Assembly: GCA_007751255.1 (NCBI GenBank)
Contig: CP036296.1
Coordinates: forward strand, 6,838,110-6,902,109
Length of the DNA: 64,000 nucleotides
From: Engelhardtia mirabilis
GTDB lineage: Bacteria; Planctomycetota; UBA1135; GCA-002686595
Direction of reading: 5' to 3'
A program made the position numbers and the translations under genes. The notes beneath the pieces were generated by a model, which worked only from the letters and a program-made list of their open reading frames with translations, searched no databases and was not told where the DNA came from. This document shows, in pieces, positions 1-64,000 of the stretch. Each line of letters opens with the position of its first letter. Positions within the stretch are counted from its first letter, which is position 1.

Positions 1-443
1 TCCAGGGCTCCGCGCAGTCGGAACGCGTTCTCGAGGCCGGGGACGCGCACGTCCTGCAACTGCGAGGACAGCACGTACTCGACGTCCAATCCGATCGAGG
101 CCGCAGACAGCTCCGCACGGGCTGCAGCCACCAGGCTGTCGGCGGAGATGGTGTGGACCACGGGCCAGATGCGCGTGGCCGGCTGGCCCTTGAAGGTCCA
201 GGTCACGTCGGGGAAGGCCTTCTGCAGCTCGAGGCCGATCTGGTCGTTGCGCAGGAGGCGGCTGTAGCCCGGCGCCGGAGCGTAGCCGATGCGGACCTCT
301 TCGACCGCGCGGGCGAGCTGGGCGTCGTCGGCGACGACGTCCGCGATCTCGCCCAGCACGATCTGGGTGCCGGTCACCCGTGCTTCGGCGGGAAGCACGA
401 CGGTGACGCCGGTCGACAGCAATAGGGATGCGAGGATCAACAT
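1..443 (-). CDS. flgA: FlgA, flagellar P-ring assembly chaperone (C-terminus beyond window)
   Basis: This is the periplasmic chaperone that helps FlgI assemble into the flagellar P ring. The gene runs off the left edge, so only the first 147 or so residues are visible. It opens with a short hydrophobic segment (MLILASLLLSTGV) that looks like a signal peptide, followed by a SAF-like stretch (ARVTGTQIVLGEIADV) and APAPGYSR, both typical of FlgA. The ATG at 443-441 follows the flgG stop by 15 nt and is preceded by GGAG about 10 nt upstream, which decides the start. It lies downstream of flgG in the hook/rod operon, the usual place for flgA before flgH and flgI. The identification rests on motif resemblance plus gene order. 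Confidence 0.82.
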   Translation of the reverse strand, partial: MLILASLLLSTGVTVVLPAEARVTGTQIVLGEIADVVADDAQLARAVEEVRIGYAPAPGYSRLLRNDQIGLELQKAFPDVTWTFKGQPATRIWPVVHTISADSLVAAARAELSAASIGLDVEYVLSSQLQDVRVPGLENAFRLRGAL

Positions 444-458
444 GGTCAGGAGCTCCGC

Positions 459-1241
459 TCAGCGGATGAGTTGGCCGACCTGCTGCAGCATCTCGTCGGC
501 CACCCGGATCGTCCGGCTGTTGACCTCGTAGTTGCGCTGGGCCTGGATCAGCTCGATCAGCTCCTCGACGATCTGCACGTTCGAGCGCTCGCGGAAGTTC
601 TGCCGCAGGAAGCCGGCGCCGGCGTCGCCGGGCACCGTCTGCTGGGCGGGGCCGGAGCTGAGCGTCTCGGAGAAGAGGTTGGCGTCGGTGGCCTTGAGGC
701 CGCCGACGTTGGCGAAGCGGAAGATCTGGATCGCGCCGACGTTGGTGCGACCGCCCGAGGAGGTCTCGCCGGAGACGCTGCCGTCCTGGCCCACGGCGAT
801 GCTGGTCAGACCGTCGATCTTGATCTGCGGATCGAGGCGATAGCCGTCGGCGGTGACCACCGTACCGTCGCCGTCCTGGCGGAAGGAACCGTCCCGGGTG
901 TAGCGGAACTCGCCGTTGCCGAGCTGCACGCGGAAGTAGCCGGGGCCGTTGATGGCGATGTCGAGCGGGTTGTTGGTCAACTCGAGGTCGCCCTGCTCGT
1001 GGAGTTTGAGCGAGCTGCCGACCTCGACCCCGGAGCCGACCTGCAGGCCGGTGGGGTTGGAGAAGTTGCCCGCGGTGGCGGCGCCCGGCTCGCGATAGGT
1101 GCGGTACAGGGCGGTGCGGAACGACAGTTGGTCGCGTTTGAACGAGGTCGTGTTCACGTTCGCGATGTTGTTCGCGATCGTGTCGACGTTCATCTGCTGG
1201 GCGGTCATGCCCGAGGCGGCGGTGCGCATGGCGCGGATCAT
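459..1241 (-). CDS. flgG: FlgG, distal rod protein of the flagellar basal body
   Basis: FlgG forms the distal rod of the flagellum, which crosses the periplasm. The 260-residue length matches the family. The N-terminal rod helix signature is present (MIRAMRTAASGMTAQQ, then DTIANNIANVNTTSFKR at about 20-36). The middle carries the hook-basal-body segment GDLELTNNPLDIAINGPGYF. The C-terminus has the pairing helix SNVQIVEELIELIQAQRNYE followed by VADEMLQQ. The start is supported by GGAG 8 nt upstream of the ATG. The gene sits 28 nt after flgF and 15 nt before flgA in one leftward transcription unit. FlgG is distinguished from FlgF by the NFSNPTGLQVGSGV segment and by position. Confidence 0.96.
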   Translation of the reverse strand: MIRAMRTAASGMTAQQMNVDTIANNIANVNTTSFKRDQLSFRTALYRTYREPGAATAGNFSNPTGLQVGSGVEVGSSLKLHEQGDLELTNNPLDIAINGPGYFRVQLGNGEFRYTRDGSFRQDGDGTVVTADGYRLDPQIKIDGLTSIAVGQDGSVSGETSSGGRTNVGAIQIFRFANVGGLKATDANLFSETLSSGPAQQTVPGDAGAGFLRQNFRERSNVQIVEELIELIQAQRNYEVNSRTIRVADEMLQQVGQLIR

Positions 1242-1269
1242 CGATCAGTCTCCGTTGGGGGGCCGTGGT

Positions 1270-1974
1270 TCAGGAACGACCCTGGTTGAGCCGGCGGTAG
1301 CTCTGGTCGATCTGCGTGACGGCCTTCGAGGCGATCTCGTAGGCCCGCTGGTTCTCGACGAGGTCGATCAGCTCGACCACTCCCTCCGAGTTGGAGCGCT
1401 CCAGGAAGCCCTGGCGCACTTGGGCGTCGGGCGGGACCTGCTGGGCCTTGGGCCGGGCGAGCCAGTAGCCCGCGCTGGTCTCATTCAGGTCGCGCTTGTC
1501 GGCGAAGGCCACCAACTTCAGGCGGCCGATGCTGACCAGGCCCTGGTAGACCTGGCCGTTGTCGTCGATCACCGGGGCCTCGCCGCTGGGGTTGAGAGCA
1601 ACCTCCTGGTTCTCCCAGGCCATCGGGTAGCCCTCGGCCGTGGTCAGGTTCCCATCGGCGTCGAAGGACAGGCGCCCGACGCGGGTGTAGACCTCGCCCT
1701 CGGGTGACTCGGCGGCGAAGAAGCCCTCACCCATCAGGGCCAGGTGGAAGTCGTCGCCGGTCTGATCGAGGCCGCCCTGGCCGTGGTCGACCCAACCGCG
1801 GGTGCCGATGGCTCGGGTCTGGCCGAAGTCGGTGTGGGCGTCGAACAGCTTGGCGCTGGGGCTGCGGCGCTTGTAGCCGTGGGTGCCGAGGTTGGAGAGG
1901 TTGTGGGCCAGCACGTCGAGCGAGCGCAGGGAACTGCGCATCGAGCCGACGGCGGAGTAGAGACCGGAATCCAT
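1270..1974 (-). CDS. flgF: FlgF-type proximal rod protein
   Basis: A 234-residue member of the FlgF/FlgG rod family. It starts MDSGLYSAVGSMRSS, has the rod motif LDVLAHNLSNLGTHGYKR at about 20-37, a central GDDFHLALMGEGFFA segment, and the C-terminal helix SNSEGVVELIDLVENQRAYE. The open frame extends upstream to 2469, but that extension is translated repeat DNA, so I start at the ATG at 1974, where family similarity begins. I see no convincing ribosome binding site there; the preceding 436 bp are repeats and hairpins. Lying just before flgG and after flgE, it fills the FlgF slot of the operon. Confidence is high for the family and slightly lower for F versus another rod paralogue. Confidence 0.9.
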   Translation of the reverse strand: MDSGLYSAVGSMRSSLRSLDVLAHNLSNLGTHGYKRRSPSAKLFDAHTDFGQTRAIGTRGWVDHGQGGLDQTGDDFHLALMGEGFFAAESPEGEVYTRVGRLSFDADGNLTTAEGYPMAWENQEVALNPSGEAPVIDDNGQVYQGLVSIGRLKLVAFADKRDLNETSAGYWLARPKAQQVPPDAQVRQGFLERSNSEGVVELIDLVENQRAYEIASKAVTQIDQSYRRLNQGRS

Positions 1975-2153
1975 ACCGGTCAGGTCGCAAGCGCGGTGCC
2001 AAGCGACCGGTGGGCCCACAGGGCCCGTAGGGGCGTCCGGGAGCCGCGAGCACGCCCGTCGCGGGAAAGTCCTTCCGCCCGGCAAGCGCCGAGGTTTCTC
2101 CCGGGGAAGGACTTTCCGGTGGCCGGGTCGCTCTCGCGCGGTCGTGGGGCGGT

Positions 2154-2328
2154 CGTACTGGTCGTACGGTGCCGCGACCATTTTGGTCGTACTGGTCGTA
2201 CGGTGCCGCGACCATTTGGCCCATCGGCGCGCAAGCGCTCCCGATTCGCAGCGCCGCTGATCGCCGATGGGCCAAATGGTCGCGGCACCGTACGACCAAA
2301 ATGGTCGCGGCACCGTACGACCAGTACG
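2154..2328. repeat. Long imperfect inverted repeat, CGTACGGTGCC family
   Basis: The left arm is 2154-2229 and the right arm 2262-2328. They are complementary throughout except that the left arm carries one extra 9-nt unit (GGTCGTACT) in the middle. Each arm contains two copies of GTCGTACGGTGCCGCGACCA, so the element is a pair of tandem units facing another pair across a 32-nt loop. The core CGTACGGTGCC recurs in the palindrome at 24713-24773. Confidence 0.85.
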
Positions 2329-2339
2329 CCCGAACGAAA

Positions 2340-2373
2340 GCGACCCGCACCGGTCGGGGCCGGTGCGGGTCGC
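2340..2373 (-). terminator. Hairpin downstream of flgE
   Basis: A perfect 14-bp stem (GCGACCCGCACCGG with its complement) encloses a 6-nt loop. It lies about 40 nt after the flgE stop on the minus strand and is followed by CTTTCGTTC, only a weak U-rich tail. It could end or attenuate the fliK-flgD-flgE transcript. Confidence 0.5.
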
Positions 2374-2381
2374 CAGGGACC

Positions 2382-2407
2382 TCAGGGGGCTAGGGCTAGC
2401 GCCCCTG
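2382..2407 (-). terminator. Second, weaker hairpin next to the flgE stop
   Basis: CAGGGG pairs with CCCCTG across a short GC-rich interior immediately after the flgE stop codon. It stacks in tandem with the stronger hairpin at 2340-2373. There is no U tract, so a terminator role is tentative. Confidence 0.3.
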
Positions 2408-2410
2408 GGG

Positions 2411-4336
2411 TCAGACCACGTTGACGACTTCCTCCAGGAGCTGGTCCTGGACCGAGATGATCCGCGCATTGGCCTGGAAGCCGCGCTGGGCCTGGATCAG
2501 GCGCACGAACTCCGCGGCCGAGTCGACGTTGGACTGCTCCAGGGCGCCGCCGATCACCTCACCTGCGCCGTTGCCGGCCCCCGCAGCCGTCAGGCGCTGG
2601 CCGCTGTTGGAGGTCTCGCCCCAGTAGCTGTTGCCGAGCTCCTCCAGGCCGCGCGGGTTGGTGAACGTCGTCACGCCGATGGCGCCCAGGTCGACGCTCT
2701 GGCCGTTGGTGTAGAAGCCCTCGATCGCACCGTCGGTGCCGACCGAGATGCTGGCCAGGGTGCCGGCGCCGTAGCCGTTCTGACCCGAGGCCACCAGGTT
2801 GGTGGCCGAGCCGAACTGCGTGATGCCGTCGAAGCTGCCCGCCTCACCGAAGGTCAGCTTGATGTTCTGACTCGAGCCACCGTTGAACTGGATCGTGATG
2901 TCGGCCGAGGGCGGTGTCTGCAGCGAACCGTTCTCGTTGAAGCGGATGTTGGAGACGGTGCCCGCGGTGACGGTTCCCGAGCTACTGGGGAGCGAGGCGG
3001 TCATGGTCCAGGAGTTGTCGTCCTGGCGCACGTAGTCGAAGGAGAGGATGTGGCTGCCGCCCGCGGGGTCGAAGACCTCCATCGAGGTGGTGACCGTGTC
3101 CGGGCCGGCACCGTTGGTGGTCACGGCGAAGGCCGCCGTGGCCCATTGGCTCTGGCCCACCTGGCCGTTGCCGTCGCTGATCACGAGGCTGAGGTCGGAC
3201 TCGCCGCTCTCTTCCGCGCTGAAGACCAACTTGCCGGCGCTGGCGTCGAAGCTGGCCTCGGCGCTCGAGAACTGGGCGTTCACGAAGTCGACCAGGTCCT
3301 GCATCGTCGTGCCGTCGGTCCCGTAGACGAAGGTCGCCTGGACGATCGAGCCGTCAGCCTCGGTGCCGCTGATCTCGAGCGTGTCCCCGTTCAGGTAGTC
3401 CGCGTCGTTGAGCGTGAGCAGATTGAGGTTCGATGACAGGCCGGCCAGGGTCTCGGTGCCCGCCACCAACGTCGTCGACAGCCCCACGGCGCCCGCCAGG
3501 TCCTTGCCCGCGGCGCCCGGCGTGACCTTGATCGTCGACTTCTCCCCGGTCTTGTCGCTGACCATCGAGAGCGACTGGTCGGCGTTGACCGTGGCGGTGA
3601 TGTGGTCGAGCTTGTTGACTTCGTCGGCCACGTCCTGGGCGGTGACCACACCCGAGGCGGGGACCGAGATCGAGACCAGCTGGGGTGCGCCCCCGTTGAT
3701 CGCCAGCTCCATGGTGTAGGCCTCGCCCGCGGGCAGCGTGAAGGGCCCCGTCGCGCCGCCGGTGATCGAGGCCGCCGTGCCCTCGTAGATGGCCGAGGCG
3801 CTGGAGAGCGTCTCCGCCAGGGGGCCGGTGATCTCCGAGGGCAGGTTGCCCTCGAACTGCATGGCCGAGGTGGTCTTGGGCGGGACGACACCGGTGGAGT
3901 CGATCTTGATCGCCTGACCGTTGGGATTGAGCACGCGGTAGCCGGTGCGCTGGTCGACGAGGTTGTCCTTCGAGTCCAGGCTGAACGATCCGACGCGACT
4001 GAACACGTCTCGGTTGCCGTCGAAGAGGGTGAAGTAGCCCTCGCCGAGCATGGCCAGGTCGAAGGTGCGCCCGGTGATGTCGAGCGCGCCCTGGCCCAGG
4101 TCGCGGTCGACCATGGCGAGCTGTGCGCCGAGGCCGACCTGCATCGGATCCGTGCCGCCGAGGGAGTCCGTGGGCGGGCTGCCCTCACGCAGGGTGCGGC
4201 TGATCAGGGTCGAGAACACCGCGCGCGCCGTCTTGTAGGCCGGCGTGTTGGTGTTGGCGAGGTTGTTACCGATGACGTCGATCCAGCCTTGATGGGCCCG
4301 CAGACCACTGAGGGCAGAGACGAGTGCACGTGTCAT
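2411..4336 (-). CDS. flgE: FlgE, flagellar hook protein
   Basis: FlgE polymerises outside the cell into the flagellar hook. At 641 residues it is much longer than the roughly 400-residue enterobacterial protein; the extra length is in the central exposed domains. The N-terminus has the rod/hook helix (LSGLRAHQGWIDVIGNNLANTNTPAYKTAR). Residues of about 75-120 carry QGALDITGRTFDLAMLGEGYF. The C-terminus ends with SNVDSAAEFVRLIQAQRGFQ and VQDQLLEEVVNVV. The middle is rich in Ser, Thr, Gly and Asp, as expected for a surface domain. It starts 14 nt after flgD, consistent with co-transcription. Hairpins follow the stop. Confidence 0.95.
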   Translation of the reverse strand: MTRALVSALSGLRAHQGWIDVIGNNLANTNTPAYKTARAVFSTLISRTLREGSPPTDSLGGTDPMQVGLGAQLAMVDRDLGQGALDITGRTFDLAMLGEGYFTLFDGNRDVFSRVGSFSLDSKDNLVDQRTGYRVLNPNGQAIKIDSTGVVPPKTTSAMQFEGNLPSEITGPLAETLSSASAIYEGTAASITGGATGPFTLPAGEAYTMELAINGGAPQLVSISVPASGVVTAQDVADEVNKLDHITATVNADQSLSMVSDKTGEKSTIKVTPGAAGKDLAGAVGLSTTLVAGTETLAGLSSNLNLLTLNDADYLNGDTLEISGTEADGSIVQATFVYGTDGTTMQDLVDFVNAQFSSAEASFDASAGKLVFSAEESGESDLSLVISDGNGQVGQSQWATAAFAVTTNGAGPDTVTTSMEVFDPAGGSHILSFDYVRQDDNSWTMTASLPSSSGTVTAGTVSNIRFNENGSLQTPPSADITIQFNGGSSQNIKLTFGEAGSFDGITQFGSATNLVASGQNGYGAGTLASISVGTDGAIEGFYTNGQSVDLGAIGVTTFTNPRGLEELGNSYWGETSNSGQRLTAAGAGNGAGEVIGGALEQSNVDSAAEFVRLIQAQRGFQANARIISVQDQLLEEVVNVV

Positions 4337-4350
4337 GGATCAGGATCCGA

Positions 4351-4860
4351 TCAGGCGCTGGTTTCGGTGTCGGTCTCGGAGTCCGACGCGTTGTCGACGG
4401 TCGTCCCGGCCGCGTCGGAGCCGCCGTCGGCGCCCGCTTCGTGGACCGTCTCGACCCAGAAGAGCGGCACGCTGACCGGGCCCGAGATCAGGCTGGCGAT
4501 GCCGTCCTGGACCTTGACCGAGTCGACGATGCCGGTGTTGCCGGCGCCGGTGTCGGGGTCCGTCCACCCGATCTCCTTGCCGATCAGGGCACTGCCCTCG
4601 GCGAGCTGCGAGACGATCGAGTCGGCCTGACTCATGAACAAGAGGCCCTCGATGCCGGAGTTCATGGACTCGAGCTGTTCGAGGCTGGAGAAGGTCGCGA
4701 GCTGGGCCACGAAGTCCTCGTTCTTGACGGGCTCCATGGGGTCCTGGTTCTCGAGCTGACTCACCAGGAGCTTCATGAAAGCTTCCCTGTCGAGCTCCTT
4801 AGAGCCGGCGAGGCCGGAACTCGACGTGGTCGAGGTCGGCGAGGTGGCGTTGATTTCCAT
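4351..4860 (-). CDS. flgD: FlgD, hook-capping/assembly protein
   Basis: FlgD is the scaffold cap on which hook subunits assemble. The 169-residue protein has the family's conserved N-terminal block: DREAFMKLLVSQLENQDPMEPVKNEDFVAQLATFSSLEQ at about 24-62. The start of the usual C-terminal FlgD tudor/Ig region follows (GKEIGWTDPDTG). It is shorter than the typical 220 residues and ends in an acidic, Ser/Thr-rich tail (DNASDSETDTETSA), so the second C-terminal domain appears reduced. It lies between fliK and flgE, the common order. Confidence 0.93.
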   Translation of the reverse strand: MEINATSPTSTTSSSGLAGSKELDREAFMKLLVSQLENQDPMEPVKNEDFVAQLATFSSLEQLESMNSGIEGLLFMSQADSIVSQLAEGSALIGKEIGWTDPDTGAGNTGIVDSVKVQDGIASLISGPVSVPLFWVETVHEAGADGGSDAAGTTVDNASDSETDTETSA

Positions 4861-4907
4861 GGTTGAGCTGAGGGAGGGGGTCGCGGGCGCTGAGGAGGGG
4901 GGTGAGG

Positions 4908-6038
4908 TCAGGCGTAGGTGTCGACCTCGGACGACCCGTGCCGGATGGGGCGCGGGTCGTGGTCGTTGGTGCGCTCGCCGGCCTGTGGGCCGCGGCGCCG
5001 GTCCGCGCCCGGATCGCGGCGCTCGGGCGCTCCGCTGTCCGGTCGGCGGTCGGAGGGATCGGCCAGGGTCAGGGCGACCTCGGCGGTGTCGAAGCCGGCG
5101 TCGGCCAGGGCGGCGCGCAGCTCGGGCAGGTGGCGCTGGATCAGCTCCAGGGTCTCGGGCGACTCGGCCTCCATGCGGGCCGAGACGGTGTTGCCGTCCA
5201 AGGACAGGCGCACGGTCACCCGGCCGAGCTCGCCGGGGTCGAGCTGGACCACGGCTTCACGCAGCCCCGGGCGCAGGGCCGCCTTCAATTGCTCGAGGAC
5301 CCGCGCGGCGCGCTCGATGTCCGCCGCCTGGCCGGGGCGCTCGGCGGCGGCGGTGCGGGGCACGGATCGAGACCGATCCGGGTCGACGGTGGTTTGGGCG
5401 GGGGCGTCCATGCGGGCCGCACCGGGGCGGGCAGCCTGGGCGGCGGGCAGCGCAGCGGCCGGCGGCGGGGCGGCGGCCGGGCCGGGGTGCGGGCCGCCGG
5501 GGAATCCGGGCGCGGGCACGACCTGCGGGGAAGGGTCGGGACCCGGCCCGGGGCGGGCGGCCGCGTCGCCGGGGCCGCCGGTGGGGACATCTCCTCTGGC
5601 CTCCGCGCGGCGCGCGGGGGCCTCCTGCTGGGGCCGCTGGGGCCCATCGACGGGACCCTCCACCGGGTCTCGCTCGCGGCGTCCGGAGCGTCGCGGCCGC
5701 TGCTCGGCGGCCCTCTCCTCCGGGCGTTCTGCCTTGCCTTCCTCGCGACCCAGACGGCGTTCCTCCAGGCGATCCGCCCGCTGGCGGGCCTCGGCCTGCT
5801 GTTCCGAGATGTGCTCGGACTCTCTGTTCCGTCGGAGTTCGGCGCTGAAGGCGCTGTCCCGCGATCCCCTGTCGACGCCGTGGGCGGCGTCGAGGTAGGA
5901 ACGGGACGGCCGCCCCGTGCCGGGCGGCCGTCCAAGGGACTCCAATCCAGAGAGACTTTCGATGGTCTCCATGCCGAGCCTGGTCGCAAGCCGGGTGCCA
6001 ACCGTCGCAGGGGCCGCCGGGCCCCCGCGGGCGGTCAT
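4908..6038 (-). CDS. fliK: FliK-like hook-length control protein
   Basis: FliK is the secreted molecular ruler that sets hook length and switches export to filament substrates. The 376-residue protein is recognised by its C-terminal Flg_hook domain at about 235-320: LKAALRPGLREAVVQLDPGE, then LGRVTVRLSLDGNTVSARME and LELIQRHLPELRAALADAGF. The N-terminal two thirds are disordered and rich in Arg, Glu, Pro and Ala, as is normal for FliK. The start is uncertain: ATG at 6038 is used, with another at 5972. It is the first recognisable gene of the leftward operon in this window, 47 nt upstream of flgD. Confidence 0.85.
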   Translation of the reverse strand: MTARGGPAAPATVGTRLATRLGMETIESLSGLESLGRPPGTGRPSRSYLDAAHGVDRGSRDSAFSAELRRNRESEHISEQQAEARQRADRLEERRLGREEGKAERPEERAAEQRPRRSGRRERDPVEGPVDGPQRPQQEAPARRAEARGDVPTGGPGDAAARPGPGPDPSPQVVPAPGFPGGPHPGPAAAPPPAAALPAAQAARPGAARMDAPAQTTVDPDRSRSVPRTAAAERPGQAADIERAARVLEQLKAALRPGLREAVVQLDPGELGRVTVRLSLDGNTVSARMEAESPETLELIQRHLPELRAALADAGFDTAEVALTLADPSDRRPDSGAPERRDPGADRRRGPQAGERTNDHDPRPIRHGSSEVDTYA

Positions 6039-6440
6039 GCAAAGGGCCCTGGCGGCCCCCCACGGAAAGCCCTTCCTGACGGGCCCGGAAAGTCCGGAAC
6101 AATCGAGAAGACCCTTCCGCCCAATCCGCTTGGCCCCGGTCCCGGACCCGTCGAGACGCCTGGAGGGCTGGTAATCGCCGCCTCATGCGGCTTCCCGGCC
6201 CGACCCCTACAACCGAAGACCCCTGCCAGTGGCGGGTTCGCCGTCATCTGGACAGGCGAACCGACCTCGGCTGGGCGGGCCAGATATGTTTCCGGTGCAG
6301 GTCACCGGGGATCTCCCACGCCCACAGAACTCCCGCTCGCTGCCGCACAACCGTGTCGGCGGGCTGGATCGCAACCACCCGTACTCCCGTCCTAGACGAG
6401 CCTGGCCCTCGGCGACCTCGTCAGCCCACAGCAAAGACGT
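6039..6440. other. Divergent intergenic region between fliK and the YVTN/cytochrome gene
   Basis: About 400 bp should hold the promoters for both directions. I see GC-rich hairpins near 6040-6110 and an 8-bp inverted repeat, GGTTCGCC (6235-6242) with GGCGAACC (6255-6262), about 180 nt before the rightward gene, which could be an operator. I cannot identify a convincing -35/-10 pair, a sigma-28 box or a sigma-54 box. Confidence 0.4.
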
Positions 6441-9341
6441 ATGAAACACCGCACCACCGCACTTGCAGCGAGCGTGCTCGCCTTTGGAGCGACCTACGTG
6501 TCGGCCCAGACCCAGGCACACGCAGTTCTCGTCGACCCGAACAACTCGGACCTCGTCTGGACGGTCAACCACGACAACGACTCGGTCTCCCAGGTCAACG
6601 TCGCCACCGGCGCCGTGGTCGCGGAGATCGCGGTCGGGGCCCAGCCCAACCACCTGGCCTTCAACGCCGCGGGCACCAAGCTGCTGGTGGTCAACCGGCG
6701 CGGGAACGTGCCGCTCACGACCAACTTCGTGACGCCCTTCACCGGCGCCGAGATCCGCGGCAGCATCAGCGTGATCGACGTGGCCACCAAGACCGTCGAA
6801 TCCTTGCTGACCGACGTGGGCACCGAGCCCTACGGCATCGCCCTGTCGCCCAACGGCAAGTTCTTCGTCGTCACCGCCTTCCGCTCCAGCGAAGTGCTGC
6901 TGCTCGACGCGACGACCTACGCCGAGCTGGCTCGCCACGAGTACGACGACGACCTCAGTCACATCGCCCCGGGCAAGACCATCGACCAGATCGACACGGA
7001 CTTCGACGGGGTGCCGGACCTGGCCAACCCGCGTCTGTTCTCGGTCACCGCGGACTCGGCGAAGATCTACGTCACCCACTGGAAGTCGCCGTGGATCTCG
7101 ATCCTCGACGTGACCCTCGACGGCTCGGGTGTCCCGACCGCCGTGGCCGAGGGCGGTCGCATCAACCAGGACGACTACGACCTGCACCCGATCAACAACC
7201 CGATCCCGAACCACACGGTCGCGAGTCAGGGTGACCCGACCTTCTCGGACGACATCGCGATCTCGCCCGACGGCACCCGCGCGCTCGTTCCGCAGGTCCT
7301 GCTGAACATCAACTTCGACACCACCCACGACTTCGCGGGTGCGATCGCGGGGGCCTTCGCCAACCGCGTGTACCCCTCGCTGACGATGCTCGACCTCGTC
7401 ACCGGGAGCTACAACGCCCCCGGTGACGCGTCGAATCGTCTGCACCACGAGCTGACCGACACGCTGACCCCGGCCAAGTACGTGCCCTTCGGCGGCCAAG
7501 GCCGCAGCATCGGCGGGGGCATCGTGACCCTCGGCGGCTCCGGCTCGCCGGTCCTCGGCGGTTCGGCCGACTTCGTGCTCAGCGGCGTCAACGGCGCCGG
7601 CGTGCTCGGCTTCGTCTGGTACGGCATCGAGACCAACATCCCGGTGCCGCCCCTGGGCACCCTGCTGGTCGACCTGCAGGGCTCGATCGCGATGAGCGCG
7701 AGCGTCGGTGACCAGTGGGCCGGCTCGATCGCCATCCCGAACTCGCCGGTGCTCGACGGCCAGGTCGTCTCCTTCCAGGGCGCGACCTTCAACACCAACA
7801 ACGGTGACATCGGCCTCTCGAACGGCGTCCGCGTGGTGCTCGGCACCACCGGCACGGGCCTGAACAAGATGGGCTACCGCGCCGGCCAGCCCTACCGCGC
7901 CGACTACAACGCGGCCGGTGACAAGGTCCTGATGCTGAACCAGGGCTCCGAGGACGTCTTCCTCTACGACGTCAACGGTTCGGACATGACCCTGCAGACG
8001 GTCTTCCCGCCCCGTCACGGCCACGTGGAGCGCACGCCGCTCGACCTGACCACCGCGATCGGCGACATGCCGATCGGCTGGACGGTCGTGCCGGACCCGG
8101 CCACCAGCAACGACGACGCGCTGATCTACATCCAGAACGAGGTCACCACCTCGCTCAGCGTGTTGCGCGTCGACTACGCCACCGGCGTGATCACCAAGGA
8201 GGCCGACCAGATCGTCACGATCACCGGCCCCGACCAGAAGACCGTCAGCGAGCGCATCGGCCAGGAGCTGTTCCACGACGCCTCCCGCGCCCAGACCACC
8301 GGCAACTTCAACAACTCCTGCTACTCCTGCCACGCTGAAGGTGGTGAGGACGGCAAGAGCTGGGACCGCCCCGCCGGCCCGCGTACGACCATGCCGGTCT
8401 ACGGTGGCCCCCTGGGCTCCGGTCTGCTGCTCTGGAAGGGCGTCCGCGTCAACCTGGGCGAGACCGGCCCGATGTTCGGCGGCGAGAACGGCGGCACGGG
8501 CATCATGAGTGACGTCGAGCAGCAAGGCCTGATCGACTACCACAAGGTCATCCCGTTCCCCCTGAACCCGAACCTCGATCCGGTCACCGGCGACCTGACG
8601 TCGCTGGCGGCCTACGGTCAGGACCTGTTCTTCGGGACCAACGACACGGGCCTCAACCCGACCCAGCGCGCGGCCGGCTGTATCGCCTGTCACCCGAAGG
8701 CCGACGCCGTCAACGGCAGCACGCGCCTGTTCACCGCTGACTTCCTCGACCCGATCTACACCGACGGTCTGGAGTTCGGCTACGTCCACGACGACAACTG
8801 CCTCAACCTGCAGGAGAACATCGCGCAGCTCAACATCCGCGCGGTCAACTCCCAGGTGAACGGCGACGAGGATCTGGACGGCTTCCCCGACTTCGACCGC
8901 AACCTCGACGGTTACTCGGACATCGAGGGTTACACCCCGATCCACCCGGACTCGGACGACAACTTCGAGCGGGACGACCCGAACAGCTACCCCTGCCCCC
9001 TGGATCCGTTCTTCGACCCGCTCGGGCCGAAGAAGGTCTTCAACCGCAAGCTGAAGCTGTTCTCGATTCCGACCAAGCTCGCGGTCTTCCACACCTACCC
9101 GTACATGCACGACAACTCGCTCGTGTCGCTGCGGGCGATCGTCGACCCGGACTCGCAGATGAACGATCCGGTCTACGGCAGTGCGAACTACCCGACCACC
9201 TTCAAGTGGTTCAACGAGTTCCACGACATCCGCGGCCACGAGGACATCGTTCCCCAGGCCTCGAAGGTCCAAGTCTCCCTGGTCAGCACCGACAAGGACG
9301 CCGACATCGAGGCGATCCTGGCCTTCATCTCGAGCCTGTGA
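6441..9341 (+). CDS. Secreted YVTN beta-propeller protein with two CXXCH haem motifs
   Basis: A 966-residue exported protein. A signal peptide (MKHRTTALAASVLAFGATYVSA) is followed by YVTN-type propeller repeats in roughly the first 300 residues, for example VDPNNSDLVWTVNHDNDSVS, then NHLAFNAAGTKLLVVNRRGN and PYGIALSPNGKFFVVTAF. The C-terminal third carries two class-I cytochrome c haem attachment sites, CYSCH at 627-631 and CIACH at 747-751. Between and after them is a MauG or di-haem peroxidase-like layout (SERIGQELFHDASRA before the first motif). An acidic DEDLDGFPDFDRNLDGYSD patch resembles calcium-binding thrombospondin type-3 loops. It stands alone between divergent fliK and convergent rpiA, and ends at a strong hairpin. 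A periplasmic or surface redox role is likely; the substrate is unknown. Confidence 0.8.
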   Translation: MKHRTTALAASVLAFGATYVSAQTQAHAVLVDPNNSDLVWTVNHDNDSVSQVNVATGAVVAEIAVGAQPNHLAFNAAGTKLLVVNRRGNVPLTTNFVTPFTGAEIRGSISVIDVATKTVESLLTDVGTEPYGIALSPNGKFFVVTAFRSSEVLLLDATTYAELARHEYDDDLSHIAPGKTIDQIDTDFDGVPDLANPRLFSVTADSAKIYVTHWKSPWISILDVTLDGSGVPTAVAEGGRINQDDYDLHPINNPIPNHTVASQGDPTFSDDIAISPDGTRALVPQVLLNINFDTTHDFAGAIAGAFANRVYPSLTMLDLVTGSYNAPGDASNRLHHELTDTLTPAKYVPFGGQGRSIGGGIVTLGGSGSPVLGGSADFVLSGVNGAGVLGFVWYGIETNIPVPPLGTLLVDLQGSIAMSASVGDQWAGSIAIPNSPVLDGQVVSFQGATFNTNNGDIGLSNGVRVVLGTTGTGLNKMGYRAGQPYRADYNAAGDKVLMLNQGSEDVFLYDVNGSDMTLQTVFPPRHGHVERTPLDLTTAIGDMPIGWTVVPDPATSNDDALIYIQNEVTTSLSVLRVDYATGVITKEADQIVTITGPDQKTVSERIGQELFHDASRAQTTGNFNNSCYSCHAEGGEDGKSWDRPAGPRTTMPVYGGPLGSGLLLWKGVRVNLGETGPMFGGENGGTGIMSDVEQQGLIDYHKVIPFPLNPNLDPVTGDLTSLAAYGQDLFFGTNDTGLNPTQRAAGCIACHPKADAVNGSTRLFTADFLDPIYTDGLEFGYVHDDNCLNLQENIAQLNIRAVNSQVNGDEDLDGFPDFDRNLDGYSDIEGYTPIHPDSDDNFERDDPNSYPCPLDPFFDPLGPKKVFNRKLKLFSIPTKLAVFHTYPYMHDNSLVSLRAIVDPDSQMNDPVYGSANYPTTFKWFNEFHDIRGHEDIVPQASKVQVSLVSTDKDADIEAILAFISSL

Positions 9342-9385
9342 TCAAGGGGGCTTGACCCCACACGACTCGGGCTTCGGCCCCCAGC

Positions 9386-9426
9386 GCAGCGGCCCCCGCG
9401 ATCCTCACGATCGCGGGGGCCGCTGC
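9386..9426. terminator. Bidirectional hairpin between convergent genes
   Basis: A perfect 18-bp stem (GCAGCGGCCCCCGCGATC and its complement) with a 5-nt loop lies between the stop of the secreted haem protein and the stop of rpiA. No U tract is present on either side, so it is a structural guess from position and stability. Confidence 0.6.
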
Positions 9427-9462
9427 CGTTCGGGCGGGGCCCGCATGCGAGGTCAGGGCCGC

Positions 9463-10149
9463 TCAGCCCTTCTCGCGCACCTCGACCGTGCCGTCGTCGT
9501 CGGCGATCACCACGGCGTCGGCCAGGCCCAGGAAGAGCCCACACTCGACAACTCCCGGGGTCGCCGCCAGGGTCAACTCGAGTGCCTCCGGGTCTTCGAT
9601 GCCGCCCTCGAAGTGGACGTCGAGCACGGCGTTGCCGTTGTCGGTGCGGTACTCGCCCCCACCGGCCGCCTGCCGCTCGCGCGGCTCGCCGCCCAGCCGA
9701 GCGATCTGTCGCGCCACCACCGGCAGGGCGAAGGGCACCACCTCCACCGGCAGGTCGAAGGTCGTCCCGAGCCGCTCCACGACCTTGTCGCGGCCTACGA
9801 CGATGACCTCGCGCCGACTGATCGAAGCCACGACCTTCTCGCGCAGCAGTGCACCGCCGCCGCCCTTGATCATCCGGTACTCGGCGTCGATCTCGTCGGC
9901 GCCGTCGACGGTGAAGTCGAGCAGATCCACCTCGTCGAGACCGACCAGGGGGATGCCGAGCTCGCGCGCCACGGTCTCGGTGTCGATCGAGGTCGGCACC
10001 CCGCGCACCTCGAGGCCCTCGTCGCGAATGCGCTCCGCGAGCCGCTCCAGGAAGAAGCGCACCGTGGATCCGGTCCCCAGGCCGAGGGTCGAGCGATCGG
10101 GAACGAGGTCGGCTGCACGGCGGCCGGCGGCGAGTTTGGCCTGGCTCAT
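9463..10149 (-). CDS. rpiA: Ribose-5-phosphate isomerase A
   Basis: RpiA interconverts ribose 5-phosphate and ribulose 5-phosphate in the cytosolic pentose phosphate pathway. The 228-residue length is normal. Conserved blocks are visible: the phosphate loop LGLGTGSTVRFFLERL near 22-37, the catalytic TVDGADEID near 79-87, and KGGGGALLREKVVASI near 93-108. Family-typical C-terminal text such as TDNGNAVLDVHF is also present. The ATG start is clear. The gene is transcribed toward the haem protein and is divergent from feoA, with about 280 bp between them. Confidence 0.96.
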   Translation of the reverse strand: MSQAKLAAGRRAADLVPDRSTLGLGTGSTVRFFLERLAERIRDEGLEVRGVPTSIDTETVARELGIPLVGLDEVDLLDFTVDGADEIDAEYRMIKGGGGALLREKVVASISRREVIVVGRDKVVERLGTTFDLPVEVVPFALPVVARQIARLGGEPRERQAAGGGEYRTDNGNAVLDVHFEGGIEDPEALELTLAATPGVVECGLFLGLADAVVIADDDGTVEVREKG

Positions 10150-10431
10150 GGGGGCTTGTTCGGAGGGAGGCGCTCGTCGCGCCCGGACTGGGTCGGATCG
10201 ATCGAGAGGGGCCGCGATTGTTTAGGGGCGTCGGAGCCCAGACAAGCGCCCTGCGCGCCGATGAAAGGGCTATACTCCCCCCTCTTTGCGACCGAATCTC
10301 ATTTAGGCCGGCAGCGCGAGCGAACCTGCCCTGCGAGAACCCTCCCCGCCCGGGCCCACCAACCCCCGCCCCTCCGCCCCGTGGACCGCGCGGAACGACC
10401 ACCGGTTACGCCTCCAACCCCGATTCTTCAC

Positions 10432-10665
10432 TTGGTCACCACCACCCTCGATCAGCTTCGTCCCGGACAGGGCGGTCGCCTCGTCAGCCTCGGCGGCGAG
10501 CGGCTGTTCCGACGTCGGTTGATGGAGTTGGGCCTCTTGCCGGGCTCGCGCGTCTCGGTCGTGCGCGCGGCGCCCTTGGGTGGAGTCCTGGAGCTGGAGG
10601 TGCGCGGTTCGCTGCTCAGCGTGCGGATGTCCGATGCCGCAATCCTCTCGGTCGAGGTGAGCTGA
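10432..10665 (+). CDS. feoA: FeoA-like ferrous iron transport protein
   Basis: FeoA is a small SH3-like cytosolic partner of the FeoB ferrous iron transporter. The encoded 77 residues cover a complete FeoA domain: TTLDQLRPGQGGRLVSLGG, then RRRLMELGLLPGSRVSVVRA and GGVLELEVRGSLLSVR. No ATG lies just upstream. I use TTG at 10432; a GTG at 10381 or an ATG at 10261 in the same frame would add 17 or 57 unconserved residues. The stop is 13 nt before feoB, so the two are almost certainly co-transcribed. Confidence 0.85.
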   Translation: MVTTTLDQLRPGQGGRLVSLGGERLFRRRLMELGLLPGSRVSVVRAAPLGGVLELEVRGSLLSVRMSDAAILSVEVS

Positions 10666-10678
10666 GGCTCGTCGAGCT

Positions 10679-12910
10679 TTGATCCAAGCCTCTACTCCTC
10701 CGCCCCTGGTGGCCCTGGCGGGTAATCCGAATACCGGCAAGACGGCGCTGTTCAACCGCCTCACGGGCGCGCGGGCCAAGGTGGGCAACTATCCGGGCAT
10801 CACCGTGGATCGCCACGAAGGGCTGGTCCGGCTCGGCAGCGAAGGCCGTGTGGCGCGGCTGCTCGACGTGCCGGGCAGCTACTCCCTGTCGGCGCGTTCG
10901 GAAGAGGAACGCATCGCCGTGCGCGCCATTGCCGGGCTCGAGGGCGAGGAGCGTCCGGGGGCCGTGGTGCTGGTGCTGGACGGCACCCAACTCGGCCGCA
11001 ACCTCTACTTCGCGCTGCAGGTGATCGAACTCGACCTGCCGACAGTGGTCGCAGTCAACCTGACCGACGTGCTCGCCAAGGAAGGCCGCGTCTTCGACGT
11101 GCAGCGCCTTCGGCGCGCCCTGGGCGTGCCGGTGGTGGCCCTCTCGGCGCGCAGTGGCGAGGGTGTCGACGACCTGCGCGCGGCTCTGGCGGGGGTGCTG
11201 GACGGCGAGCCCGAGGCGCGGCCCGGTTGGCGCTGGGAGCCCGGCACCGACGCCCTGCGCCGGGACGTGGACGAAGTCCACGCGGCCCTGCCCCCCACCT
11301 GGCGCGACGGGAACCCGCGTCGCGAGCGAGCCCTGGCCGTTTGGGCCCTGCTCTCCCTCGACGAGGGGGACGAGCTGCGCGGCATCGACGGACGCCTGCG
11401 CGCCGCGGCGTCGGCCGCCCACGAGCGGGCCAGCGTCGAGGGTCGCTCGATCGACGAGGAGGTCGTCGCCGGGCGCTATGGCTGGATCGAGGAGCACACC
11501 GCTGGCGTCGTCACCGCGCGGGCATCGGCGCGTGACAGTTTCACGAGCGCGATCGACCGGGTGCTGCTCTCGCCGCTCCTGGGCTTCCCGATCTTCCTGG
11601 CCCTGATGACGATCGTCTTCCAGGCGCTCTTCGCCTGGGCCGACCCGGCCATCGGCGCGATCGAGTCGCTCTTCGCGTGGCTCGGAGGGGTGGTCGGCCC
11701 GGCCCTGCCCGAGGGCTTCCTACGCAGCTTCGTGGTCGACGGCCTGATCGCCGGCGTGGGCGGTGTGCTCGTCTTCCTGCCCCAGATTCTGCTCCTGTTC
11801 CTGTTCGTGGCGGTGATGGAGGACACGGGCTACATGGCTCGGGTGGCCTTCCTGATGGACCGCATCATGAAGGCCTGTGGCCTGCACGGGCGCGCCTTCG
11901 TGCCCATGATGAGCGGCTTCGCCTGCGCGATCCCGGCCGTGATGGCCACGCGCACCATCGAGCGCGAGCGCGACCGCCTGCTGACGATGATGGTCGTGCC
12001 GCTGATGACCTGCTCGGCGCGGCTGCCGGTCTACACCCTCTTGATCGCGGCCCTGTACCCGCCCGGCAGGGGCGATTCGTTCCAGCAGGGGCTGATCATG
12101 GCGGGCATGTACCTGTTCGCCACGGTGGTGGCCCTGATCGCGACCGCCGTGCTGAGCCGCACGGTCTTCGCGGGCGTGAACCCGCCGCTGCTGCTCGAGA
12201 TGCCCGCTTACCGCATGCCCCAACTGCTCGGGGTCCTGCGCACCATGTGGGAGCGCAGCACGATCTTCGTGCGCGAGGCGGGCACGGTGATCCTGGTCGC
12301 CACGATCACCCTGTGGGCCCTGCTGAGCTTCCCGGCGGATCCCGAGCTAGGGCCCGAGCTCGCGGGACGCCTCGGCGCGGCCGAGGCGTCCGTGGACAAC
12401 GCGCGGAGTGGGGCTGCACCCGATCCAGCCGCGCTCGAGTCCGCCGAACAACGCCTGGCCAAGGTCGAAGCGGAGATCTCGAGCCTGCAGCTCAACGAGA
12501 GCTACGCGGGTCGCCTGGGCCGCGGGATCGAGCCCGCGATCGCGCCCCTGGGCTTCGACTGGAAGATCGGCGTGGGCCTGATCGGCTCCTTCGCCGCGCG
12601 CGAGGTCTTCGTCAGCACCATGGCCATCGTCTACGGGCTCGAGGACGACGGCGAGGACACCGCGACTTTCCGCCAACGCCTCTCCTCCGAGAAGCGACCG
12701 GACGGCAGCAAGGTCTTCACGCCCCTGGTGTGCGTCTCGCTGATGGTCTTCTTCGCCCTGGCTGCCCAGTGCATGAGCACCATCGCGGTGGTCAAGCGCG
12801 AGACCAAGAGCTGGCGCTGGCCCCTGTTCATGCTCAGCTACATGACCGTGCTGGCCTGGGTCGGCAGCTTCACCGTCTACCAGGGCGGCAGGCTGCTGGG
12901 CTTCGAGTAG
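10679..12910 (+). CDS. feoB: FeoB ferrous iron transporter
   Basis: FeoB imports Fe(II) through the inner membrane. The 743-residue protein has an N-terminal G domain with G1 GNPNTGKT (15-22), switch NYPGITVD, G3 DVPGSYSL and G4 NLTD. Then come the two Gate domains and the FeoB-C region: DTGYMARVAFLMDRIMKACG, with GRAFVPMMSGFACAIPAVMA and TRTIERERDRLLTMMVVPLM, and near the C-terminus IGSFAAREVFVSTMAIVYG. Membrane segments are abundant from about residue 290. The start is TTG at 10679, the first codon that leaves the G1 motif intact, with GAGG about 11 nt before it. An approximately 60-residue charged, Ala/Glu-rich insertion near 560-620 separates two membrane blocks. Confidence 0.95.
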   Translation: MIQASTPPPLVALAGNPNTGKTALFNRLTGARAKVGNYPGITVDRHEGLVRLGSEGRVARLLDVPGSYSLSARSEEERIAVRAIAGLEGEERPGAVVLVLDGTQLGRNLYFALQVIELDLPTVVAVNLTDVLAKEGRVFDVQRLRRALGVPVVALSARSGEGVDDLRAALAGVLDGEPEARPGWRWEPGTDALRRDVDEVHAALPPTWRDGNPRRERALAVWALLSLDEGDELRGIDGRLRAAASAAHERASVEGRSIDEEVVAGRYGWIEEHTAGVVTARASARDSFTSAIDRVLLSPLLGFPIFLALMTIVFQALFAWADPAIGAIESLFAWLGGVVGPALPEGFLRSFVVDGLIAGVGGVLVFLPQILLLFLFVAVMEDTGYMARVAFLMDRIMKACGLHGRAFVPMMSGFACAIPAVMATRTIERERDRLLTMMVVPLMTCSARLPVYTLLIAALYPPGRGDSFQQGLIMAGMYLFATVVALIATAVLSRTVFAGVNPPLLLEMPAYRMPQLLGVLRTMWERSTIFVREAGTVILVATITLWALLSFPADPELGPELAGRLGAAEASVDNARSGAAPDPAALESAEQRLAKVEAEISSLQLNESYAGRLGRGIEPAIAPLGFDWKIGVGLIGSFAAREVFVSTMAIVYGLEDDGEDTATFRQRLSSEKRPDGSKVFTPLVCVSLMVFFALAAQCMSTIAVVKRETKSWRWPLFMLSYMTVLAWVGSFTVYQGGRLLGFE

Positions 12911-12944
12911 CACCGCCCGCGCGCCCCCGATCCATCTACGGACA

Positions 12945-12974
12945 GGAGCCGGCGCCGCTGCGCCCGCCGGCTCC
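12945..12974. terminator. Hairpin between convergent feoB and the DsbD-like gene
   Basis: A perfect 10-bp stem, GGAGCCGGCG with CGCCGGCTCC, and a 10-nt loop sit between the two stops. It could end transcription from both sides. There is no U tract. Confidence 0.5.
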
Positions 12975-13015
12975 CCATCGGGAGTCAGGCCACAGGATCG
13001 GGTGCCTACAGCCGC

Positions 13016-15526
13016 TCAGCTCCGTGCGTCTTGCAGGAACTGGGCGAATTTCTGAGCCGACATGTAGGGGCCCTCTCCCAAGCGCTCACCCGTGGCCGGG
13101 TCGACCACGACGTAGTAGGGATTGGCCACCGTGCCGGCCAGGTCTCGCTGCAGCCCCTGGATCCGGTCGATGTTGACCCGACCGTCGGTGTGCAGGCGCG
13201 CCTCGACGAAGTTGGGGACGAGTTCCGCGGCGACCGCCGCGCTGGGGAAGGTGAACTTCTCCATCTTGCGGCAGTTCACTCATGTGTGGCCGGTGAAGTT
13301 CACCAGCAGCAACTTGCCCTCCTGCCGCGCGAGGGCGAGGGCGCCGTCGTAATCGTCCTCGACGATCGTGTGGCCCTTCTGACGCGACTCTCCTGCGCCG
13401 CTCGAGGCGCCGGAGACCTCGTTGGCGATGCTGTGGCTGTAAGGCGGCACGATCGCGGTCATGATCGGATCGAGCATGCGGCCGCTCGCGCCGTAGCCCG
13501 AGTAGGTCGCGAGTAGCACGAAGCCGAGGCCCGCCAACATGCGGATCGGGCCGATCTCGCCGCTCTCGCCCTTGAGCTTGATGAAGCCCAGGACGAAGGC
13601 TCCCGCCACCGCGAAGATCGCCATCCACAGGGCCAGGAACAGCTCGCGCGAGAGCACGTTCAGACCCCAGACCAGGTCGGCGTTGGAGAAGAACTTGAAC
13701 GCCGCGGCGAGCTCGACGAACCCCAGGGCGACCTTGAGCGTGCCCATCCAAGCGCCGCTCTTGGGGATCGACGCCAGGCGGCCGGGGAGCAGCGACAGGA
13801 ACACGAAGGGCAGGGCGATGGTCAGCCCGAAGACCGCCATGCCGATCACCACGCGCCCCACGCCGCCCCCGCCGGTCGCGCCCACCGACAGGAGGCTGGC
13901 CACGAAGGGCGCGGTGCAGGTGAAGCTGGTGATCACCAGGGTCGCGCCCATCAGGAACACGCCGATCAGCCCGCCCTTGGTGGAGGCCTTGCCGGCGGCG
14001 TCCATCAGGAACCGCGGGGGGTTCATGTTGATCGCGCCGAACAGCACCAGGGCGAAGTAGAAGAACAGCAGGCCGATGATCGTGTTGAAGATCGGGTCCG
14101 TGGCCAGGGTGATGATCGGACCGCCGACCACCACGCCGATGAACACGAAGATGCCCACGATCCCGGCCCCGTAGGCGAGGGCCAGGGGCAGGACCTTGCC
14201 GCCCCGCGCATCAGCCTGCTTCGTGAAGAAGCTGATCGTGATCGGGATCATCGGGTAGGTGCACGGCATCAGGAGCGTGAACAGGCCCCAGAAGATCGCC
14301 AGGCCGAGGAAGGCCACGAGGCCGTCGTCGGGCGCTTGCTCGGGCGCCCCATCGGCGTCCGTGGGGCGGTCGCTCGCGGGGCTGCTCTCCGCGGCATCGC
14401 CGCTGGCGGAGCTGTCCGTGCCCGTGGGCGACTTCGCGGTCGCACGGGTCTGCAGCGCTGCGAACCCGGCGAAGAGCTCGTCCGAGCCCGCACCCGAGCC
14501 CCGGACCGTTGCCGCGAATGGCATGCAAACGCCGTCCTCCTCGCAGGTCAGGCCGTCGAGGGTGACCGTCACGTCTCCGGGCGCCGGGACGGACCTCCCC
14601 ACGTCGACGTGCCCCTCGATCAGCACGACCACCTGGCCCTCGTGACCCAGGATCCAGGTGTCGCGGCCGCCGTCGCCGAGGCCGGGCTGTTCGAAGCGAT
14701 GGGGCTCGGGGAAGACCGGCGCGCTCCACTCGACCCCCGGCGCCTCGATCTCGACCTTGGTCGGCTTGCCGACCGCGTCGGGCTGTCCCAGCTCGGTGTG
14801 GTAGAGGTGCCAGCCGTCCGCGATGTCGAGCACCAGCACCGCGCGCACCGAATCGTCGCCCGCGCTGCGAACGGAGAGCTGCGCCGCGACGATCTCGTCG
14901 TCGTCCGCGCCGCCGAGGCCGTCGAAGAAGCTGTCGAGGTCGAAGTCGTCCTCCTCCTCGACCTGGGCCTGGGGCGCCGCTGCGAGGAAGTCGGCGAAGT
15001 AGTTGTCAGGGCCGGCACCAGCGCCCGCGACGGTCTCGTTGTAGGGGATGCAAACCCCGTCGTCCTCGCAGGTCAGGCCCTTCAGCCGAGCGGTGACACC
15101 GGAGGGCAAGAGGCTCGCCGCGGGGTCGGCCAACACCCCGTCGACCTTCACCACCAGCTGGTCCGCGTGACCCTGGATGTAGGTGTCGCCGCCGTCCTCG
15201 CCCAGCCCGGCCTGGACGTAGCGGTGGGGCGTCGGGAACACCGGCGCGTCCCACGTGACCCCGGCGGCCTCGAGGGTCACCGTCGTCGGCATGCCGATCG
15301 CGTCCGGCGGGCCCAGGTCATCGTGGTAGAGGTGCCAGCCGGGATCGATCTCGAAGCGGACCACCGCGCGCACGCGCTCGCCCTCGCTGCGCACCCAGAG
15401 GGTCGCCTGTGCCTTCTGGTCGCCGCCCAGGCCGAATTGGGCTGCCGCTTCGGCTTCCGGAGACAGCAGAGTCAAGAGCGACAGCAGCACCAGCGGCACC
15501 GTCGCGAGGAGGCGGTTGAATGTCAT
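13016..15526 (-). CDS. DsbD-family thiol:disulfide reductase with probable in-frame UGA selenocysteine
   Basis: Read through one UGA, this is an 836-residue membrane reductase that would carry electrons from the cytosol to periplasmic thiols. A signal peptide is followed by two tandem DsbD alpha-type domains, each with a C-x5-C pair (GLTCEDDGVCIPY near 174-186, GLTCEEDGVCMPF further on). Next is a CcdA-like membrane domain with the redox-cysteine contexts LLMPCTYPMIP and SFTCTAPF. The C-terminal thioredoxin domain reads LLVNFTGHT, then UGA at 13282-13280 (residue 749), then VNCRKMEKFTF. The UGA falls exactly on the first Cys of a CVNC-type motif, and the frame continues for 87 residues to a normal thioredoxin end with cis-Pro region ANPYYVVVDP. 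Frame is preserved, so selenocysteine fits better than decay. Standard annotation would split it into 748-residue and 87-residue pieces. Confidence 0.85.
13221..13279 (-). promoter_or_regulatory. Candidate SECIS structures downstream of the dsbD-like UGA
   Basis: Two mutually exclusive folds follow the UGA. In the first, GUGAACU directly after the UGA (13279-13273) pairs perfectly with AGUUCAC (13257-13251), with G as the first loop base. In the second, AGUUC (13257-13253) pairs with GAACU (13225-13221) around a 6-bp stem, CGCGGC with GCCGCG, capped by a GGUC loop at 13235-13232. The GGUC loop resembles the E. coli fdhF loop, but it lies 44 nt from the UGA, beyond the usual 16-37 nt. The first loop is closer than usual. 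Neither is a perfect match to the bacterial consensus. Confidence 0.45.
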
Positions 15527-15728
15527 CGATCGATTCGCGGGCCGGGGGGATTGGCTCGTCCGAGTACGGGCGCTGCGAGCGCCTGGGACGGCCGGCCTCG
15601 GATCGGGGATTCTACGACCCTCGCGGGGACATGACCGGCCGGAGACGGGCCCCGGACCCGCGCCGCGCGCGATGGCGTTAGGCTCCCACTCGGCCCCTGG
15701 TCCACGCTCCCGACTCCGGAGACTCCCG

Positions 15729-16349
15729 ATGAACCGCCGATCTCAGATCCTGCTCGCCGCCGGCATCGCAGCGGCCCTCCTGCGCCCCGCGCCGACGGTC
15801 CTGGCGCCCGCGAATTTCGGCGTCGGCCTGCGGGAAGCTCAGGTGGACCAGGAGAACCCGCCCGAGGATCCCCCCGGGCTGCTCGGCGTTCGCGCGCGGC
15901 TGCGCCGCAAGCTGACCGAGGGTCTGCCGGGCAACTGGCAACTGACCCGTTTCGACCACGTGGTCAACGACCTCTCGAACGCCCCGGTCTACGGCTACAT
16001 GACGATCGAGAAGGTGGGCTACCTGACGCTGATCGTCCACGCGCGCGAGCCCGAGCCGAACCTCTTCGACGGGGGCCTGCGGGTGCAGGCCGGCGTGCAC
16101 CACTGGCGCCTGACCGACGACGGCGTGCTGCAGACCTCGTCGATCCTGGCCCACAGCAACTTCTCCTCCCAGCTCGAGCTCGAGGCGGTCTACACCCCGC
16201 GCGAGTACGCGGTGTCGCTCGAGGGCGACATCCTGATCCTGCGCCGTCCGGACGGGTCGGAGCTCACGTTCGAGCGCTTGCAGGCCGCCGTGTTCCCGGA
16301 GGAGGCCGCGCGCCGAATCGATCAGATCCGCGAGTTCCGCGACGGTTGA
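15729..16349 (+). CDS. Exported protein of unknown function
   Basis: A 206-residue protein I do not recognise. It begins MNRRSQILLAAGIAAALLRP, a signal peptide or N-terminal anchor. The mature part, from about residue 45 onward, is globular: GVRARLRRKLTEGLPGNWQL, VYGYMTIEKVGYLTLIVHAR, and EYAVSLEGDILILRRPDGSE, a pattern suggesting a beta-rich lipocalin-like or META-like fold; that is only an impression. The ATG at 15729 has GGAG about 8 nt upstream, so the longer open frame starting at 15516 is not used. The gene is divergent from the DsbD-like gene and convergent with murJ, 7 bp from its stop. Confidence 0.75.
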   Translation: MNRRSQILLAAGIAAALLRPAPTVLAPANFGVGLREAQVDQENPPEDPPGLLGVRARLRRKLTEGLPGNWQLTRFDHVVNDLSNAPVYGYMTIEKVGYLTLIVHAREPEPNLFDGGLRVQAGVHHWRLTDDGVLQTSSILAHSNFSSQLELEAVYTPREYAVSLEGDILILRRPDGSELTFERLQAAVFPEEAARRIDQIREFRDG

Positions 16350-16356
16350 GGGGTCC

Positions 16357-18018
16357 TCAGCGGCGCGAGTGGAGGCGGCTCGCGATGAGGCCCCACTCGG
16401 GCAGGGCCAGGGCGCGCGCGGCGGCGGCGAAGACCAGGGCGCCGGCGGCCACGCCCAGGCCGAGGCGCAGCCAGGTCAAGGGGCCGCCGCCGTCGTTCAG
16501 GGGCGCAGTCGCGAGCGCCGCGGCCCAGGCGGCGGAGCCGGACAAGGCCGCTGCGAGCGTGATTCGCACCAGGCGTCGGGTCAGTCCGGCCTGGGCCGCC
16601 GGCAGACCCAGGCCGCGTGTCAGGCCGGGCTGAAGCGCCAAGAGGTTGCCCCAAGCCGTGATCGCCGTGGCCAAGGCCAAGCCGTCCACGTCCATCCCGG
16701 CAAAGCGCAGGAAGACGAAGTTCAGCACCGTGTTCGCGACCAGCGCTGCGATCGAGATGCGAACCGGCGTCCGCAGGTCGCCGCGGGCGTAGTAGACGCG
16801 GCTGGTCAGGCCGACCGCACCGGCGGCGGGCAGGGCCGCCGCCAGGTAGGCCAAGGCGTGGGCCACGCGGGCGGCGCCGTTCGCATCGAATTGGCCGTGC
16901 TCGAACAGGGCCGAGCTGATCGGAAGGGCCAGGGCCGCCAGGCCGGCGGCGGCGGGCAGGGCCAGGAAGGCCACCGCGAGTTGGGTGCGGTCGTGCAGGG
17001 AGCGCAGCTCGCCCAGGCGGTTCAGGTGACCGAGCGCCTTGAGCGAGGGGAAGACCGACGACGTGGCCGCGATGGCGATCAGGGCCAGGGGGAACTGCTG
17101 CACCCGGTTGGCCAGGTAGTGGGCGGTCGGTCCGCCGTCGGCCGCGATCAGGGCCTCGGCCATCAGGCCGTCGATCATCACGTTGATCTGGTAGGCGGCG
17201 GCGCCGAGGGCGAAGGGCGCGCTGGCCGAAAGGACGGCGATCCCGGCGCGGGCTGCGGCGACCGGCGGGCGCTCGCCGGGGAGGCTGCCGACCAGGCCCA
17301 TGCGGCGCAGGGCCGGGAGCTGGATCGCGAGCTGGGCCAGGCCCGACAGGACGACTCCGCCGGCGAGCAGTCGCGCCTGGGTCAGGTGGTCGTCGCCGGC
17401 GTGCTGCCAGTCGATCCAGGCCAGGGTCGCGATCCAGACCACGTTCATGGCCACGGGAGCGAGGGCCGGACCGAGGAACTCGCCGCGCACCTGCAGGGCT
17501 CCGGCGCACAGGGCCGCGACGCAGACCAGCACCAGGAAGGGCAGCACGCGCACGGTCAGCTCGATCACGGCCTCGGAGCCCGGCGGCGGTCCGAAGAGGC
17601 CGGACTCAGCGAGCCCCGGCGCGAACAGGCCGATGGCCATTCCGACGGCGCACAGGCCCACCAGGATCAAGGTCGTGACCCGCAGGGTCGCGCGGAACAG
17701 GGCCCGTCCGGCCAGGTCGCCGTGCTCGGCGTCCGCCTCGGTCATCGCCGCCTGGAGCGAGGTCGACAGGGCGCCCTCGCCGAAGAAGCGGCGGAACAGG
17801 TTGGGGACCCGCCAGGCGGTCAGGAAGGCGTCGTAGATGGGCGAGGTGGCCCCGAACAGGATCGCGGACTGGACCTCGCGCACGAAGCCCAGGAGGCGAC
17901 TTGCCAGGGTCAGACCGGACACCAGGAAGGTCCGACGCACGAGCCCCTTGTGGCGATCGACGACGTGGGCTGAGCCCTCCACGGGGGCGTCGTCTCGAGG
18001 GGTCTGGTTGGTGCTCAC
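16357..18018 (-). CDS. murJ: MurJ/MviN lipid II flippase
   Basis: MurJ moves the peptidoglycan precursor lipid II across the inner membrane. This 553-residue polytopic protein has the family hallmarks: SRLLGFVREVQSAILFGATS, then AFLTAWRVPNLFRRFFGEGALS near the N-terminus. There are many membrane helices, and conserved text such as PLALIAIAATSSVFPSL and SRVYYARGDLRTPVRIS. I place the start at GTG 18018, which has GGAA about 6 nt upstream; a GTG at 18054 would add 12 residues. It follows yqeY in the same direction after a 117-bp gap with a strong hairpin. Confidence 0.92.
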   Translation of the reverse strand: MSTNQTPRDDAPVEGSAHVVDRHKGLVRRTFLVSGLTLASRLLGFVREVQSAILFGATSPIYDAFLTAWRVPNLFRRFFGEGALSTSLQAAMTEADAEHGDLAGRALFRATLRVTTLILVGLCAVGMAIGLFAPGLAESGLFGPPPGSEAVIELTVRVLPFLVLVCVAALCAGALQVRGEFLGPALAPVAMNVVWIATLAWIDWQHAGDDHLTQARLLAGGVVLSGLAQLAIQLPALRRMGLVGSLPGERPPVAAARAGIAVLSASAPFALGAAAYQINVMIDGLMAEALIAADGGPTAHYLANRVQQFPLALIAIAATSSVFPSLKALGHLNRLGELRSLHDRTQLAVAFLALPAAAGLAALALPISSALFEHGQFDANGAARVAHALAYLAAALPAAGAVGLTSRVYYARGDLRTPVRISIAALVANTVLNFVFLRFAGMDVDGLALATAITAWGNLLALQPGLTRGLGLPAAQAGLTRRLVRITLAAALSGSAAWAAALATAPLNDGGGPLTWLRLGLGVAAGALVFAAAARALALPEWGLIASRLHSRR

Positions 18019-18065
18019 GGGTTCCGAGCGATGCGGCTCGATGCGGAGTCGCACGCTTGGTTGTC

Positions 18066-18108
18066 GTTCATCAACCCGCAGGAGTGCGGCACCTCCTGGT
18101 TGATGAAC
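18066..18108 (-). promoter_or_regulatory. Strong hairpin between yqeY and murJ
   Basis: GTTCATCAACC (18066-18076) pairs perfectly with GGTTGATGAAC (18098-18108). After a short bulge, AGGAG (80-84) pairs with CTCCT (93-97), leaving an 8-nt loop. There is no U tract, so it could be an attenuator, a processing site or a leader structure for murJ. Confidence 0.5.
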
Positions 18109-18135
18109 AACAACGAATTGTGCGACCCCGTATCG

Positions 18136-18575
18136 CTAGCCGATCAGTTCACTCGCAAAGCGGTTGACGAGCTTGCCGTCGACCTTGCCCTTGTGGGCGG
18201 CCATGACGGCCTTCATCAGCTTGCCGATGTCCTTCTTGTCGGCGATGCCGAGCTCGGCGATCAGGGTCCGCACGACCTCGCGGGTCTCGTCCTCGGTGAG
18301 CTGCTGGGGTAGGTAACCGGCGAGGACCTGGGCCTCGGCGCGCTCCTTCTGGGCCAGCTCCGGGCGGCCGCCCTTGTCGTACTCGAGGGCACTGTCCTCG
18401 CGCGACTTGACCGACTTGGCCAGGACCGCCACGACCTCGTCGTCGCCGAGGTCCTGGCCGAGCTCGATGCGTCGGTTCTTGAGGGCGGCGATCACCATGC
18501 GGAGGGTGTCCCGGGTCAGGACGTCCTTGGCCCGCATGGCGGTCTTCAGGTCCGCGTCGATCCGCTCCTGGAGCG

Positions 18576-18579
<4 letters not shown>
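18136..18579 (-). CDS. YqeY/GatB-like domain protein
   Basis: A 147-residue member of the YqeY family, which is homologous to the tRNA-binding tail domain of GatB. The pattern is clear: MTLQERIDADLKTAMRAKD, TLRMVIAALKNRRIEL, LAGYLPQQLTEDET, and the C-terminal GKLMKAVMAAHKGKVDGKLV. It starts at a GTG that overlaps the gyrA stop by 4 nt (GTGA), so translation is probably coupled. The biological role is unclear. Confidence 0.92.
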
Positions 18580-21218
<2,639 letters not shown>

Positions 21219-21473
21219 CGGAGGGCGTTCGTGGGGGCGGGACGAGCCGCGTATCCTCGCCTATCGGGACTCCCAAGGCCAACACTCAGCGGGGCCGCAA
21301 ATCGCTTCGGGAAAAGGAGTTGGGGCCTCGGCAAGGGTCGTGTGGGCGGCATCCCGCGAGATGCCTGAAACCACCGCGGTGGGGCGGACGCTCACGGGTC
21401 GCATAGCCCCTTCACCGGTCGCCGATCCGAAATCCGGATCGGGGCCGCGAGGGCCCCCATTGAGACCTTCGCC

Positions 21474-22961
21474 ATGCCTCAAATCCGTCCCCGAGTTGCC
21501 TCCGTGGTGGTCGGGAGCTCCCTGCTCCTCGGACCCGCATTCCTCGGCTTCCTGGCCCTCGGCCCGGGAACTTCCGCCACGGCTGCCGGACCGCCGACGA
21601 CGATTGTCGACGCCAGCCGCGAGCTGTTCATCACCGATGTACGAGTGGTCGATGCCCCCGGCCATACCGACGCCGGAGGCGACTGGCACTTCGGGACGAT
21701 GATGGAGCGCCTGGCTGGAAGCGTTCCGGTCGACGAGTTCGTCACCGATTGGGTGCAGACTTGGTTCTCGCCGCAGATGGTGAACGGCTTCCCGGTCTTC
21801 ACCTCGCAACACAGAGCTTCGCTGCTGACCTTCGCGTCGGCCTGGGCCGGTCTCGGACTCACACCGACGGGTCACTTGGACCCGGACGTGGCGCCCTTCC
21901 GATTGCTCGCCATCGTCAATCGGCCGGACCTCTTGAAGGTCGATGGCGGACAGGTTGAATCCGCGGGCGAGATGCGCTTCGTGTTCGGGGCCTACAATCC
22001 CGAGAACTCGGAGCAGATCCGCAACTTGACCGTGATCTTCGAGTTCAAGGTTCCGGCCGAGAGCTGCGCGGACGTGACCGCTTGGCATCAGCGCTGGCAC
22101 GACCTCGCCGACCACCAGATCGGAACCGTCGACTACCTGACGGAACTGTCCCAGATGACCCGGGATGTCGTCCTGCCCGATCCGACCTCGGGCTTGCCCA
22201 ATGAGAGCCACATCGGCCAGGTGCGGACGAACAACTTCATGAGCGTGACCTTCTGGGAGCTACGCGAGTTCAACATCGATCCCGTCGCGGGCTCGTCGAA
22301 CCTCGGTCGCCTGATCAACGTCACGACCAAGCAGACGCCCCATTTCGAGTACTTGGACGACCCGGACCCGAGCAACCCTGCGGCGCCGTCGCGCGACGTC
22401 TTGCGCGAGTTTCTGGATACGAACGCGTCTCAGATCGACAACGGGATCCACGTCGTGCCCGACTCGTTTGCGTCGACGGTTGCGGGTCAAACCGTGAGCT
22501 TCCAGACCGGTCGCGCCGAGAATTCGGAGTTCCACCCCCTTCCGCCCGGCCTTCCGTTCTCCACGGCGCCTGGAACCAGATGGTGGACAGAGACCTACGG
22601 TGACTCCGGGACGACCGCCTCGAACTTGCAGAGACGCCACATGTTCGCCCTTCAGACCTGCGCGGGGTGCCACCGAGAGGAAACCAAGACCGGGTTTCAA
22701 ATGGTCGCGCCGAGGAAGCATGGCGTGGAGTCCGTGGTGTCGACGTTCATCACCGGCGGGGGAGCCGCCTTCCCAGATGTCTTCGACCCAAACCCTTCCA
22801 ATCCCACGGTCGTGCACGGTCCCTTCAACGATCTCGCGAACCGAGAGCTGCAGTTCATCCGCATCCTCGAGCTCGACTGCTCCAGCCCCGCCGAAGGCGG
22901 CCTGACGCCCGTCGGGGTGCTCGAGGACGTCGCGGCTTCGATCGGGACGCGGGTGCACTGA
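21474..22961 (+). CDS. Exported protein with one CXXCH haem motif
   Basis: A 495-residue protein with an N-terminal hydrophobic export segment (VASVVVGSSLLLGPAFLGFLALG) and one haem c attachment motif, CAGCH at 396-400 (HMFALQTCAGCHREET). I do not recognise the rest, but the text includes FRLLAIVNRPDLLKV, GEMRFVFGAYNPEN and QVRTNNFMSVTFWELREF. These resemble large uncharacterised secreted proteins seen in myxobacteria and planctomycetes. It is monocistronic, divergent from gyrA, and ends before a strong palindromic hairpin. A periplasmic mono-haem protein is the conservative reading. Confidence 0.75.
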   Translation: MPQIRPRVASVVVGSSLLLGPAFLGFLALGPGTSATAAGPPTTIVDASRELFITDVRVVDAPGHTDAGGDWHFGTMMERLAGSVPVDEFVTDWVQTWFSPQMVNGFPVFTSQHRASLLTFASAWAGLGLTPTGHLDPDVAPFRLLAIVNRPDLLKVDGGQVESAGEMRFVFGAYNPENSEQIRNLTVIFEFKVPAESCADVTAWHQRWHDLADHQIGTVDYLTELSQMTRDVVLPDPTSGLPNESHIGQVRTNNFMSVTFWELREFNIDPVAGSSNLGRLINVTTKQTPHFEYLDDPDPSNPAAPSRDVLREFLDTNASQIDNGIHVVPDSFASTVAGQTVSFQTGRAENSEFHPLPPGLPFSTAPGTRWWTETYGDSGTTASNLQRRHMFALQTCAGCHREETKTGFQMVAPRKHGVESVVSTFITGGGAAFPDVFDPNPSNPTVVHGPFNDLANRELQFIRILELDCSSPAEGGLTPVGVLEDVAASIGTRVH

Positions 22962-23045
22962 GCCGATCGAGGCCGCCGCTTGCGCGCAAATGCGAACAAG
23001 TGGCATCGAATCCGGCTCCGCGGGAGACCACTCGGGAGCTAGCTT

Positions 23046-23073
23046 GGGGGAGCGGCGCGCGCGCCGCTCCCCC
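23046..23073. terminator. Palindromic hairpin after the mono-haem gene
   Basis: A 28-nt perfect palindrome, GGGGGAGCGGCGCG and its complement, is followed by GCTTCGTTTCGTC on the plus strand. It lies 85 nt after the stop of the CXXCH gene and before the next gene. Confidence 0.55.
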
Positions 23074-23129
23074 GCTTCGTTTCGTCGATCCGACGTCGGG
23101 GCCGGTGCCGCGGCGGCCCGGCGCCGGCG

Positions 23130-24182
23130 GTGGATGCCCCCAGAGCCCCCGTGCCGAACCTGATCCGCCAGTTCCTGTCCTTCCTGCTCTACCCCATCGG
23201 CATGGCCGCCGTCGGCTTCGCGGTGGGTTGGACGGTGGGCCTCTCGAACACCCCCGTGGTGGCGGCGATGTTGCCGGTGGCCCTCGGGCTCGCGGCTGCC
23301 GGGGGTGGGCTGTGGATCGGTCGCGTGGACCTGTCGGAGCCGGTCGACCGAGGCCGATTCGCGGTGTTGGGCGCGAGCCTGCTGCTGTTCGCGGCCGCGG
23401 CCGTCCAGGGCACGCGCTCGGGAATGGCAGAACGGGCGGAGCGGGACGCACGGGTCGAGGTCGCCGTCGCGGAGCCGGCATCTACGGAACCCACGGCTTT
23501 GGCCGAGCCCGCGGTGAGCGGTCCGACCCTGGTCGAGTTCCCCCTGTCGGATGACCCCGCCCGGGCCATCGACGCCCTGGTTCTGCGGCGCCAGTTGGCT
23601 TCTATCGGCGCATCGGTCGATGAGCAGCGCCACGTGCTGATGGCCTTGGCCCTGGAGCAGCTCGAGGCCCCCACCGCGGCGCGGGCCCTCGTCGACCTGC
23701 GGGCTGAGCTCGCCATCGACCGGGCCATCGTGCGGGCGGGCTTGGACGCCTCGTCGCGTGAAGGGCCCTTGGCCGACGGGGCCGCCTGGGAGCGAGCCTC
23801 GGCGCGCCTCGAGGGGCTGACGGGAGTGGATATCGACCCCGCCCAGCTCGCGGACGAGCGGCTGGCTGTGCTGCAGGAGCTGGAGGGCAACCTCGAGGGC
23901 GACCCCATGGACGGCGGCCCGGCCCTGCGCGCGGCGCGCGGTGCCCTGGCGACCCGCTCGACCCTGGCTCGGGCCGACGCCTTGAGCCTCGGCGGCACCC
24001 CCGCGCTGGAACTGGCGAACCGTCGCGCCCGCGCGGACTTGGCCGAGCTGGTCGGCGCCCTGGCGGTCGAGGCGGAACGGGCTCCGGCGCCGGTGACGAT
24101 CATCGAGCGCACGGTCCCGGCTCCCGCGGCACCAGCCGCCGAGGCCCCGACGGCCTTCGGGCGCTACCCGGCCGGCGGCTGA
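23130..24182 (+). CDS. Membrane protein of unknown function with coiled-coil domain
   Basis: A protein of about 350 residues. Two to three membrane helices lie in the first 100 residues (FLSFLLYPIGMAAVGFAVGW, VVAAMLPVALGLAAAGGGLW, FAVLGASLLLFAAAAVQG). A soluble region of about 230 residues follows, rich in Ala, Glu, Leu and Arg and probably helical. The C-terminus is Pro/Ala-rich. The start is uncertain: GTG at 23130 is used, and a GTG at 23151 (MPNLIRQ) is equally plausible. No family is recognised. It is followed after 38 nt by the flavin reductase-like gene. Confidence 0.65.
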   Translation: MDAPRAPVPNLIRQFLSFLLYPIGMAAVGFAVGWTVGLSNTPVVAAMLPVALGLAAAGGGLWIGRVDLSEPVDRGRFAVLGASLLLFAAAAVQGTRSGMAERAERDARVEVAVAEPASTEPTALAEPAVSGPTLVEFPLSDDPARAIDALVLRRQLASIGASVDEQRHVLMALALEQLEAPTAARALVDLRAELAIDRAIVRAGLDASSREGPLADGAAWERASARLEGLTGVDIDPAQLADERLAVLQELEGNLEGDPMDGGPALRAARGALATRSTLARADALSLGGTPALELANRRARADLAELVGALAVEAERAPAPVTIIERTVPAPAAPAAEAPTAFGRYPAGG

Positions 24183-24220
24183 GCGGTTGACCCGGCGCGT
24201 CCAGGCGCGAGACTCGGCCC

Positions 24221-24706
24221 ATGGCCAGCGCCGACATCTCGCCCCTCGCACGCGCCCTCGGAAGGATTCCGTCGGGGCTCTTCATCGTCTCGACCCTCGA
24301 TGCCGACGGCCTACCGCTCGGGTTCCTGGGTTCCTTCGTTCAGCAGGTCGGCTTCGACCCGCCGACGGTGGCCGTGGCCGTGGGGGTCGATCGCGATCAC
24401 CTGCAGGCCATGCGCGACTGCGGGCGCTTCGCCGTGTCGATCCTCGACCAGGACAGCAAGGGCGCCATGAAGCCCTTCTTCGGCAAGCTCGTGGAGGGCG
24501 CTACGCCGTTCGACGATCTGGCGACGTCGACCCCCGCGGGCGGTCCTCCGGTGCTCGGCGAGGCCCTCGCCTGGGTTACCTGCGAAGTGACGGGCGAGCA
24601 ATTGGCGGGGGACCACGTGTTGGTCCTCGGGCGCGTGCTGGAGGGCATCCAGGTACGCGAGGGGGATCCGCTGGTGCACCTGCGGAAGAACGGCCTGTCC
24701 TACTGA
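24221..24706 (+). CDS. Flavin reductase-like FMN-binding protein
   Basis: A 161-residue protein of the flavin reductase-like split-barrel family. It begins LARALGRIPSGLFIVSTLDADG, the FMN-binding entry of this family. Then come FLGSFVQQVGFDPPTVAVAV, RFAVSILDQDS and the C-terminal GDHVLVLGRVLEG. Members reduce or bind FMN, or serve as the reductase half of two-component monooxygenases. No oxygenase is adjacent. It is directly followed, 6 nt after the stop, by a 61-nt perfect palindrome. Confidence 0.85.
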   Translation: MASADISPLARALGRIPSGLFIVSTLDADGLPLGFLGSFVQQVGFDPPTVAVAVGVDRDHLQAMRDCGRFAVSILDQDSKGAMKPFFGKLVEGATPFDDLATSTPAGGPPVLGEALAWVTCEVTGEQLAGDHVLVLGRVLEGIQVREGDPLVHLRKNGLSY

Positions 24707-24712
24707 CGTCGT

Positions 24713-24773
24713 CTCGGCGCCGGTAGTCGTTCGTACGGTGCCAGGCACCGTACGAACGACTACCGGCGCCGAG
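24713..24773. repeat. 61-nt perfect palindrome
   Basis: A 30-bp perfect stem (24713-24742 with 24744-24773) has a single central A, so transcripts from either strand fold into a long hairpin. It lies between convergent genes. Its core CGTACGGTGCC is also the core of the inverted repeat at 2154-2328, so the two belong to one repeat family. It may also act as a bidirectional terminator. Confidence 0.9.
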
Positions 24774-24801
24774 TTGGTGCGCCAACGAAAAGCACCGGGG
24801 A

Positions 24802-27366
24802 TCAGTACAGGATCCGCATCCCTGAGAACTTGGCCTTGGCGCCCTGCAGCACCAAGCCCACCTGGCCCTTCACGTCCTTGGCGTCCACGTCGAGCTTCTC
24901 GAGTTCCTTGCCGTCGAAGTAAGCCTTGGCGCCGTTCTCGTCGACTTCGATCACGAGCTCGAATTGCTCGCCGTCCTTCATCTTCACCGTCTCGAGCGGG
25001 CCGACCCGCTTGGGACCCGTCATCGAGCCCTTGAGCTGGACCAGGCCGCCGTCGGTGACGGAGTAGGCGATCATCTGCCGCGCGCCGAGGCCCGAGCCGA
25101 AGTAGATGCCGATCACAGGCACGGCGTCGGGGTCCATCTCGACGATGTCGATCGTCACCTCGAGGCGGTACTCGTCCGGAGGCATCTCGGCGTAGGTCAG
25201 GTAGGTGACCCCTTCTCCGCGGTCGCCGACGATGTCGTCGCCGTCGGCCTTCCAGACCTTCTCGTCGCTCGTGTACCAGTAGTCGAGGTCGCTGTCGACG
25301 CGCAGACGCCGCTTCTGGCGCATGTCGATCTGAGCCTCGGTCTTGATCGCGTCGTGCAGCGCCAGGAGCTCCGCACGGGGCCCGACCAAGTCGGTGGTGC
25401 GCTCGAGCAGGGACATGCCGCGGCGCGGGAAGTCCTTCGCGTTGTAGTCCTTGGCCACGCCCAGCAGCGACTCCGCCAACACGTCATTGGCCGCGAGCAT
25501 TCCATCGGCGACATCCTCATTGACTTCCTTGATGCCCTCCATGGCCTCGGCCGCGATCTCGGCCACAGTCTGCTGGAAGCCCTTGGGCTTGGCTTTGCGG
25601 TCGGTCTGTGACAGGGACCAGTCGAGCAGGCCGCGGTAGTAGTAGAGGGCGACGTCGTCGACATCCATCTGGCGGTTGGCCTCGGCCAGACCGTAGAGGG
25701 CCCGCGGGTCGCCCGGGCGCTTGTCCAGTGCCCAGCGATAGGACTCCGCCGCGTTGGCCCAGAAGGAGCCAGCGAGTTGCCGGTCGCCGCGGGCGATCAG
25801 GCGGTCGGCGACCTCGGCACCACCGTGGTGCAACTCGTGGATGTCGCGGATCCAGGCTTCCCACTTGACCATGAAGTCGTCGAAGGACTTCACGTCGGGC
25901 TGTGCGGGCCGCTCGACGAAGTACTCGACCCACCGCTCCATGACGTCGTGCTTGCCGCCGCCCTTGTAGGTGGCGACGTAGTCGTCGAAGTGGTCGCGGT
26001 AGACGCGAACGCCGTTCTCGTCCTCGTAGTTCCGCATGAAGTAGACCAAGCCCCAGCCCCAGGGGTAGTAGGTCCCGCTGTACGAACCGGGCTGGAAGTA
26101 CGTGATCACGTCCTTCACGTCCACGTAGCCGGGCATGTCGAGCATCGTGACGAGGTTGTCGAGTCGACCTTCCGGGATCAGGTTGGCAACGACCTTGCCG
26201 TTGGGCAGTAGCTCGGTGCCCTCGAAGTAGCAGGCCACGCCCTCACTGATCCATGCCGGCACCGTGTTCTTGGTCACGTCGCGCATGAACTGGTGCGACG
26301 CCTCGTGGAACAGGGTGTTCAGCGTGTCGGCCAGGGTGCCGCCACTGCCCTCGCTCGAGTAGGTCACGATCAGGTTGTCCCAGGGGGCGAACCAACCCTG
26401 CACCCCGGGATCAGGGTTCTCGTGGGCCTGGAAGTCCTCGTAGCTCGAGTAGATCTGGATCTTCGCGCCACGCATGCGCTGGCCCTGGGCCTTGTGCTGG
26501 TACATGTCGCGCAGGAACAGGTTCACCTGGTCCATGGCTCGCGCGATCGTGTGGGTGAAGATGTAGCCCCCGTTCGACTCGATCGTGTAGCCGCCCTTGC
26601 TCTCGACCTCGAGGCGCTTCTCCCAGTGCTTGTTCTTCTCGTCGATCTTCGCGATTGCCTCGGCCGACTTCTTGATCGAGGCGTCCTCGAAGTCGATGTC
26701 CAGGCCCGACGCCACCAGGGCTTCGACGGCCGAGTCGTTCTTGTAGATCTTGGCCAGCTCCTTCTCGGCCTTCTCCTCGACCGCGGTGTCCTCGCAGCGC
26801 TGGAAGAAGTCGACGGCGTTGGCCCACAGCTTGCGGCGCGCGGCGGACTTGCCCAGCTCGAAGAGCGTCTCCCCGTAGGCGTCCAGCTTGGCCTGGATGT
26901 CGGCGTGGCCCGGGTCCAGCTCGACCAGGCGCGCGCGCAGGCCAGCGACGACGTCCCCGAGCCCCTCGTCGTCTTCGGCGGCCGGTTTACCGAGGGCGGT
27001 TTCGACGTAGTGCAGGGCCAAATCGCCCTGCCCCAGGGCAGCGGCGGCGCGCGAAGCCACATCCAGGAGCTGCACCGAGTCCGGCGTGTACTCGAGGGCC
27101 AACTCGGCCGTCTCCAGGGCCTCGGTCGGGCGTGCTTCCTCGAGTGCCTTCTCGGCCTCCTGGAGCCGTCGACGGTCGTCGGCGGTCAGGTCCTCGGAGG
27201 TCGTCACTCCGGAAACCGGCGCAAAGCCGAGCACGGCCGCAGCGGACAGCTCGCTGGGGGTCTGGATTTCGGCCGGCGCAACCTGGGAAGCCCCGATGGC
27301 GAGGGGGGCGAGGAACAGGCCGGTGGGGATCAGGGAAAGGCGCAGGTTGGGGAAGGCAGCGAGCAT
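24802..27366 (-). CDS. Secreted TPR and DUF1570-like zinc-peptidase protein
   Basis: An 854-residue exported protein. An N-terminal signal segment (LIPTGLFLAPLAIGASQVA) is followed by tetratricopeptide-like helices at about 60-250. A gluzincin-like domain carries HEASH at 354-358 with a downstream glutamate in WISEGVACYFE (E375), the arrangement of DUF1570-type putative metallopeptidases. Further TPR-like repeats follow (WANAAESYRWALDKRPGDP). The C-terminus is a LamG/DUF1080-like beta-sandwich (GEQFELVIEVDENGAKAYFDGKELEKL). The gene is convergent with the flavin reductase-like gene. Substrate is unknown; the related 36.8-kb protein has a similar layout without HExxH. Confidence 0.8.
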   Translation of the reverse strand: MLAAFPNLRLSLIPTGLFLAPLAIGASQVAPAEIQTPSELSAAAVLGFAPVSGVTTSEDLTADDRRRLQEAEKALEEARPTEALETAELALEYTPDSVQLLDVASRAAAALGQGDLALHYVETALGKPAAEDDEGLGDVVAGLRARLVELDPGHADIQAKLDAYGETLFELGKSAARRKLWANAVDFFQRCEDTAVEEKAEKELAKIYKNDSAVEALVASGLDIDFEDASIKKSAEAIAKIDEKNKHWEKRLEVESKGGYTIESNGGYIFTHTIARAMDQVNLFLRDMYQHKAQGQRMRGAKIQIYSSYEDFQAHENPDPGVQGWFAPWDNLIVTYSSEGSGGTLADTLNTLFHEASHQFMRDVTKNTVPAWISEGVACYFEGTELLPNGKVVANLIPEGRLDNLVTMLDMPGYVDVKDVITYFQPGSYSGTYYPWGWGLVYFMRNYEDENGVRVYRDHFDDYVATYKGGGKHDVMERWVEYFVERPAQPDVKSFDDFMVKWEAWIRDIHELHHGGAEVADRLIARGDRQLAGSFWANAAESYRWALDKRPGDPRALYGLAEANRQMDVDDVALYYYRGLLDWSLSQTDRKAKPKGFQQTVAEIAAEAMEGIKEVNEDVADGMLAANDVLAESLLGVAKDYNAKDFPRRGMSLLERTTDLVGPRAELLALHDAIKTEAQIDMRQKRRLRVDSDLDYWYTSDEKVWKADGDDIVGDRGEGVTYLTYAEMPPDEYRLEVTIDIVEMDPDAVPVIGIYFGSGLGARQMIAYSVTDGGLVQLKGSMTGPKRVGPLETVKMKDGEQFELVIEVDENGAKAYFDGKELEKLDVDAKDVKGQVGLVLQGAKAKFSGMRILY

Positions 27367-27483
27367 CGGGATCGAGGTGGGTCCGTGGGACGAAACGAAG
27401 GCGCAGGGGTTCCTACGCAGAAAGGCAGCCGATCTCGCCCACCCTCCCGGCGAAAGTCCCCAGCGCCCGATCGAGCGCGGCGT

Positions 27484-29178
27484 TCATTCTTCCACGGCAC
27501 TGGCAGGGTGCAACTTGGGGTCGGCTTCGAACAATCGGAGCAGGCGCGATTTCCAGCCCGTCGGGAGCTGCTCGAGATCGGACGGGCGGGCCTCGAAACC
27601 GTCCTCCAGAGCCCCCAAGACCTGCTTGGCGTCACTGGATCCGCGCAGCGCGGCCAGCCAGAGCAGGGCCTTGCTGCCAACCGGGTCGTCTCGATCCAGG
27701 GCCCCGCCGGCCAAGGAGACCAACTCGTCGGGATCCGGCGCGACCCCATCGCGCTCAAGGCCCGCGGCCCGACCGGCCAAGGCGCGGAGCTCCGGGCGTT
27801 CCCCTCCTGCGGCAGCGGCGAGTTTCGCGGCGGCTGAGTAGTGACCCAGACGCAGCTCGGCCACGGCCCGCTGGGCAGGCAGCTCACCCCACTGGACCGC
27901 GACCCAGAGAGTTGCGATCAACGCGAGCAGGCAGGCCACCAGACCCGAGAACCGCCGCATTCCGCGCCGCAGACGCAGCCCGACCCGCGGGTCAGCCGCG
28001 GCCGCGCGCATGAACAGGATGCGGTGGGCGACGCTGAAGTGCCGCCAACCGTGGCGCCAGCGGCTCGGACCGCCCGAGATCTCGTCCAGAGCGCGCACCA
28101 TGTCGGCGGGATCGCCGAGCAACTCGAGGGCGAAGAGGTCGGCCTCGAGCTCGGCCCGCCGGGAGAGGTAGCCGAAGCTGACGAACCAAGTCGCAGCTGC
28201 CGCAAGGGTGACCAGGGTGGCGTCCGCCTCGGCGATGGCCGGGACGCGGGTCAGAGCCAGGTCCAGGCCCAGGAAGACGAGCAGGGTCCAGGCGGCGAAG
28301 ATCAACACATGGCGTCGCGCGGAGTGGCCCATCTCGTGACCGAAGACGGCGCGCAGCTCGCGCGGCCCGAGCTGGGCCAGCAGGCCGTCGGTCATCAGCA
28401 CCACCCGCTGGCCCGGGGTGAAGCCCACGATCGCGGCGTTGGCCACGCTGCCGCCGGTGCGCCACACCAGGAGCTCCCCACAGCGAAAGCGCGCCCGTCG
28501 CGCGAGGTCCGTGAACATCTCGCGCAGGGGGCCCTCCGGCAGGGGCGTGGTATCCCAGACCCGCCGCAGCAGGCTCGGCAGGCCAACGCCGAAGAGCACG
28601 AGCACCGCGGCCACGAACGCGCTGCCGAGCAGGGCGACTTCCTCCAGGTGCACGCGCAGGGGTGCGTAGAGACCGATCGCTGTGCTCAGGGTCACGTAGG
28701 CCAAGAGCGGCGCCACCGAGGCGCCGAGCATTCGCAACTGGAAGGCGCGGTGGGATCGGCGACGGGGTCCGCGCGGCTCGTTGAGTCGAGCGCGGGCGTC
28801 GATTGCGGCGACCTGCAAGAGGACGAACGGCGCGAGCAGCAGCAAGAATCCCGGTCCGGGCCAGCCGAGGACCGAGGCGCCCTCGCCGCCGACAGCGCGG
28901 GCGAAGGCCCCCCAACCGGCCAGGACCACGACGCCGTAGGTCGCTACTCCGGCGGCCCCGAGGGCAGCCCCGACAACCCGGGCCGCATGGAAACGCCCGC
29001 GGATGGCGAGCAGGCGGGTCGCCAGGCCCAGGAGGTGCGGTACGGGTAGCACCAGCACCAGGGCCACCAGGGCGTCGGGCAGGGTCCGGGTCCAGGGGTC
29101 GATGGCGCCGTGAGGCCCGGCGAACTCGACCGCGGCGGCGAGTCCGAGGGCGGCCAAGAGGTGCAAGAGGAAGGTCAC
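27484..29178 (-). CDS. Membrane M48-family zinc metallopeptidase
   Basis: A membrane protease of about 564 residues. The zinc motif HEMGH at 281-285 lies in LRAVFGHEMGHSARRHVLIF. The third ligand region is RRAELEADLFALELLG, as in HtpX/Ste24-type M48 enzymes. Several hydrophobic helices precede the catalytic domain and two follow it. The C-terminal 130 residues are helical and TPR-like (AAKLAAAAGGERPELRALAG). I start at GTG 29178, where membrane text begins; the open frame continues to 29232. It precedes the TPR/DUF1570 gene in the same direction by 117 bp. Confidence 0.85.
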   Translation of the reverse strand: MTFLLHLLAALGLAAAVEFAGPHGAIDPWTRTLPDALVALVLVLPVPHLLGLATRLLAIRGRFHAARVVGAALGAAGVATYGVVVLAGWGAFARAVGGEGASVLGWPGPGFLLLLAPFVLLQVAAIDARARLNEPRGPRRRSHRAFQLRMLGASVAPLLAYVTLSTAIGLYAPLRVHLEEVALLGSAFVAAVLVLFGVGLPSLLRRVWDTTPLPEGPLREMFTDLARRARFRCGELLVWRTGGSVANAAIVGFTPGQRVVLMTDGLLAQLGPRELRAVFGHEMGHSARRHVLIFAAWTLLVFLGLDLALTRVPAIAEADATLVTLAAAATWFVSFGYLSRRAELEADLFALELLGDPADMVRALDEISGGPSRWRHGWRHFSVAHRILFMRAAAADPRVGLRLRRGMRRFSGLVACLLALIATLWVAVQWGELPAQRAVAELRLGHYSAAAKLAAAAGGERPELRALAGRAAGLERDGVAPDPDELVSLAGGALDRDDPVGSKALLWLAALRGSSDAKQVLGALEDGFEARPSDLEQLPTGWKSRLLRLFEADPKLHPASAVEE

Positions 29179-29579
29179 GTGCGCTGTCTCGGGGACCTGG
29201 GCCCGACCTCTCCCTTTAGGCCGCGCAGCCACGGCGTGCTGCCGGGGAAGGCGTGAGTTCCGTCCAGCGGACTCGGCCGCGACGGGGCCGATCGGCAGCT
29301 CGCAGGACCGATGGGCGGCGCTACGCCGGGAACCTCAGGGTCGATGGTCGGGTCGGTGGCCATGGCTTCGGGCGCAGGAGCCTATTCCAAGCGCCGGACG
29401 AGCGCGCCCCGTCCCGGGGCTCGACCGCAGGGTCGCGTCGCTAGAATGCGGAGTCGGTGATCCGCTGACCGGTCACCGAGAGCCACGGCTCCCCTTCCAG
29501 CCACGAATCCGCGGTCCGGGTCCCGACCCACCGCCACAAGCCCCGGCGACCACTAGCCGGACGACGGAGAAACACGACC
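29179..29579. other. Divergent promoter region of the M48 and CBS genes
   Basis: About 400 bp without a supportable gene. A weak promoter-like pair for the rightward gene is CTCGAC (29420-29425) and TAGAAT (29442-29447), 16 nt apart. That would leave a roughly 130-nt leader with several short GC-rich hairpins. I looked for a SAM or SAH riboswitch in the leader and could not match one. Confidence 0.35.
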
Positions 29580-30962
<1,383 letters not shown>

Positions 30963-30988
30963 TGCCGGCGTGTGGCTCGGGCCTGCGA

Positions 30989-32464
30989 TCAGGCGGCGCT
31001 GACCGCCGCCTGGTCGCGGGGCCCACGCAGGGCGTCGCGCAGGGACAACCAGCCGATCCAGCCGAAGCCCGCGAGGAACAGCAGTAGGAAGGGCAGGGCG
31101 CCCCAGCGGCCCAGGCGCAGGGCGTCGACCGTGGCCACGGCGATCCACAAGGCCAAGAGAAGCTCGAGGCCGGGCAGCTCGGCCAAGCGGCCGCTGTAGG
31201 CGCGCCGCGCGCCATCGCCGCGCTTGGGGGTGCGCACGAAGACGCCAGCCGCGCGCTGGAAGAGACCGCGCGCCACGGCCTCGGTCTGGGAGATGGCCAT
31301 GCCGACCCCGGCGGCGATGCCCACCGGCACGTCGGTCCAGCGGTTGCGTCGGCTGCGGCCCAGGGCTGCCTGACTGGCACCGTAGAAGAGGACCACGGAC
31401 CCGGTGCAGACCAAGAAGCCCAGTCCGTGCAGAAGGTGGCCGAAGGACCCCCGCAGTTGGATCGCGACCGGCATCGAGATCGCCAGCAGCAGCACCAACG
31501 GGTAGCCGACGTTGCCGGCCAGGTGGGCGATGGCCTCGACCTTGACGCGCAGTGGCTGGGGCGAGCGCAGAATCGACGGTCCGAGCTTGCGCAGGACCTG
31601 GGCGCTGCCCCGCGCCCAACGGCGCTGCTGGCCCTTGAAGGCGGCCACGTCGGCGGGGAGCTCCGCCGGCGCGACCACGTCGGGACGGTAGACGAAGCGC
31701 CAGCCCGCCAACTGGGCCCGGTAGGACAGGTCCAGGTCCTCGGTCAGGGTGTCGTGCTGCCAACCGCCGGCGTCGTCGATCGCGGTGCGGCGCCAGATCC
31801 CGGCGGTCCCGTTGAAGTTGAAGAACAGGCCGGCCGCGGCGCGAGCCGTGTGCTCGATCACGAAGTGACCGTCGAGCAGAGTGGCCTGGGCGCGGGTCAG
31901 TGGACTGTCGTCGCGGTTGAGGTGGCCCCAGCGGGCTTGGACCATGCCCACCCCGGGGGCTCGGAACTCGCCCACGAGTCGGCGTAAAAAGTCGGGCGGG
32001 GGAACGAAGTCGGCGTCGAAGACCGCGATCAGCTCGCCCTTGGCCCTGCGCATCCCGGCATCGAGCGCGCCGGCCTTGAAGCCGGTGCGATCGCTGCGGA
32101 ACAGGTGGATGGCGTCCAGGCCCCGCGCCCTGAGCACGGCGACGGCCTGGGCCGCGAGGTCGCGGGTCTCGTCGAGCGAGTCGTCGAGCACCTGGATCTC
32201 GAGTCGATCGGCCGGGTAGTCGAGCGCTCCAGCGGCGTGGATCAGCCGCTCGACGACCGTGCGCTCGTTGAAGATCGGGAGCTGGACGGTGACCTGCGGA
32301 AGGTCGCCGGGGTCCCCATGGGCTGCGGCGGGAGGCGGGCCACCGCTCAAGTTTCCGAACCAGACCGAGCCCCGGAACCCACGCCACAGCGCGAGGCGAT
32401 GCAGGCCCCACAGGGCCAGCAGTCCGACACAGGCGCTGTAGACGACGACCAGAACGGAGTCCAT
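30989..32464 (-). CDS. Membrane family 2 glycosyltransferase (cellulose/mannan synthase-like)
   Basis: A 491-residue processive-type GT2 enzyme. It has an N-terminal membrane helix (LVVVYSACVGLLALWGLHRL) and a catalytic domain with the GT2 signature: QLPIFNERTVVERLI, DDS, FDADFVPP, TEDLDLSYR and QQRRWARGSAQ. Four or more C-terminal membrane segments follow. The D, DxD, TED and QxxRW set is that of beta-glycan synthases such as glucomannan or cellulose synthases. The product cannot be inferred. It lies at the end of a leftward run with the hydrolase, acyltransferase and unknown secreted protein. Confidence 0.9.
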   Translation of the reverse strand: MDSVLVVVYSACVGLLALWGLHRLALWRGFRGSVWFGNLSGGPPPAAAHGDPGDLPQVTVQLPIFNERTVVERLIHAAGALDYPADRLEIQVLDDSLDETRDLAAQAVAVLRARGLDAIHLFRSDRTGFKAGALDAGMRRAKGELIAVFDADFVPPPDFLRRLVGEFRAPGVGMVQARWGHLNRDDSPLTRAQATLLDGHFVIEHTARAAAGLFFNFNGTAGIWRRTAIDDAGGWQHDTLTEDLDLSYRAQLAGWRFVYRPDVVAPAELPADVAAFKGQQRRWARGSAQVLRKLGPSILRSPQPLRVKVEAIAHLAGNVGYPLVLLLAISMPVAIQLRGSFGHLLHGLGFLVCTGSVVLFYGASQAALGRSRRNRWTDVPVGIAAGVGMAISQTEAVARGLFQRAAGVFVRTPKRGDGARRAYSGRLAELPGLELLLALWIAVATVDALRLGRWGALPFLLLFLAGFGWIGWLSLRDALRGPRDQAAVSAA

Positions 32465-32495
32465 GGGGGGTGGCGGACGCAGGGACGCGGCCAGC

Positions 32496-33365
32496 CTACA
32501 GGTAACGTGCGAAGTGCTCGGCCGTGACGGCCAAGGCCTGCGCGAGGGGCGGACGAGACTCCGTCAGGGGGTGGCGCGCGCCGAAGTTGTGGCCGACGCC
32601 ATCGATCACGACCAGTTCCGCTCGACCGGCCGGGTAGACCTCGAGCAGTTCGCGTGCCTCCTCGGGTTTGACGCTGCGGTCTCGCGCGCCGTGGACGAGG
32701 AGCACGGGCAGGTCGAGTGCCGCGGCCGCGGCCTCCACGTCGAGGCTCGCCGGGCGGGGGGAGAACTCGTCCAGGAGGTCGCGCTCGAGGCGCATTCGGC
32801 GGCCGTCGGCCAGGGTGACCCACAGAAATCCCTCCCGGTGCCACTCCTCGAGGCGCTCCAGGTCGTAGCGGCCGACGCTGGCGACCGAGGCCCAGGTGCA
32901 GAGGGCTCGATAGGGCTCGTGGCCTGCGGCCCGAAGGCGGGCGGCGTGCAGCACGCACATGGCGGCGCCGCGACTGTGGCCCCAGATGCCGGCGCGGTTC
33001 GCGTCGAGGGGGCCCAGGTGACCTTCGGCGGCGGCGCCGGCCACGGCGGCCAGGTCCTCGAGCTCCTGCTCGTAGGTGTTGTGGGCGAATCCGGCGGGGT
33101 CGGTGAATTCGTCCAGCTCGGGACCGATGCCCCCGCCGCTCATGTTGAAGGTGACGACGGCCAGGCCGCGGGCGACGAGCGCTTCGGCCAGGGCCGGGAG
33201 GAAGGCCCAGTCCATGAAGGCCAGGTAGCCGTGGGTCAGGACGACGAATGGCGCGGCGACCTCCGAGCGATCGGGACGCAGAACTCGGCCGCGCACGACG
33301 CGACGCAGAACGGGGGTGCCCGGCCGCGGGGACAGCTCGAGTTCGAAGGGCTGGGTTTCGGTCAC
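32496..33365 (-). CDS. Alpha/beta hydrolase
   Basis: A 289-residue serine hydrolase of the dienelactone-hydrolase/X-Pro dipeptidase-like type. The nucleophile elbow is GHSRG in GIWGHSRGAAMCVLHAARL. The likely catalytic Asp is in LLVHGARDRSVKPEEA and the His in VIDGVGHNFGARHPL. The oxyanion region VVLTHGYLAFMDWAF lies upstream. No signal peptide is seen. It starts with GTG and is separated by about 20 nt from the acyltransferase gene and 31 nt from the glycosyltransferase, suggesting one transcript. Substrate unknown. Confidence 0.85.
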   Translation of the reverse strand: MTETQPFELELSPRPGTPVLRRVVRGRVLRPDRSEVAAPFVVLTHGYLAFMDWAFLPALAEALVARGLAVVTFNMSGGGIGPELDEFTDPAGFAHNTYEQELEDLAAVAGAAAEGHLGPLDANRAGIWGHSRGAAMCVLHAARLRAAGHEPYRALCTWASVASVGRYDLERLEEWHREGFLWVTLADGRRMRLERDLLDEFSPRPASLDVEAAAAALDLPVLLVHGARDRSVKPEEARELLEVYPAGRAELVVIDGVGHNFGARHPLTESRPPLAQALAVTAEHFARYL

Positions 33366-33384
33366 AGTCGGTCGGGGACGGCGC

Positions 33385-34137
33385 TCACCAGTCCTGCTCG
33401 GCCCCGATCAGCTCGCAGCCTCGGACCTCGGCTGCGATCAAGCGTTTGCGAAGCTCGGCGGTGGCGGCCTCCAGGCCAGCCTCGCCGCTGCCGCGCTCGA
33501 CAACAACGGGCTCACCATAGACGACGGCCACCCGCGAGAAGGGCTTCGCGATGGTGAACGCGTCCCAGGAGCGAAGGTGCCAGGCGCGATCGGCGACGAT
33601 TCCGATCGGGACAATCGGGAAGCCGGTGGCGCGGGCCAGCCAAGCCAGGCCCGGATTCGTCGAGTGCTGGGGCCCGCGGGGGCCATCGGGGGTCACCACG
33701 ACCCGTTGGCCGCCCTTCACGACGTTCAACATTTCGCGCAGGGCGCGGGCTCCGCTGCGCCCGCTCGAGCCGCGGATGATGCGGTAGCCGAAGCGCTCCA
33801 GGGCCAGCTTGGCCAGGCTGCCGTCGTCGCTCGGTGAGACCAGGACGGAGTAGAGGCGACCGGGGTGGCTCGGCATGCCCAGCAACATGCGGCCGTGCCA
33901 GACAGCGACGAGGAAGCCGACGTCGGTGCTCTCGGGCATGTTGGCCCGTCCGACGAACTCGAGGCGCCAGGTGCGCGCGAGCAGGCGAAAGAGGGTCGGC
34001 CCTACGGTCGAAATCAGAGCCGCGCCGATGCGCCTGCGAAGGCGCTTGTAGCGCTTCTTCGCAGAACTACGAGTCGGCGCGCCGTCAGGACCCTCGTCCC
34101 GCGGCACGCCGTCGGCCTCGGCCGCATCCCCAGACAC
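33385..34137 (-). CDS. DUF374 / lysophospholipid acyltransferase-like protein
   Basis: A protein of about 250 residues in the DUF374 acyltransferase family. Recognisable blocks are FLVAVWHGRMLLG, SPSDDGSLAKLALERFGY, RGSSGRSGARALREML and VVVTPDGPRGPQHSTNPG. Such proteins are thought to acylate lipid A-like or phospholipid acceptors at the inner membrane. I use GTG at 34137, just after the upstream stop at 34146. The open frame extends to 34215, but that part overlaps the upstream gene and is Arg-rich. Confidence 0.85.
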   Translation of the reverse strand: MSGDAAEADGVPRDEGPDGAPTRSSAKKRYKRLRRRIGAALISTVGPTLFRLLARTWRLEFVGRANMPESTDVGFLVAVWHGRMLLGMPSHPGRLYSVLVSPSDDGSLAKLALERFGYRIIRGSSGRSGARALREMLNVVKGGQRVVVTPDGPRGPQHSTNPGLAWLARATGFPIVPIGIVADRAWHLRSWDAFTIAKPFSRVAVVYGEPVVVERGSGEAGLEAATAELRKRLIAAEVRGCELIGAEQDW

Positions 34138-34145
34138 GGCGCCGG

Positions 34146-36653
34146 TCAGCGCTCGTTCACGGCCACGTCGTCGCCGCGGCCGCCCTCGTCGACGCCGTTG
34201 GCGCCGAAGGACCACAGGGTGTAGCCCGACCCTCCCTCGGCCGCCGCGTAGGCGAATTCACGTCCCCAACCGTCGGTCGGGACCGGATTGCCGTCGAGGG
34301 CTCCACGCGGAAAGTTGTCGGAGGGGACGAGCAGGTCGGCCAGGGAGGCGGGGTAGGTGCCGCCGTGCTCGAGTCGGTAGATCTCGAGTCCGGTGCGGAG
34401 CTCGACCACGGCCAAGTCGGTGTTCCCGGACTCGAGTGCAACAGCCTCGACTTCCCAGGAAGACTCCCAGGCTTGCTCCTCGTAGTCGGAGGGCATCGGA
34501 ACCGGAACGGCCTGTTGCGCCAGGAGGCCGGCCGCGGCCGCGCCACCTTCGAGGAGCAGCCAAAACTCCGGGCCCACGGCCTTGTGGGTCGTGGTCAGTT
34601 CGCCGTCCTCCGTGGGCACCACCGTGCGGACCATCGGCGGCAGGTAGGTGGTGAAGATGCTGCCCGGCGGCAGGGTCTCGGGGTCGAAGGGCAGCTGGTC
34701 GACGAAGCCCCCGGCGAGGGAGGCCAGGGCGCGTCCGGCGTCGTAGGCGGCGCCGACGATCCCAGCCCAGTCGACGTAGGTGAATGAAGTCGTACCCGCG
34801 GGCAGGGGCACTCGGGTGAGGTCACCGACTTCATTGTCTTCGAGCTCGCCGTCGGCCAAGCGGCGCAGCTCCTTCTTCACGTGTACGCCGCTGAGCCCCA
34901 GCACCAGTCGGTTGCCGACGATGCCCGCCGAGGGCTCGACAAAACTGAACTCGCGGATGTCCATGCGCGCGAGGGGCATCTTGCGATAGGGCTTGAGGGT
35001 CGCGCCGAGTTCGCCGCCGCTGACCTGGGCCATGCCGCTGAAGAGGCGGTCGATCCCCGCCGCTGCCCGATCGGCGTCGTGCAGGTCCAGGTAGCCCATC
35101 AGCTTGGGCGCGCCGATGCCGCGGACCGGATCCATCGCCACCGTCAGGTGAGTGCCCAGGTGAGGGAGCAGGTCCGCGCGCGGGTCGGTGCCGAGGGCTG
35201 CGACGAGCTCGCTCTCGAGTTCTGGGCGAGCCGTCCCACTCGCGGCGGCAGCCATCTCCAACAGCCCGTCGTAGGCGGCAGAGAGGTTGATGTCGGCGGC
35301 CCACACCATGGCGGCGTCGGCGCCCACCTCGGCGAACCGCGAGCGCTCGATCGTGCCGCCGGGCATGATCGCGCAGGGCGCGCCTTCGCCGTGGTGATAG
35401 GTCTGGGTGACGAAACCGTCGGCAGCCAGGGTGGTCCGAGAGATCGAAGGCCGGTCGTCAAACTCGAAACCCCGCAGAATGCCCGCGAGCGGCGCGAATT
35501 GTGCGAGCTCGGGGTTCTCGCGCGCGAACACCTCGAGTGCGCCCGAATCGAGGATCTGCTTGGCCGCGTCCATGGCCAGGGTCCACTGGGATACCCGCGT
35601 GAAGGTGCTCGAGATGGGAGTCCCACTCGCGGCCGGGAGCCCTTCCATGGTCCGGCGATAGTCCGGGTCGGAGGCCAGGGAAGGTTGGGAGAGGCTCGCG
35701 GCGAAGTGCTCCAGACCATTCTGGAAGCCACCGAGAACGATGGTCGTGCCGTTCTGGACCAGGAACAGATTCAGCTTGACGCCATCTTCGACCATCGAGA
35801 CGGCCAGGGCTTTCGCGTCGACACCACCCAGGGTCACGTCCCGCACGAAGAAACCCTGGGCCTCGCCTGCAGCGCCGCCGGCTTCCGAGATGACCATGTC
35901 CATGATCTGGCGCGGGGTGACTTCCGAGTCGAACTCGATGACGACCTGCAGGCCGATCTCGGCCAGGTAGCCGTCCATCAGGCCCTCGGACATCACCACG
36001 TCGGCACCGTGGCCCGCCAAGGGCCGCTCGATGTCAGCCGCCGTTCCCGCCCCGCCGCGCGCGCCATCGGAACCCAGCGAGCAGAGCACCGGCCCGATGT
36101 CCTCGATCAGCTCGAGGGCATAGGCCCGGCCCCACGGGTCCACGGCGAGGCCGGGATCATCGACGGTCGCGCGGGCGATGTCCGGCTGGGCGCCAGTCGC
36201 CGCGAATGCCAGGTCGCGTTCGACGGAACTCGCGAGCTGTTCTAGTTCGAGGCTCGCGAGCATGTGACGCATGCCGTCGACCAAGGCCTCGACGGCGCCG
36301 TCCCCTACGGTGGCAGAGATCGAAGCGGATCGAGCGTCGGCGAGCATCTCGTCGACCCCCATGGCGATCGCTGCGGGGGGAAGCTGCGCGAGCAGCATCT
36401 GGAACCCGACGGCGGGGTCGACCTGGCTCGGGTCGATCTCGATCCCGATGGCCTGCTCCACGAATTCGAGCAGTGACTCGTCGCGCAGCATGCGAGTCAT
36501 CGGGGCATCGCCGTAAGCCTGACCGACCGCGGCGAAGTCGAGGATCTGCCCGAAGTACGTCGCGTCAGCCGGGTGAAGGGTCGCGTGGTCGCGGGGCGGT
36601 TCGGTCGCCTGGCTGGAAGCGATCAGGGCGAGGCAGAGGAGCGTCGGGGTCAT
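34146..36653 (-). CDS. Secreted protein of unknown function ending in a GspG-like pseudopilin domain
   Basis: An 835-residue exported protein with signal peptide MTPTLLCLALIASSQA. About 700 residues look like a DUF3352-type surface protein (for example VSQWTLAMDAAKQILDSGAL and GNRLVLGLSGVHVKKELRRL). The last 85 or so residues resemble the soluble half of a type II secretion pseudopilin GspG: VVELRTGLEIYRLEHGGTYP, then ASLADLLVPSDNFPRGALDG, PVPTDGWGREFAY and YTLWSFGANG. A membrane-free pseudopilin fold at the C-terminus is unusual. I use ATG 36653 rather than the longer frame to 36707. The stop is 9 nt from the acyltransferase start. Confidence 0.75.
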   Translation of the reverse strand: MTPTLLCLALIASSQATEPPRDHATLHPADATYFGQILDFAAVGQAYGDAPMTRMLRDESLLEFVEQAIGIEIDPSQVDPAVGFQMLLAQLPPAAIAMGVDEMLADARSASISATVGDGAVEALVDGMRHMLASLELEQLASSVERDLAFAATGAQPDIARATVDDPGLAVDPWGRAYALELIEDIGPVLCSLGSDGARGGAGTAADIERPLAGHGADVVMSEGLMDGYLAEIGLQVVIEFDSEVTPRQIMDMVISEAGGAAGEAQGFFVRDVTLGGVDAKALAVSMVEDGVKLNLFLVQNGTTIVLGGFQNGLEHFAASLSQPSLASDPDYRRTMEGLPAASGTPISSTFTRVSQWTLAMDAAKQILDSGALEVFARENPELAQFAPLAGILRGFEFDDRPSISRTTLAADGFVTQTYHHGEGAPCAIMPGGTIERSRFAEVGADAAMVWAADINLSAAYDGLLEMAAAASGTARPELESELVAALGTDPRADLLPHLGTHLTVAMDPVRGIGAPKLMGYLDLHDADRAAAGIDRLFSGMAQVSGGELGATLKPYRKMPLARMDIREFSFVEPSAGIVGNRLVLGLSGVHVKKELRRLADGELEDNEVGDLTRVPLPAGTTSFTYVDWAGIVGAAYDAGRALASLAGGFVDQLPFDPETLPPGSIFTTYLPPMVRTVVPTEDGELTTTHKAVGPEFWLLLEGGAAAAGLLAQQAVPVPMPSDYEEQAWESSWEVEAVALESGNTDLAVVELRTGLEIYRLEHGGTYPASLADLLVPSDNFPRGALDGNPVPTDGWGREFAYAAAEGGSGYTLWSFGANGVDEGGRGDDVAVNER

Positions 36654-36813
36654 CGGATCTGACGGAAAGCGGTTGTCGTCGTCGCGTTGGCCGGGGCGAC
36701 CGGCCATAGGGACTACGGCTGGACGTGGCCGCCGTTTCCGATGGCCGGGGTCGGACGCCGATGGATCGACGGTTGTGGGGGCGCCGCTTCGACGAAGTTT
36801 TGGGAGTCGAGGC

Positions 36814-38298
36814 TCAGCCGCCGAGCTTCTGGGCGAAGTTGCGGAAGGCCGCGTCCTCGGAGACCAGGGCCTTGAACAGGTCCGTGGTGCTGGAGTCGAG
36901 GTCCTCTCCGGCTGCTAGAGCGGCGCGCCAGGCCTTGTGGGCCTCGGAGACCGCGGGGCTCTCGCCGCTCATGATGAAGGAGACCAGCAGACCGGCTTCG
37001 TTGATCAGCTTGCCGCCACCGGAGGGGTCGTCGGCGCGGATGTTGAAGTCGAGGATGCGCTCGAGTGGATCCAATCCGCCCTTCCGCATGATGTTCTGCA
37101 CGGACCACTTGGAGGCCCAGTGGGGGTCGCCGCCGACAGCGACGGCGGTGTCGACGAAATAGCGCTCGACCCAGGCGGCCGCGCCGTAGCGCAGGACCAT
37201 GGGAACGCTCTTTTCGTCGTAGAAGGAGTCGAGGTCTCGTTCGAGGGTGCGGGGGTTCTTCAGAACGCGCGCGACGAAGTCAGGGCTCGGATCGATGCCC
37301 TCGGCGAATGCGAGTCCTGCGGCGTGGCGGACGTAGTGGCGCCCGAACGCGGCAGTGGCGTCCGTCGCCGGGTCCCAGTAGCCGACTCCTGCGCCGACGA
37401 AGCCGACGTCCTCCAGGTAGAGGGCATCGGCGAAGTAAGCCCCGTGGATCGACGACCAGCCGAGCAGTTCGGTGGCCGGCCGCACGTTTTCGACGCCGGC
37501 TGCGAACTCGTTGTATTGGTCCGTGGAGCGCAGTACGACGACGCGCGGCGGCGCGGCGGGTTGGGTGCCGTAGAAGCGCTTAAGGTCGGAGAAGGTGCGG
37601 TCAACCTCCCGCTGGACCTTTTCGGCGACCTCGCGGTCACAGGTGGTCCAGAGCTCGAAGTTGTCGCCGGGAATGCGCCACCAGCTGAGCAGCTCCGCGT
37701 GGCGCTTGTTGGCTTCCTCGGTCGTCAACCACTCGTCGCCGACCTTCCACAGGCCGGCGCGCATCTTGTCCATCTCGTCGGGCGCGACCCAGGTGTAGTC
37801 CTGCTGGACCCACCCCTCCTCTGCTCGCTTGAGGTCTTCGGGGGAGACCCATTTGCCCCGACCATCCTGCACCAGACCGCGCTCGAGGAAGGGCACGTGG
37901 GCCGGGTCGACCCATTGGTCCTTGAACTTGACCCAGCCCTTGGCCTTGGCTTCCTTGGCTTCGGCCTTCTCGCGGGCGGAGTCCGCCTTCGCTTGGCTGT
38001 CGTACCACTTGCCGTCGTACTTGACGTGACCGAGCAAGCCGCGGGCGCGGGCGTTGTCCTCGTCGAGTTTGATCAGTGCGCGCAGGACCTTGCGTCCCTC
38101 ACGTTCGAGCCCGAAGGTCCCGGTCCACTCGTAGAGGCTCCAGAGGGCGTCCTCGTCACCCAATGCGGCTTCGTAGCGACGCTCGAAGACCTCGACGGGG
38201 TCATCGTCCTGCGCGCTGAATGCCGCAGGCGAGTGGATCGAGACGCCGGGCGCCTCCAGGACGTTGGGGAGCAGCGCGCTCAGGAGGAGATCGAGCAT
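36814..38298 (-). CDS. Exported protein of unknown function, similar in layout to the DUF1570-type protein
   Basis: A protein of about 494 residues. MLDLLLSALLPNVLEAPGVS may be a signal segment; the open frame reaches ATG 38370. Residues of about 90-215 repeat a motif: GHVKYDGKWYDSQAKADSAR, GWVKFKDQWVDPAHVPFLER, GLVQDGRGKWVSPEDLKRAE, GWVQQDYTWVAPDEMDKMRA, GLWKVGDEWLTTEEANKRHA. This G-W/L-x-K-x-x-x-x-W-V pattern occurs about five times. The rest has the DUF1570-like sequence RVVVLRSTDQYNEFAAG and VRHAAGLAFAEG, but HExxH is absent, so catalysis is doubtful. Confidence 0.72.
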   Translation of the reverse strand: MLDLLLSALLPNVLEAPGVSIHSPAAFSAQDDDPVEVFERRYEAALGDEDALWSLYEWTGTFGLEREGRKVLRALIKLDEDNARARGLLGHVKYDGKWYDSQAKADSAREKAEAKEAKAKGWVKFKDQWVDPAHVPFLERGLVQDGRGKWVSPEDLKRAEEGWVQQDYTWVAPDEMDKMRAGLWKVGDEWLTTEEANKRHAELLSWWRIPGDNFELWTTCDREVAEKVQREVDRTFSDLKRFYGTQPAAPPRVVVLRSTDQYNEFAAGVENVRPATELLGWSSIHGAYFADALYLEDVGFVGAGVGYWDPATDATAAFGRHYVRHAAGLAFAEGIDPSPDFVARVLKNPRTLERDLDSFYDEKSVPMVLRYGAAAWVERYFVDTAVAVGGDPHWASKWSVQNIMRKGGLDPLERILDFNIRADDPSGGGKLINEAGLLVSFIMSGESPAVSEAHKAWRAALAAGEDLDSSTTDLFKALVSEDAAFRNFAQKLGG

Positions 38299-38544
38299 CG
38301 TGTTCTTGCTGGAGGGGGAGCTCGGCGGGAGAAGGCGAGGCAGCGAGCCCAGCATGATACCGAGGCCCATTCGGGTGGTCTTGTGGCCCTTGACTGGGTG
38401 CCGTTAGACTCCCCCGCCCCTATCTGTCGGGCCGAGCGTCATCTCGGGCCAGATGGGCGGGATTCGCTCTTCTGTAGGGCGAAGACCCAAGCACAGCAGC
38501 ACCGCGGCCACCGGGCTTACACGCCCCTTACACAGAAGACCCCG

Positions 38545-39567
38545 ATGGCGAACCCGCCTCAGAAACGCGCCCACAAGGCCGCGACCGACGTCACGGTCGC
38601 ACCGCTCGAGGAGCGCAGCGGCATCGAGGAACTGGCTATCCGCTATTGGAAGCCGGCGATCGGCGTCTTTGCGGTCATTGCTGTGTTGCTGATGTACCGG
38701 AGCTACGAACAGAAGCAGGCCGCCGCCACCAACGATCACAGTTGGCAAGAACTCTCGAGGTACCTGGGCTTCATCGAGCAGCCTGGCACTGCGCCGGATG
38801 TCGCGGGTCTCGAGAAGGCGGCAATCGACCTCGAGGGCACCTTAGCCGGCCCCTGGGCGGCCGCCCTGCTCGCGCCGGCCTATGTGGAGATCGGGGATTA
38901 CGGCAAGGCCGACCAGGCCCTCCAGAGCTTCAGGACCAAGTACCCCCACCATCCGCTGGTCGATCCGGCCCTCGGCGGCGACGAGAGTGGAGCGTCGGGC
39001 TTGGCCGACAGGCTGAAGGCGTTGGAAGACCTCAAGAGCTCCCGACCGGAGCTCTTCGACAACCCGCCGCCGCCGTCCGATGCCCCGCGCGTCCGGCTGA
39101 ACACTTCCGCGGGTCCGATCACGGTCGCCCTTTACCCGGAGCGTGCACCAGGGCACGTGGAAAATTTCTTGGACAAAGTTGCCGCCGGCAACTACTCCGG
39201 AACCAAGTTCCACCGCGTGATGGACGGCTTCATGATCCAAGGTGGAGATCCCAACTCCATCGACGGGGATCCGAGCACATGGGGTCAAGGTGGCGGTGAA
39301 GTGACGCAACCCCAGGAGTTTAGCGACCTTGGGCACTTCCCCGGATACCTGTCGATGGCCAAGCGGCCCGATCAGGTGGACAGCTCCACCTACCAGTTCT
39401 TCCTCACCCTCGGCTCACCCCATCACCTCGACGGTGTTCATACCGTCTTTGGCAAGGTCGTCGAGGGAATGGAGACTGTCGAGGCAATCGGCAAGGGTGA
39501 GATCGTCGAAGGCACCGATCGCCCGGTCGCGCCGGTGACCATCGAGTCGGCAGAGATCATCGGCTAG
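38545..39567 (+). CDS. Membrane-anchored cyclophilin-type peptidyl-prolyl isomerase
   Basis: A 340-residue protein. A cytoplasmic N-terminus is followed by one membrane helix (PAIGVFAVIAVLLMYRS at about 33-50), a short helical TPR-like region (AYVEIGDYGKADQALQSFRT), and a cyclophilin domain from about 185. The domain carries LNTSAGPITVALYPERAPGH, GTKFHRVMDGFMIQGGDP and HTVFGKVVEGMETVEAI. Cyclophilins isomerise X-Pro bonds; the anchor suggests folding help in the periplasm. The ATG at 38545 follows AGAAGA. Upstream extension of the frame is not used. A strong terminator follows. Confidence 0.88.
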   Translation: MANPPQKRAHKAATDVTVAPLEERSGIEELAIRYWKPAIGVFAVIAVLLMYRSYEQKQAAATNDHSWQELSRYLGFIEQPGTAPDVAGLEKAAIDLEGTLAGPWAAALLAPAYVEIGDYGKADQALQSFRTKYPHHPLVDPALGGDESGASGLADRLKALEDLKSSRPELFDNPPPPSDAPRVRLNTSAGPITVALYPERAPGHVENFLDKVAAGNYSGTKFHRVMDGFMIQGGDPNSIDGDPSTWGQGGGEVTQPQEFSDLGHFPGYLSMAKRPDQVDSSTYQFFLTLGSPHHLDGVHTVFGKVVEGMETVEAIGKGEIVEGTDRPVAPVTIESAEIIG

Positions 39568-39594
39568 GCCCATCCCGCGCGGCCCGGTTCCAGG

Positions 39595-39632
39595 CAAGGC
39601 CTTCCCATCTGGGAGGGCCTTGTTCGTTTCAA
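39595..39632 (+). terminator. Rho-independent-type terminator of the cyclophilin gene
   Basis: CAAGGCCTTCCC pairs with GGGAGGGCCTTG (one G-U) around an ATCT loop, followed by TTCGTTTC. It lies 27 nt after the stop codon, the most terminator-like hairpin in the window. Confidence 0.8.
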
Positions 39633-39999
39633 GCAGACCCCGCCGAGTTGAGAGCCTTGACGTTCTGGCCCAGCCAGCCCCGGGCACCAGGAAAGCTCCT
39701 GGCCCAATCGATGGGGCCCCGATCCCGTTGGAGGGTCAACAGCCTCACTCGTATCCATCGCCAAGGTGCTCAGCCCTGTTCGGTCACCAGGATCCGCGCC
39801 CAGCACGCCCAAACGGCGGCCTCTCGCCCGCTGGCGGCACCTTGCGGACCGAGCCCCCGCAGGCGGGGCTTCACGCCCCGCCCGCGACGGGTCGGTTCGC
39901 AAGGTGCCGTCAGCGGGCGAGAGGCCGCCGTTTGGGCGTGCTGGGCGCGGATCCTGGTGACCGACCCGGGTTAGCCGCACTCGACGAATTGGACCGCCC
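39633..39999. other. Gene-free region carrying a long inverted repeat
   Basis: Frames on both strands here are artefacts of the repeat: the two arms translate to nearly the same peptide in opposite directions. Apart from the inverted repeat at 39781-39963 and a short hairpin around CCAGGAAAGCTCCTGG (39687-39702), I see nothing. Confidence 0.6.
39781..39963. repeat. 183-nt inverted repeat with 72-nt arms
   Basis: The left arm 39781-39852 and right arm 39892-39963 are complementary at 70 of 72 positions; the loop is 39 nt and itself GC-rich and foldable. The arms begin CGGTCACCAGGATCCGCG. It sits between convergent genes (cyclophilin and parB). The size and near identity of the arms suggest a recent, perhaps mobile, palindromic element. 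No flanking target duplication is obvious. Confidence 0.92.
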
Positions 40000-40911
40000 T
40001 CAGATGGTGTCTGGCGGGGCCAACTGATCAACGAGGACCTCGAGCCCGTCCTTGTCGAAGTACTCGATCAGGATCTGTCCTCTGTACCCCGGGCGGTTGC
40101 GAATCTCGACCTTGGTGCCCAGGGCTCGCTGAAGGCGCTCCGTAAGCGCCCTTGCCCAGGGCTCCTGCGACTTGGGAGCTTCTCCATCCGGGGCCTGGCT
40201 CGACGGCTTGGCCTCGCCCGCCGACTCCTGAGGAGCCTTCGGGGCCCTCCCCGTGAGCTCGCGGACAGCCTCCCGAACAGCCTCCTCGGCAGTCCGGACC
40301 GACATGCCGTCGTGAACGATCTTGTCCGCCAGGGCAAGCTGCACCTCCTCTGCCGGAATCCCCAGCAGCGCGCGGGCGTGCCCCATCGACAGGGCGGACT
40401 CTGCAACGAGCTTCTGGATCGCGTCCGGCAACTCGAGGAGCCGAAGGTGATTCGTGACCGTCGACCGCTTCAGCCCCACCCGTTCGGCAACTCCGGCTTG
40501 TGTAAGCCCCAGATCGCTCACCATCCGTTGATAGCCGTGGGCTCGCTCAATCGGGTCGAGGTCCTCCCTCTGGAGGTTCTCGACCAGAGCGAGCTCGATC
40601 ATCTCCGCGTCGGTGACCCCCTCTCGGATGACCGCCGGAACCGAAACCAGCCCGGCATCCCTGGAGGCCCTCCACCGACGCTCGCCAGCGATCAGCTGCA
40701 GTCCGGTCCCTGTTCGCCTCAACACCACCGGTTGGAGCACCCCGTGGGTCCGTATGCTCTCCCGGAGCTCCGCCAGAGCCGTCTCGTCGAAATGCTCCCT
40801 CGGTTGGTACGGGTTGGGCTGAATCTGGTCGACGGCTACTTGAGTCGTCGAGTCCGACGCCGGCTTTGACCCGAGCAACGAGCCAAGCCCTCTTCCCAGT
40901 CGTTTCTCCAT
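40000..40911 (-). CDS. parB: ParB chromosome-partitioning protein
   Basis: ParB (Spo0J) is the CTPase clamp that loads at parS and directs origin segregation. The 303-residue protein starts MEKRLGRGLGSLLGS, the usual ParA-interacting N-terminus. It has the CTP-binding blocks NPYQPREHFDETALAELRES, VVLRRTGTGLQLIAGERRWR and ALVENLQREDLDPIERAHGY. An HTH follows (GLTQAGVAERVGLKRSTVTN). The C-terminus has the dimer domain RGQILIEYFDKDGLEVLVDQ. ATG 40911 has GGAGA 8-9 nt upstream; a GTG at 40941 is possible but would include the parS site. parA is not adjacent but lies about 19 kb to the right. Confidence 0.96.
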   Translation of the reverse strand: MEKRLGRGLGSLLGSKPASDSTTQVAVDQIQPNPYQPREHFDETALAELRESIRTHGVLQPVVLRRTGTGLQLIAGERRWRASRDAGLVSVPAVIREGVTDAEMIELALVENLQREDLDPIERAHGYQRMVSDLGLTQAGVAERVGLKRSTVTNHLRLLELPDAIQKLVAESALSMGHARALLGIPAEEVQLALADKIVHDGMSVRTAEEAVREAVRELTGRAPKAPQESAGEAKPSSQAPDGEAPKSQEPWARALTERLQRALGTKVEIRNRPGYRGQILIEYFDKDGLEVLVDQLAPPDTI

Positions 40912-40933
40912 CGAGTGTTCTCCGTCGGGTGGA

Positions 40934-40949
40934 TGTTCCACGTGGAACC
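40934..40949. promoter_or_regulatory. parS centromere site
   Basis: TGTTCCACGTGGAACC matches the bacterial parS consensus TGTTNCACGTGNAACA at all but the last base, with a perfect 14-bp palindrome GTTCCACGTGGAAC. It lies 22 nt upstream of the parB start, a common position, and just before the divergent membrane-protein gene. Confidence 0.88.
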
Positions 40950-41651
40950 ATGCGGACGATAGGGATGGGACTCACGCCAAGCGAGATGGTCACACCGAAT
41001 CCAAGAATCGTCGTGCTGTTTGCCACCCTCAGGGCAACGGCTGCGCTCTGGCGTCGAACGCCCGGTGCCGGGCTCGCACTCGTCGCGCCCAGCCTCATCT
41101 GGCCGGCGCTGGACCGTGCCCACGAGCTTGGAGGTCTGGCATTGCGAGACGCCAGCAGCGCAGCCTGGCAGCCCGACGGGCTCTGGAGCTGCGCCTTGGT
41201 TGGTGCGCTTCTCTCAAGCTGGACCGTCGATCGACTGTCCCCGCTGCTGGGAGAAGGAGGTCGCGATGCTCGAGCCCTCGCCATCTGGTCGATCTGCGCG
41301 ATCGGGCCTTGCGCCTCGGTCGGCCTCGGACTGGCTTCGATGGCTCTTGCCGGCTCACCGCTGGGGATGAGCGCGGTCGCTTTCGGGATCACCTCGGTGA
41401 TTCAGATCGGGGCCCTGGCTGGCCTCGGTGCGCAGCTGGGCCTCCGGACCCCGGCCTGCATCGCGATCATCGGTTGCCTAGGCTGGCTGGCGCCGATGGT
41501 ACTCACGCTCACCCGCGCGCCCGCGTCGGTCGTCGGCTGGTTCGACGCGCGAGCCCTCGGAGATCTCAACTCGCAAACCGCCCTTGCCGCGGCGATGGTG
41601 GGTGGGTCCGTGGCAGTGCTCGTCACCGAGGCCCGGAGGTCGCGCACGTGA
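40950..41651 (+). CDS. Membrane protein of unknown function
   Basis: A protein of about 233 residues with about five to six hydrophobic segments (PGAGLALVAPSLIWPALD, LWSCALVGALLSSWTVD, LAIWSICAIGPCASVGLGLA, CIAIIGCLGWLAPMVLTL). No family is recognised. Several ATGs are available (40950, 40965, 40986); I use the first, which immediately follows parS. Its stop overlaps the GTG of the phosphoesterase gene by 4 nt, so the two are translated from one message. Confidence 0.65.
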   Translation: MRTIGMGLTPSEMVTPNPRIVVLFATLRATAALWRRTPGAGLALVAPSLIWPALDRAHELGGLALRDASSAAWQPDGLWSCALVGALLSSWTVDRLSPLLGEGGRDARALAIWSICAIGPCASVGLGLASMALAGSPLGMSAVAFGITSVIQIGALAGLGAQLGLRTPACIAIIGCLGWLAPMVLTLTRAPASVVGWFDARALGDLNSQTALAAAMVGGSVAVLVTEARRSRT

Positions 41652-42382
41652 AGTACGGCGTGCTTGGCGACGTCCACTCGAATCTTTCTGCCCTCGAGGA
41701 AGCACTGGCAGAGATGGATCGGCGCGGTGTGGACGTGGTCGTCTCGGTGGGCGACGTCGTTGGCTACGGAGCTGCACCGTCCGAGACGATCCAACTCCTC
41801 CGAGATCGAAACGTCTGGGTGGTGAAGGGCAACCACGACGCCGCCTGTGTCGGTGACGAGGACGACCGCTACTTCAATCGGTATGCGCGCGAAGCCGTGC
41901 GTTGGACGCGGTCGACGTTGGGTGGGGACGAACTCGATTGGCTGCGTGCCCTGCCCATGACTCTCGAACTCGAGCACTGCCATGTGGCCCACGGGACACT
42001 CGATTCACCCGAGGCCTACGAGTACACGCTCGGAGTGCAGAATGCTCGTCCATCGATCGATCACATGTCGAAGCAGGTCTGCTTCGTGGGTCACAGCCAC
42101 ATTCCGGTCACGATCCTCCTGCCCAGCGAGAGTCCGACACGGGTTGCCCTGGCGCCCGACCCGTTCCTCGACCTCACCGAGGCACACCGCGCGATTGTCA
42201 ATGTCGGCAGCGTGGGGCAACCGCGCGACGAAGACCCGAGGCTTGCTATGGGCATCTACGATGTCGACGCAGCGACCATCGAGATCGTCCGTCGCGAGTA
42301 CGACATTGAACGGGAAGCTGCCCGGATCCGGGCCGCGGGTCTACCCAACGTCCTCGCTGATCGCCTTTGGCTAGGCCTCTGA
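41648..42382 (+). CDS. Calcineurin-like metallophosphoesterase
   Basis: A 244-residue cytosolic phosphoesterase with the complete dinuclear metal set: GDVHSN (7-12), GDVVGYG, GNHDAA and GHSHIP, plus VNVGSVGQPRDEDPR near the C-terminus. It is closest to the YfcE/diadenosine-tetraphosphatase-like group of small enzymes found in many bacteria. It starts at GTG in a 4-nt overlap with the membrane-protein gene. The physiological substrate is not evident. Confidence 0.88.
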   Translation: MKYGVLGDVHSNLSALEEALAEMDRRGVDVVVSVGDVVGYGAAPSETIQLLRDRNVWVVKGNHDAACVGDEDDRYFNRYAREAVRWTRSTLGGDELDWLRALPMTLELEHCHVAHGTLDSPEAYEYTLGVQNARPSIDHMSKQVCFVGHSHIPVTILLPSESPTRVALAPDPFLDLTEAHRAIVNVGSVGQPRDEDPRLAMGIYDVDAATIEIVRREYDIEREAARIRAAGLPNVLADRLWLGL

Positions 42383-42503
42383 GTTCAGCGATGCGCGCCT
42401 TGAATCGAATGGTCGAGGATGACCGTCGCGCCCAGGCCATGACGAGGGCCCAAGAGCAGCGAAGCGGCCCGATTGGCGCGCGAGTCGCGGTGGCGCGTCC
42501 GGA

Positions 42504-43826
42504 CTAGGCCGGCGATCGAAGGTACGCGAGGCCCTCCGGCAACTCGCGCGCGCCTTCGCCCAAGCCAGCGCCGAACAGCAGGGCGATGTCTCGGAGGGGG
42601 CGCTCGTCACCACGGAAGATGAAGACGCCGACGTCGGGCGCGCTTCCAACCGCCATGAGCACCTCGAGAATCGACGACGCATTGCAGCGCCGCGGCCCGA
42701 CCTCCAGCTCCACCGGTGTTCCGTGGTGGTTGACGACGCTGACGATCAACGCAACGGGCCGCGCGTGCAGCTGCACGCCATCTGGCAGCTCCACTTCCAG
42801 TTCGCGGATGCGGGTGTAGTCAGAGAGCACGGCGATCGCGATGGGTCGACCGGCTTCGAGCACGTCCGCGGCCCCGACGAGCAGGTCGTTGAGGATCGTC
42901 GCCTGAACCTGAACAGGGTCGACAACTTGCGCGAGGAGCCGCCGGGTCGACTCACACCGCAAGTCGTTCTCATGGCGCTCGTGGAAGTGCGTCAGGTGAG
43001 TCACAGCCTCGAGCAGGTGGAGCGAGATCGAGGTGTAGCCGCGCAAGGCCACCAACCGACGATCGTTGGCCTCGAGGACGGTGTTCTTGACGTAGGTATC
43101 GTAAGTCGACTGTAAATTATGGACAGTCGCCTCATAGACCCGAGCCTGCGCCTCGGTGCAGTGGCGCGCTAGGAACTCCTGGCGTACTCGAGGCTCTGAG
43201 ATCGGCTGGATCCCCAACTCACCGAGCATTTGCGCCGCCTGACCGAACTTCGAAGCGACCTCAGCGATGCGCTGCTCCTCATCGCTGAGTTCGTCCTGCC
43301 CGACGTTGTGCGGCAGCCGAACTCGGGAGGTCGGATGACCAACGAAGTCTGCCGCAAGCGAACCCGTGCTCGGCTCAATCCCGGCCGTATGCCCCTCTGA
43401 CCTCACTGCTTCCACCAGCATCGCCAGCGCCTCACCGACGAACGTCGTCGCCCGACTCAGTCGACCAGCCAGGCGCTCATGCGTCGATTCCTCGATCCAG
43501 TCGCGAATTCCGTAGGAATCCAGGCGGCCCTGCAAATGCAACAACGAATGGCCGGTGAGCGAGAACCCACGTATGGCCGCCACCAACTCGGTCAGATCGG
43601 CGAAGCGTCGATTGGTTCGGGCGCCGTGATCGTCGAGAAAAGACTCGAGCACCTGCGCTTCGTGTAGCAGCTGGAAGGCCCGGGCCTTCGTCCAACCGCT
43701 CGCACCTGCGCCTTCGACGGTGTTCAGAAGCCTGAAGAACGGCTCCGACTGCACCTGAAGCAGCTCGGCGAATCGAGCCTCCTCGATGACCTGCTCGATC
43801 GGGGCTTCCGGGGCGGGGCTATTCAC
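42504..43826 (-). CDS. Protein with a C-terminal HPr-like phosphocarrier domain
   Basis: A 440-residue protein. The first 330 residues are helical, rich in Glu, Leu, Ala and Arg, and unrecognised. The last 90 look like the PTS phosphocarrier HPr: VELPDGVQLHARPVALIVS, with the active-site-type histidine in LHARP at 354, then NASSILEVLMAVG with serine 385. The 31-residue spacing equals that of HPr His15 and Ser46, which is strong support. A free HPr is about 88 residues, so this would be a fusion, likely regulatory rather than a general sugar phosphocarrier. The gene starts with GTG at 43826, 41 bp inside the divergent sigma-factor frame. Confidence 0.75.
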   Translation of the reverse strand: MNSPAPEAPIEQVIEEARFAELLQVQSEPFFRLLNTVEGAGASGWTKARAFQLLHEAQVLESFLDDHGARTNRRFADLTELVAAIRGFSLTGHSLLHLQGRLDSYGIRDWIEESTHERLAGRLSRATTFVGEALAMLVEAVRSEGHTAGIEPSTGSLAADFVGHPTSRVRLPHNVGQDELSDEEQRIAEVASKFGQAAQMLGELGIQPISEPRVRQEFLARHCTEAQARVYEATVHNLQSTYDTYVKNTVLEANDRRLVALRGYTSISLHLLEAVTHLTHFHERHENDLRCESTRRLLAQVVDPVQVQATILNDLLVGAADVLEAGRPIAIAVLSDYTRIRELEVELPDGVQLHARPVALIVSVVNHHGTPVELEVGPRRCNASSILEVLMAVGSAPDVGVFIFRGDERPLRDIALLFGAGLGEGARELPEGLAYLRSPA

Positions 43827-44823
43827 TCCGTCAACCCTACCAGACCCCCGATCGACAGGTCGGCCGACCGTCGCGCCCGAAACCCCCAGGCGACCTCAAG
43901 AGGGCAGCCCCACCCCGTCGATCGATCGGGCCTGGGGCATCCCGCAGGCAGCCGCCGCTGCCAACCCCAGGATCCGAGATCCTCTCTCCCCGGCCCAGGG
44001 CCAGGAGGCCGCCATTTCCGCCGAGCGCTGTCTGGAGACCTACCTCCAGGAGATCAACGAGGTGCCCCTTCTCACCGCAGAAGAGGAGCGCGAGCTCGGG
44101 ACCCGGATCCAATCCGGCGACCTCGAGGCGCGCGAGCACATGATTCGGGCGAACCTCCGCCTGGTCGTGTCCATCGCCAAGATGTACTCCGACCGCGGCC
44201 TTTCCCTGCAGGACCTCATCGCCGAGGGCAACATCGGCCTGATGAAGGCCGCGGAGAAGTTCGACCCCAAGGCCGGCTGCCGCTTCTCCACCTACGGCTC
44301 CTGGTGGATCAAGCAGTCGATCCGCCGCGCCCTCTCGAGCACGGTCCAATCCGTCCGAGTGCCGGGCTACATGAACGAGATGATCTCCAAGTGGCGCAAC
44401 GTCAGCGCGGAGCTCTCCTACCGTCTCGGCCGCACCCCGAACATCTCCGAGGTCGCCAACGAACTCGGCATCCCCGAGGAGAGTTGGGGCGTCCTCCGCA
44501 ACACCATCCACACCTCGGCCCTAGGACCCCAGGTCTCCCTCGACGCCCTCAGCATCCACCAAGAGGTGGTCGAGGATGAGAAGACCGCGGCCCCCGAGGA
44601 CCTGATCGCCCACGCCGACCTGCTCGGCCGCCTGGCCGACCTGCTCGAGTTCCTCGACGAACGCGAATCGACCATCCTGCGCCTGCGCTACGGCCTTCAA
44701 GACGGCGCCGAGCCGATGACCCTGAAGGAGATCGGCAAGGTCGTCGGCCTCACCCGCGAGCGCGTCCGCCAGATCGAGCGCGATGTGCTCGGCCGCCTGC
44801 AGCGGGTGATCGAGGGAGACTGA
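43786..44823 (+). CDS. Sigma-70 family RNA polymerase sigma factor (RpoD-like)
   Basis: A 345-residue sigma factor with regions 1.2 to 4. Region 1.2 is CLETYLQEINEVPLLTAEEE; region 2 has ANLRLVVSIAKMYSDRGLSL, then AEGNIGLMKAAEKFDPKAG and FSTYGSWWIKQSIRRAL. Region 3 includes SYRLGRTPNISEVANELGI, and region 4 ends EIGKVVGLTRERVRQIERDV. It is either the housekeeping factor without a long 1.1 domain or a group 2 paralogue. The first 80 residues are low-complexity. The only ordinary start, ATG 43786, overlaps the divergent HPr-domain gene by 41 bp, so the start is uncertain. A hairpin follows the stop. Confidence 0.9.
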   Translation: MTCSIGASGAGLFTPSTLPDPRSTGRPTVAPETPRRPQEGSPTPSIDRAWGIPQAAAAANPRIRDPLSPAQGQEAAISAERCLETYLQEINEVPLLTAEEERELGTRIQSGDLEAREHMIRANLRLVVSIAKMYSDRGLSLQDLIAEGNIGLMKAAEKFDPKAGCRFSTYGSWWIKQSIRRALSSTVQSVRVPGYMNEMISKWRNVSAELSYRLGRTPNISEVANELGIPEESWGVLRNTIHTSALGPQVSLDALSIHQEVVEDEKTAAPEDLIAHADLLGRLADLLEFLDERESTILRLRYGLQDGAEPMTLKEIGKVVGLTRERVRQIERDVLGRLQRVIEGD

Positions 44824-44848
44824 GCCGACCCGAGACGTCGTCACCATC

Positions 44849-44883
44849 CGGGGGCGCCTGGCGACAGCAGCCGGGTGCCCCCG
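44849..44883 (+). terminator. Hairpin downstream of the sigma factor gene
   Basis: CGGGGGCGCCTGG pairs with CCGGGTGCCCCCG (two G-U pairs) around a 9-nt loop, 25 nt after the stop. It is followed by CTTCCGTTCGG, only mildly U-rich. Confidence 0.6.
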
Positions 44884-45050
44884 CTTCCGTTCGGCCCAAG
44901 CCACAGACCCTCCTGGAAGTCCCACCGGCACCGGTCTACGAGGTCACCGCAACGGGCCCAAGGACGCAGAGTCTTCGCCGCTAGACGAGCAGCTAGGCTG
45001 CCGCCCGCCCATCGATCCCCTGACCCCGCCACCACGGCCAGAGACCCACC

Positions 45051-45278
45051 ATGAACATCCGCATCGAGTACTGCGTCCGCTGAAACTACCTCCCCCAGGC
45101 GACCGGTCTGGTCGCCGAACTCCAAGCAGCATTCGGAGCTGCCGAGATCGACGCTGAACTCGTGAAGGGTGACCGCGGAGCTTTTGAAGTCAGCGTCGGT
45201 GATCGCTTGATCTTCTCGAAGCTTCGCGAGGGGCGGTTTCCAACCTATCAGGAGATCCCCAACCTCTTGGCGGGATAG
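45051..45278 (+). CDS. SelW/Rdx-family selenoprotein (CxxU), UGA read as selenocysteine
   Basis: A 75-residue thioredoxin-fold redox protein of the Rdx (SelW/SelT/SelH) family. The frame is ATG, MNIRIEYCVR, UGA (45081-45083), NYLPQATGLVAELQAAF, ending EGRFPTYQEIPNLLAG and TAG. Cys8 and UGA-encoded residue 11 form CxxU at the exact site of the CxxC/CxxU motif in this family, after the first beta strand. Family features after it are also present (YLPQA helix, FEVSVGDRLIFSKLREG, the FP..EI helix). Without readthrough only 10 residues would be made. A hairpin with a GGUCU loop, 21 nt past the UGA, matches the bacterial SECIS pattern. The gene stands alone between the sigma factor terminator and a hairpin at 45286-45303. 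The start has no strong Shine-Dalgarno. Confidence 0.85.
45098..45116 (+). promoter_or_regulatory. SECIS element of the SelW-like gene
   Basis: GGCGACC (45098-45104) pairs perfectly with GGUCGCC (45110-45116), leaving a 5-nt loop GGUCU. The loop is the sequence known from the E. coli fdhF SECIS and starts with G. The distance from UGA to loop, 21 nt, is inside the usual 16-37 nt window. SelB would bind this loop. Confidence 0.85.
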
Positions 45279-46362
45279 GGTCCTCGTTGCCCGCGGGGGC
45301 AACCCGCTCCCGCGGAAGCGACAGCCGGCATCAGACACCAGACCACTTGCGGTACGCGAGTCGCTCCGCAAGTTGGATCGAGCACACCGCGATTGGCCGC
45401 GGACCACTCGCTCGATCTGCAGCTGAGGGCCCCGCCGTCCACCCTAGAACGCGGACGGCTCGAGGGTCAGGGCCGGTCACTCGCGACCGGAAAAATCGGC
45501 GAGCTTCGAGGGCGACTTCTGACCCTCGCGACCGCCGATCGATGCCGGCGAGCCTTGCGCGCCGCCGAGACACCTTGCGATCGGACGAGCTCAGCCCCGC
45601 CCGCCAAGGAGCCGCCCGTCGGCCCGGGGCCGATAGCCCACCGACCGAGCCTTCGCTCGGGTGTCAGCCCCGCGCCGGCCGTTGTCCCCCAGAGACCCAC
45701 GGCTGGTCTCGGCGCCCCGGCCCCGGTTGAGGCTGCAGGGCCCTCGCACCGGACTCAGTCGACGACTCCCGGGTCGCCATGGACGGCCGCAAGGACCCTT
45801 CACTCCGCCGCAACGGTGCAATCTCGGCGATGCGAGGGTCCGGTTCGAGCCGCTCGATGCAAGGTCCAAGCATGGTGCGCGGGAGCCGTCGGGGCCCCGT
45901 CGACAGGCACCAAGTTGATCCTTCCCAGCCAGCCGCGGTCACCGTCGACCCGCCCGGGCTGAACTCGCGGGGGGGATTCCCAGCCACCGTCCAGGAACCT
46001 CGGACCCGTAATCGCCGCGCCACCACCCCCGAGGATTCTCGGCGATCCCGCCTTCGCGCACGCTCGCCGATCAGGTTCGGCGAGTTCCGACGGTCGACCG
46101 CCAGCGCCCGGGAGCTCGACCTGGCATCTGGCCTGATTCGGCGAACGCCACCTGTCCGCGCTCCATCCATTCCGATCCGCCAAGTTCTCGGCCTCAGTCG
46201 AAGCCAACTCCATCCCTTCCGCCCGATCCCCTGATCCCGCGCGCGAGGGGGCCCGCGCCCGTGGGAACGATCGCCCCCGTCTACCCCCGGGAGTTCACCG
46301 GATCACCAGCCACGACGATCCGGCCATCCCATAGAACGGCAGACCCGCGAACTCCGCCGACT
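45279..46362. other. 1.08-kb region without a recognisable gene
   Basis: The region starts with a hairpin, GTTGCCC and GGGCAAC around GCGG (45286-45303), probably the end of the SelW transcript. A second short inverted repeat, ACTTGCGG with CCGCAAGT, lies at about 45348-45372. All open frames here are Arg/Ser/Pro-rich and look like chance frames in GC-rich DNA. I looked for tRNA, tmRNA and RNase P motifs and found none. It may hold decayed sequence or an RNA I cannot recognise. Confidence 0.5.
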
Positions 46363-47585
46363 GTGAATCCCAACGACCATTCCATCCCCGCTGCGATCCA
46401 GTGCTCACTCGACGCGAGCGTGGGGGCCGAGGATCCTCGTCATGGTCTCGAGCTGGCCTACGCTGCCTGGGAAGCCTCTATCCGGCTGGCCGTCCTCGCC
46501 GCGCCGCCGGAGGACCTCACGATCTTGGCCGACACAGGCTTCTCGACCTGGGTCGCGTGTTTCGAGGCGCCCGAGGTCGACGTCGACCTGACGGGCCTAC
46601 CGCCACTGCTCGGCTTGCCCCGGGACCAGCGTGTCTGCGCCTTCGACCTCGTCGACCGGGTCGTCGCCGGACGGTTGCGAAGGCTCGACCATGGCGACGA
46701 GGAGTCCGTTTCGGCCGCGCTGCGCGAAGCCTTGCAACGCACCTGGGACGCCGGTGTCTTCGACGGGGCTGCCGCCGCACTGGCCCGGGTTCCGTCTGCG
46801 CTCGAACCCTGGCTGATCCAGATATCCTCGACAACGTCCGCTCCCTCCGCGGGCTCAACCCTGCTGTTCTCCGGCTGGGCGACCACCGGGGCTCAGTTCC
46901 TCGATCTCGCCAGCGGCGTGATCTTGACCGGCAGTCGCCTCGAGCGACGCGTTCCCGGCCTCTCGGCGCGTGTCGGAGCGCTGTTGGGAGTCGCGTCGAC
47001 CTGGGCTCCGGTGGACGACGACGTGCCGTATGACATCGACGGGTACGACATCCTCGGCCTGCTCGAAGAAGGAGGGATGGGCCGAGTCCTCCTGGCACAG
47101 CAGCGGCGAACCAGCCGTCGCTTCGCCCTCAAGGTCGCTCGCGTCATGGTGGGCAAGACCCGCGCGGAACTCATCGTGCGCTTCGAGCAGGAGATCGAGG
47201 TCCTCGCCCGCTGCGAGCACCCTGGGGTGGCGCGCGTGGTCGACTCGGGTCTGACCGCCGACGAACCCTGGTATGCGATGGAGTTCATCGACGGCCCTAC
47301 CCTCGCTGACCTCGCGCGGACATTGACACCGACGGAGGGGCTCTCCACCGCGCTCGAGCGAGCGCGCGAGCGGCACCTCCGTCGCGCCCCGGCGCTGCGG
47401 CGACTGCATCGAAGCGGTCGGATGGCCCCACGTATCACCGCCCCGCCCCCTTGGCGGGATCTGGCGAGCCTCCTCGCCCGGGTGGCCGATGCGCTCCACC
47501 ACCTCCACACGAGTGGCATCGTCCACCGCGACGTCAGCCCCGCCAACGTCTTGGTCGAGTGGTCCACGATGCGGCCGGTACTCAC
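46363..47585 (+). pseudogene. Ser/Thr protein kinase, 5' part, disrupted by an IS21-family element
   Basis: The N-terminal half of a eukaryotic-like kinase. About 220 unrecognised residues come first. The kinase domain then begins DGYDILGLLEEGGMGRVLLA, with the ATP lysine in FALKVAR and the catalytic loop HRDVSPANVLV. The frame enters the insertion element after CTCAC and stops 26 codons later at 47664. Deleting the element and one CTCAC copy joins VEWSTMRPVL directly to TDFGLASLDPGG in frame, rebuilding the DFG loop of an intact protein of about 914 residues. So the gene is a recent insertion mutant, not a decayed relic. The start is uncertain (GTG 46363, or GTG 46261). Confidence 0.88.
47581..47585. 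repeat. Left target-site duplication CTCAC
   Basis: CTCAC directly precedes the left element end (TGTTGCAG) and is repeated at 50325-50329 after the right end. A 5-bp duplication is within the range reported for IS21-family insertions. Confidence 0.88.
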
Positions 47586-47620
47586 TGTTGCAGCTCGGGG
47601 TATCAAGTCCACCTGTAGCC

Positions 47621-47733
47621 CGGCCAAGCTGGTCCACCCCGGCGGCGGGGTGATGGGCGGGTGAGATCGGCCAGGCTGGTCCACCCTGGTTCGGCCAAGC
47701 TGGTCCACCTCAGCTCGGCCAAGCTGGTCCACC
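47621..47733. repeat. Four repeated transposase-binding-type sites at the IS left end
   Basis: CGGCCAAGCTGGTCCACC occurs at 47621, 47692 and 47716, with a one-base variant (CGGCCAGGCTGGTCCACC) at 47668. Inverted copies lie at the right end, 50154-50171 and 50272-50289 (one mismatch). IS21 elements typically carry such multiple IstA-binding repeats at their ends. Confidence 0.85.
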
Positions 47734-47812
47734 GCCGCCAGTCCCGAAGGTCCTCCCGCCGGTCTACTGACCGCCCTCATCCTCTTCGGCTCCCACGAGC
47801 CAAGGAGGATGG

Positions 47813-49408
47813 ATGGGCGCCAGGAGGACCGACATGCACAGACTTCAGGAGATGCTCCGCCTGCACAGGCTGGGGCAGGGATCGCGAGGGATCGCGCGAC
47901 AGCTGCACATTGGGCGGGACACGATCCGTGCCTACATGCGCGCGCTCGCTACGGCGGGGCTGCTCGAGGGCGCGCCTAACGAGCTGCCCGACCTCGATCA
48001 GCTGCGAGCGGCAGTCGAGGAGCACGTCCAGTCGAGGCAGGCGCCGCAGCAGCGCTCCTCGGTCGAGCGGTGGGTCGCGACGATCGAGCGGCTGCGGAAG
48101 AAGGGGGCCGGGCCGAGTGCGATCCACGACTGGCTACGCCTGAACGAGCCGGACTTCGACGGCAGCCTCTCGGCCATCAAGCGTCTGGTGCTGCGACTCG
48201 CCGACGCGGAGGGTCCCAAGCCGACGGACGTAGCCATCTCCGTCGAGACGACCGCGGGCGAGGTGGCCCAGGTCGACTTCGGCTACGTCGGGAAGCGCTA
48301 CGACCCCGAGCGCGGCGTCTTGCGCAAGAGCTGGCTCTTCGTGATGACGCTCGGCTGCAGCCGCCACATGCACACCCAGATCGTCTTCGACCAGAAGATC
48401 GAGACCTGGGTGAGGCTGCATGTCGAGGCGTTCGAGTACTTCGGCGGCGTGCCGCGCGTCATCGTGCCCGACAACTTGAAGGCGGCAGTGATTCGGGCCT
48501 CGTTCGGCGTGGACGGCGAACCCGTCTTGAACCGCACGTACGTCGAACTCGCACGCTATTACGGATTCCAGATCGACCCGACGCCGCCACGCGCGCCGGA
48601 GAAGAAGGGCAAGGTCGAGCGCGGAGTGCGCTACACGAAGGGAAACTTCTTCGCTACGCACGAGTCCGTCGACATCCACGAGGACCGGCGGGCGCTGCGG
48701 CGCTGGACGCTGGAGATCGCAGGGCGGCGCCGGCACGGGACGACTGGCCGCGCACCGCTCGAGTACTTCGAGGAGGAAGAGCGCGCTGCCCTGCTGAGCT
48801 TGCCGCAGTCGCGGTGGGAGCTCGTGATCTGGAAGAAGGCACGCCTGCATCGTGACAGCCACGTCCAGGTCGACGGCGCCTTCTACTCCGCGCCGTGGAC
48901 CTTGCTGGGCCAAGACCTCTGGCTGCGCTGCACGACGCACTCGATTGTGATCTACGCCGAGGACTGCCGTCTTCACGCTCATTCGCGTGTGCCGCGCGGC
49001 AAGCGCAGCACGATCGAGTCGCATCTCCCCGAGCACCGCCGTGACCTCCGGCACCGCAGCCGCGAGCACTGGATCGTGCGTGCTCGGGTGATCGGTGAGG
49101 AGGTCGAAGTGCTCGCTGCCGCGATCTTCGACTCCGACGATGTGCTCTACCAGCTGCGCAAGGTGCAGGCGGTCGTCACGCATCTCGAGGGCTTTCCGCG
49201 CGAGCGCGCACGCGCGACGGCCAGACGCGCGCTGCACTTCGGCTGCCTCGAGTACCGCAGCATCAAGAGCATCCTCAAGCAGGGGCTCGACCTCGAGCCC
49301 CTGCCGGAGGAGTCCGGGCGAGCGTGGTCTCAGGGATCGATGTTCGCCCGCAACCCGAGCGAAACGCTCACAGCAATCCAGGAGAAGACCCATGGCGATC
49401 GCCGATGA
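47813..49408 (+). CDS. istA: IstA, IS21-family transposase
   Basis: A 531-residue DDE transposase that carries out strand cleavage and joining. The N-terminal helix-turn-helix is LQEMLRLHRLGQGSRGIARQ, then LHIGRDTIRAYMRA. The rve catalytic core has VAQVDFGYVGKR (first Asp), VPRVIVPDNLKAAV (second Asp) and APEKKGKVERGVRYTKGNFF (catalytic Glu in the KVE context). AAGGAGG lies 4 nt upstream of the ATG at 47813. Its stop overlaps the istB start by 17 nt, the usual coupling in IS21. Confidence 0.95.
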   Translation: MGARRTDMHRLQEMLRLHRLGQGSRGIARQLHIGRDTIRAYMRALATAGLLEGAPNELPDLDQLRAAVEEHVQSRQAPQQRSSVERWVATIERLRKKGAGPSAIHDWLRLNEPDFDGSLSAIKRLVLRLADAEGPKPTDVAISVETTAGEVAQVDFGYVGKRYDPERGVLRKSWLFVMTLGCSRHMHTQIVFDQKIETWVRLHVEAFEYFGGVPRVIVPDNLKAAVIRASFGVDGEPVLNRTYVELARYYGFQIDPTPPRAPEKKGKVERGVRYTKGNFFATHESVDIHEDRRALRRWTLEIAGRRRHGTTGRAPLEYFEEEERAALLSLPQSRWELVIWKKARLHRDSHVQVDGAFYSAPWTLLGQDLWLRCTTHSIVIYAEDCRLHAHSRVPRGKRSTIESHLPEHRRDLRHRSREHWIVRARVIGEEVEVLAAAIFDSDDVLYQLRKVQAVVTHLEGFPRERARATARRALHFGCLEYRSIKSILKQGLDLEPLPEESGRAWSQGSMFARNPSETLTAIQEKTHGDRR

Positions 49409-50141
49409 CCTCGTCCCCGTACTCAAGAAGCTCCGGCTCTCGGGCGTGCTTCAGACGCTCGACCTGCGCACGAAGGAAGCCGTCGATGCGGATCTCAGCC
49501 ACTCCGAATTCCTCTTCCGCCTCTGCAGCGACGAGGTCGAGCGGCGCGACTCGAAGCAGCTCGAGATGCGCTTGCGACGCGCGACCTTCGAAACCACCAA
49601 GCGGCTCGACGACTTCGAGTGGTCCTTCAACCCGCAGATCCCCAAGACCAAGATCATCGACCTCGCGACCTGTGGCTTCGTCGCGAAGCAGGAGAACGTG
49701 CTGCTGATCGGGCCTGCCGGCGTCGGCAAGAGCCACATCGCCCAGGCGCTGGGAGAACGCGCTTGCCGCGCTGGCCACTCAGCGCTGTACACGACCGCCC
49801 ACCGGATGCTCACCCAGCTGCGGTCGTCACGGGCCGACCAAGGCTGGGACAAGCGGCTCCTGCGTTACACAACGCCGGACGTGCTGATCCTCGATGACCT
49901 CGGCCTGCGGCCGCTCGAAGGTGACGAGCCGATCGACCTGTACGAGGTGATCCGAGCTCGCTACGAGCGGGGCTCGATCGTGGTCACGTCGAACCGCGCC
50001 ATCGAGGAGTGGTACCCGCTCTTCCGCGACGACCTGATGGCCTCCGCCGCGATGGACCGCTTGCTCCACCACTCGCACGTCCTGGTGATGGAAGGGAGCT
50101 CCTACCGCAACCCGCCGACCAAAGGGCGCGAGGCTGTCTGA
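49392..50141 (+). CDS. istB: IstB, IS21-family helper ATPase
   Basis: A 249-residue AAA+ ATPase of the DnaC-like family that selects targets and recruits IstA. Walker A is GPAGVGKSH, Walker B is VLILDDLGLRPL, and sensor text SIVVTSNRAIEEWYPLF and the conserved C-terminus MDRLLHHSHVLVMEGSSYR are present. ATG 49392 has AGGAG about 9 nt upstream and overlaps the end of istA. Confidence 0.95.
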   Translation: MAIADDLVPVLKKLRLSGVLQTLDLRTKEAVDADLSHSEFLFRLCSDEVERRDSKQLEMRLRRATFETTKRLDDFEWSFNPQIPKTKIIDLATCGFVAKQENVLLIGPAGVGKSHIAQALGERACRAGHSALYTTAHRMLTQLRSSRADQGWDKRLLRYTTPDVLILDDLGLRPLEGDEPIDLYEVIRARYERGSIVVTSNRAIEEWYPLFRDDLMASAAMDRLLHHSHVLVMEGSSYRNPPTKGREAV

Positions 50142-50324
50142 TGCCCCGATCGAGGTGGACCAGCTTGGCCGAACTGGAGGATCTGTTTTTCCAGCCCCTC
50201 CTGGGCGCCCCTTTCTGGCGCTCCGAACCTCCCTTGCCGAGCACTCAATGACTGATTTCCGAGGGCACTGAGCTGGACCAGCTTGGCCGAACTGAGGGTG
50301 GACCTGACCAGCCGAACCTTGACA

Positions 50325-50329
50325 CTCAC
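50325..50329. repeat. Right target-site duplication CTCAC
   Basis: The second copy of the 5-bp duplication, immediately after the right end ACA of the IS21 element. It is followed by AGACTTCGG, which continues the kinase DFG codons. Confidence 0.88.
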
Positions 50330-51851
50330 AGACTTCGGCCTGGCGTCCCTCGACCCGGGTGGCTGGCGTCCGGATCGGCCTCGCCCCCAGCGCGAGGGCA
50401 CCATGGCCTACTGTGCTCCCGAACGCCTCGATCCGAGACATGGCGATGACGATCCGCGGTCGGACGTCTATTCCCTCGCGGCCGTCGGCTTCGAGCTCGT
50501 AACAGGCCAGCCGGTCCGCAGCGGCGGGCAGGCGTCCCTCGACGAGGCCACCCAATCGACGTCACGGTGGCCGCACCACCTTTGCAGCGAGGTCCCGCTC
50601 GAGCTGTCGGCGGTGCTACGCCACGCCCTCGCGCCTGACCCGGACCGACGCTATCCGTCAGCGGCAGACTTCGCCGCCGATCTGCGCCGCTTCGCCGAGG
50701 ACCGCCCGGTGGCGGTGCCGCTGGAGAAGCCGAGTCAAACCCTGCGCGCCACGGCACGGCGCCAACGAGGTTTCATTGCCGTCGCGTGTCTGACTTTGGC
50801 GTCGATCTTCGGCTCCCTCGCCGTCGGGCATTGGCGCGGGAGCATCGGGGCGGCCGACCGCTTCCACATGCAGCTCGAACGGATCGTCCACGAGTCCAGG
50901 GAGGTGCCGGGTGGACTGTCACCGGAGCTCGAGGGGGAGTTCCGGGCGTTGCTGGTCGAAATCACGCCCGCGACGGCCGGGCGCCCCCTGCCCTCTTCGG
51001 ACCGCGCACACGACGATGATCCCGGGGCCACATCGAACTCCAATCCGAGCGCCGTCCTGCTCTCCCTCGCCTTGGCCGCCACGCGCCTGGATGAGCTCGG
51101 TCCCGTCGAGATCCTCGACTGGCTCACGCGGGCGAGGGACTGGCCGACCGAGGACCTGGCCGCCGGCGCGGCGGACCTGGACCGCCTCGCCGGCGAGTTC
51201 GTGGCCCTCTCGGGCCCCGGTCGCGACCGACGTCTGGCATCGGCCGAGGCCACCTGGCGCGCCGCGGCGAGAGCGACCCAACGGACCTGGGTTCGCGCGC
51301 AGTTCCTCGAGCGCAGCGCCTGGGCCGCAGAGGCGCGCGGCGAGGTGGAAGCCGCCCGCATGGACCTTGAAGCGGCGTGGGGCGTGCTCGCGGGAACGTC
51401 GGCGGCGGTGGTCGAGTCCCGGCGTCCCGTTCTCGAGCTGGCGCGACTCGCCCGCCTGCAGGGCGACCAGGGCGCTCTCGAAGTCGCCCGCGAGCGACTC
51501 GATTTGATCGTGACCACCTGGACCACCCAGCGAGGCGCCGACGACCCTCTCACTCTGAGCGCCTGCGCCGAGTTCGCACGGGTCGACCTGGCCCTGGACC
51601 GCGCCCATCCGCGGGAGGACGAGGTCGTTCGCGCCGACGAGGTCCTCGAGCGTGCGACTGCGCTGGAGACGGTCCAGGGCACTTGGCGCCTGGGCCTGGC
51701 GCTCGACCTCGCGGAAGCCCATTGGCGTCTCGGCGAGCTCGCGGCCGGCACCGAACTCCTGCGTCGCGGCGCCGCCCTCCCCGAGGCCCCAACGGCGCTC
51801 CCCGGCGACGCCCTCCAGACGTGGAGGGCGGCCGCCGCGCCAGTCCGCTGA
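50330..51851 (+). pseudogene. Ser/Thr protein kinase, 3' part, separated by the IS element
   Basis: The C-terminal half of the interrupted kinase. It starts inside the activation segment (TDFGLASLDPGG), with EGTMAYCAPERLD as the APE motif and SDVYSLAAVGFELVTGQPV after it. A single membrane helix (GFIAVACLTLASIFGSLAVG) follows, then about 330 residues of Ala/Arg/Leu-rich helical, TPR-like text. The open frame continues up to 50283 inside the element. Without the 5' part it lacks the ATP-binding lobe and HRD loop, so it is not a working kinase. It precedes the ECF sigma factor gene by about 65 nt, as in many planctomycete kinase/sigma pairs. Confidence 0.88.
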
Positions 51852-51917
51852 ACTCGACCCTCTCGATACTGCCGGCCGCCGCTTGCGTTTAGGCTTCCGA
51901 CAGAGGAAGGGGTGGCG

Positions 51918-52706
51918 ATGGTCGAGGACGAGGGGAAGCCGGTAGCCAGCAACGACACCGAGCACACGAACCAGGGCGACGGAGGCCATCGCGATGAGTG
52001 GTGGGATCCGACCCGTTGGTCGCTGATCGAGCTCGCCCGAGGCGCCCCCGAGCAGGGCCGACGACGCAGCGCGTTCGGTGAGCTCCTCGAGCTCTATCGC
52101 GACCCGATCGCTCGCCTCTTGAAGCGGCACTCGAACCGTGGGGGCCTGGGCGAGCTCTCCGTCGAGGAATTCTTCGCTTACGTCCTGGAACGCGGAGCGC
52201 TCACCTCGGCGAATCCCGATCTCGGCCGCTTTCGCCAGTACATCCAGGGCGTCCTGCGCCATTTCGTCCGCGAGTCCCGCCGCGCCGCGAGCCGCAACCG
52301 AGGGGTCCCGCTCGAAGTCGCGGAGGGCTACGCCGCCGCGAACGACTCCTCGCACGCCGCCGAAGACAACGACGAGCGCGAATGGGCCCTCGCTCTGCTG
52401 AGCTCCGGCCTGGCCAAGCTCGAGCGGGCCAATCCCCCCGCGGCGCAGATCCTCCGACGCCACGACCTGGGACCCACTCGAGCCGACACGTCCCAGATCG
52501 CCTTCGAGCTCGAGCTCGACCTCGCCACCGTCCAGAAGCGCCTCTATCGAGCTCGCAAGCGCTTCCAGTTGATCCTCGACGAGCTGCTCCGCGAAGGCGC
52601 CGGTTCGGACGAGGAATTCGACGAGGAGCGCCGATGGTTGATCGGCCGCCTGCGCGACGCTTGCCCCGGCCTGTTTGACGCGGGCGACGAGTTCGTCGGG
52701 GAGTAG
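51918..52706 (+). CDS. ECF-type RNA polymerase sigma factor
   Basis: A 262-residue sigma-70-like protein of the ECF class. It has the planctomycete-type opening DPTRWSLIELARG, a region 2 reminiscent of ELYRDPIARLLKRHSNRGGL, then LSVEEFFAYVLERGAL and GRFRQYIQGVLRHFVRESRR. A region 4-like helix pair is near the end (QIAFELELDLATVQKRLYRARKRFQ). ATG 51918 is preceded by AGAGGAAGG at a suitable distance. It sits just downstream of the disrupted kinase, and the pair likely formed one signalling unit. The insertion may also affect its transcription. Confidence 0.82.
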   Translation: MVEDEGKPVASNDTEHTNQGDGGHRDEWWDPTRWSLIELARGAPEQGRRRSAFGELLELYRDPIARLLKRHSNRGGLGELSVEEFFAYVLERGALTSANPDLGRFRQYIQGVLRHFVRESRRAASRNRGVPLEVAEGYAAANDSSHAAEDNDEREWALALLSSGLAKLERANPPAAQILRRHDLGPTRADTSQIAFELELDLATVQKRLYRARKRFQLILDELLREGAGSDEEFDEERRWLIGRLRDACPGLFDAGDEFVGE

Positions 52707-53127
52707 GCCGAGGGACGCGATCGCGACCCAAGTCCGAGCCGCGCCCCCCAGTGCGCCGAGGCCTCGAGGGGGCCGCGCGCTCGGCTGGGCGCCTCCACGT
52801 CGAGCCTCGACCACTCCCTCGCCGATTGCGGTGCAGAAACGTCGTCCCGCGCGATCAGCTCCGGACAGGGCGCCGACCGCCCCGCTCGAAGTCCCATTGA
52901 GCGCCGCATCGAACCACGACTTCGAGGGCGAGCGCCGATGACTAATCGACTTCCTGCGGCGGGCCTGGCCCGGCCTGAAAGACGAACGCGGCCCCGACAA
53001 GGGGGGTTAGGACCCCGAAGAAGACCCGTCCCGCGCGAAACCCTGAACGTAGCGGTCCGCCCGCGAGGGTCGCTCTCAAGGGGTGGCGAACCGGCCCGCG
53101 CGGGCCATAACCCACCGCCACCAGACC
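52707..53127. other. 421-bp intergenic region
   Basis: No gene is supportable. A short palindrome, GGCCCGCGCGGGCC (53093-53106), lies 21 nt before the next start and could be a regulatory or structural element. A GGGG..CCCC mini-hairpin lies near 53005-53020. No clear promoter box is seen. Confidence 0.45.
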
Positions 53128-55362
53128 ATGCGACTCCACGCCACCCTTCTCGGCGCCACCCTGGGCCTGCCCGCCATCGCGGCCGCTCAGACGCCCCTCG
53201 GAACCAACCTCCTCACGAATCCCAGCTTCGATTCCGGCCTCGCCGGATGGAGCACACTCGCCTCGAGCTCCACCACTGTCAGCTACGACGCGCCCGGCTA
53301 TCCATCGACCGCTCTATCGCAGCTCATCGGTGGGGGCGGTCGGATGCTCGCCGACCTGGGCGGAGACGCGATCGTCGAGCAGGTCGTTTCATTGGTGGGC
53401 CTGCCCGTCGGAGCCCATCTTCACGCCGGAGGCTTCGTCGGTGGAGCCGCAGACGATGACGCGAGGCTGGTCGTGCGCTTTCTTGACGCCGGAGGGCTGG
53501 AGGTCGCTCGGCAGAATCTCGACTACGCCACGCCCCAGAACCGCAACTTCGAGACGGTATTGCTGCGGCGTGAGAAGCGCATTGCGATCCCAGCCGCTGC
53601 GAAGAAGGCAGCGATCCGCGTCGAGTTCCGCGATTTCTGGAGCGGCACCTATGGGGCAGCGGACGAGCTCTTCGCAATCGTCGATGCTGGTTCACCGCTC
53701 CCGGCTCCGGTCCCCCTCGACACGGACCTCGTGACCAATGGTTCGTTCGAGTCCGGCTGGTCGTTCGGATCACCGCTGACTCCTACGACGATCGCGGGCT
53801 GGGAAGGCCACAGTGGTTCGAGCACGGTAGTCGGTCCTTACTCGGACCTTATCCCATGGAGCCCGATCACACTCATCTCTTGCCTGATCGGCGGTGGGAT
53901 ACCGAACTTCAGTTGTCAGCCCGGCGGTGCGGGAAACGTCCTGCACCACAACGGAGACGCGGTCCTGCGCCAGCGCATAGACGTGCGCGGCAACGCGCCT
54001 GACTTCGCCCAGTTCGGCCAGCGGGCCCTGGCGATCGACTCGTTCCTGGGAGGGCACGCGGAGGAGTCCGATCGTGTGAGCGTCCAGGTGACCTTCCGGG
54101 ACTCGAACCTGAACTCACTCGCCCCCCTCCCGGCTCTCGGTCCGGTGACGCGCGCGCTGCGCAACGAAGAGACCGCCCTGCTTCCGCGCTCGAATCAGTT
54201 CCCGGTCCAACCTGGTACGGCCTACATCGATATCGACCTCGTATTCGAGGACGAGTGGAGTGGTTCGTACGCCTCTGCTGACCTGATCGAGGCTCGCCTC
54301 GTCGTACCCACCGCCCCAACGCCCCCGCCCCTGGGCGTGAACCTCATCGCTAACCCGGGTTTCGAGGTTGGATCGCTTCCTGGCTCGCCGCTTCAACTGA
54401 CCGTCGAAAAGGGGTGGAACGGCATTTACGACCGGCACAGTGTGGTCAATGGCTACGGAAGCGAGGTCTTCGTGCCGTCGTCCTCCTTCGCAGCCACGAA
54501 TGGTCTCGGCGGACAGCTCGTCCGAGACGGCGACGGCGACGCCGGTCTGCAACAGCGCATCGACGTGTCGCACCTGAAGTCGCAGATCGACCTTGGACAG
54601 ATCGAGGCCTACGCCGGGGCCTGGCTCGGCGGCTACGCCAATGAGGTTGACGCTGCGCGTGTGGAAATCACCTGCCTCACCATCGCCGGGGTCCAGGTTC
54701 CTGGCGCAGGAGGCCTCCGCATCCTCGGTCCGGTGACTGCAGCCGACCGTGGGAACCAGACGACGCTCCTCGAACGATTCGATGTCTTTCCCCTCCCCGC
54801 CTCGACCGACTCCATCCTCGTCGAAGTGATCTTCGACGACCAATGGTCGGGGACCTACGCCTTGGCGGATGAGATCGAGTTCGTGCTCTTCAGCACAGAC
54901 ACTGGCAATCCGGTGAAGTTGCCCGGCACGAATGAGGACCTGCGCCTGTTCACCGGCGTGAATGGCCCGACCACCTCCGGACCCGGCAATGAATCGAAGT
55001 TGGCTAGTACCGGTGACGTCGTTGGATTCGAGGTCCTGAGTCCGCTGGGTACCTACGAACTGGGACCCATGCTCGTGGGCGCCACCGTCTACGCGCCGCC
55101 GGCCAGTTTCCAGCTCTTGCTACCCGACGTTTGGCTCGATACGAGCAACGTCGTGCTGATTCTAGGCGGCATCGGCTGCGGCGGCATCGGCTGCAGCGTC
55201 GTTGCGCCGGGTGGAAGCTACGGGAACTTCCCTATCCCATCGGATCTGGCCGGCTCTGTGATCCGCATCCAAGCCCTTGCGTTCGCACCGCCGAGCCTCA
55301 GCGCTGTGCCTGCAAATGGTGCCTATGCCTCGACCGAGGCCCATGAGATCTTCGTGCAGTAG
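53128..55362 (+). CDS. Secreted protein with three repeated carbohydrate-binding-like modules
   Basis: A 744-residue exported protein with signal peptide MRLHATLLGATLGLPAIAAA. Three modules each begin with a DUF642/CBM-like opening (NLLTNPSFDSGLAGW, DLVTNGSFESGWSF, NLIANPGFEVGSLPG) and end with a conserved D-x-W-S-G-x-Y-x-x-A-D pattern (FRDFWSGTYGAADE, FEDEWSGSYASADL, FDDQWSGTYALADE). A last C-terminal domain of about 140 residues has LILGGIGCGGIGCSVV. It likely binds glycans or sits on the cell surface. The gene is monocistronic and ends at a strong hairpin. Confidence 0.78.
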   Translation: MRLHATLLGATLGLPAIAAAQTPLGTNLLTNPSFDSGLAGWSTLASSSTTVSYDAPGYPSTALSQLIGGGGRMLADLGGDAIVEQVVSLVGLPVGAHLHAGGFVGGAADDDARLVVRFLDAGGLEVARQNLDYATPQNRNFETVLLRREKRIAIPAAAKKAAIRVEFRDFWSGTYGAADELFAIVDAGSPLPAPVPLDTDLVTNGSFESGWSFGSPLTPTTIAGWEGHSGSSTVVGPYSDLIPWSPITLISCLIGGGIPNFSCQPGGAGNVLHHNGDAVLRQRIDVRGNAPDFAQFGQRALAIDSFLGGHAEESDRVSVQVTFRDSNLNSLAPLPALGPVTRALRNEETALLPRSNQFPVQPGTAYIDIDLVFEDEWSGSYASADLIEARLVVPTAPTPPPLGVNLIANPGFEVGSLPGSPLQLTVEKGWNGIYDRHSVVNGYGSEVFVPSSSFAATNGLGGQLVRDGDGDAGLQQRIDVSHLKSQIDLGQIEAYAGAWLGGYANEVDAARVEITCLTIAGVQVPGAGGLRILGPVTAADRGNQTTLLERFDVFPLPASTDSILVEVIFDDQWSGTYALADEIEFVLFSTDTGNPVKLPGTNEDLRLFTGVNGPTTSGPGNESKLASTGDVVGFEVLSPLGTYELGPMLVGATVYAPPASFQLLLPDVWLDTSNVVLILGGIGCGGIGCSVVAPGGSYGNFPIPSDLAGSVIRIQALAFAPPSLSAVPANGAYASTEAHEIFVQ

Positions 55363-55430
55363 GTCTTCACGTCGCTTCCGCGCGCGGGGTGGCGAGGAGT
55401 TGGAAGAGAGATAGTTGGCCGATCGACCTG

Positions 55431-55474
55431 CAGGCCCCATCGCATTCGCCTTGATCCGGGTGCGGTGGGGCCTG
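55431..55474 (+). terminator. Hairpin downstream of the secreted repeat protein
   Basis: CAGGCCCCATCGCA pairs with TGCGGTGGGGCCTG (one wobble) around a 16-nt loop, 68 nt after the stop and before hemW. There is no U tract. Confidence 0.6.
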
Positions 55475-55528
55475 GGCAGGCCGCAGCGGCGGGCGTTGTA
55501 CGTGGTCGGGAACGGGTAGGATTCGTCG

Positions 55529-56776
55529 ATGGGCACCCGCGATCTCGAGCGTGAGTTGGCCGTCGACCCGGCGACGGCTCACCGACTCGTCGCGCCAGCC
55601 CCGGTGGGCACCTCGCTCTACGTCCACTTCCCCTATTGCGCGGCGAAGTGCACCTACTGCGACTTCTACTCCCTGCCTGGAGAGGGACATGATGCCGACG
55701 GAGCTCTGGCGCTGCTGTTGCGTGAGGCCGAGGTGCGTCAGCCGACATCGCCCTGCACGGTCTTCCTCGGGGGCGGCACGCCGAGCTACCACTCGGCGCA
55801 GGCTTTGGTCGGATTCCTGAACGCCCTCGACGGGCTGACTGGCTTTCGCGCCTCGGCGCAGGAGGTCACGATCGAATGCAATCCGGAGAGTCTCGACGAG
55901 ACCAAGGTGGAAGCGCTGCTGCGCGCCGGCGTGACGCGGATCTCGATCGGCGTGCAGTCGCTCCAGCCGGCGATCCTCGAGCGCTTCGGTCGCGTGCATT
56001 CGGTCGAGCAGAGCTTCGCCGCCGTGCGGGCGGCGCGTTCCGCGGGCTGCGACCGACTCAGTGTCGACTTGATCTACGCGGCGCCGGGCCAGACCCCGGC
56101 GGCCTGGCGCTCGGACCTCGAGCGCGTGCTCGAGCTCGGGACCGACCACCTGTCGGCCTACAACCTCACCTTCGAAGAGGGCACCGCCCTCGATCGCGAG
56201 CGGCGCGCAGGGTCGGTCGAACCGCTGACCGAGGACGACGAGCTCGAGATGTTCTGGGCCACTCGCGAGTTGGCGGTCGCCGCCGGCCTGGAGGCCTACG
56301 AGATCTCGAACTTCGCGCGGCCGGAACAGGTTTGTGCCCACAACCTCGCTTACTGGCGGGGGGACGACTACGTGGGCATCGGTCCGTCGGCCGTCAGCCG
56401 GGCCGGAGACCACCGCTTCGGCAATCCGAGGCACCTGGGGCAATGGACCGCAAGGGTCCGCGCAGGCGAGCCGACCATGGGCTGGGCCGAGCGCCTCGAC
56501 CGGGGCACTCGGCTGGGCGAGGCCTGGTGGCTCGGGCTGCGCTTGGCGGAGGGCGTGGATCCCGCCGAGGCCCGGCGCCGAGCCGATTGGCGGGAGTCCG
56601 ACCCCGCGCTGGAGCTGGCCCGCCGATTCGTCTCGCAGGGCTTGGTCGAGGCCCGCGACGAGGGGCGGGCCGCTCCGCGCTACGGCCTCACGCCCCGCGG
56701 CCTGCCCCTGGCGGACGGGGTCGCGCGCGCCTTCCTCGACCTGGGCGATCCCGAACTCTTCGGATTCCAGGACTGA
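55529..56776 (+). CDS. hemW: HemW-like radical SAM protein
   Basis: A 415-residue radical SAM protein of the HemW/coproporphyrinogen III oxidase-like family. HFPYCAAKCTYCDF carries the CxxxCxxC [4Fe-4S] motif at the N-terminus. Next are FLGGGTPSYHSAQAL, EVTIECNPESLDETKVE, GVTRISIGVQSLQPAILERF, SVDLIYAAPGQTPAAWR and a C-terminal HemN-C-like region. HemW is now known as a haem chaperone for respiratory enzymes rather than an oxidase. TAGGA precedes the ATG at a good distance. It leads a rightward run into pyrF. Confidence 0.92.
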   Translation: MGTRDLERELAVDPATAHRLVAPAPVGTSLYVHFPYCAAKCTYCDFYSLPGEGHDADGALALLLREAEVRQPTSPCTVFLGGGTPSYHSAQALVGFLNALDGLTGFRASAQEVTIECNPESLDETKVEALLRAGVTRISIGVQSLQPAILERFGRVHSVEQSFAAVRAARSAGCDRLSVDLIYAAPGQTPAAWRSDLERVLELGTDHLSAYNLTFEEGTALDRERRAGSVEPLTEDDELEMFWATRELAVAAGLEAYEISNFARPEQVCAHNLAYWRGDDYVGIGPSAVSRAGDHRFGNPRHLGQWTARVRAGEPTMGWAERLDRGTRLGEAWWLGLRLAEGVDPAEARRRADWRESDPALELARRFVSQGLVEARDEGRAAPRYGLTPRGLPLADGVARAFLDLGDPELFGFQD

Positions 56777-56836
56777 TCGACGGAGTCTCGTCGCGGGCGT
56801 CGAGCTGCGACTGCGGCGCGGCCATAATCGACGCTC

Positions 56837-57733
56837 ATGAACTTCTCCGACCGCCTCGCAGGGGCCGTCGAGCGCACCGGCAATCCGGTGCTGCTCGGAA
56901 TCGATCCGCACTTGGACCTGTTGCCGGAAGAGTTCGCGGTGGCCCGCGACCGCTCGGCACGGCGAGTCGACCGCGCCAAGGCGGTGGCGCGCTTCTGCCT
57001 CGAGCTGGTCGAGCTCGCCAAGGGCCGGGTTCCGGCGGTGAAGCCCCAGGCGGCCTTCTTCGAAGAGCTCGGCGCCGACGGTGTCGCGGCCTTCGAGGAG
57101 GTCGTGGACGCCGCCCGCGACGCGAGCCTGCTGGTCGTCGGTGACGTCAAGCGGGGCGACATCGCCAGCACGGCGGCCGCCTACGCCCGCGCTCACCTGG
57201 CCGAGAACGGTGGGGGGCGCTGCGACGCCATCACCGTCAGCCCCTACCTGGGCGCGGACTCCCTGGAGCCATTCATCGAGGCGGCCGACGCCAACGAGGG
57301 CGGCCTCTTCGTCCTGGTCCGCACGTCCAACCCCGGCGGAACGGCCTGGCAGACCGCGGGCGACGTGCCCATCGCCGGCTTGGTCGCCGACCAGCTCACG
57401 GCCTGGGGCGCCGAGCGCCTGGGCGAGTGCGGCCTCTCCAACCTGGGCGCCGTGGTCGGGGCGACCCAAGCCGCGGAGCTCGCCCAGTGGCGCGAACGCC
57501 TGCCCCATGCCTGGATGCTGCTGCCCGGCTACGGCGCCCAGGGTGCCGGCGCCGCCGATGTGGTCGGCGCCTTCCGCTCCGACGGGCTGGGGGCACTGGT
57601 GGCCTCGTCGCGGGGCATCGCCTTCGCCTACGCCAAGGATCCGGCCGGGGCGGCCGACTGGCGCGGAGCGGCCGACCGCGCGCTGGACGCCATGATCGCC
57701 GACCTGCGCTCCGCCGTTCCCCACGCCGGCTGA
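56837..57733 (+). CDS. pyrF: Orotidine 5'-phosphate decarboxylase (type 2)
   Basis: PyrF makes UMP from OMP, the last step of pyrimidine synthesis. At 298 residues it is the longer type 2 enzyme found in actinobacteria and myxobacteria. Motifs are LLGIDPHLDLLPEE, AVKPQAAFFEELGADG and the catalytic VVGDVKRGDIASTAAAYA. Further on are DAITVSPYLGADSLEPFI, LVRTSNPGG and LLPGYGAQGAGA. It begins 60 nt after hemW and ends within 10 nt of bshC, so pyrF and the bacillithiol genes may be co-transcribed. Confidence 0.94.
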   Translation: MNFSDRLAGAVERTGNPVLLGIDPHLDLLPEEFAVARDRSARRVDRAKAVARFCLELVELAKGRVPAVKPQAAFFEELGADGVAAFEEVVDAARDASLLVVGDVKRGDIASTAAAYARAHLAENGGGRCDAITVSPYLGADSLEPFIEAADANEGGLFVLVRTSNPGGTAWQTAGDVPIAGLVADQLTAWGAERLGECGLSNLGAVVGATQAAELAQWRERLPHAWMLLPGYGAQGAGAADVVGAFRSDGLGALVASSRGIAFAYAKDPAGAADWRGAADRALDAMIADLRSAVPHAG

Positions 57734-57740
57734 GGTGGTC

Positions 57741-59396
57741 GTGGGACTGACCCTCGAACACCTGCCCGCGGACGTCCTCGGTCTCTCGGCCCTGTCCCGC
57801 GCGGTGCTGGCGGACCGGCCGCGGCCGCAGGCGTTGGGTGGCCTCCCGGTGCCGGCGCGCCTCGAGCACTTCGATCCGGCCACGGCCTGCGCCGACTCGA
57901 CCTTCCTGGAGCGCAGCGAGTTGGTCGAGCGATTCCACTCCTGGCGCGCACACGAGGGCCTCGACGCCCCATTGCATCCGGCCCAGGCCCGGAGCCTCGA
58001 GCGCCTCTCCGACTCGCGCTCCCAGGTCGTCGTCTGCGGTCAGCAGCCCGGGTTCCTCGGCGGGCCCCTGCTGAACCTCTACAAGGCCCTCCACACCGTG
58101 CGACTGGCCGCTGCGTTGGAGCAACAGTGGTCTCGCCCGGTGGTGCCCCTGTTCTGGTGCCACTCCGACGACCACGACCTGGCCGAGATGGGGCACGCCC
58201 ATGTACTCAACCCGCACCTGGACATCGCGCGGATCGGGCTGCCGGGCATGGGCTCTGGCCGGCGCTCGATCGGAACCCTGGCCCTGGATCGCGAGGCGCA
58301 CCGGCTGCCGGCGCTGCTCGAGCACCTGCGACAGCTGCTGCCCCCCGGCGAGGGGCGGGAACCGCTGCTCGAGGCCTTCTTTCCACGCCACGGGGAGACC
58401 CTGGCGACGGCCTTCGTCCGTGGTTGGGACCACGTCCTGGGCCACACCGGCCTCCTGATCATCGAACCGGCCGCACTGCGGGAGCCCCTCTCGCGGGCGT
58501 TGGCCCACCTGGTGTCCGGGGATCTCGACGGGAACCTGCGGATGGGCCTGAGGCGGCTGGCTGACCACGTCGGCTCCGCGGACCTCGATCCGGAGCGGGT
58601 TCCCTGGGTCTTCGAGCAAGCCGACGATGGCCGGCGCGCCCTGCGCTGGTCGAACGGCGCTTATCGCTACGACGGCGAGGTCGGGGGTCGAACCGGCTTC
58701 GAGTTGGCCGCTCGAATCGTCGACCAACCGGGGCGCTGGAGCGCGGGTGTCCTGACTCGCCCTCTGGTCCAGGACCTCTGCCTACCTGTCGCCGCCTATG
58801 TGGGCGGTTGGGGCGAACTTGGCTACCACGCCCCACTGGCAGAGATCCGCACCGCCTCCGCAAGCCCCTTGACACCCTTTTGCCACCGACTTGCTGCAAC
58901 TTTGGTCGATCCGACCCTCGGCAACGCCCTGCGCTCGGTCGGGCTGAGCTTGGCTGAGGCGCTCGCAGCCCGGGGGCAGCTCTCGAACCCCGATTCCGAG
59001 GAAGATGCGCCTCCCGTGATCCACAAACTGAGGTCCGTCAACAGCCAGAAGTCCGCCGCACTGAACGAGCTTCGAACGCCCCTCGCCGAGCTCGACCGGG
59101 GTCTGGCCAACCAACTGAGACGCGCCGCCCGCCAGTCGGAGGAGTTGGTCGAGAAGATCGCTCGTAAGGCCGAGCGTGCTGCAGCCAACCGGACAGGCCG
59201 CTCGAACCGACACTTGAGGCGGGTCAACAACAGCCTTTTTGGACGCGATCTGCCCCAAGAACGGCTCTTGACGATCGTCCAGGCGGGCGCGGCTCTCGGA
59301 CTTGAATGGATCGATGAACTGCTGCCGGACATTGAACCACTTCCTTCGGAGCATCTAGGGGTCTACTTTCCGTCGACGGATGTTGAAGGATTCTAG
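57741..59396 (+). CDS. bshC: BshC, putative cysteine-adding enzyme of bacillithiol synthesis
   Basis: BshC adds cysteine to GlcN-malate to complete bacillithiol. The 551-residue protein has the signature SRSQVVVCGQQPGFLGGPLL, then LYKALHTVRLAAALEQQWSR and VPLFWCHSDDHDLAEMGHAH. The middle has SAGVLTRPLVQDLCLPVAAY and YVGGWGELGYHAPL. The C-terminal third is a coiled-coil helix (LDRGLANQLRRAARQSEELV). The start is GTG 57741, with TGAGG 5 nt upstream; GTG 57735 is an alternative. The stop overlaps the bshB1 start by 1 nt. Confidence 0.9.
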   Translation: MGLTLEHLPADVLGLSALSRAVLADRPRPQALGGLPVPARLEHFDPATACADSTFLERSELVERFHSWRAHEGLDAPLHPAQARSLERLSDSRSQVVVCGQQPGFLGGPLLNLYKALHTVRLAAALEQQWSRPVVPLFWCHSDDHDLAEMGHAHVLNPHLDIARIGLPGMGSGRRSIGTLALDREAHRLPALLEHLRQLLPPGEGREPLLEAFFPRHGETLATAFVRGWDHVLGHTGLLIIEPAALREPLSRALAHLVSGDLDGNLRMGLRRLADHVGSADLDPERVPWVFEQADDGRRALRWSNGAYRYDGEVGGRTGFELAARIVDQPGRWSAGVLTRPLVQDLCLPVAAYVGGWGELGYHAPLAEIRTASASPLTPFCHRLAATLVDPTLGNALRSVGLSLAEALAARGQLSNPDSEEDAPPVIHKLRSVNSQKSAALNELRTPLAELDRGLANQLRRAARQSEELVEKIARKAERAAANRTGRSNRHLRRVNNSLFGRDLPQERLLTIVQAGAALGLEWIDELLPDIEPLPSEHLGVYFPSTDVEGF

Positions 59397-60085
59397 TGGG
59401 CGGCATCCTCGACCTGCTCGTGGTGGCGGCCCACCCTGACGATGCCGAATTGGCGCTTGGCGGTGTTTTGGCAGCAAGTCACGCCGCAGGAAGGGCCTGC
59501 GGTGTGGTCGACCTGACCAGAGGTGAGCGCGCCACCCGCGGCAACCCCGAGCGACGGATCGAGGAGGCCCAGCGGGCCGCCGAGGTCCTCGGGCTCGCCA
59601 TGCGGGACAACTTGGCCCTCCCCGACGGGCGACTGGAGGCCACACCGGAAGCTCGGGAGCGCCTCGCCGCCGTGATCCGGACCTGGCGGCCGCGCCTGCT
59701 CGTGGGGCATGGCGCCGGGGACCCGCACCCCGACCACGACGCCGCCGCGAGGCTCACCCGCGAGGCCTGGTTCCTCGCCGGATTGGCTGGTCCCGATGGC
59801 CAACCCGCTCACCGACCCCCGCGGCGCCTGTGCTTCGCGACCCCGCGAGGGCGGCGGCCCGACCTGGTAGTGCCGATCGACGTGACCTGGCTCACCAAGC
59901 TCGAAGCACTTCGCTGCCACCACAGCCAGGTGGAGCCCGGGGCCGACCACCGCCTGGGCGACCCAGACCCCCTCCGCGAGGCCGAGGTCTTCGCCCGCTC
60001 CCTCGGCACTCTGATCGGCTGCGAGTTCGCCGAGGGACTGCTGCTCGACGGACCGACCACTTGCGTCGATCCGCTCCTGCTCTGA
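59396..60085 (+). CDS. bshB1: BshB1-type GlcNAc-malate deacetylase
   Basis: A 229-residue zinc deacetylase of the LmbE/PIG-L family. The pattern DLLVVAAHPDDAELALGGVL carries the metal motif HPDD, followed by GVVDLTRGERATRGNPERR, RDNLALPDGRLE and HGAGDPHPDHDAAARL with the second His site. These match BshB1, which deacetylates GlcNAc-malate in bacillithiol synthesis, better than mycothiol MshB. Starting at GTG in a 1-nt overlap with bshC, it is translated together with it. Confidence 0.92.
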   Translation: MGGILDLLVVAAHPDDAELALGGVLAASHAAGRACGVVDLTRGERATRGNPERRIEEAQRAAEVLGLAMRDNLALPDGRLEATPEARERLAAVIRTWRPRLLVGHGAGDPHPDHDAAARLTREAWFLAGLAGPDGQPAHRPPRRLCFATPRGRRPDLVVPIDVTWLTKLEALRCHHSQVEPGADHRLGDPDPLREAEVFARSLGTLIGCEFAEGLLLDGPTTCVDPLLL

Positions 60086-60128
60086 GCAGCAGCGCCACCG
60101 GCCCGCGCCCGTACAATCCGCGGCTGTC

Positions 60129-60971
60129 ATGCGCCGCATCGCGATCCTCAATCAGAAGGGCGGGGTCGGGAAGACGACGACCACCGTCAACCTCGGCGCC
60201 GCCCTCGCGCGCGCCGGGCGGCGCGTGGCGCTGGTCGACCTGGACCCCCAAGGCAACCTCTCGACCCACCTGGGCCTGGAGATCGAATCGGGCGAGCCGT
60301 CCAGCTACACCGTGCTGAGCGGCGAGACCGACTTCGCGCAGACCCTGCGGCCGACGACGACCGCCGGGCTGCACGTCATACCGACCAGCATCGACCTGTC
60401 AGGCGCCGAACTCGAGCTGGCCACCCTCGACCAGCGCGAAACCATCCTGCGGCGGTCGATCGACGCCTGGGAGCGCGGCGCGATCGAGCGCACCGGCGCA
60501 CCGCCGGCCGAGTACGTGCTGTTCGACTGCCCGCCGAGCCTGGGCCTGCTCTCGCTCAATGCCTTGGTGGCCGCGCGCGAGGTTTTCGTCGCCCTCCAAA
60601 CCGAGTTCCTGGCCCTGCAGGGCATGACTCGGCTGCTCGAGGTCGTCGAGCTGATTCGCGCGCAGCTCAACCCGAGCCTGCAGGTCACGGGCATCCTGCC
60701 CTGCCTCTACGACAGTCGCCTACGCCTGGCGCGCGAGATCCTGGGTGAGCTGCGGCAGTACTTCCCCGAGCAGTGCTTCCGCCGCACCATCGGCACCAAC
60801 GTCAAGCTCGCCGAGGCGCCCTCCTACGCCCAGCACGTCTTCGACTACGCACCGGACTCTTCCGGCGCCCGCGACTACCGCGAGCTGGCCGAGGAAGTCA
60901 TCGGGCAGGAACGCCGCAGTCCCACCGGCGCGAACTCGGCCGCCCGCGCCGCGCAAACCGCCCAGCCGTGA
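60129..60971 (+). CDS. parA: ParA chromosome-partitioning ATPase
   Basis: A 280-residue ParA/Soj ATPase that works with ParB to move replication origins. It has the deviant Walker A KGGVGKTTTT (K10), LVDLDPQGNLSTHLGL as switch I/A', and VLFDCPPSLGLLSLNALVAA as Walker B. The typical C-terminal blocks ALQTEFLALQGMTRLLEVVE and APSYAQHVFDYAPDSSGARDY follow. It is unusually embedded between bshB1 and bshA, about 19 kb from parB. Its stop overlaps the bshA start by 4 nt (GTGA). Confidence 0.94.
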   Translation: MRRIAILNQKGGVGKTTTTVNLGAALARAGRRVALVDLDPQGNLSTHLGLEIESGEPSSYTVLSGETDFAQTLRPTTTAGLHVIPTSIDLSGAELELATLDQRETILRRSIDAWERGAIERTGAPPAEYVLFDCPPSLGLLSLNALVAAREVFVALQTEFLALQGMTRLLEVVELIRAQLNPSLQVTGILPCLYDSRLRLAREILGELRQYFPEQCFRRTIGTNVKLAEAPSYAQHVFDYAPDSSGARDYRELAEEVIGQERRSPTGANSAARAAQTAQP

Positions 60972-62065
60972 GCGGTGCCGAGCCGCCCCTGCGACTGGCA
61001 CTGCTGTGCCGCGGTGGGCACGGGGGATCGACGGTCGCCGCGACGGAGCTCGCCGCCGCCCTGTGCCGCCGCGGTCACCGGGTCGACCTCTTCGTGCAAG
61101 AGGCCCTCGGACGCCCGCCGGCCCGTCCGGCGCTCGGACTCTCGATCCTGGCGGTCGGCAGCGAACCGCGCGCCCTGGTCGACGCGGCCCTGACCCGCGC
61201 GGGCCGCCGCGGCTACGACGCGCTTCACGCCCACTACGCCCGGCCCCTGGCCGAGTGCGCCACGGCGATCGCCGACCGCTCCTTGGCCCTCGGACCTCGC
61301 CCCCGGACCCTCGTCACCCTCCACGGCACCGACCTCACCGGTGTGCTCGGGCCGAGTGCTCCGCTGGGCTCGGGCGCCCGCCTCGCGGCTGCTCTGGGGC
61401 GCGTGGACGAGGTCACTTGCGTTGGCGAGGACCTGGCCTCGCGCCTCCACGCTCTGCCCGGCGAACGGGTCCGCGTCTCCGTGATCCACGGCGGCATCGA
61501 CCTCGAGACCTGGCGCCCGGGGCAGCGCCAGGAAGGCCCAGAGCTGGTCCATGTGAGCACTATCCGACCTCTAAAGCGTGTCCCCGCACTGGTCGAGGCC
61601 TTCGCCACAGCTTGGCGCGGGTGCGCGAGGCCGCCCTTGCGCCTGAGAATCGTCGGTGAGGGCCCCGAGCTGGAGCTCGCTCGCGCCGTCGCGGGTGACC
61701 GGGGCCTGACGGACTCCGTGATCTTCGAGGGAGCCATCCCTGCGACCCCGGACCTCTACCGAGGTGCTCGGGCGGTGGTTTCGTGGAGTCGCGAGGAGTC
61801 CTTCGGCCTCAGCCTGCTCGAGGGACTGGCCTGCGGCGTGCCTGTTATCGCCCCGCAGCTCGGAGGCCCGGCCGAGCTCGTCGGCACCTCGTCAGCGGGT
61901 AGCCTGGTCGCCGACGCAGCCGCCCTGACCGAGGCCATCGCTCGCGCTGCCAGCCCCCCCTCGACAACGCTCCGCCGCGCAGCGAGGTCCCGGGCCGAGC
62001 GCTTCCCCATCGAGTCAACCGCCCGACGTTACGAGGAACTCTACCGCCAGAAGGTGCCCCTTTGA
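60968..62065 (+). CDS. bshA: BshA-type glycosyltransferase of bacillithiol synthesis
   Basis: A 365-residue GT-B glycosyltransferase. BshA joins GlcNAc to malate, the first step. Family-like features are GGHGGSTVAATELAAALCRR, ALHAHYARPLAECA, LVTLHGTDLTGVLG, VIHGGIDLETWRP, LVHVSTIRPLKRVPALVEAF and ESFGLSLLEGLACGVPVIAP. The HYARPL and LHGTDLT blocks and the presence of bshB1 and bshC support BshA over other GT4 enzymes. It overlaps parA and the cysteine desulfurase gene by 4 nt each, so the three are tightly coupled. Confidence 0.88.
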   Translation: MSGAEPPLRLALLCRGGHGGSTVAATELAAALCRRGHRVDLFVQEALGRPPARPALGLSILAVGSEPRALVDAALTRAGRRGYDALHAHYARPLAECATAIADRSLALGPRPRTLVTLHGTDLTGVLGPSAPLGSGARLAAALGRVDEVTCVGEDLASRLHALPGERVRVSVIHGGIDLETWRPGQRQEGPELVHVSTIRPLKRVPALVEAFATAWRGCARPPLRLRIVGEGPELELARAVAGDRGLTDSVIFEGAIPATPDLYRGARAVVSWSREESFGLSLLEGLACGVPVIAPQLGGPAELVGTSSAGSLVADAAALTEAIARAASPPSTTLRRAARSRAERFPIESTARRYEELYRQKVPL

Positions 62066-63243
62066 CCCGCCGTGTCTACCTCGATCACAACGCGACGACG
62101 CCCCTGAGACCGGAGGTTCGCGAGTTCTGGATCGAACTGGTCGACCGCGGCCTCGGCAACCCGTCGAGCCTCCACGCCGCGGGACGCGAAGCTCGCCAAC
62201 TGGTCGACGAGGCGCGCGAACGGTTAGCAGCGTGCCTCCAAGTGCATGAGGACGGGGTGATCTTCACGTCGGGAGGCACCGAGGCCGACAACCTCGCCCT
62301 GTTCGGCTGCGTGGAATTCGACACCCGAGGCCGCGGACTGGCCACGTCAACCATCGAGCACTCCGCCGTCCTGGAGCCGGCGGCAGAACTCGCCCGTCGT
62401 GGCCGACCGTGGATTCGCCTGCCCTGCGACGAGCAGGGCCGGGTCGAAGCCGACGTCGTGGCCGCAGCCGCCCGCCAGCAGACCTGCCTGGTCAGTGTGA
62501 TCGCCGCCAGCAACGAGCTGGGAACGCTCCAGGACGTAGCCGCCCTGGCGCAAGCCACTCACGAGGCCTCGGAGGGTCGTGCTCGATTCCACACCGACGC
62601 CGTCCAGGCCGTCGGCCGCATCCCGATCGACCTCGACGGTTGGGAGGTCGATATGGCCACCATGTCCCCACACAAGCTCGGCGGACCGGTCGGGGTGGGG
62701 ATCCTGGTCGTCACGCGTGGCACTCGACTGGCTCCGCGCGCCCACGGTGGTGGACAAGAGCGCGGCCTGCGACCAGGGACCGAGAGCGTCGCGGCCATCG
62801 CCGCCGGCGCCCTGGCCGTGGAGTTGGCGATCGCGGAACAGCCCACCTATGCAGCGCGGGTCGGCGACCTCGCCGCACGACTGTGGACCGACATTGCGCA
62901 GGCCCTGCCGGGCGCTCGCCTACTAGGTCCCCCCATGGGTGACTCCAGGAGGCTTCCGAACACCCTCAACGTCCTACTTCCTGGTGTCGACGGCCGGGTG
63001 CTCGTCACCCGGCTCGATCTCGCAGGTCTGGAGGCCAGCGCGGGTTCCGCGTGCGCCAGCGGTTCGGTCGAACCGTCGCACGTTCTGGTCGCCCTCGGAC
63101 TCGACGATGAACAGGCGCGCGCGGGTCTGCGACTGTCGCTCGGTCGCACTTCGACGCTCGACGACTGCCAACAAGCTGTGGAGATCTTGGTGAAGACCTG
63201 CAGACGAACGCACGCAACTCGGCCGTTGGACGATCGGTTGTGA
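62062..63243 (+). CDS. Cysteine desulfurase (IscS/NifS-type)
   Basis: A 393-residue PLP enzyme that releases sulfur from cysteine. N-terminal VYLDHNATTPLRPEVREFW is followed by FTSGGTEADNLALFG, and the PLP lysine K205 sits in SPHKLGGPVG. The catalytic loop is SAGSACASGSVEPSHVL with Cys331, of the IscS/NifS group I type. It starts at TTG in a 4-nt overlap with bshA and closes the run. It could feed sulfur to Fe-S clusters or tRNA thiolation, or deliver selenium; the sequence does not decide. Confidence 0.93.
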   Translation: MTRRVYLDHNATTPLRPEVREFWIELVDRGLGNPSSLHAAGREARQLVDEARERLAACLQVHEDGVIFTSGGTEADNLALFGCVEFDTRGRGLATSTIEHSAVLEPAAELARRGRPWIRLPCDEQGRVEADVVAAAARQQTCLVSVIAASNELGTLQDVAALAQATHEASEGRARFHTDAVQAVGRIPIDLDGWEVDMATMSPHKLGGPVGVGILVVTRGTRLAPRAHGGGQERGLRPGTESVAAIAAGALAVELAIAEQPTYAARVGDLAARLWTDIAQALPGARLLGPPMGDSRRLPNTLNVLLPGVDGRVLVTRLDLAGLEASAGSACASGSVEPSHVLVALGLDDEQARAGLRLSLGRTSTLDDCQQAVEILVKTCRRTHATRPLDDRL

Positions 63244-64000
63244 ACAAGTGCCCTCGCGCACCTTCACAAGTCGTTGACCGATGTGCGCGTCGCGCATGTA
63301 ATGAGCGGCCGCTCCACCGCACAGGTGGCGCGACATTCCTGCCGACATCTCCGACTCCAGGACGATCCGAGTGCCCCCCACAGCGCCGCCCTGCAAAGGG
63401 CTTCTCCCCCTAGCGACGATCGCGGCGAGCACGGCTCGCGCGGCGGTCGACGCGCCGTGCGGAGGCACGGCACCTAGGCGCTACTCGGACGATCGCGACC
63501 GCTCTGGAACTGATTCGCGCAAGAACTCTCGGGATCGCCGTCAGAGCTCGGCCGACGAGCATCGTCTCGTCGGCGGCGTTCGGCGTCCTCTGGTCGGCAG
63601 CCTGCGTCCTCTGGTCGGCAGCCTGCGCCCTCTGGTCGGCAGCCTGCGCCCTCTGGTCGGCAGCCTGCGCCCTCTGGTCGGCAGCCTGCGCCCTCTGGTC
63701 GGCAGCCTGCGCCCTCTGGTCGGCAGCCTGCGCCCTCTGGTCGGCAGCCTCCTGTGCCAGACCGATGTCCGGGACCCGCTCGCTGCGTTCCCGGGTCGTA
63801 CCGAAGCCGTCTTCGAACCGCCGGGTCGATCCAAGCCGGATCGATCCTGGTTGCAGCCCGTCGGGGTCGCAGCCGGGGTTCGGACCGGCGGCTGATCTGA
63901 CCGGGCCTCGAGTGGCCCGAAAGCCCGCTGGGCCCAGTTGTGGGTCCGCTCCGTCCGCTCCCGGCACCACCGCCGGAGTCCTAGGGGGACAGTCGCGTCG
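63244..64000. other. Terminal 757 bp without a supported gene
   Basis: Apart from the tandem repeat at 63587-63750 I see no supported feature. Frames are open on both strands over the repeat, one encoding a (AADQRAQ)n-like peptide on the minus strand and another (RPLVGSL)n on the plus strand; neither has a ribosome site or domain. The window ends before any following gene is clear. Confidence 0.45.
63587..63750. repeat. 21-bp tandem repeat, seven full copies plus a partial
   Basis: CCTCTGGTCGGCAGCCTGCG plus one base (t or c) repeats without gaps from 63587 to 63733, with a 17-nt partial eighth copy to 63750. Only the first copy differs (t at the last position). The unit is a multiple of 3, so any frame across it yields heptad repeats. 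There are no unique spacers, so this is not a CRISPR array. Confidence 0.93.

Follow-up and report, generated by a model that had tools for sequence, protein, structure and literature searches.

A predicted SelW-like (Rdx family) selenoprotein gene with a conserved, covarying hairpin after its UGA codon in Engelhardtia mirabilis

SelW-like proteins of the Rdx family, carrying a CxxU motif, have been reported among bacterial selenoproteins from the Sargasso Sea, from GOS and from sequenced genomes (PMC1088965, PMC2398784, PMC1794560, PMC9312934). In the available text of these reports they are the most abundant selenoprotein family of the Sargasso Sea, with 48 genes (PMC1088965), head the GOS table at 427 (PMC2398784), and have few or no Cys homologues among Sec-using organisms (PMC1794560). 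The accessible part of a 2016 survey of >5200 genomes has the entry 'Selenoprotein W like 35 35' (PMC5029168), the meanings of the columns not being given there. SelW genes of epsilonproteobacteria, with covarying SECIS elements, were described as wholly missed by annotation (PMC4607533, in excerpt), and Sec use in Planctomycetes has been reported (PMC4807772, in excerpt). Since SelW-like proteins are an established bacterial family in which unannotated cases are on record, the gene described here adds a member to a known family.

The gene lies in a 64,000-nucleotide stretch of Engelhardtia mirabilis DNA, here called the window. With the bacterial SelW-like proteins, as the excerpted metagenome and genome reports describe them, it shares the family, the CxxU motif, a SECIS right after the UGA and a G in the small loop. 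Its clade differs in a CxxU-NY...QATGLVAEL signature, a distinction drawn from the published descriptions, and its hairpin geometry is nearly fixed (14 nt from UGA to stem, a loop of 5 nt). The epsilonproteobacterial genes, in the same excerpt, are likewise of the annotation-missed type, with a covarying SECIS stem and an invariant loop G, but they belong to another phylum. Against the Campylobacter-type model NF041051 (SelTWH_Campy equivalog) the window protein scored 87.4 bits, 0.6 bit under the cut-off of 88, and so is not filed in that equivalog. The planctomycete isolates P1 and P2 likewise have the Sec gene set and selenoproteins, but SelW has no occurrence in the main text of that report (PMC4807772), unlike the present genome with its SelW-type gene. 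A literature search covering the main text of openly accessible journals returned no paper on SelW selenoproteins across Planctomycetota.

We consider it very likely that the locus (Table 1) is a functional SelW-like selenoprotein gene whose UGA is read as Sec by means of SelB and the hairpin, giving a CxxU redox product; Sec insertion and activity are predicted. The earlier note had described an ATG, CVR, an in-frame TGA at the CxxU site and a frame open to TAG, all of which were correct to the base, and its perfect 7-bp stem with a GGUCU loop 21 nt after the UGA was confirmed in the sequence. The protein begins MNIRIEYCVRU and runs for 64 more residues to the TAG. C8 and position 11 were invariant in 46 aligned relatives, which had been chosen for having TGA. 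Downstream of the UGA, comparison of the window gene with eight relatives gave dN of 0.28-0.42, dS of 0.87-1.47 and dN/dS of 0.19-0.37; judged by these ratios, the coding region past the UGA has demonstrably been under purifying selection. Table-11 ORFs of at least 60 aa overlapping the gene numbered none on the plus strand and three on the minus strand (188, 62 and 64 aa), and it is plausible that ordinary gene calling leaves 45051-45278 as empty DNA. A scan around the gene for a sigma-70-like promoter or an intrinsic terminator found none.

Table 1. Features of the selenoprotein locus, its surroundings and the host genome (window positions, except those prefixed G000:C1, which are in the host genome)
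Feature	Position	Strand	Remarks
SelW-like/Rdx selenoprotein gene (predicted)	45051..45278	+	ATG start; TAG stop 45276-45278; 75 residues including Sec; Sec is residue 11
CxxU redox motif codons (C8 V9 R10 U11)	45072..45083	+	read from the sequence
In-frame UGA, predicted to be read as selenocysteine	45081..45083	+	lone TGA in 34/34 matches and in 115/123 phylum-sample matches
SECIS hairpin	45098..45116	+	stem 45098-45104/45110-45116, 7/7 Watson-Crick pairs; loop GGUCU 45105-45109
Antisense ORF, 188 aa, judged spurious	44841..45407	-	no Pfam match; a gene caller might pick it instead of the selenoprotein gene
Sigma-70 type sigma factor (regions 1.2, 2, 3, 4), upstream neighbour	43786..44823	+	domain matches; no match in the 91 loci compared
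ORF before IS21-type element	46261-47664		matches Pkinase positions 5-132
istA-like, integrase core	47813-49408		part of IS21-type element
istB	49389-50141		PF01695, 231.6 bits
ORF after IS21-type element	50283-51851		matches Pkinase positions 134-252
Second Rdx gene, selenoprotein candidate	G000:C1:5055411-5055644 (L116:2397-2648)	-	84 residues; UGA at residue 11
selA	G000:C1:2446683-2448059		profile match, 461 bits
selD	G000:C1:2448168-2449100 (L019)		318 bits; directly after selA; one in-frame TGA
selB	G000:C1:2799538 onward		313 bits; SelB-wing_3 (winged-helix) domain
tRNA-Sec	G000:C1:4599173-4599266		70 bits, gathering score 47; anticodon TCA (UCA in RNA)

With Cys replacing Sec, the window protein matched Pfam Rdx (PF10262) at 72.6 bits (cut-off 22.6, E 3.1e-20) and TIGR02174 at 66.9 bits, above the cut-off of 34.2. 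A sequence search of the PDB gave eight matches at E up to 1, including 3dex (E 1.4e-7) and 2fa8 (E 1.6e-7). An AlphaFold model built on an alignment of 46 sequences had a mean pLDDT of 97.6 and a pTM of 0.86, and its best PDB match was 2fa8 (TM 0.87, 1.3 A). All 22 structural matches at E <= 0.001 came from seven entries that the sequence search had found too; the top solved ones were bacterial SelW-related proteins, with mouse SelW (2npb) at rank 23. In the model a strand of residues 2-8 precedes C8..U11, which places the redox motif after the first strand. The SelW-related structures 2fa8, 3dex, 2obk and 2p0g have the fold of the model (TM-score 0.83-0.89), but 2fa8 and 3dex carry CxxC where the window protein has CxxU. 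A thioredoxin-like SelW-type redox domain is well supported as the predicted product, and its CxxU pair would have thiol/selenol redox activity.

The UGA of the window gene is separated from the stem by 14 nt and from the loop by 21 nt. We scanned the 1244 TGA triplets of both window strands (632 + 612) for a [AG]GU[CU]U loop 10-37 nt downstream closed by at least six pairs, and a single one, the UGA of this gene, had such a hairpin. Folding energy by itself is weak evidence for the hairpin: it is unremarkable (z = -1.5), with 11 of 200 shuffles folding equally well. An Rfam search of the window returned no family at gathering score, SECIS or other.

Stem pairing was then compared across relatives. 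Removing duplicates among 91 first-clade segments gave the 79 distinct ones used here. The counts exclude 13 segments belonging to the second clade and its neighbours, as well as three of the 34 named loci: L082, a Cys form, and L084 and L085, whose proteins share a short stretch but have no Rdx frame. Standard pairs filled 496 of 553 cells (89.7%, against 75.1% in shuffles) and changes on both sides were seen in 85 cells (against 32.6), values that none of 500 shuffles reached in either case. One of the five covariation measures was weak: five pairs had any double change, against 4.0 when shuffled, and 58 of 500 shuffles reached this. Sliding the stem partner lowered pairing to 55% or less. 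The strongest test of hairpin covariation is pair 21-33, which connects the third positions of codons 17 and 21 and is intact in 75 of 79 segments (G-C 39, C-G 26, U-A 4, A-U 2, G-U 4, unpaired 4). All 79 encode Ala at codon 17, so changes on that side of the pair are silent and protein constraint is not the explanation. Pairs 22-32 and 23-31 couple residues 18 and 21; 28 segments have Thr..Val there and eight have Val..Thr, with both pairs kept in all 36. The loop was GGUCU in 56 segments, AGUUU in 13, AGUCU in four, AGCCU in four and of other types in two, its second base being G throughout (79/79). At the level of these alignments, the hairpin is conserved and covaries, which shows selection on it.

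A fixed 7-bp register is unsuited to some relatives: 24 of the 79 segments leave the bottom of the stem unpaired, and L090, L099 and L104 each have four of seven stem pairs broken. Among the eight homologues without UGA, seven break three to four of the seven pairs (the Cys-type relatives L082, L086, L087 and L125 break three or four), and the Gly-type L129 breaks one. Since L129 retains six of seven pairs and an AGCCU loop without a UGA, the hairpin alone is no proof of Sec coding; that of L129 may be a remnant of a former SECIS.

Matches to the window gene were found in 32 of 41 genomes searched, host included, and each of the 34 matches contained exactly one TGA. The homologue of Planctomycetes bacterium Pla163 is 70% identical to the window gene. 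Myxobacterial homologues (L053, L055, L058, L072-L074) reach 68% in Plesiocystis pacifica, 66 and 59% in Enhygromyxa salina and 54-59% in Nannocystis, as near as many from the same phylum, which suggests that gene transfer may have been involved. In a sample of 294 phylum genomes, Rdx was present in 109, with 123 matches, of which 115 had one TGA (part of them read as DNA) and eight had none. Seven of these eight were read and carry Cys (three), Gly (three) or Ala (one) at the Sec position; the eighth (G282:C134) begins past the redox motif, and a longer match at the same place has one TGA. The Sec form of Rdx, as predicted from the TGA, is the rule in the phylum sample.

selA matches over the cut-off were found in 96 of the 107 genomes with a TGA-containing Rdx gene against 95 of the 187 others (Fisher p 2e-12, uncorrected for kinship), the 23 selA matches under the cut-off (214 minus 191) having been assigned from E-values to fit the tally. 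Eleven of the 107 fell short, seven for lack of any match and four with one scoring below the cut-off. Completeness is rated <90% for seven of the eleven, the exceptions being G120 (92%), G292 (91%), G090 and G100 (90% each). The Cys-only Rdx genomes G044 and G319 had no selA match.

In the host genome (6.95 Mb, two contigs, completeness rated 90.5%) selA, selB, selD and tRNA-Sec are all present. selD contains an in-frame UGA of its own (CAGU), and a 5-bp GGUCU hairpin lies 32 nt further on. The earlier note had inferred a real selenoprotein gene and proposed looking for Rdx similarity, for the same gene and hairpin in related genomes and for the sel genes; each search was positive, the stems in relatives covarying, and the Rdx match, the Sec pathway genes and the recurring UGA with its hairpin bear the inference out. 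Neither of the two outcomes that the note named as refuting, a lack of Rdx similarity in a sensitive profile search or of a Sec pathway in the genome, was observed. Its 'textbook SECIS' was a fair description, the G in a small loop fitting the excerpted PMC1088965 and PMC4607533 and GGUCU also following the UGA of selD and of the second Rdx gene. A genome-wide scan with a covariance model built from 39 SECIS segments gave only the two Rdx genes under E 0.01, both training members; selD was not recovered, and nine other matches lay at E 0.13 to 9. In one of the nine, L142, an in-frame TGA lies 33 nt upstream of the AGUCU loop of a hairpin with six pairs. We rejected it as a selenoprotein: its sole Pfam domain, DUF4062, starts 107 residues past the TGA, which we therefore take to lie upstream of the true start.

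By the mechanism we propose, a ribosome would arrive at the UGA at codon 11, where the C-terminal winged-helix part of SelB would bind the GGUCU hairpin, located 15-33 nt past that codon, and hairpin-bound SelB would deliver Sec-tRNA(UCA). Sec would be inserted and translation would proceed through the hairpin up to the TAG, yielding a small thioredoxin-like domain with the CxxU pair as its thiol/selenol redox site. SelB binding and Sec insertion in Engelhardtia mirabilis are what we infer from these parts.

The locus could be a Cys-type Rdx gene inactivated when its active-site codon mutated to a stop, as a bare UGA in a single genome would look alike and Cys, Gly or Ala does occupy this position in a few Rdx homologues (8 of 123 without TGA; L082, L086, L087, L125 and L128-L131 read). 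Against such a pseudogene, the same UGA stands in all 34 matches from relatives and in 115 of 123 from the phylum sample, dN/dS past it is low, the hairpin covaries and the genome has the Sec genes, which makes this reading very improbable. We give still less credence to decoding of the UGA as Trp or Cys through a changed code or a suppressor tRNA: an open frame across the UGA is compatible with it, but selA appears to use TGA as its own stop just before selD, the genome has a tRNA-Sec with anticodon TCA, and in the relatives read the UGA occupies the redox position, with a SECIS-like hairpin after it. It is just as hard to credit the antisense 188-aa ORF as the true gene, with the Rdx resemblance as a by-product. 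It is the longest table-11 ORF across the stretch, yet it had no Pfam match at E <= 0.01, changes in the plus frame (against L052) number 16, 15 and 28 by codon position, most of them at the third, and the Rdx similarity is far above chance.

A dual use of the UGA, mainly as a stop in low selenium, would make the gene a selenium-dependent switch in which a 10-residue peptide is discarded. Competition between termination and Sec insertion has been described for bacteria (PMC4513850, in excerpt), but dual use would accompany the main reading and not replace it; we regard it as unlikely, though less so than the other three. Translation through the UGA with Sec is the reading we keep.

The second Rdx gene of the host scored 34.5 bits with Pfam Rdx, over the cut-off, and 20.1 with TIGR02174 and 31.7 with NF041051, both under their cut-offs; after its UGA comes a hairpin of 8 bp, again with the loop GGUCU. 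It belongs to a divergent second Rdx subfamily, for which eleven sequences were aligned. Ten of the 294 phylum genomes have a subfamily match of >100 bits, each with one TGA, a count that is not independent, as nine of the ten were in the query alignment. As a separate observation, L128, L129, L130 and L131 are Rdx paralogues with Gly or Ala for Cys or Sec (CVPG, CEVG, SEPA) in genomes that also have a TGA-containing Rdx gene; they are possibly redox-dead partners.

Gene neighbourhood was rejected as a clue to function, with no consistent neighbour in 91 loci. When eleven window neighbours were compared by tblastn with these loci (L023-L083, L086-L115), five scattered kinase matches appeared, in three loci only. 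The sigma factor neighbour had no match in the 91, most of which have ~1.5 kb per side; with only 30 of 91 loci >5 kb, the search covers close context only. Elsewhere in the window, an IS21-type element (46261-51851) is inserted within a protein-kinase domain, and a 27-nt repeat surrounds it in four direct copies on the left and two inverted copies on the right. The sole domain match in a 440-aa ORF at 42504-43826 (minus strand) is an HPr-like segment towards the C-terminus (PF00381, 25.4 bits).

On balance we think it probable, with some reserve, that Planctomycetota harbour a large set of SelW-type selenoproteins that has drawn little notice, with Sec as the default form, and that part of the phylum, the host included, has a second, divergent Sec-only Rdx subfamily under the NCBI subfamily cut-off. 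In the same proposal, the intracoding SECIS hairpin of the main clade would dictate the Thr18/Val21 to Val18/Thr21 swaps, the covarying residues being due to RNA pairing and not to protein function. The window gene is a clean example of how standard annotation can lose a gene whose active-site residue looks like a stop codon. Such loss could be widespread, a TGA-containing Rdx gene being found in 107 of 294 sampled phylum genomes, and covariation at silent sites provides a family-wide test for which UGAs are Sec codons.
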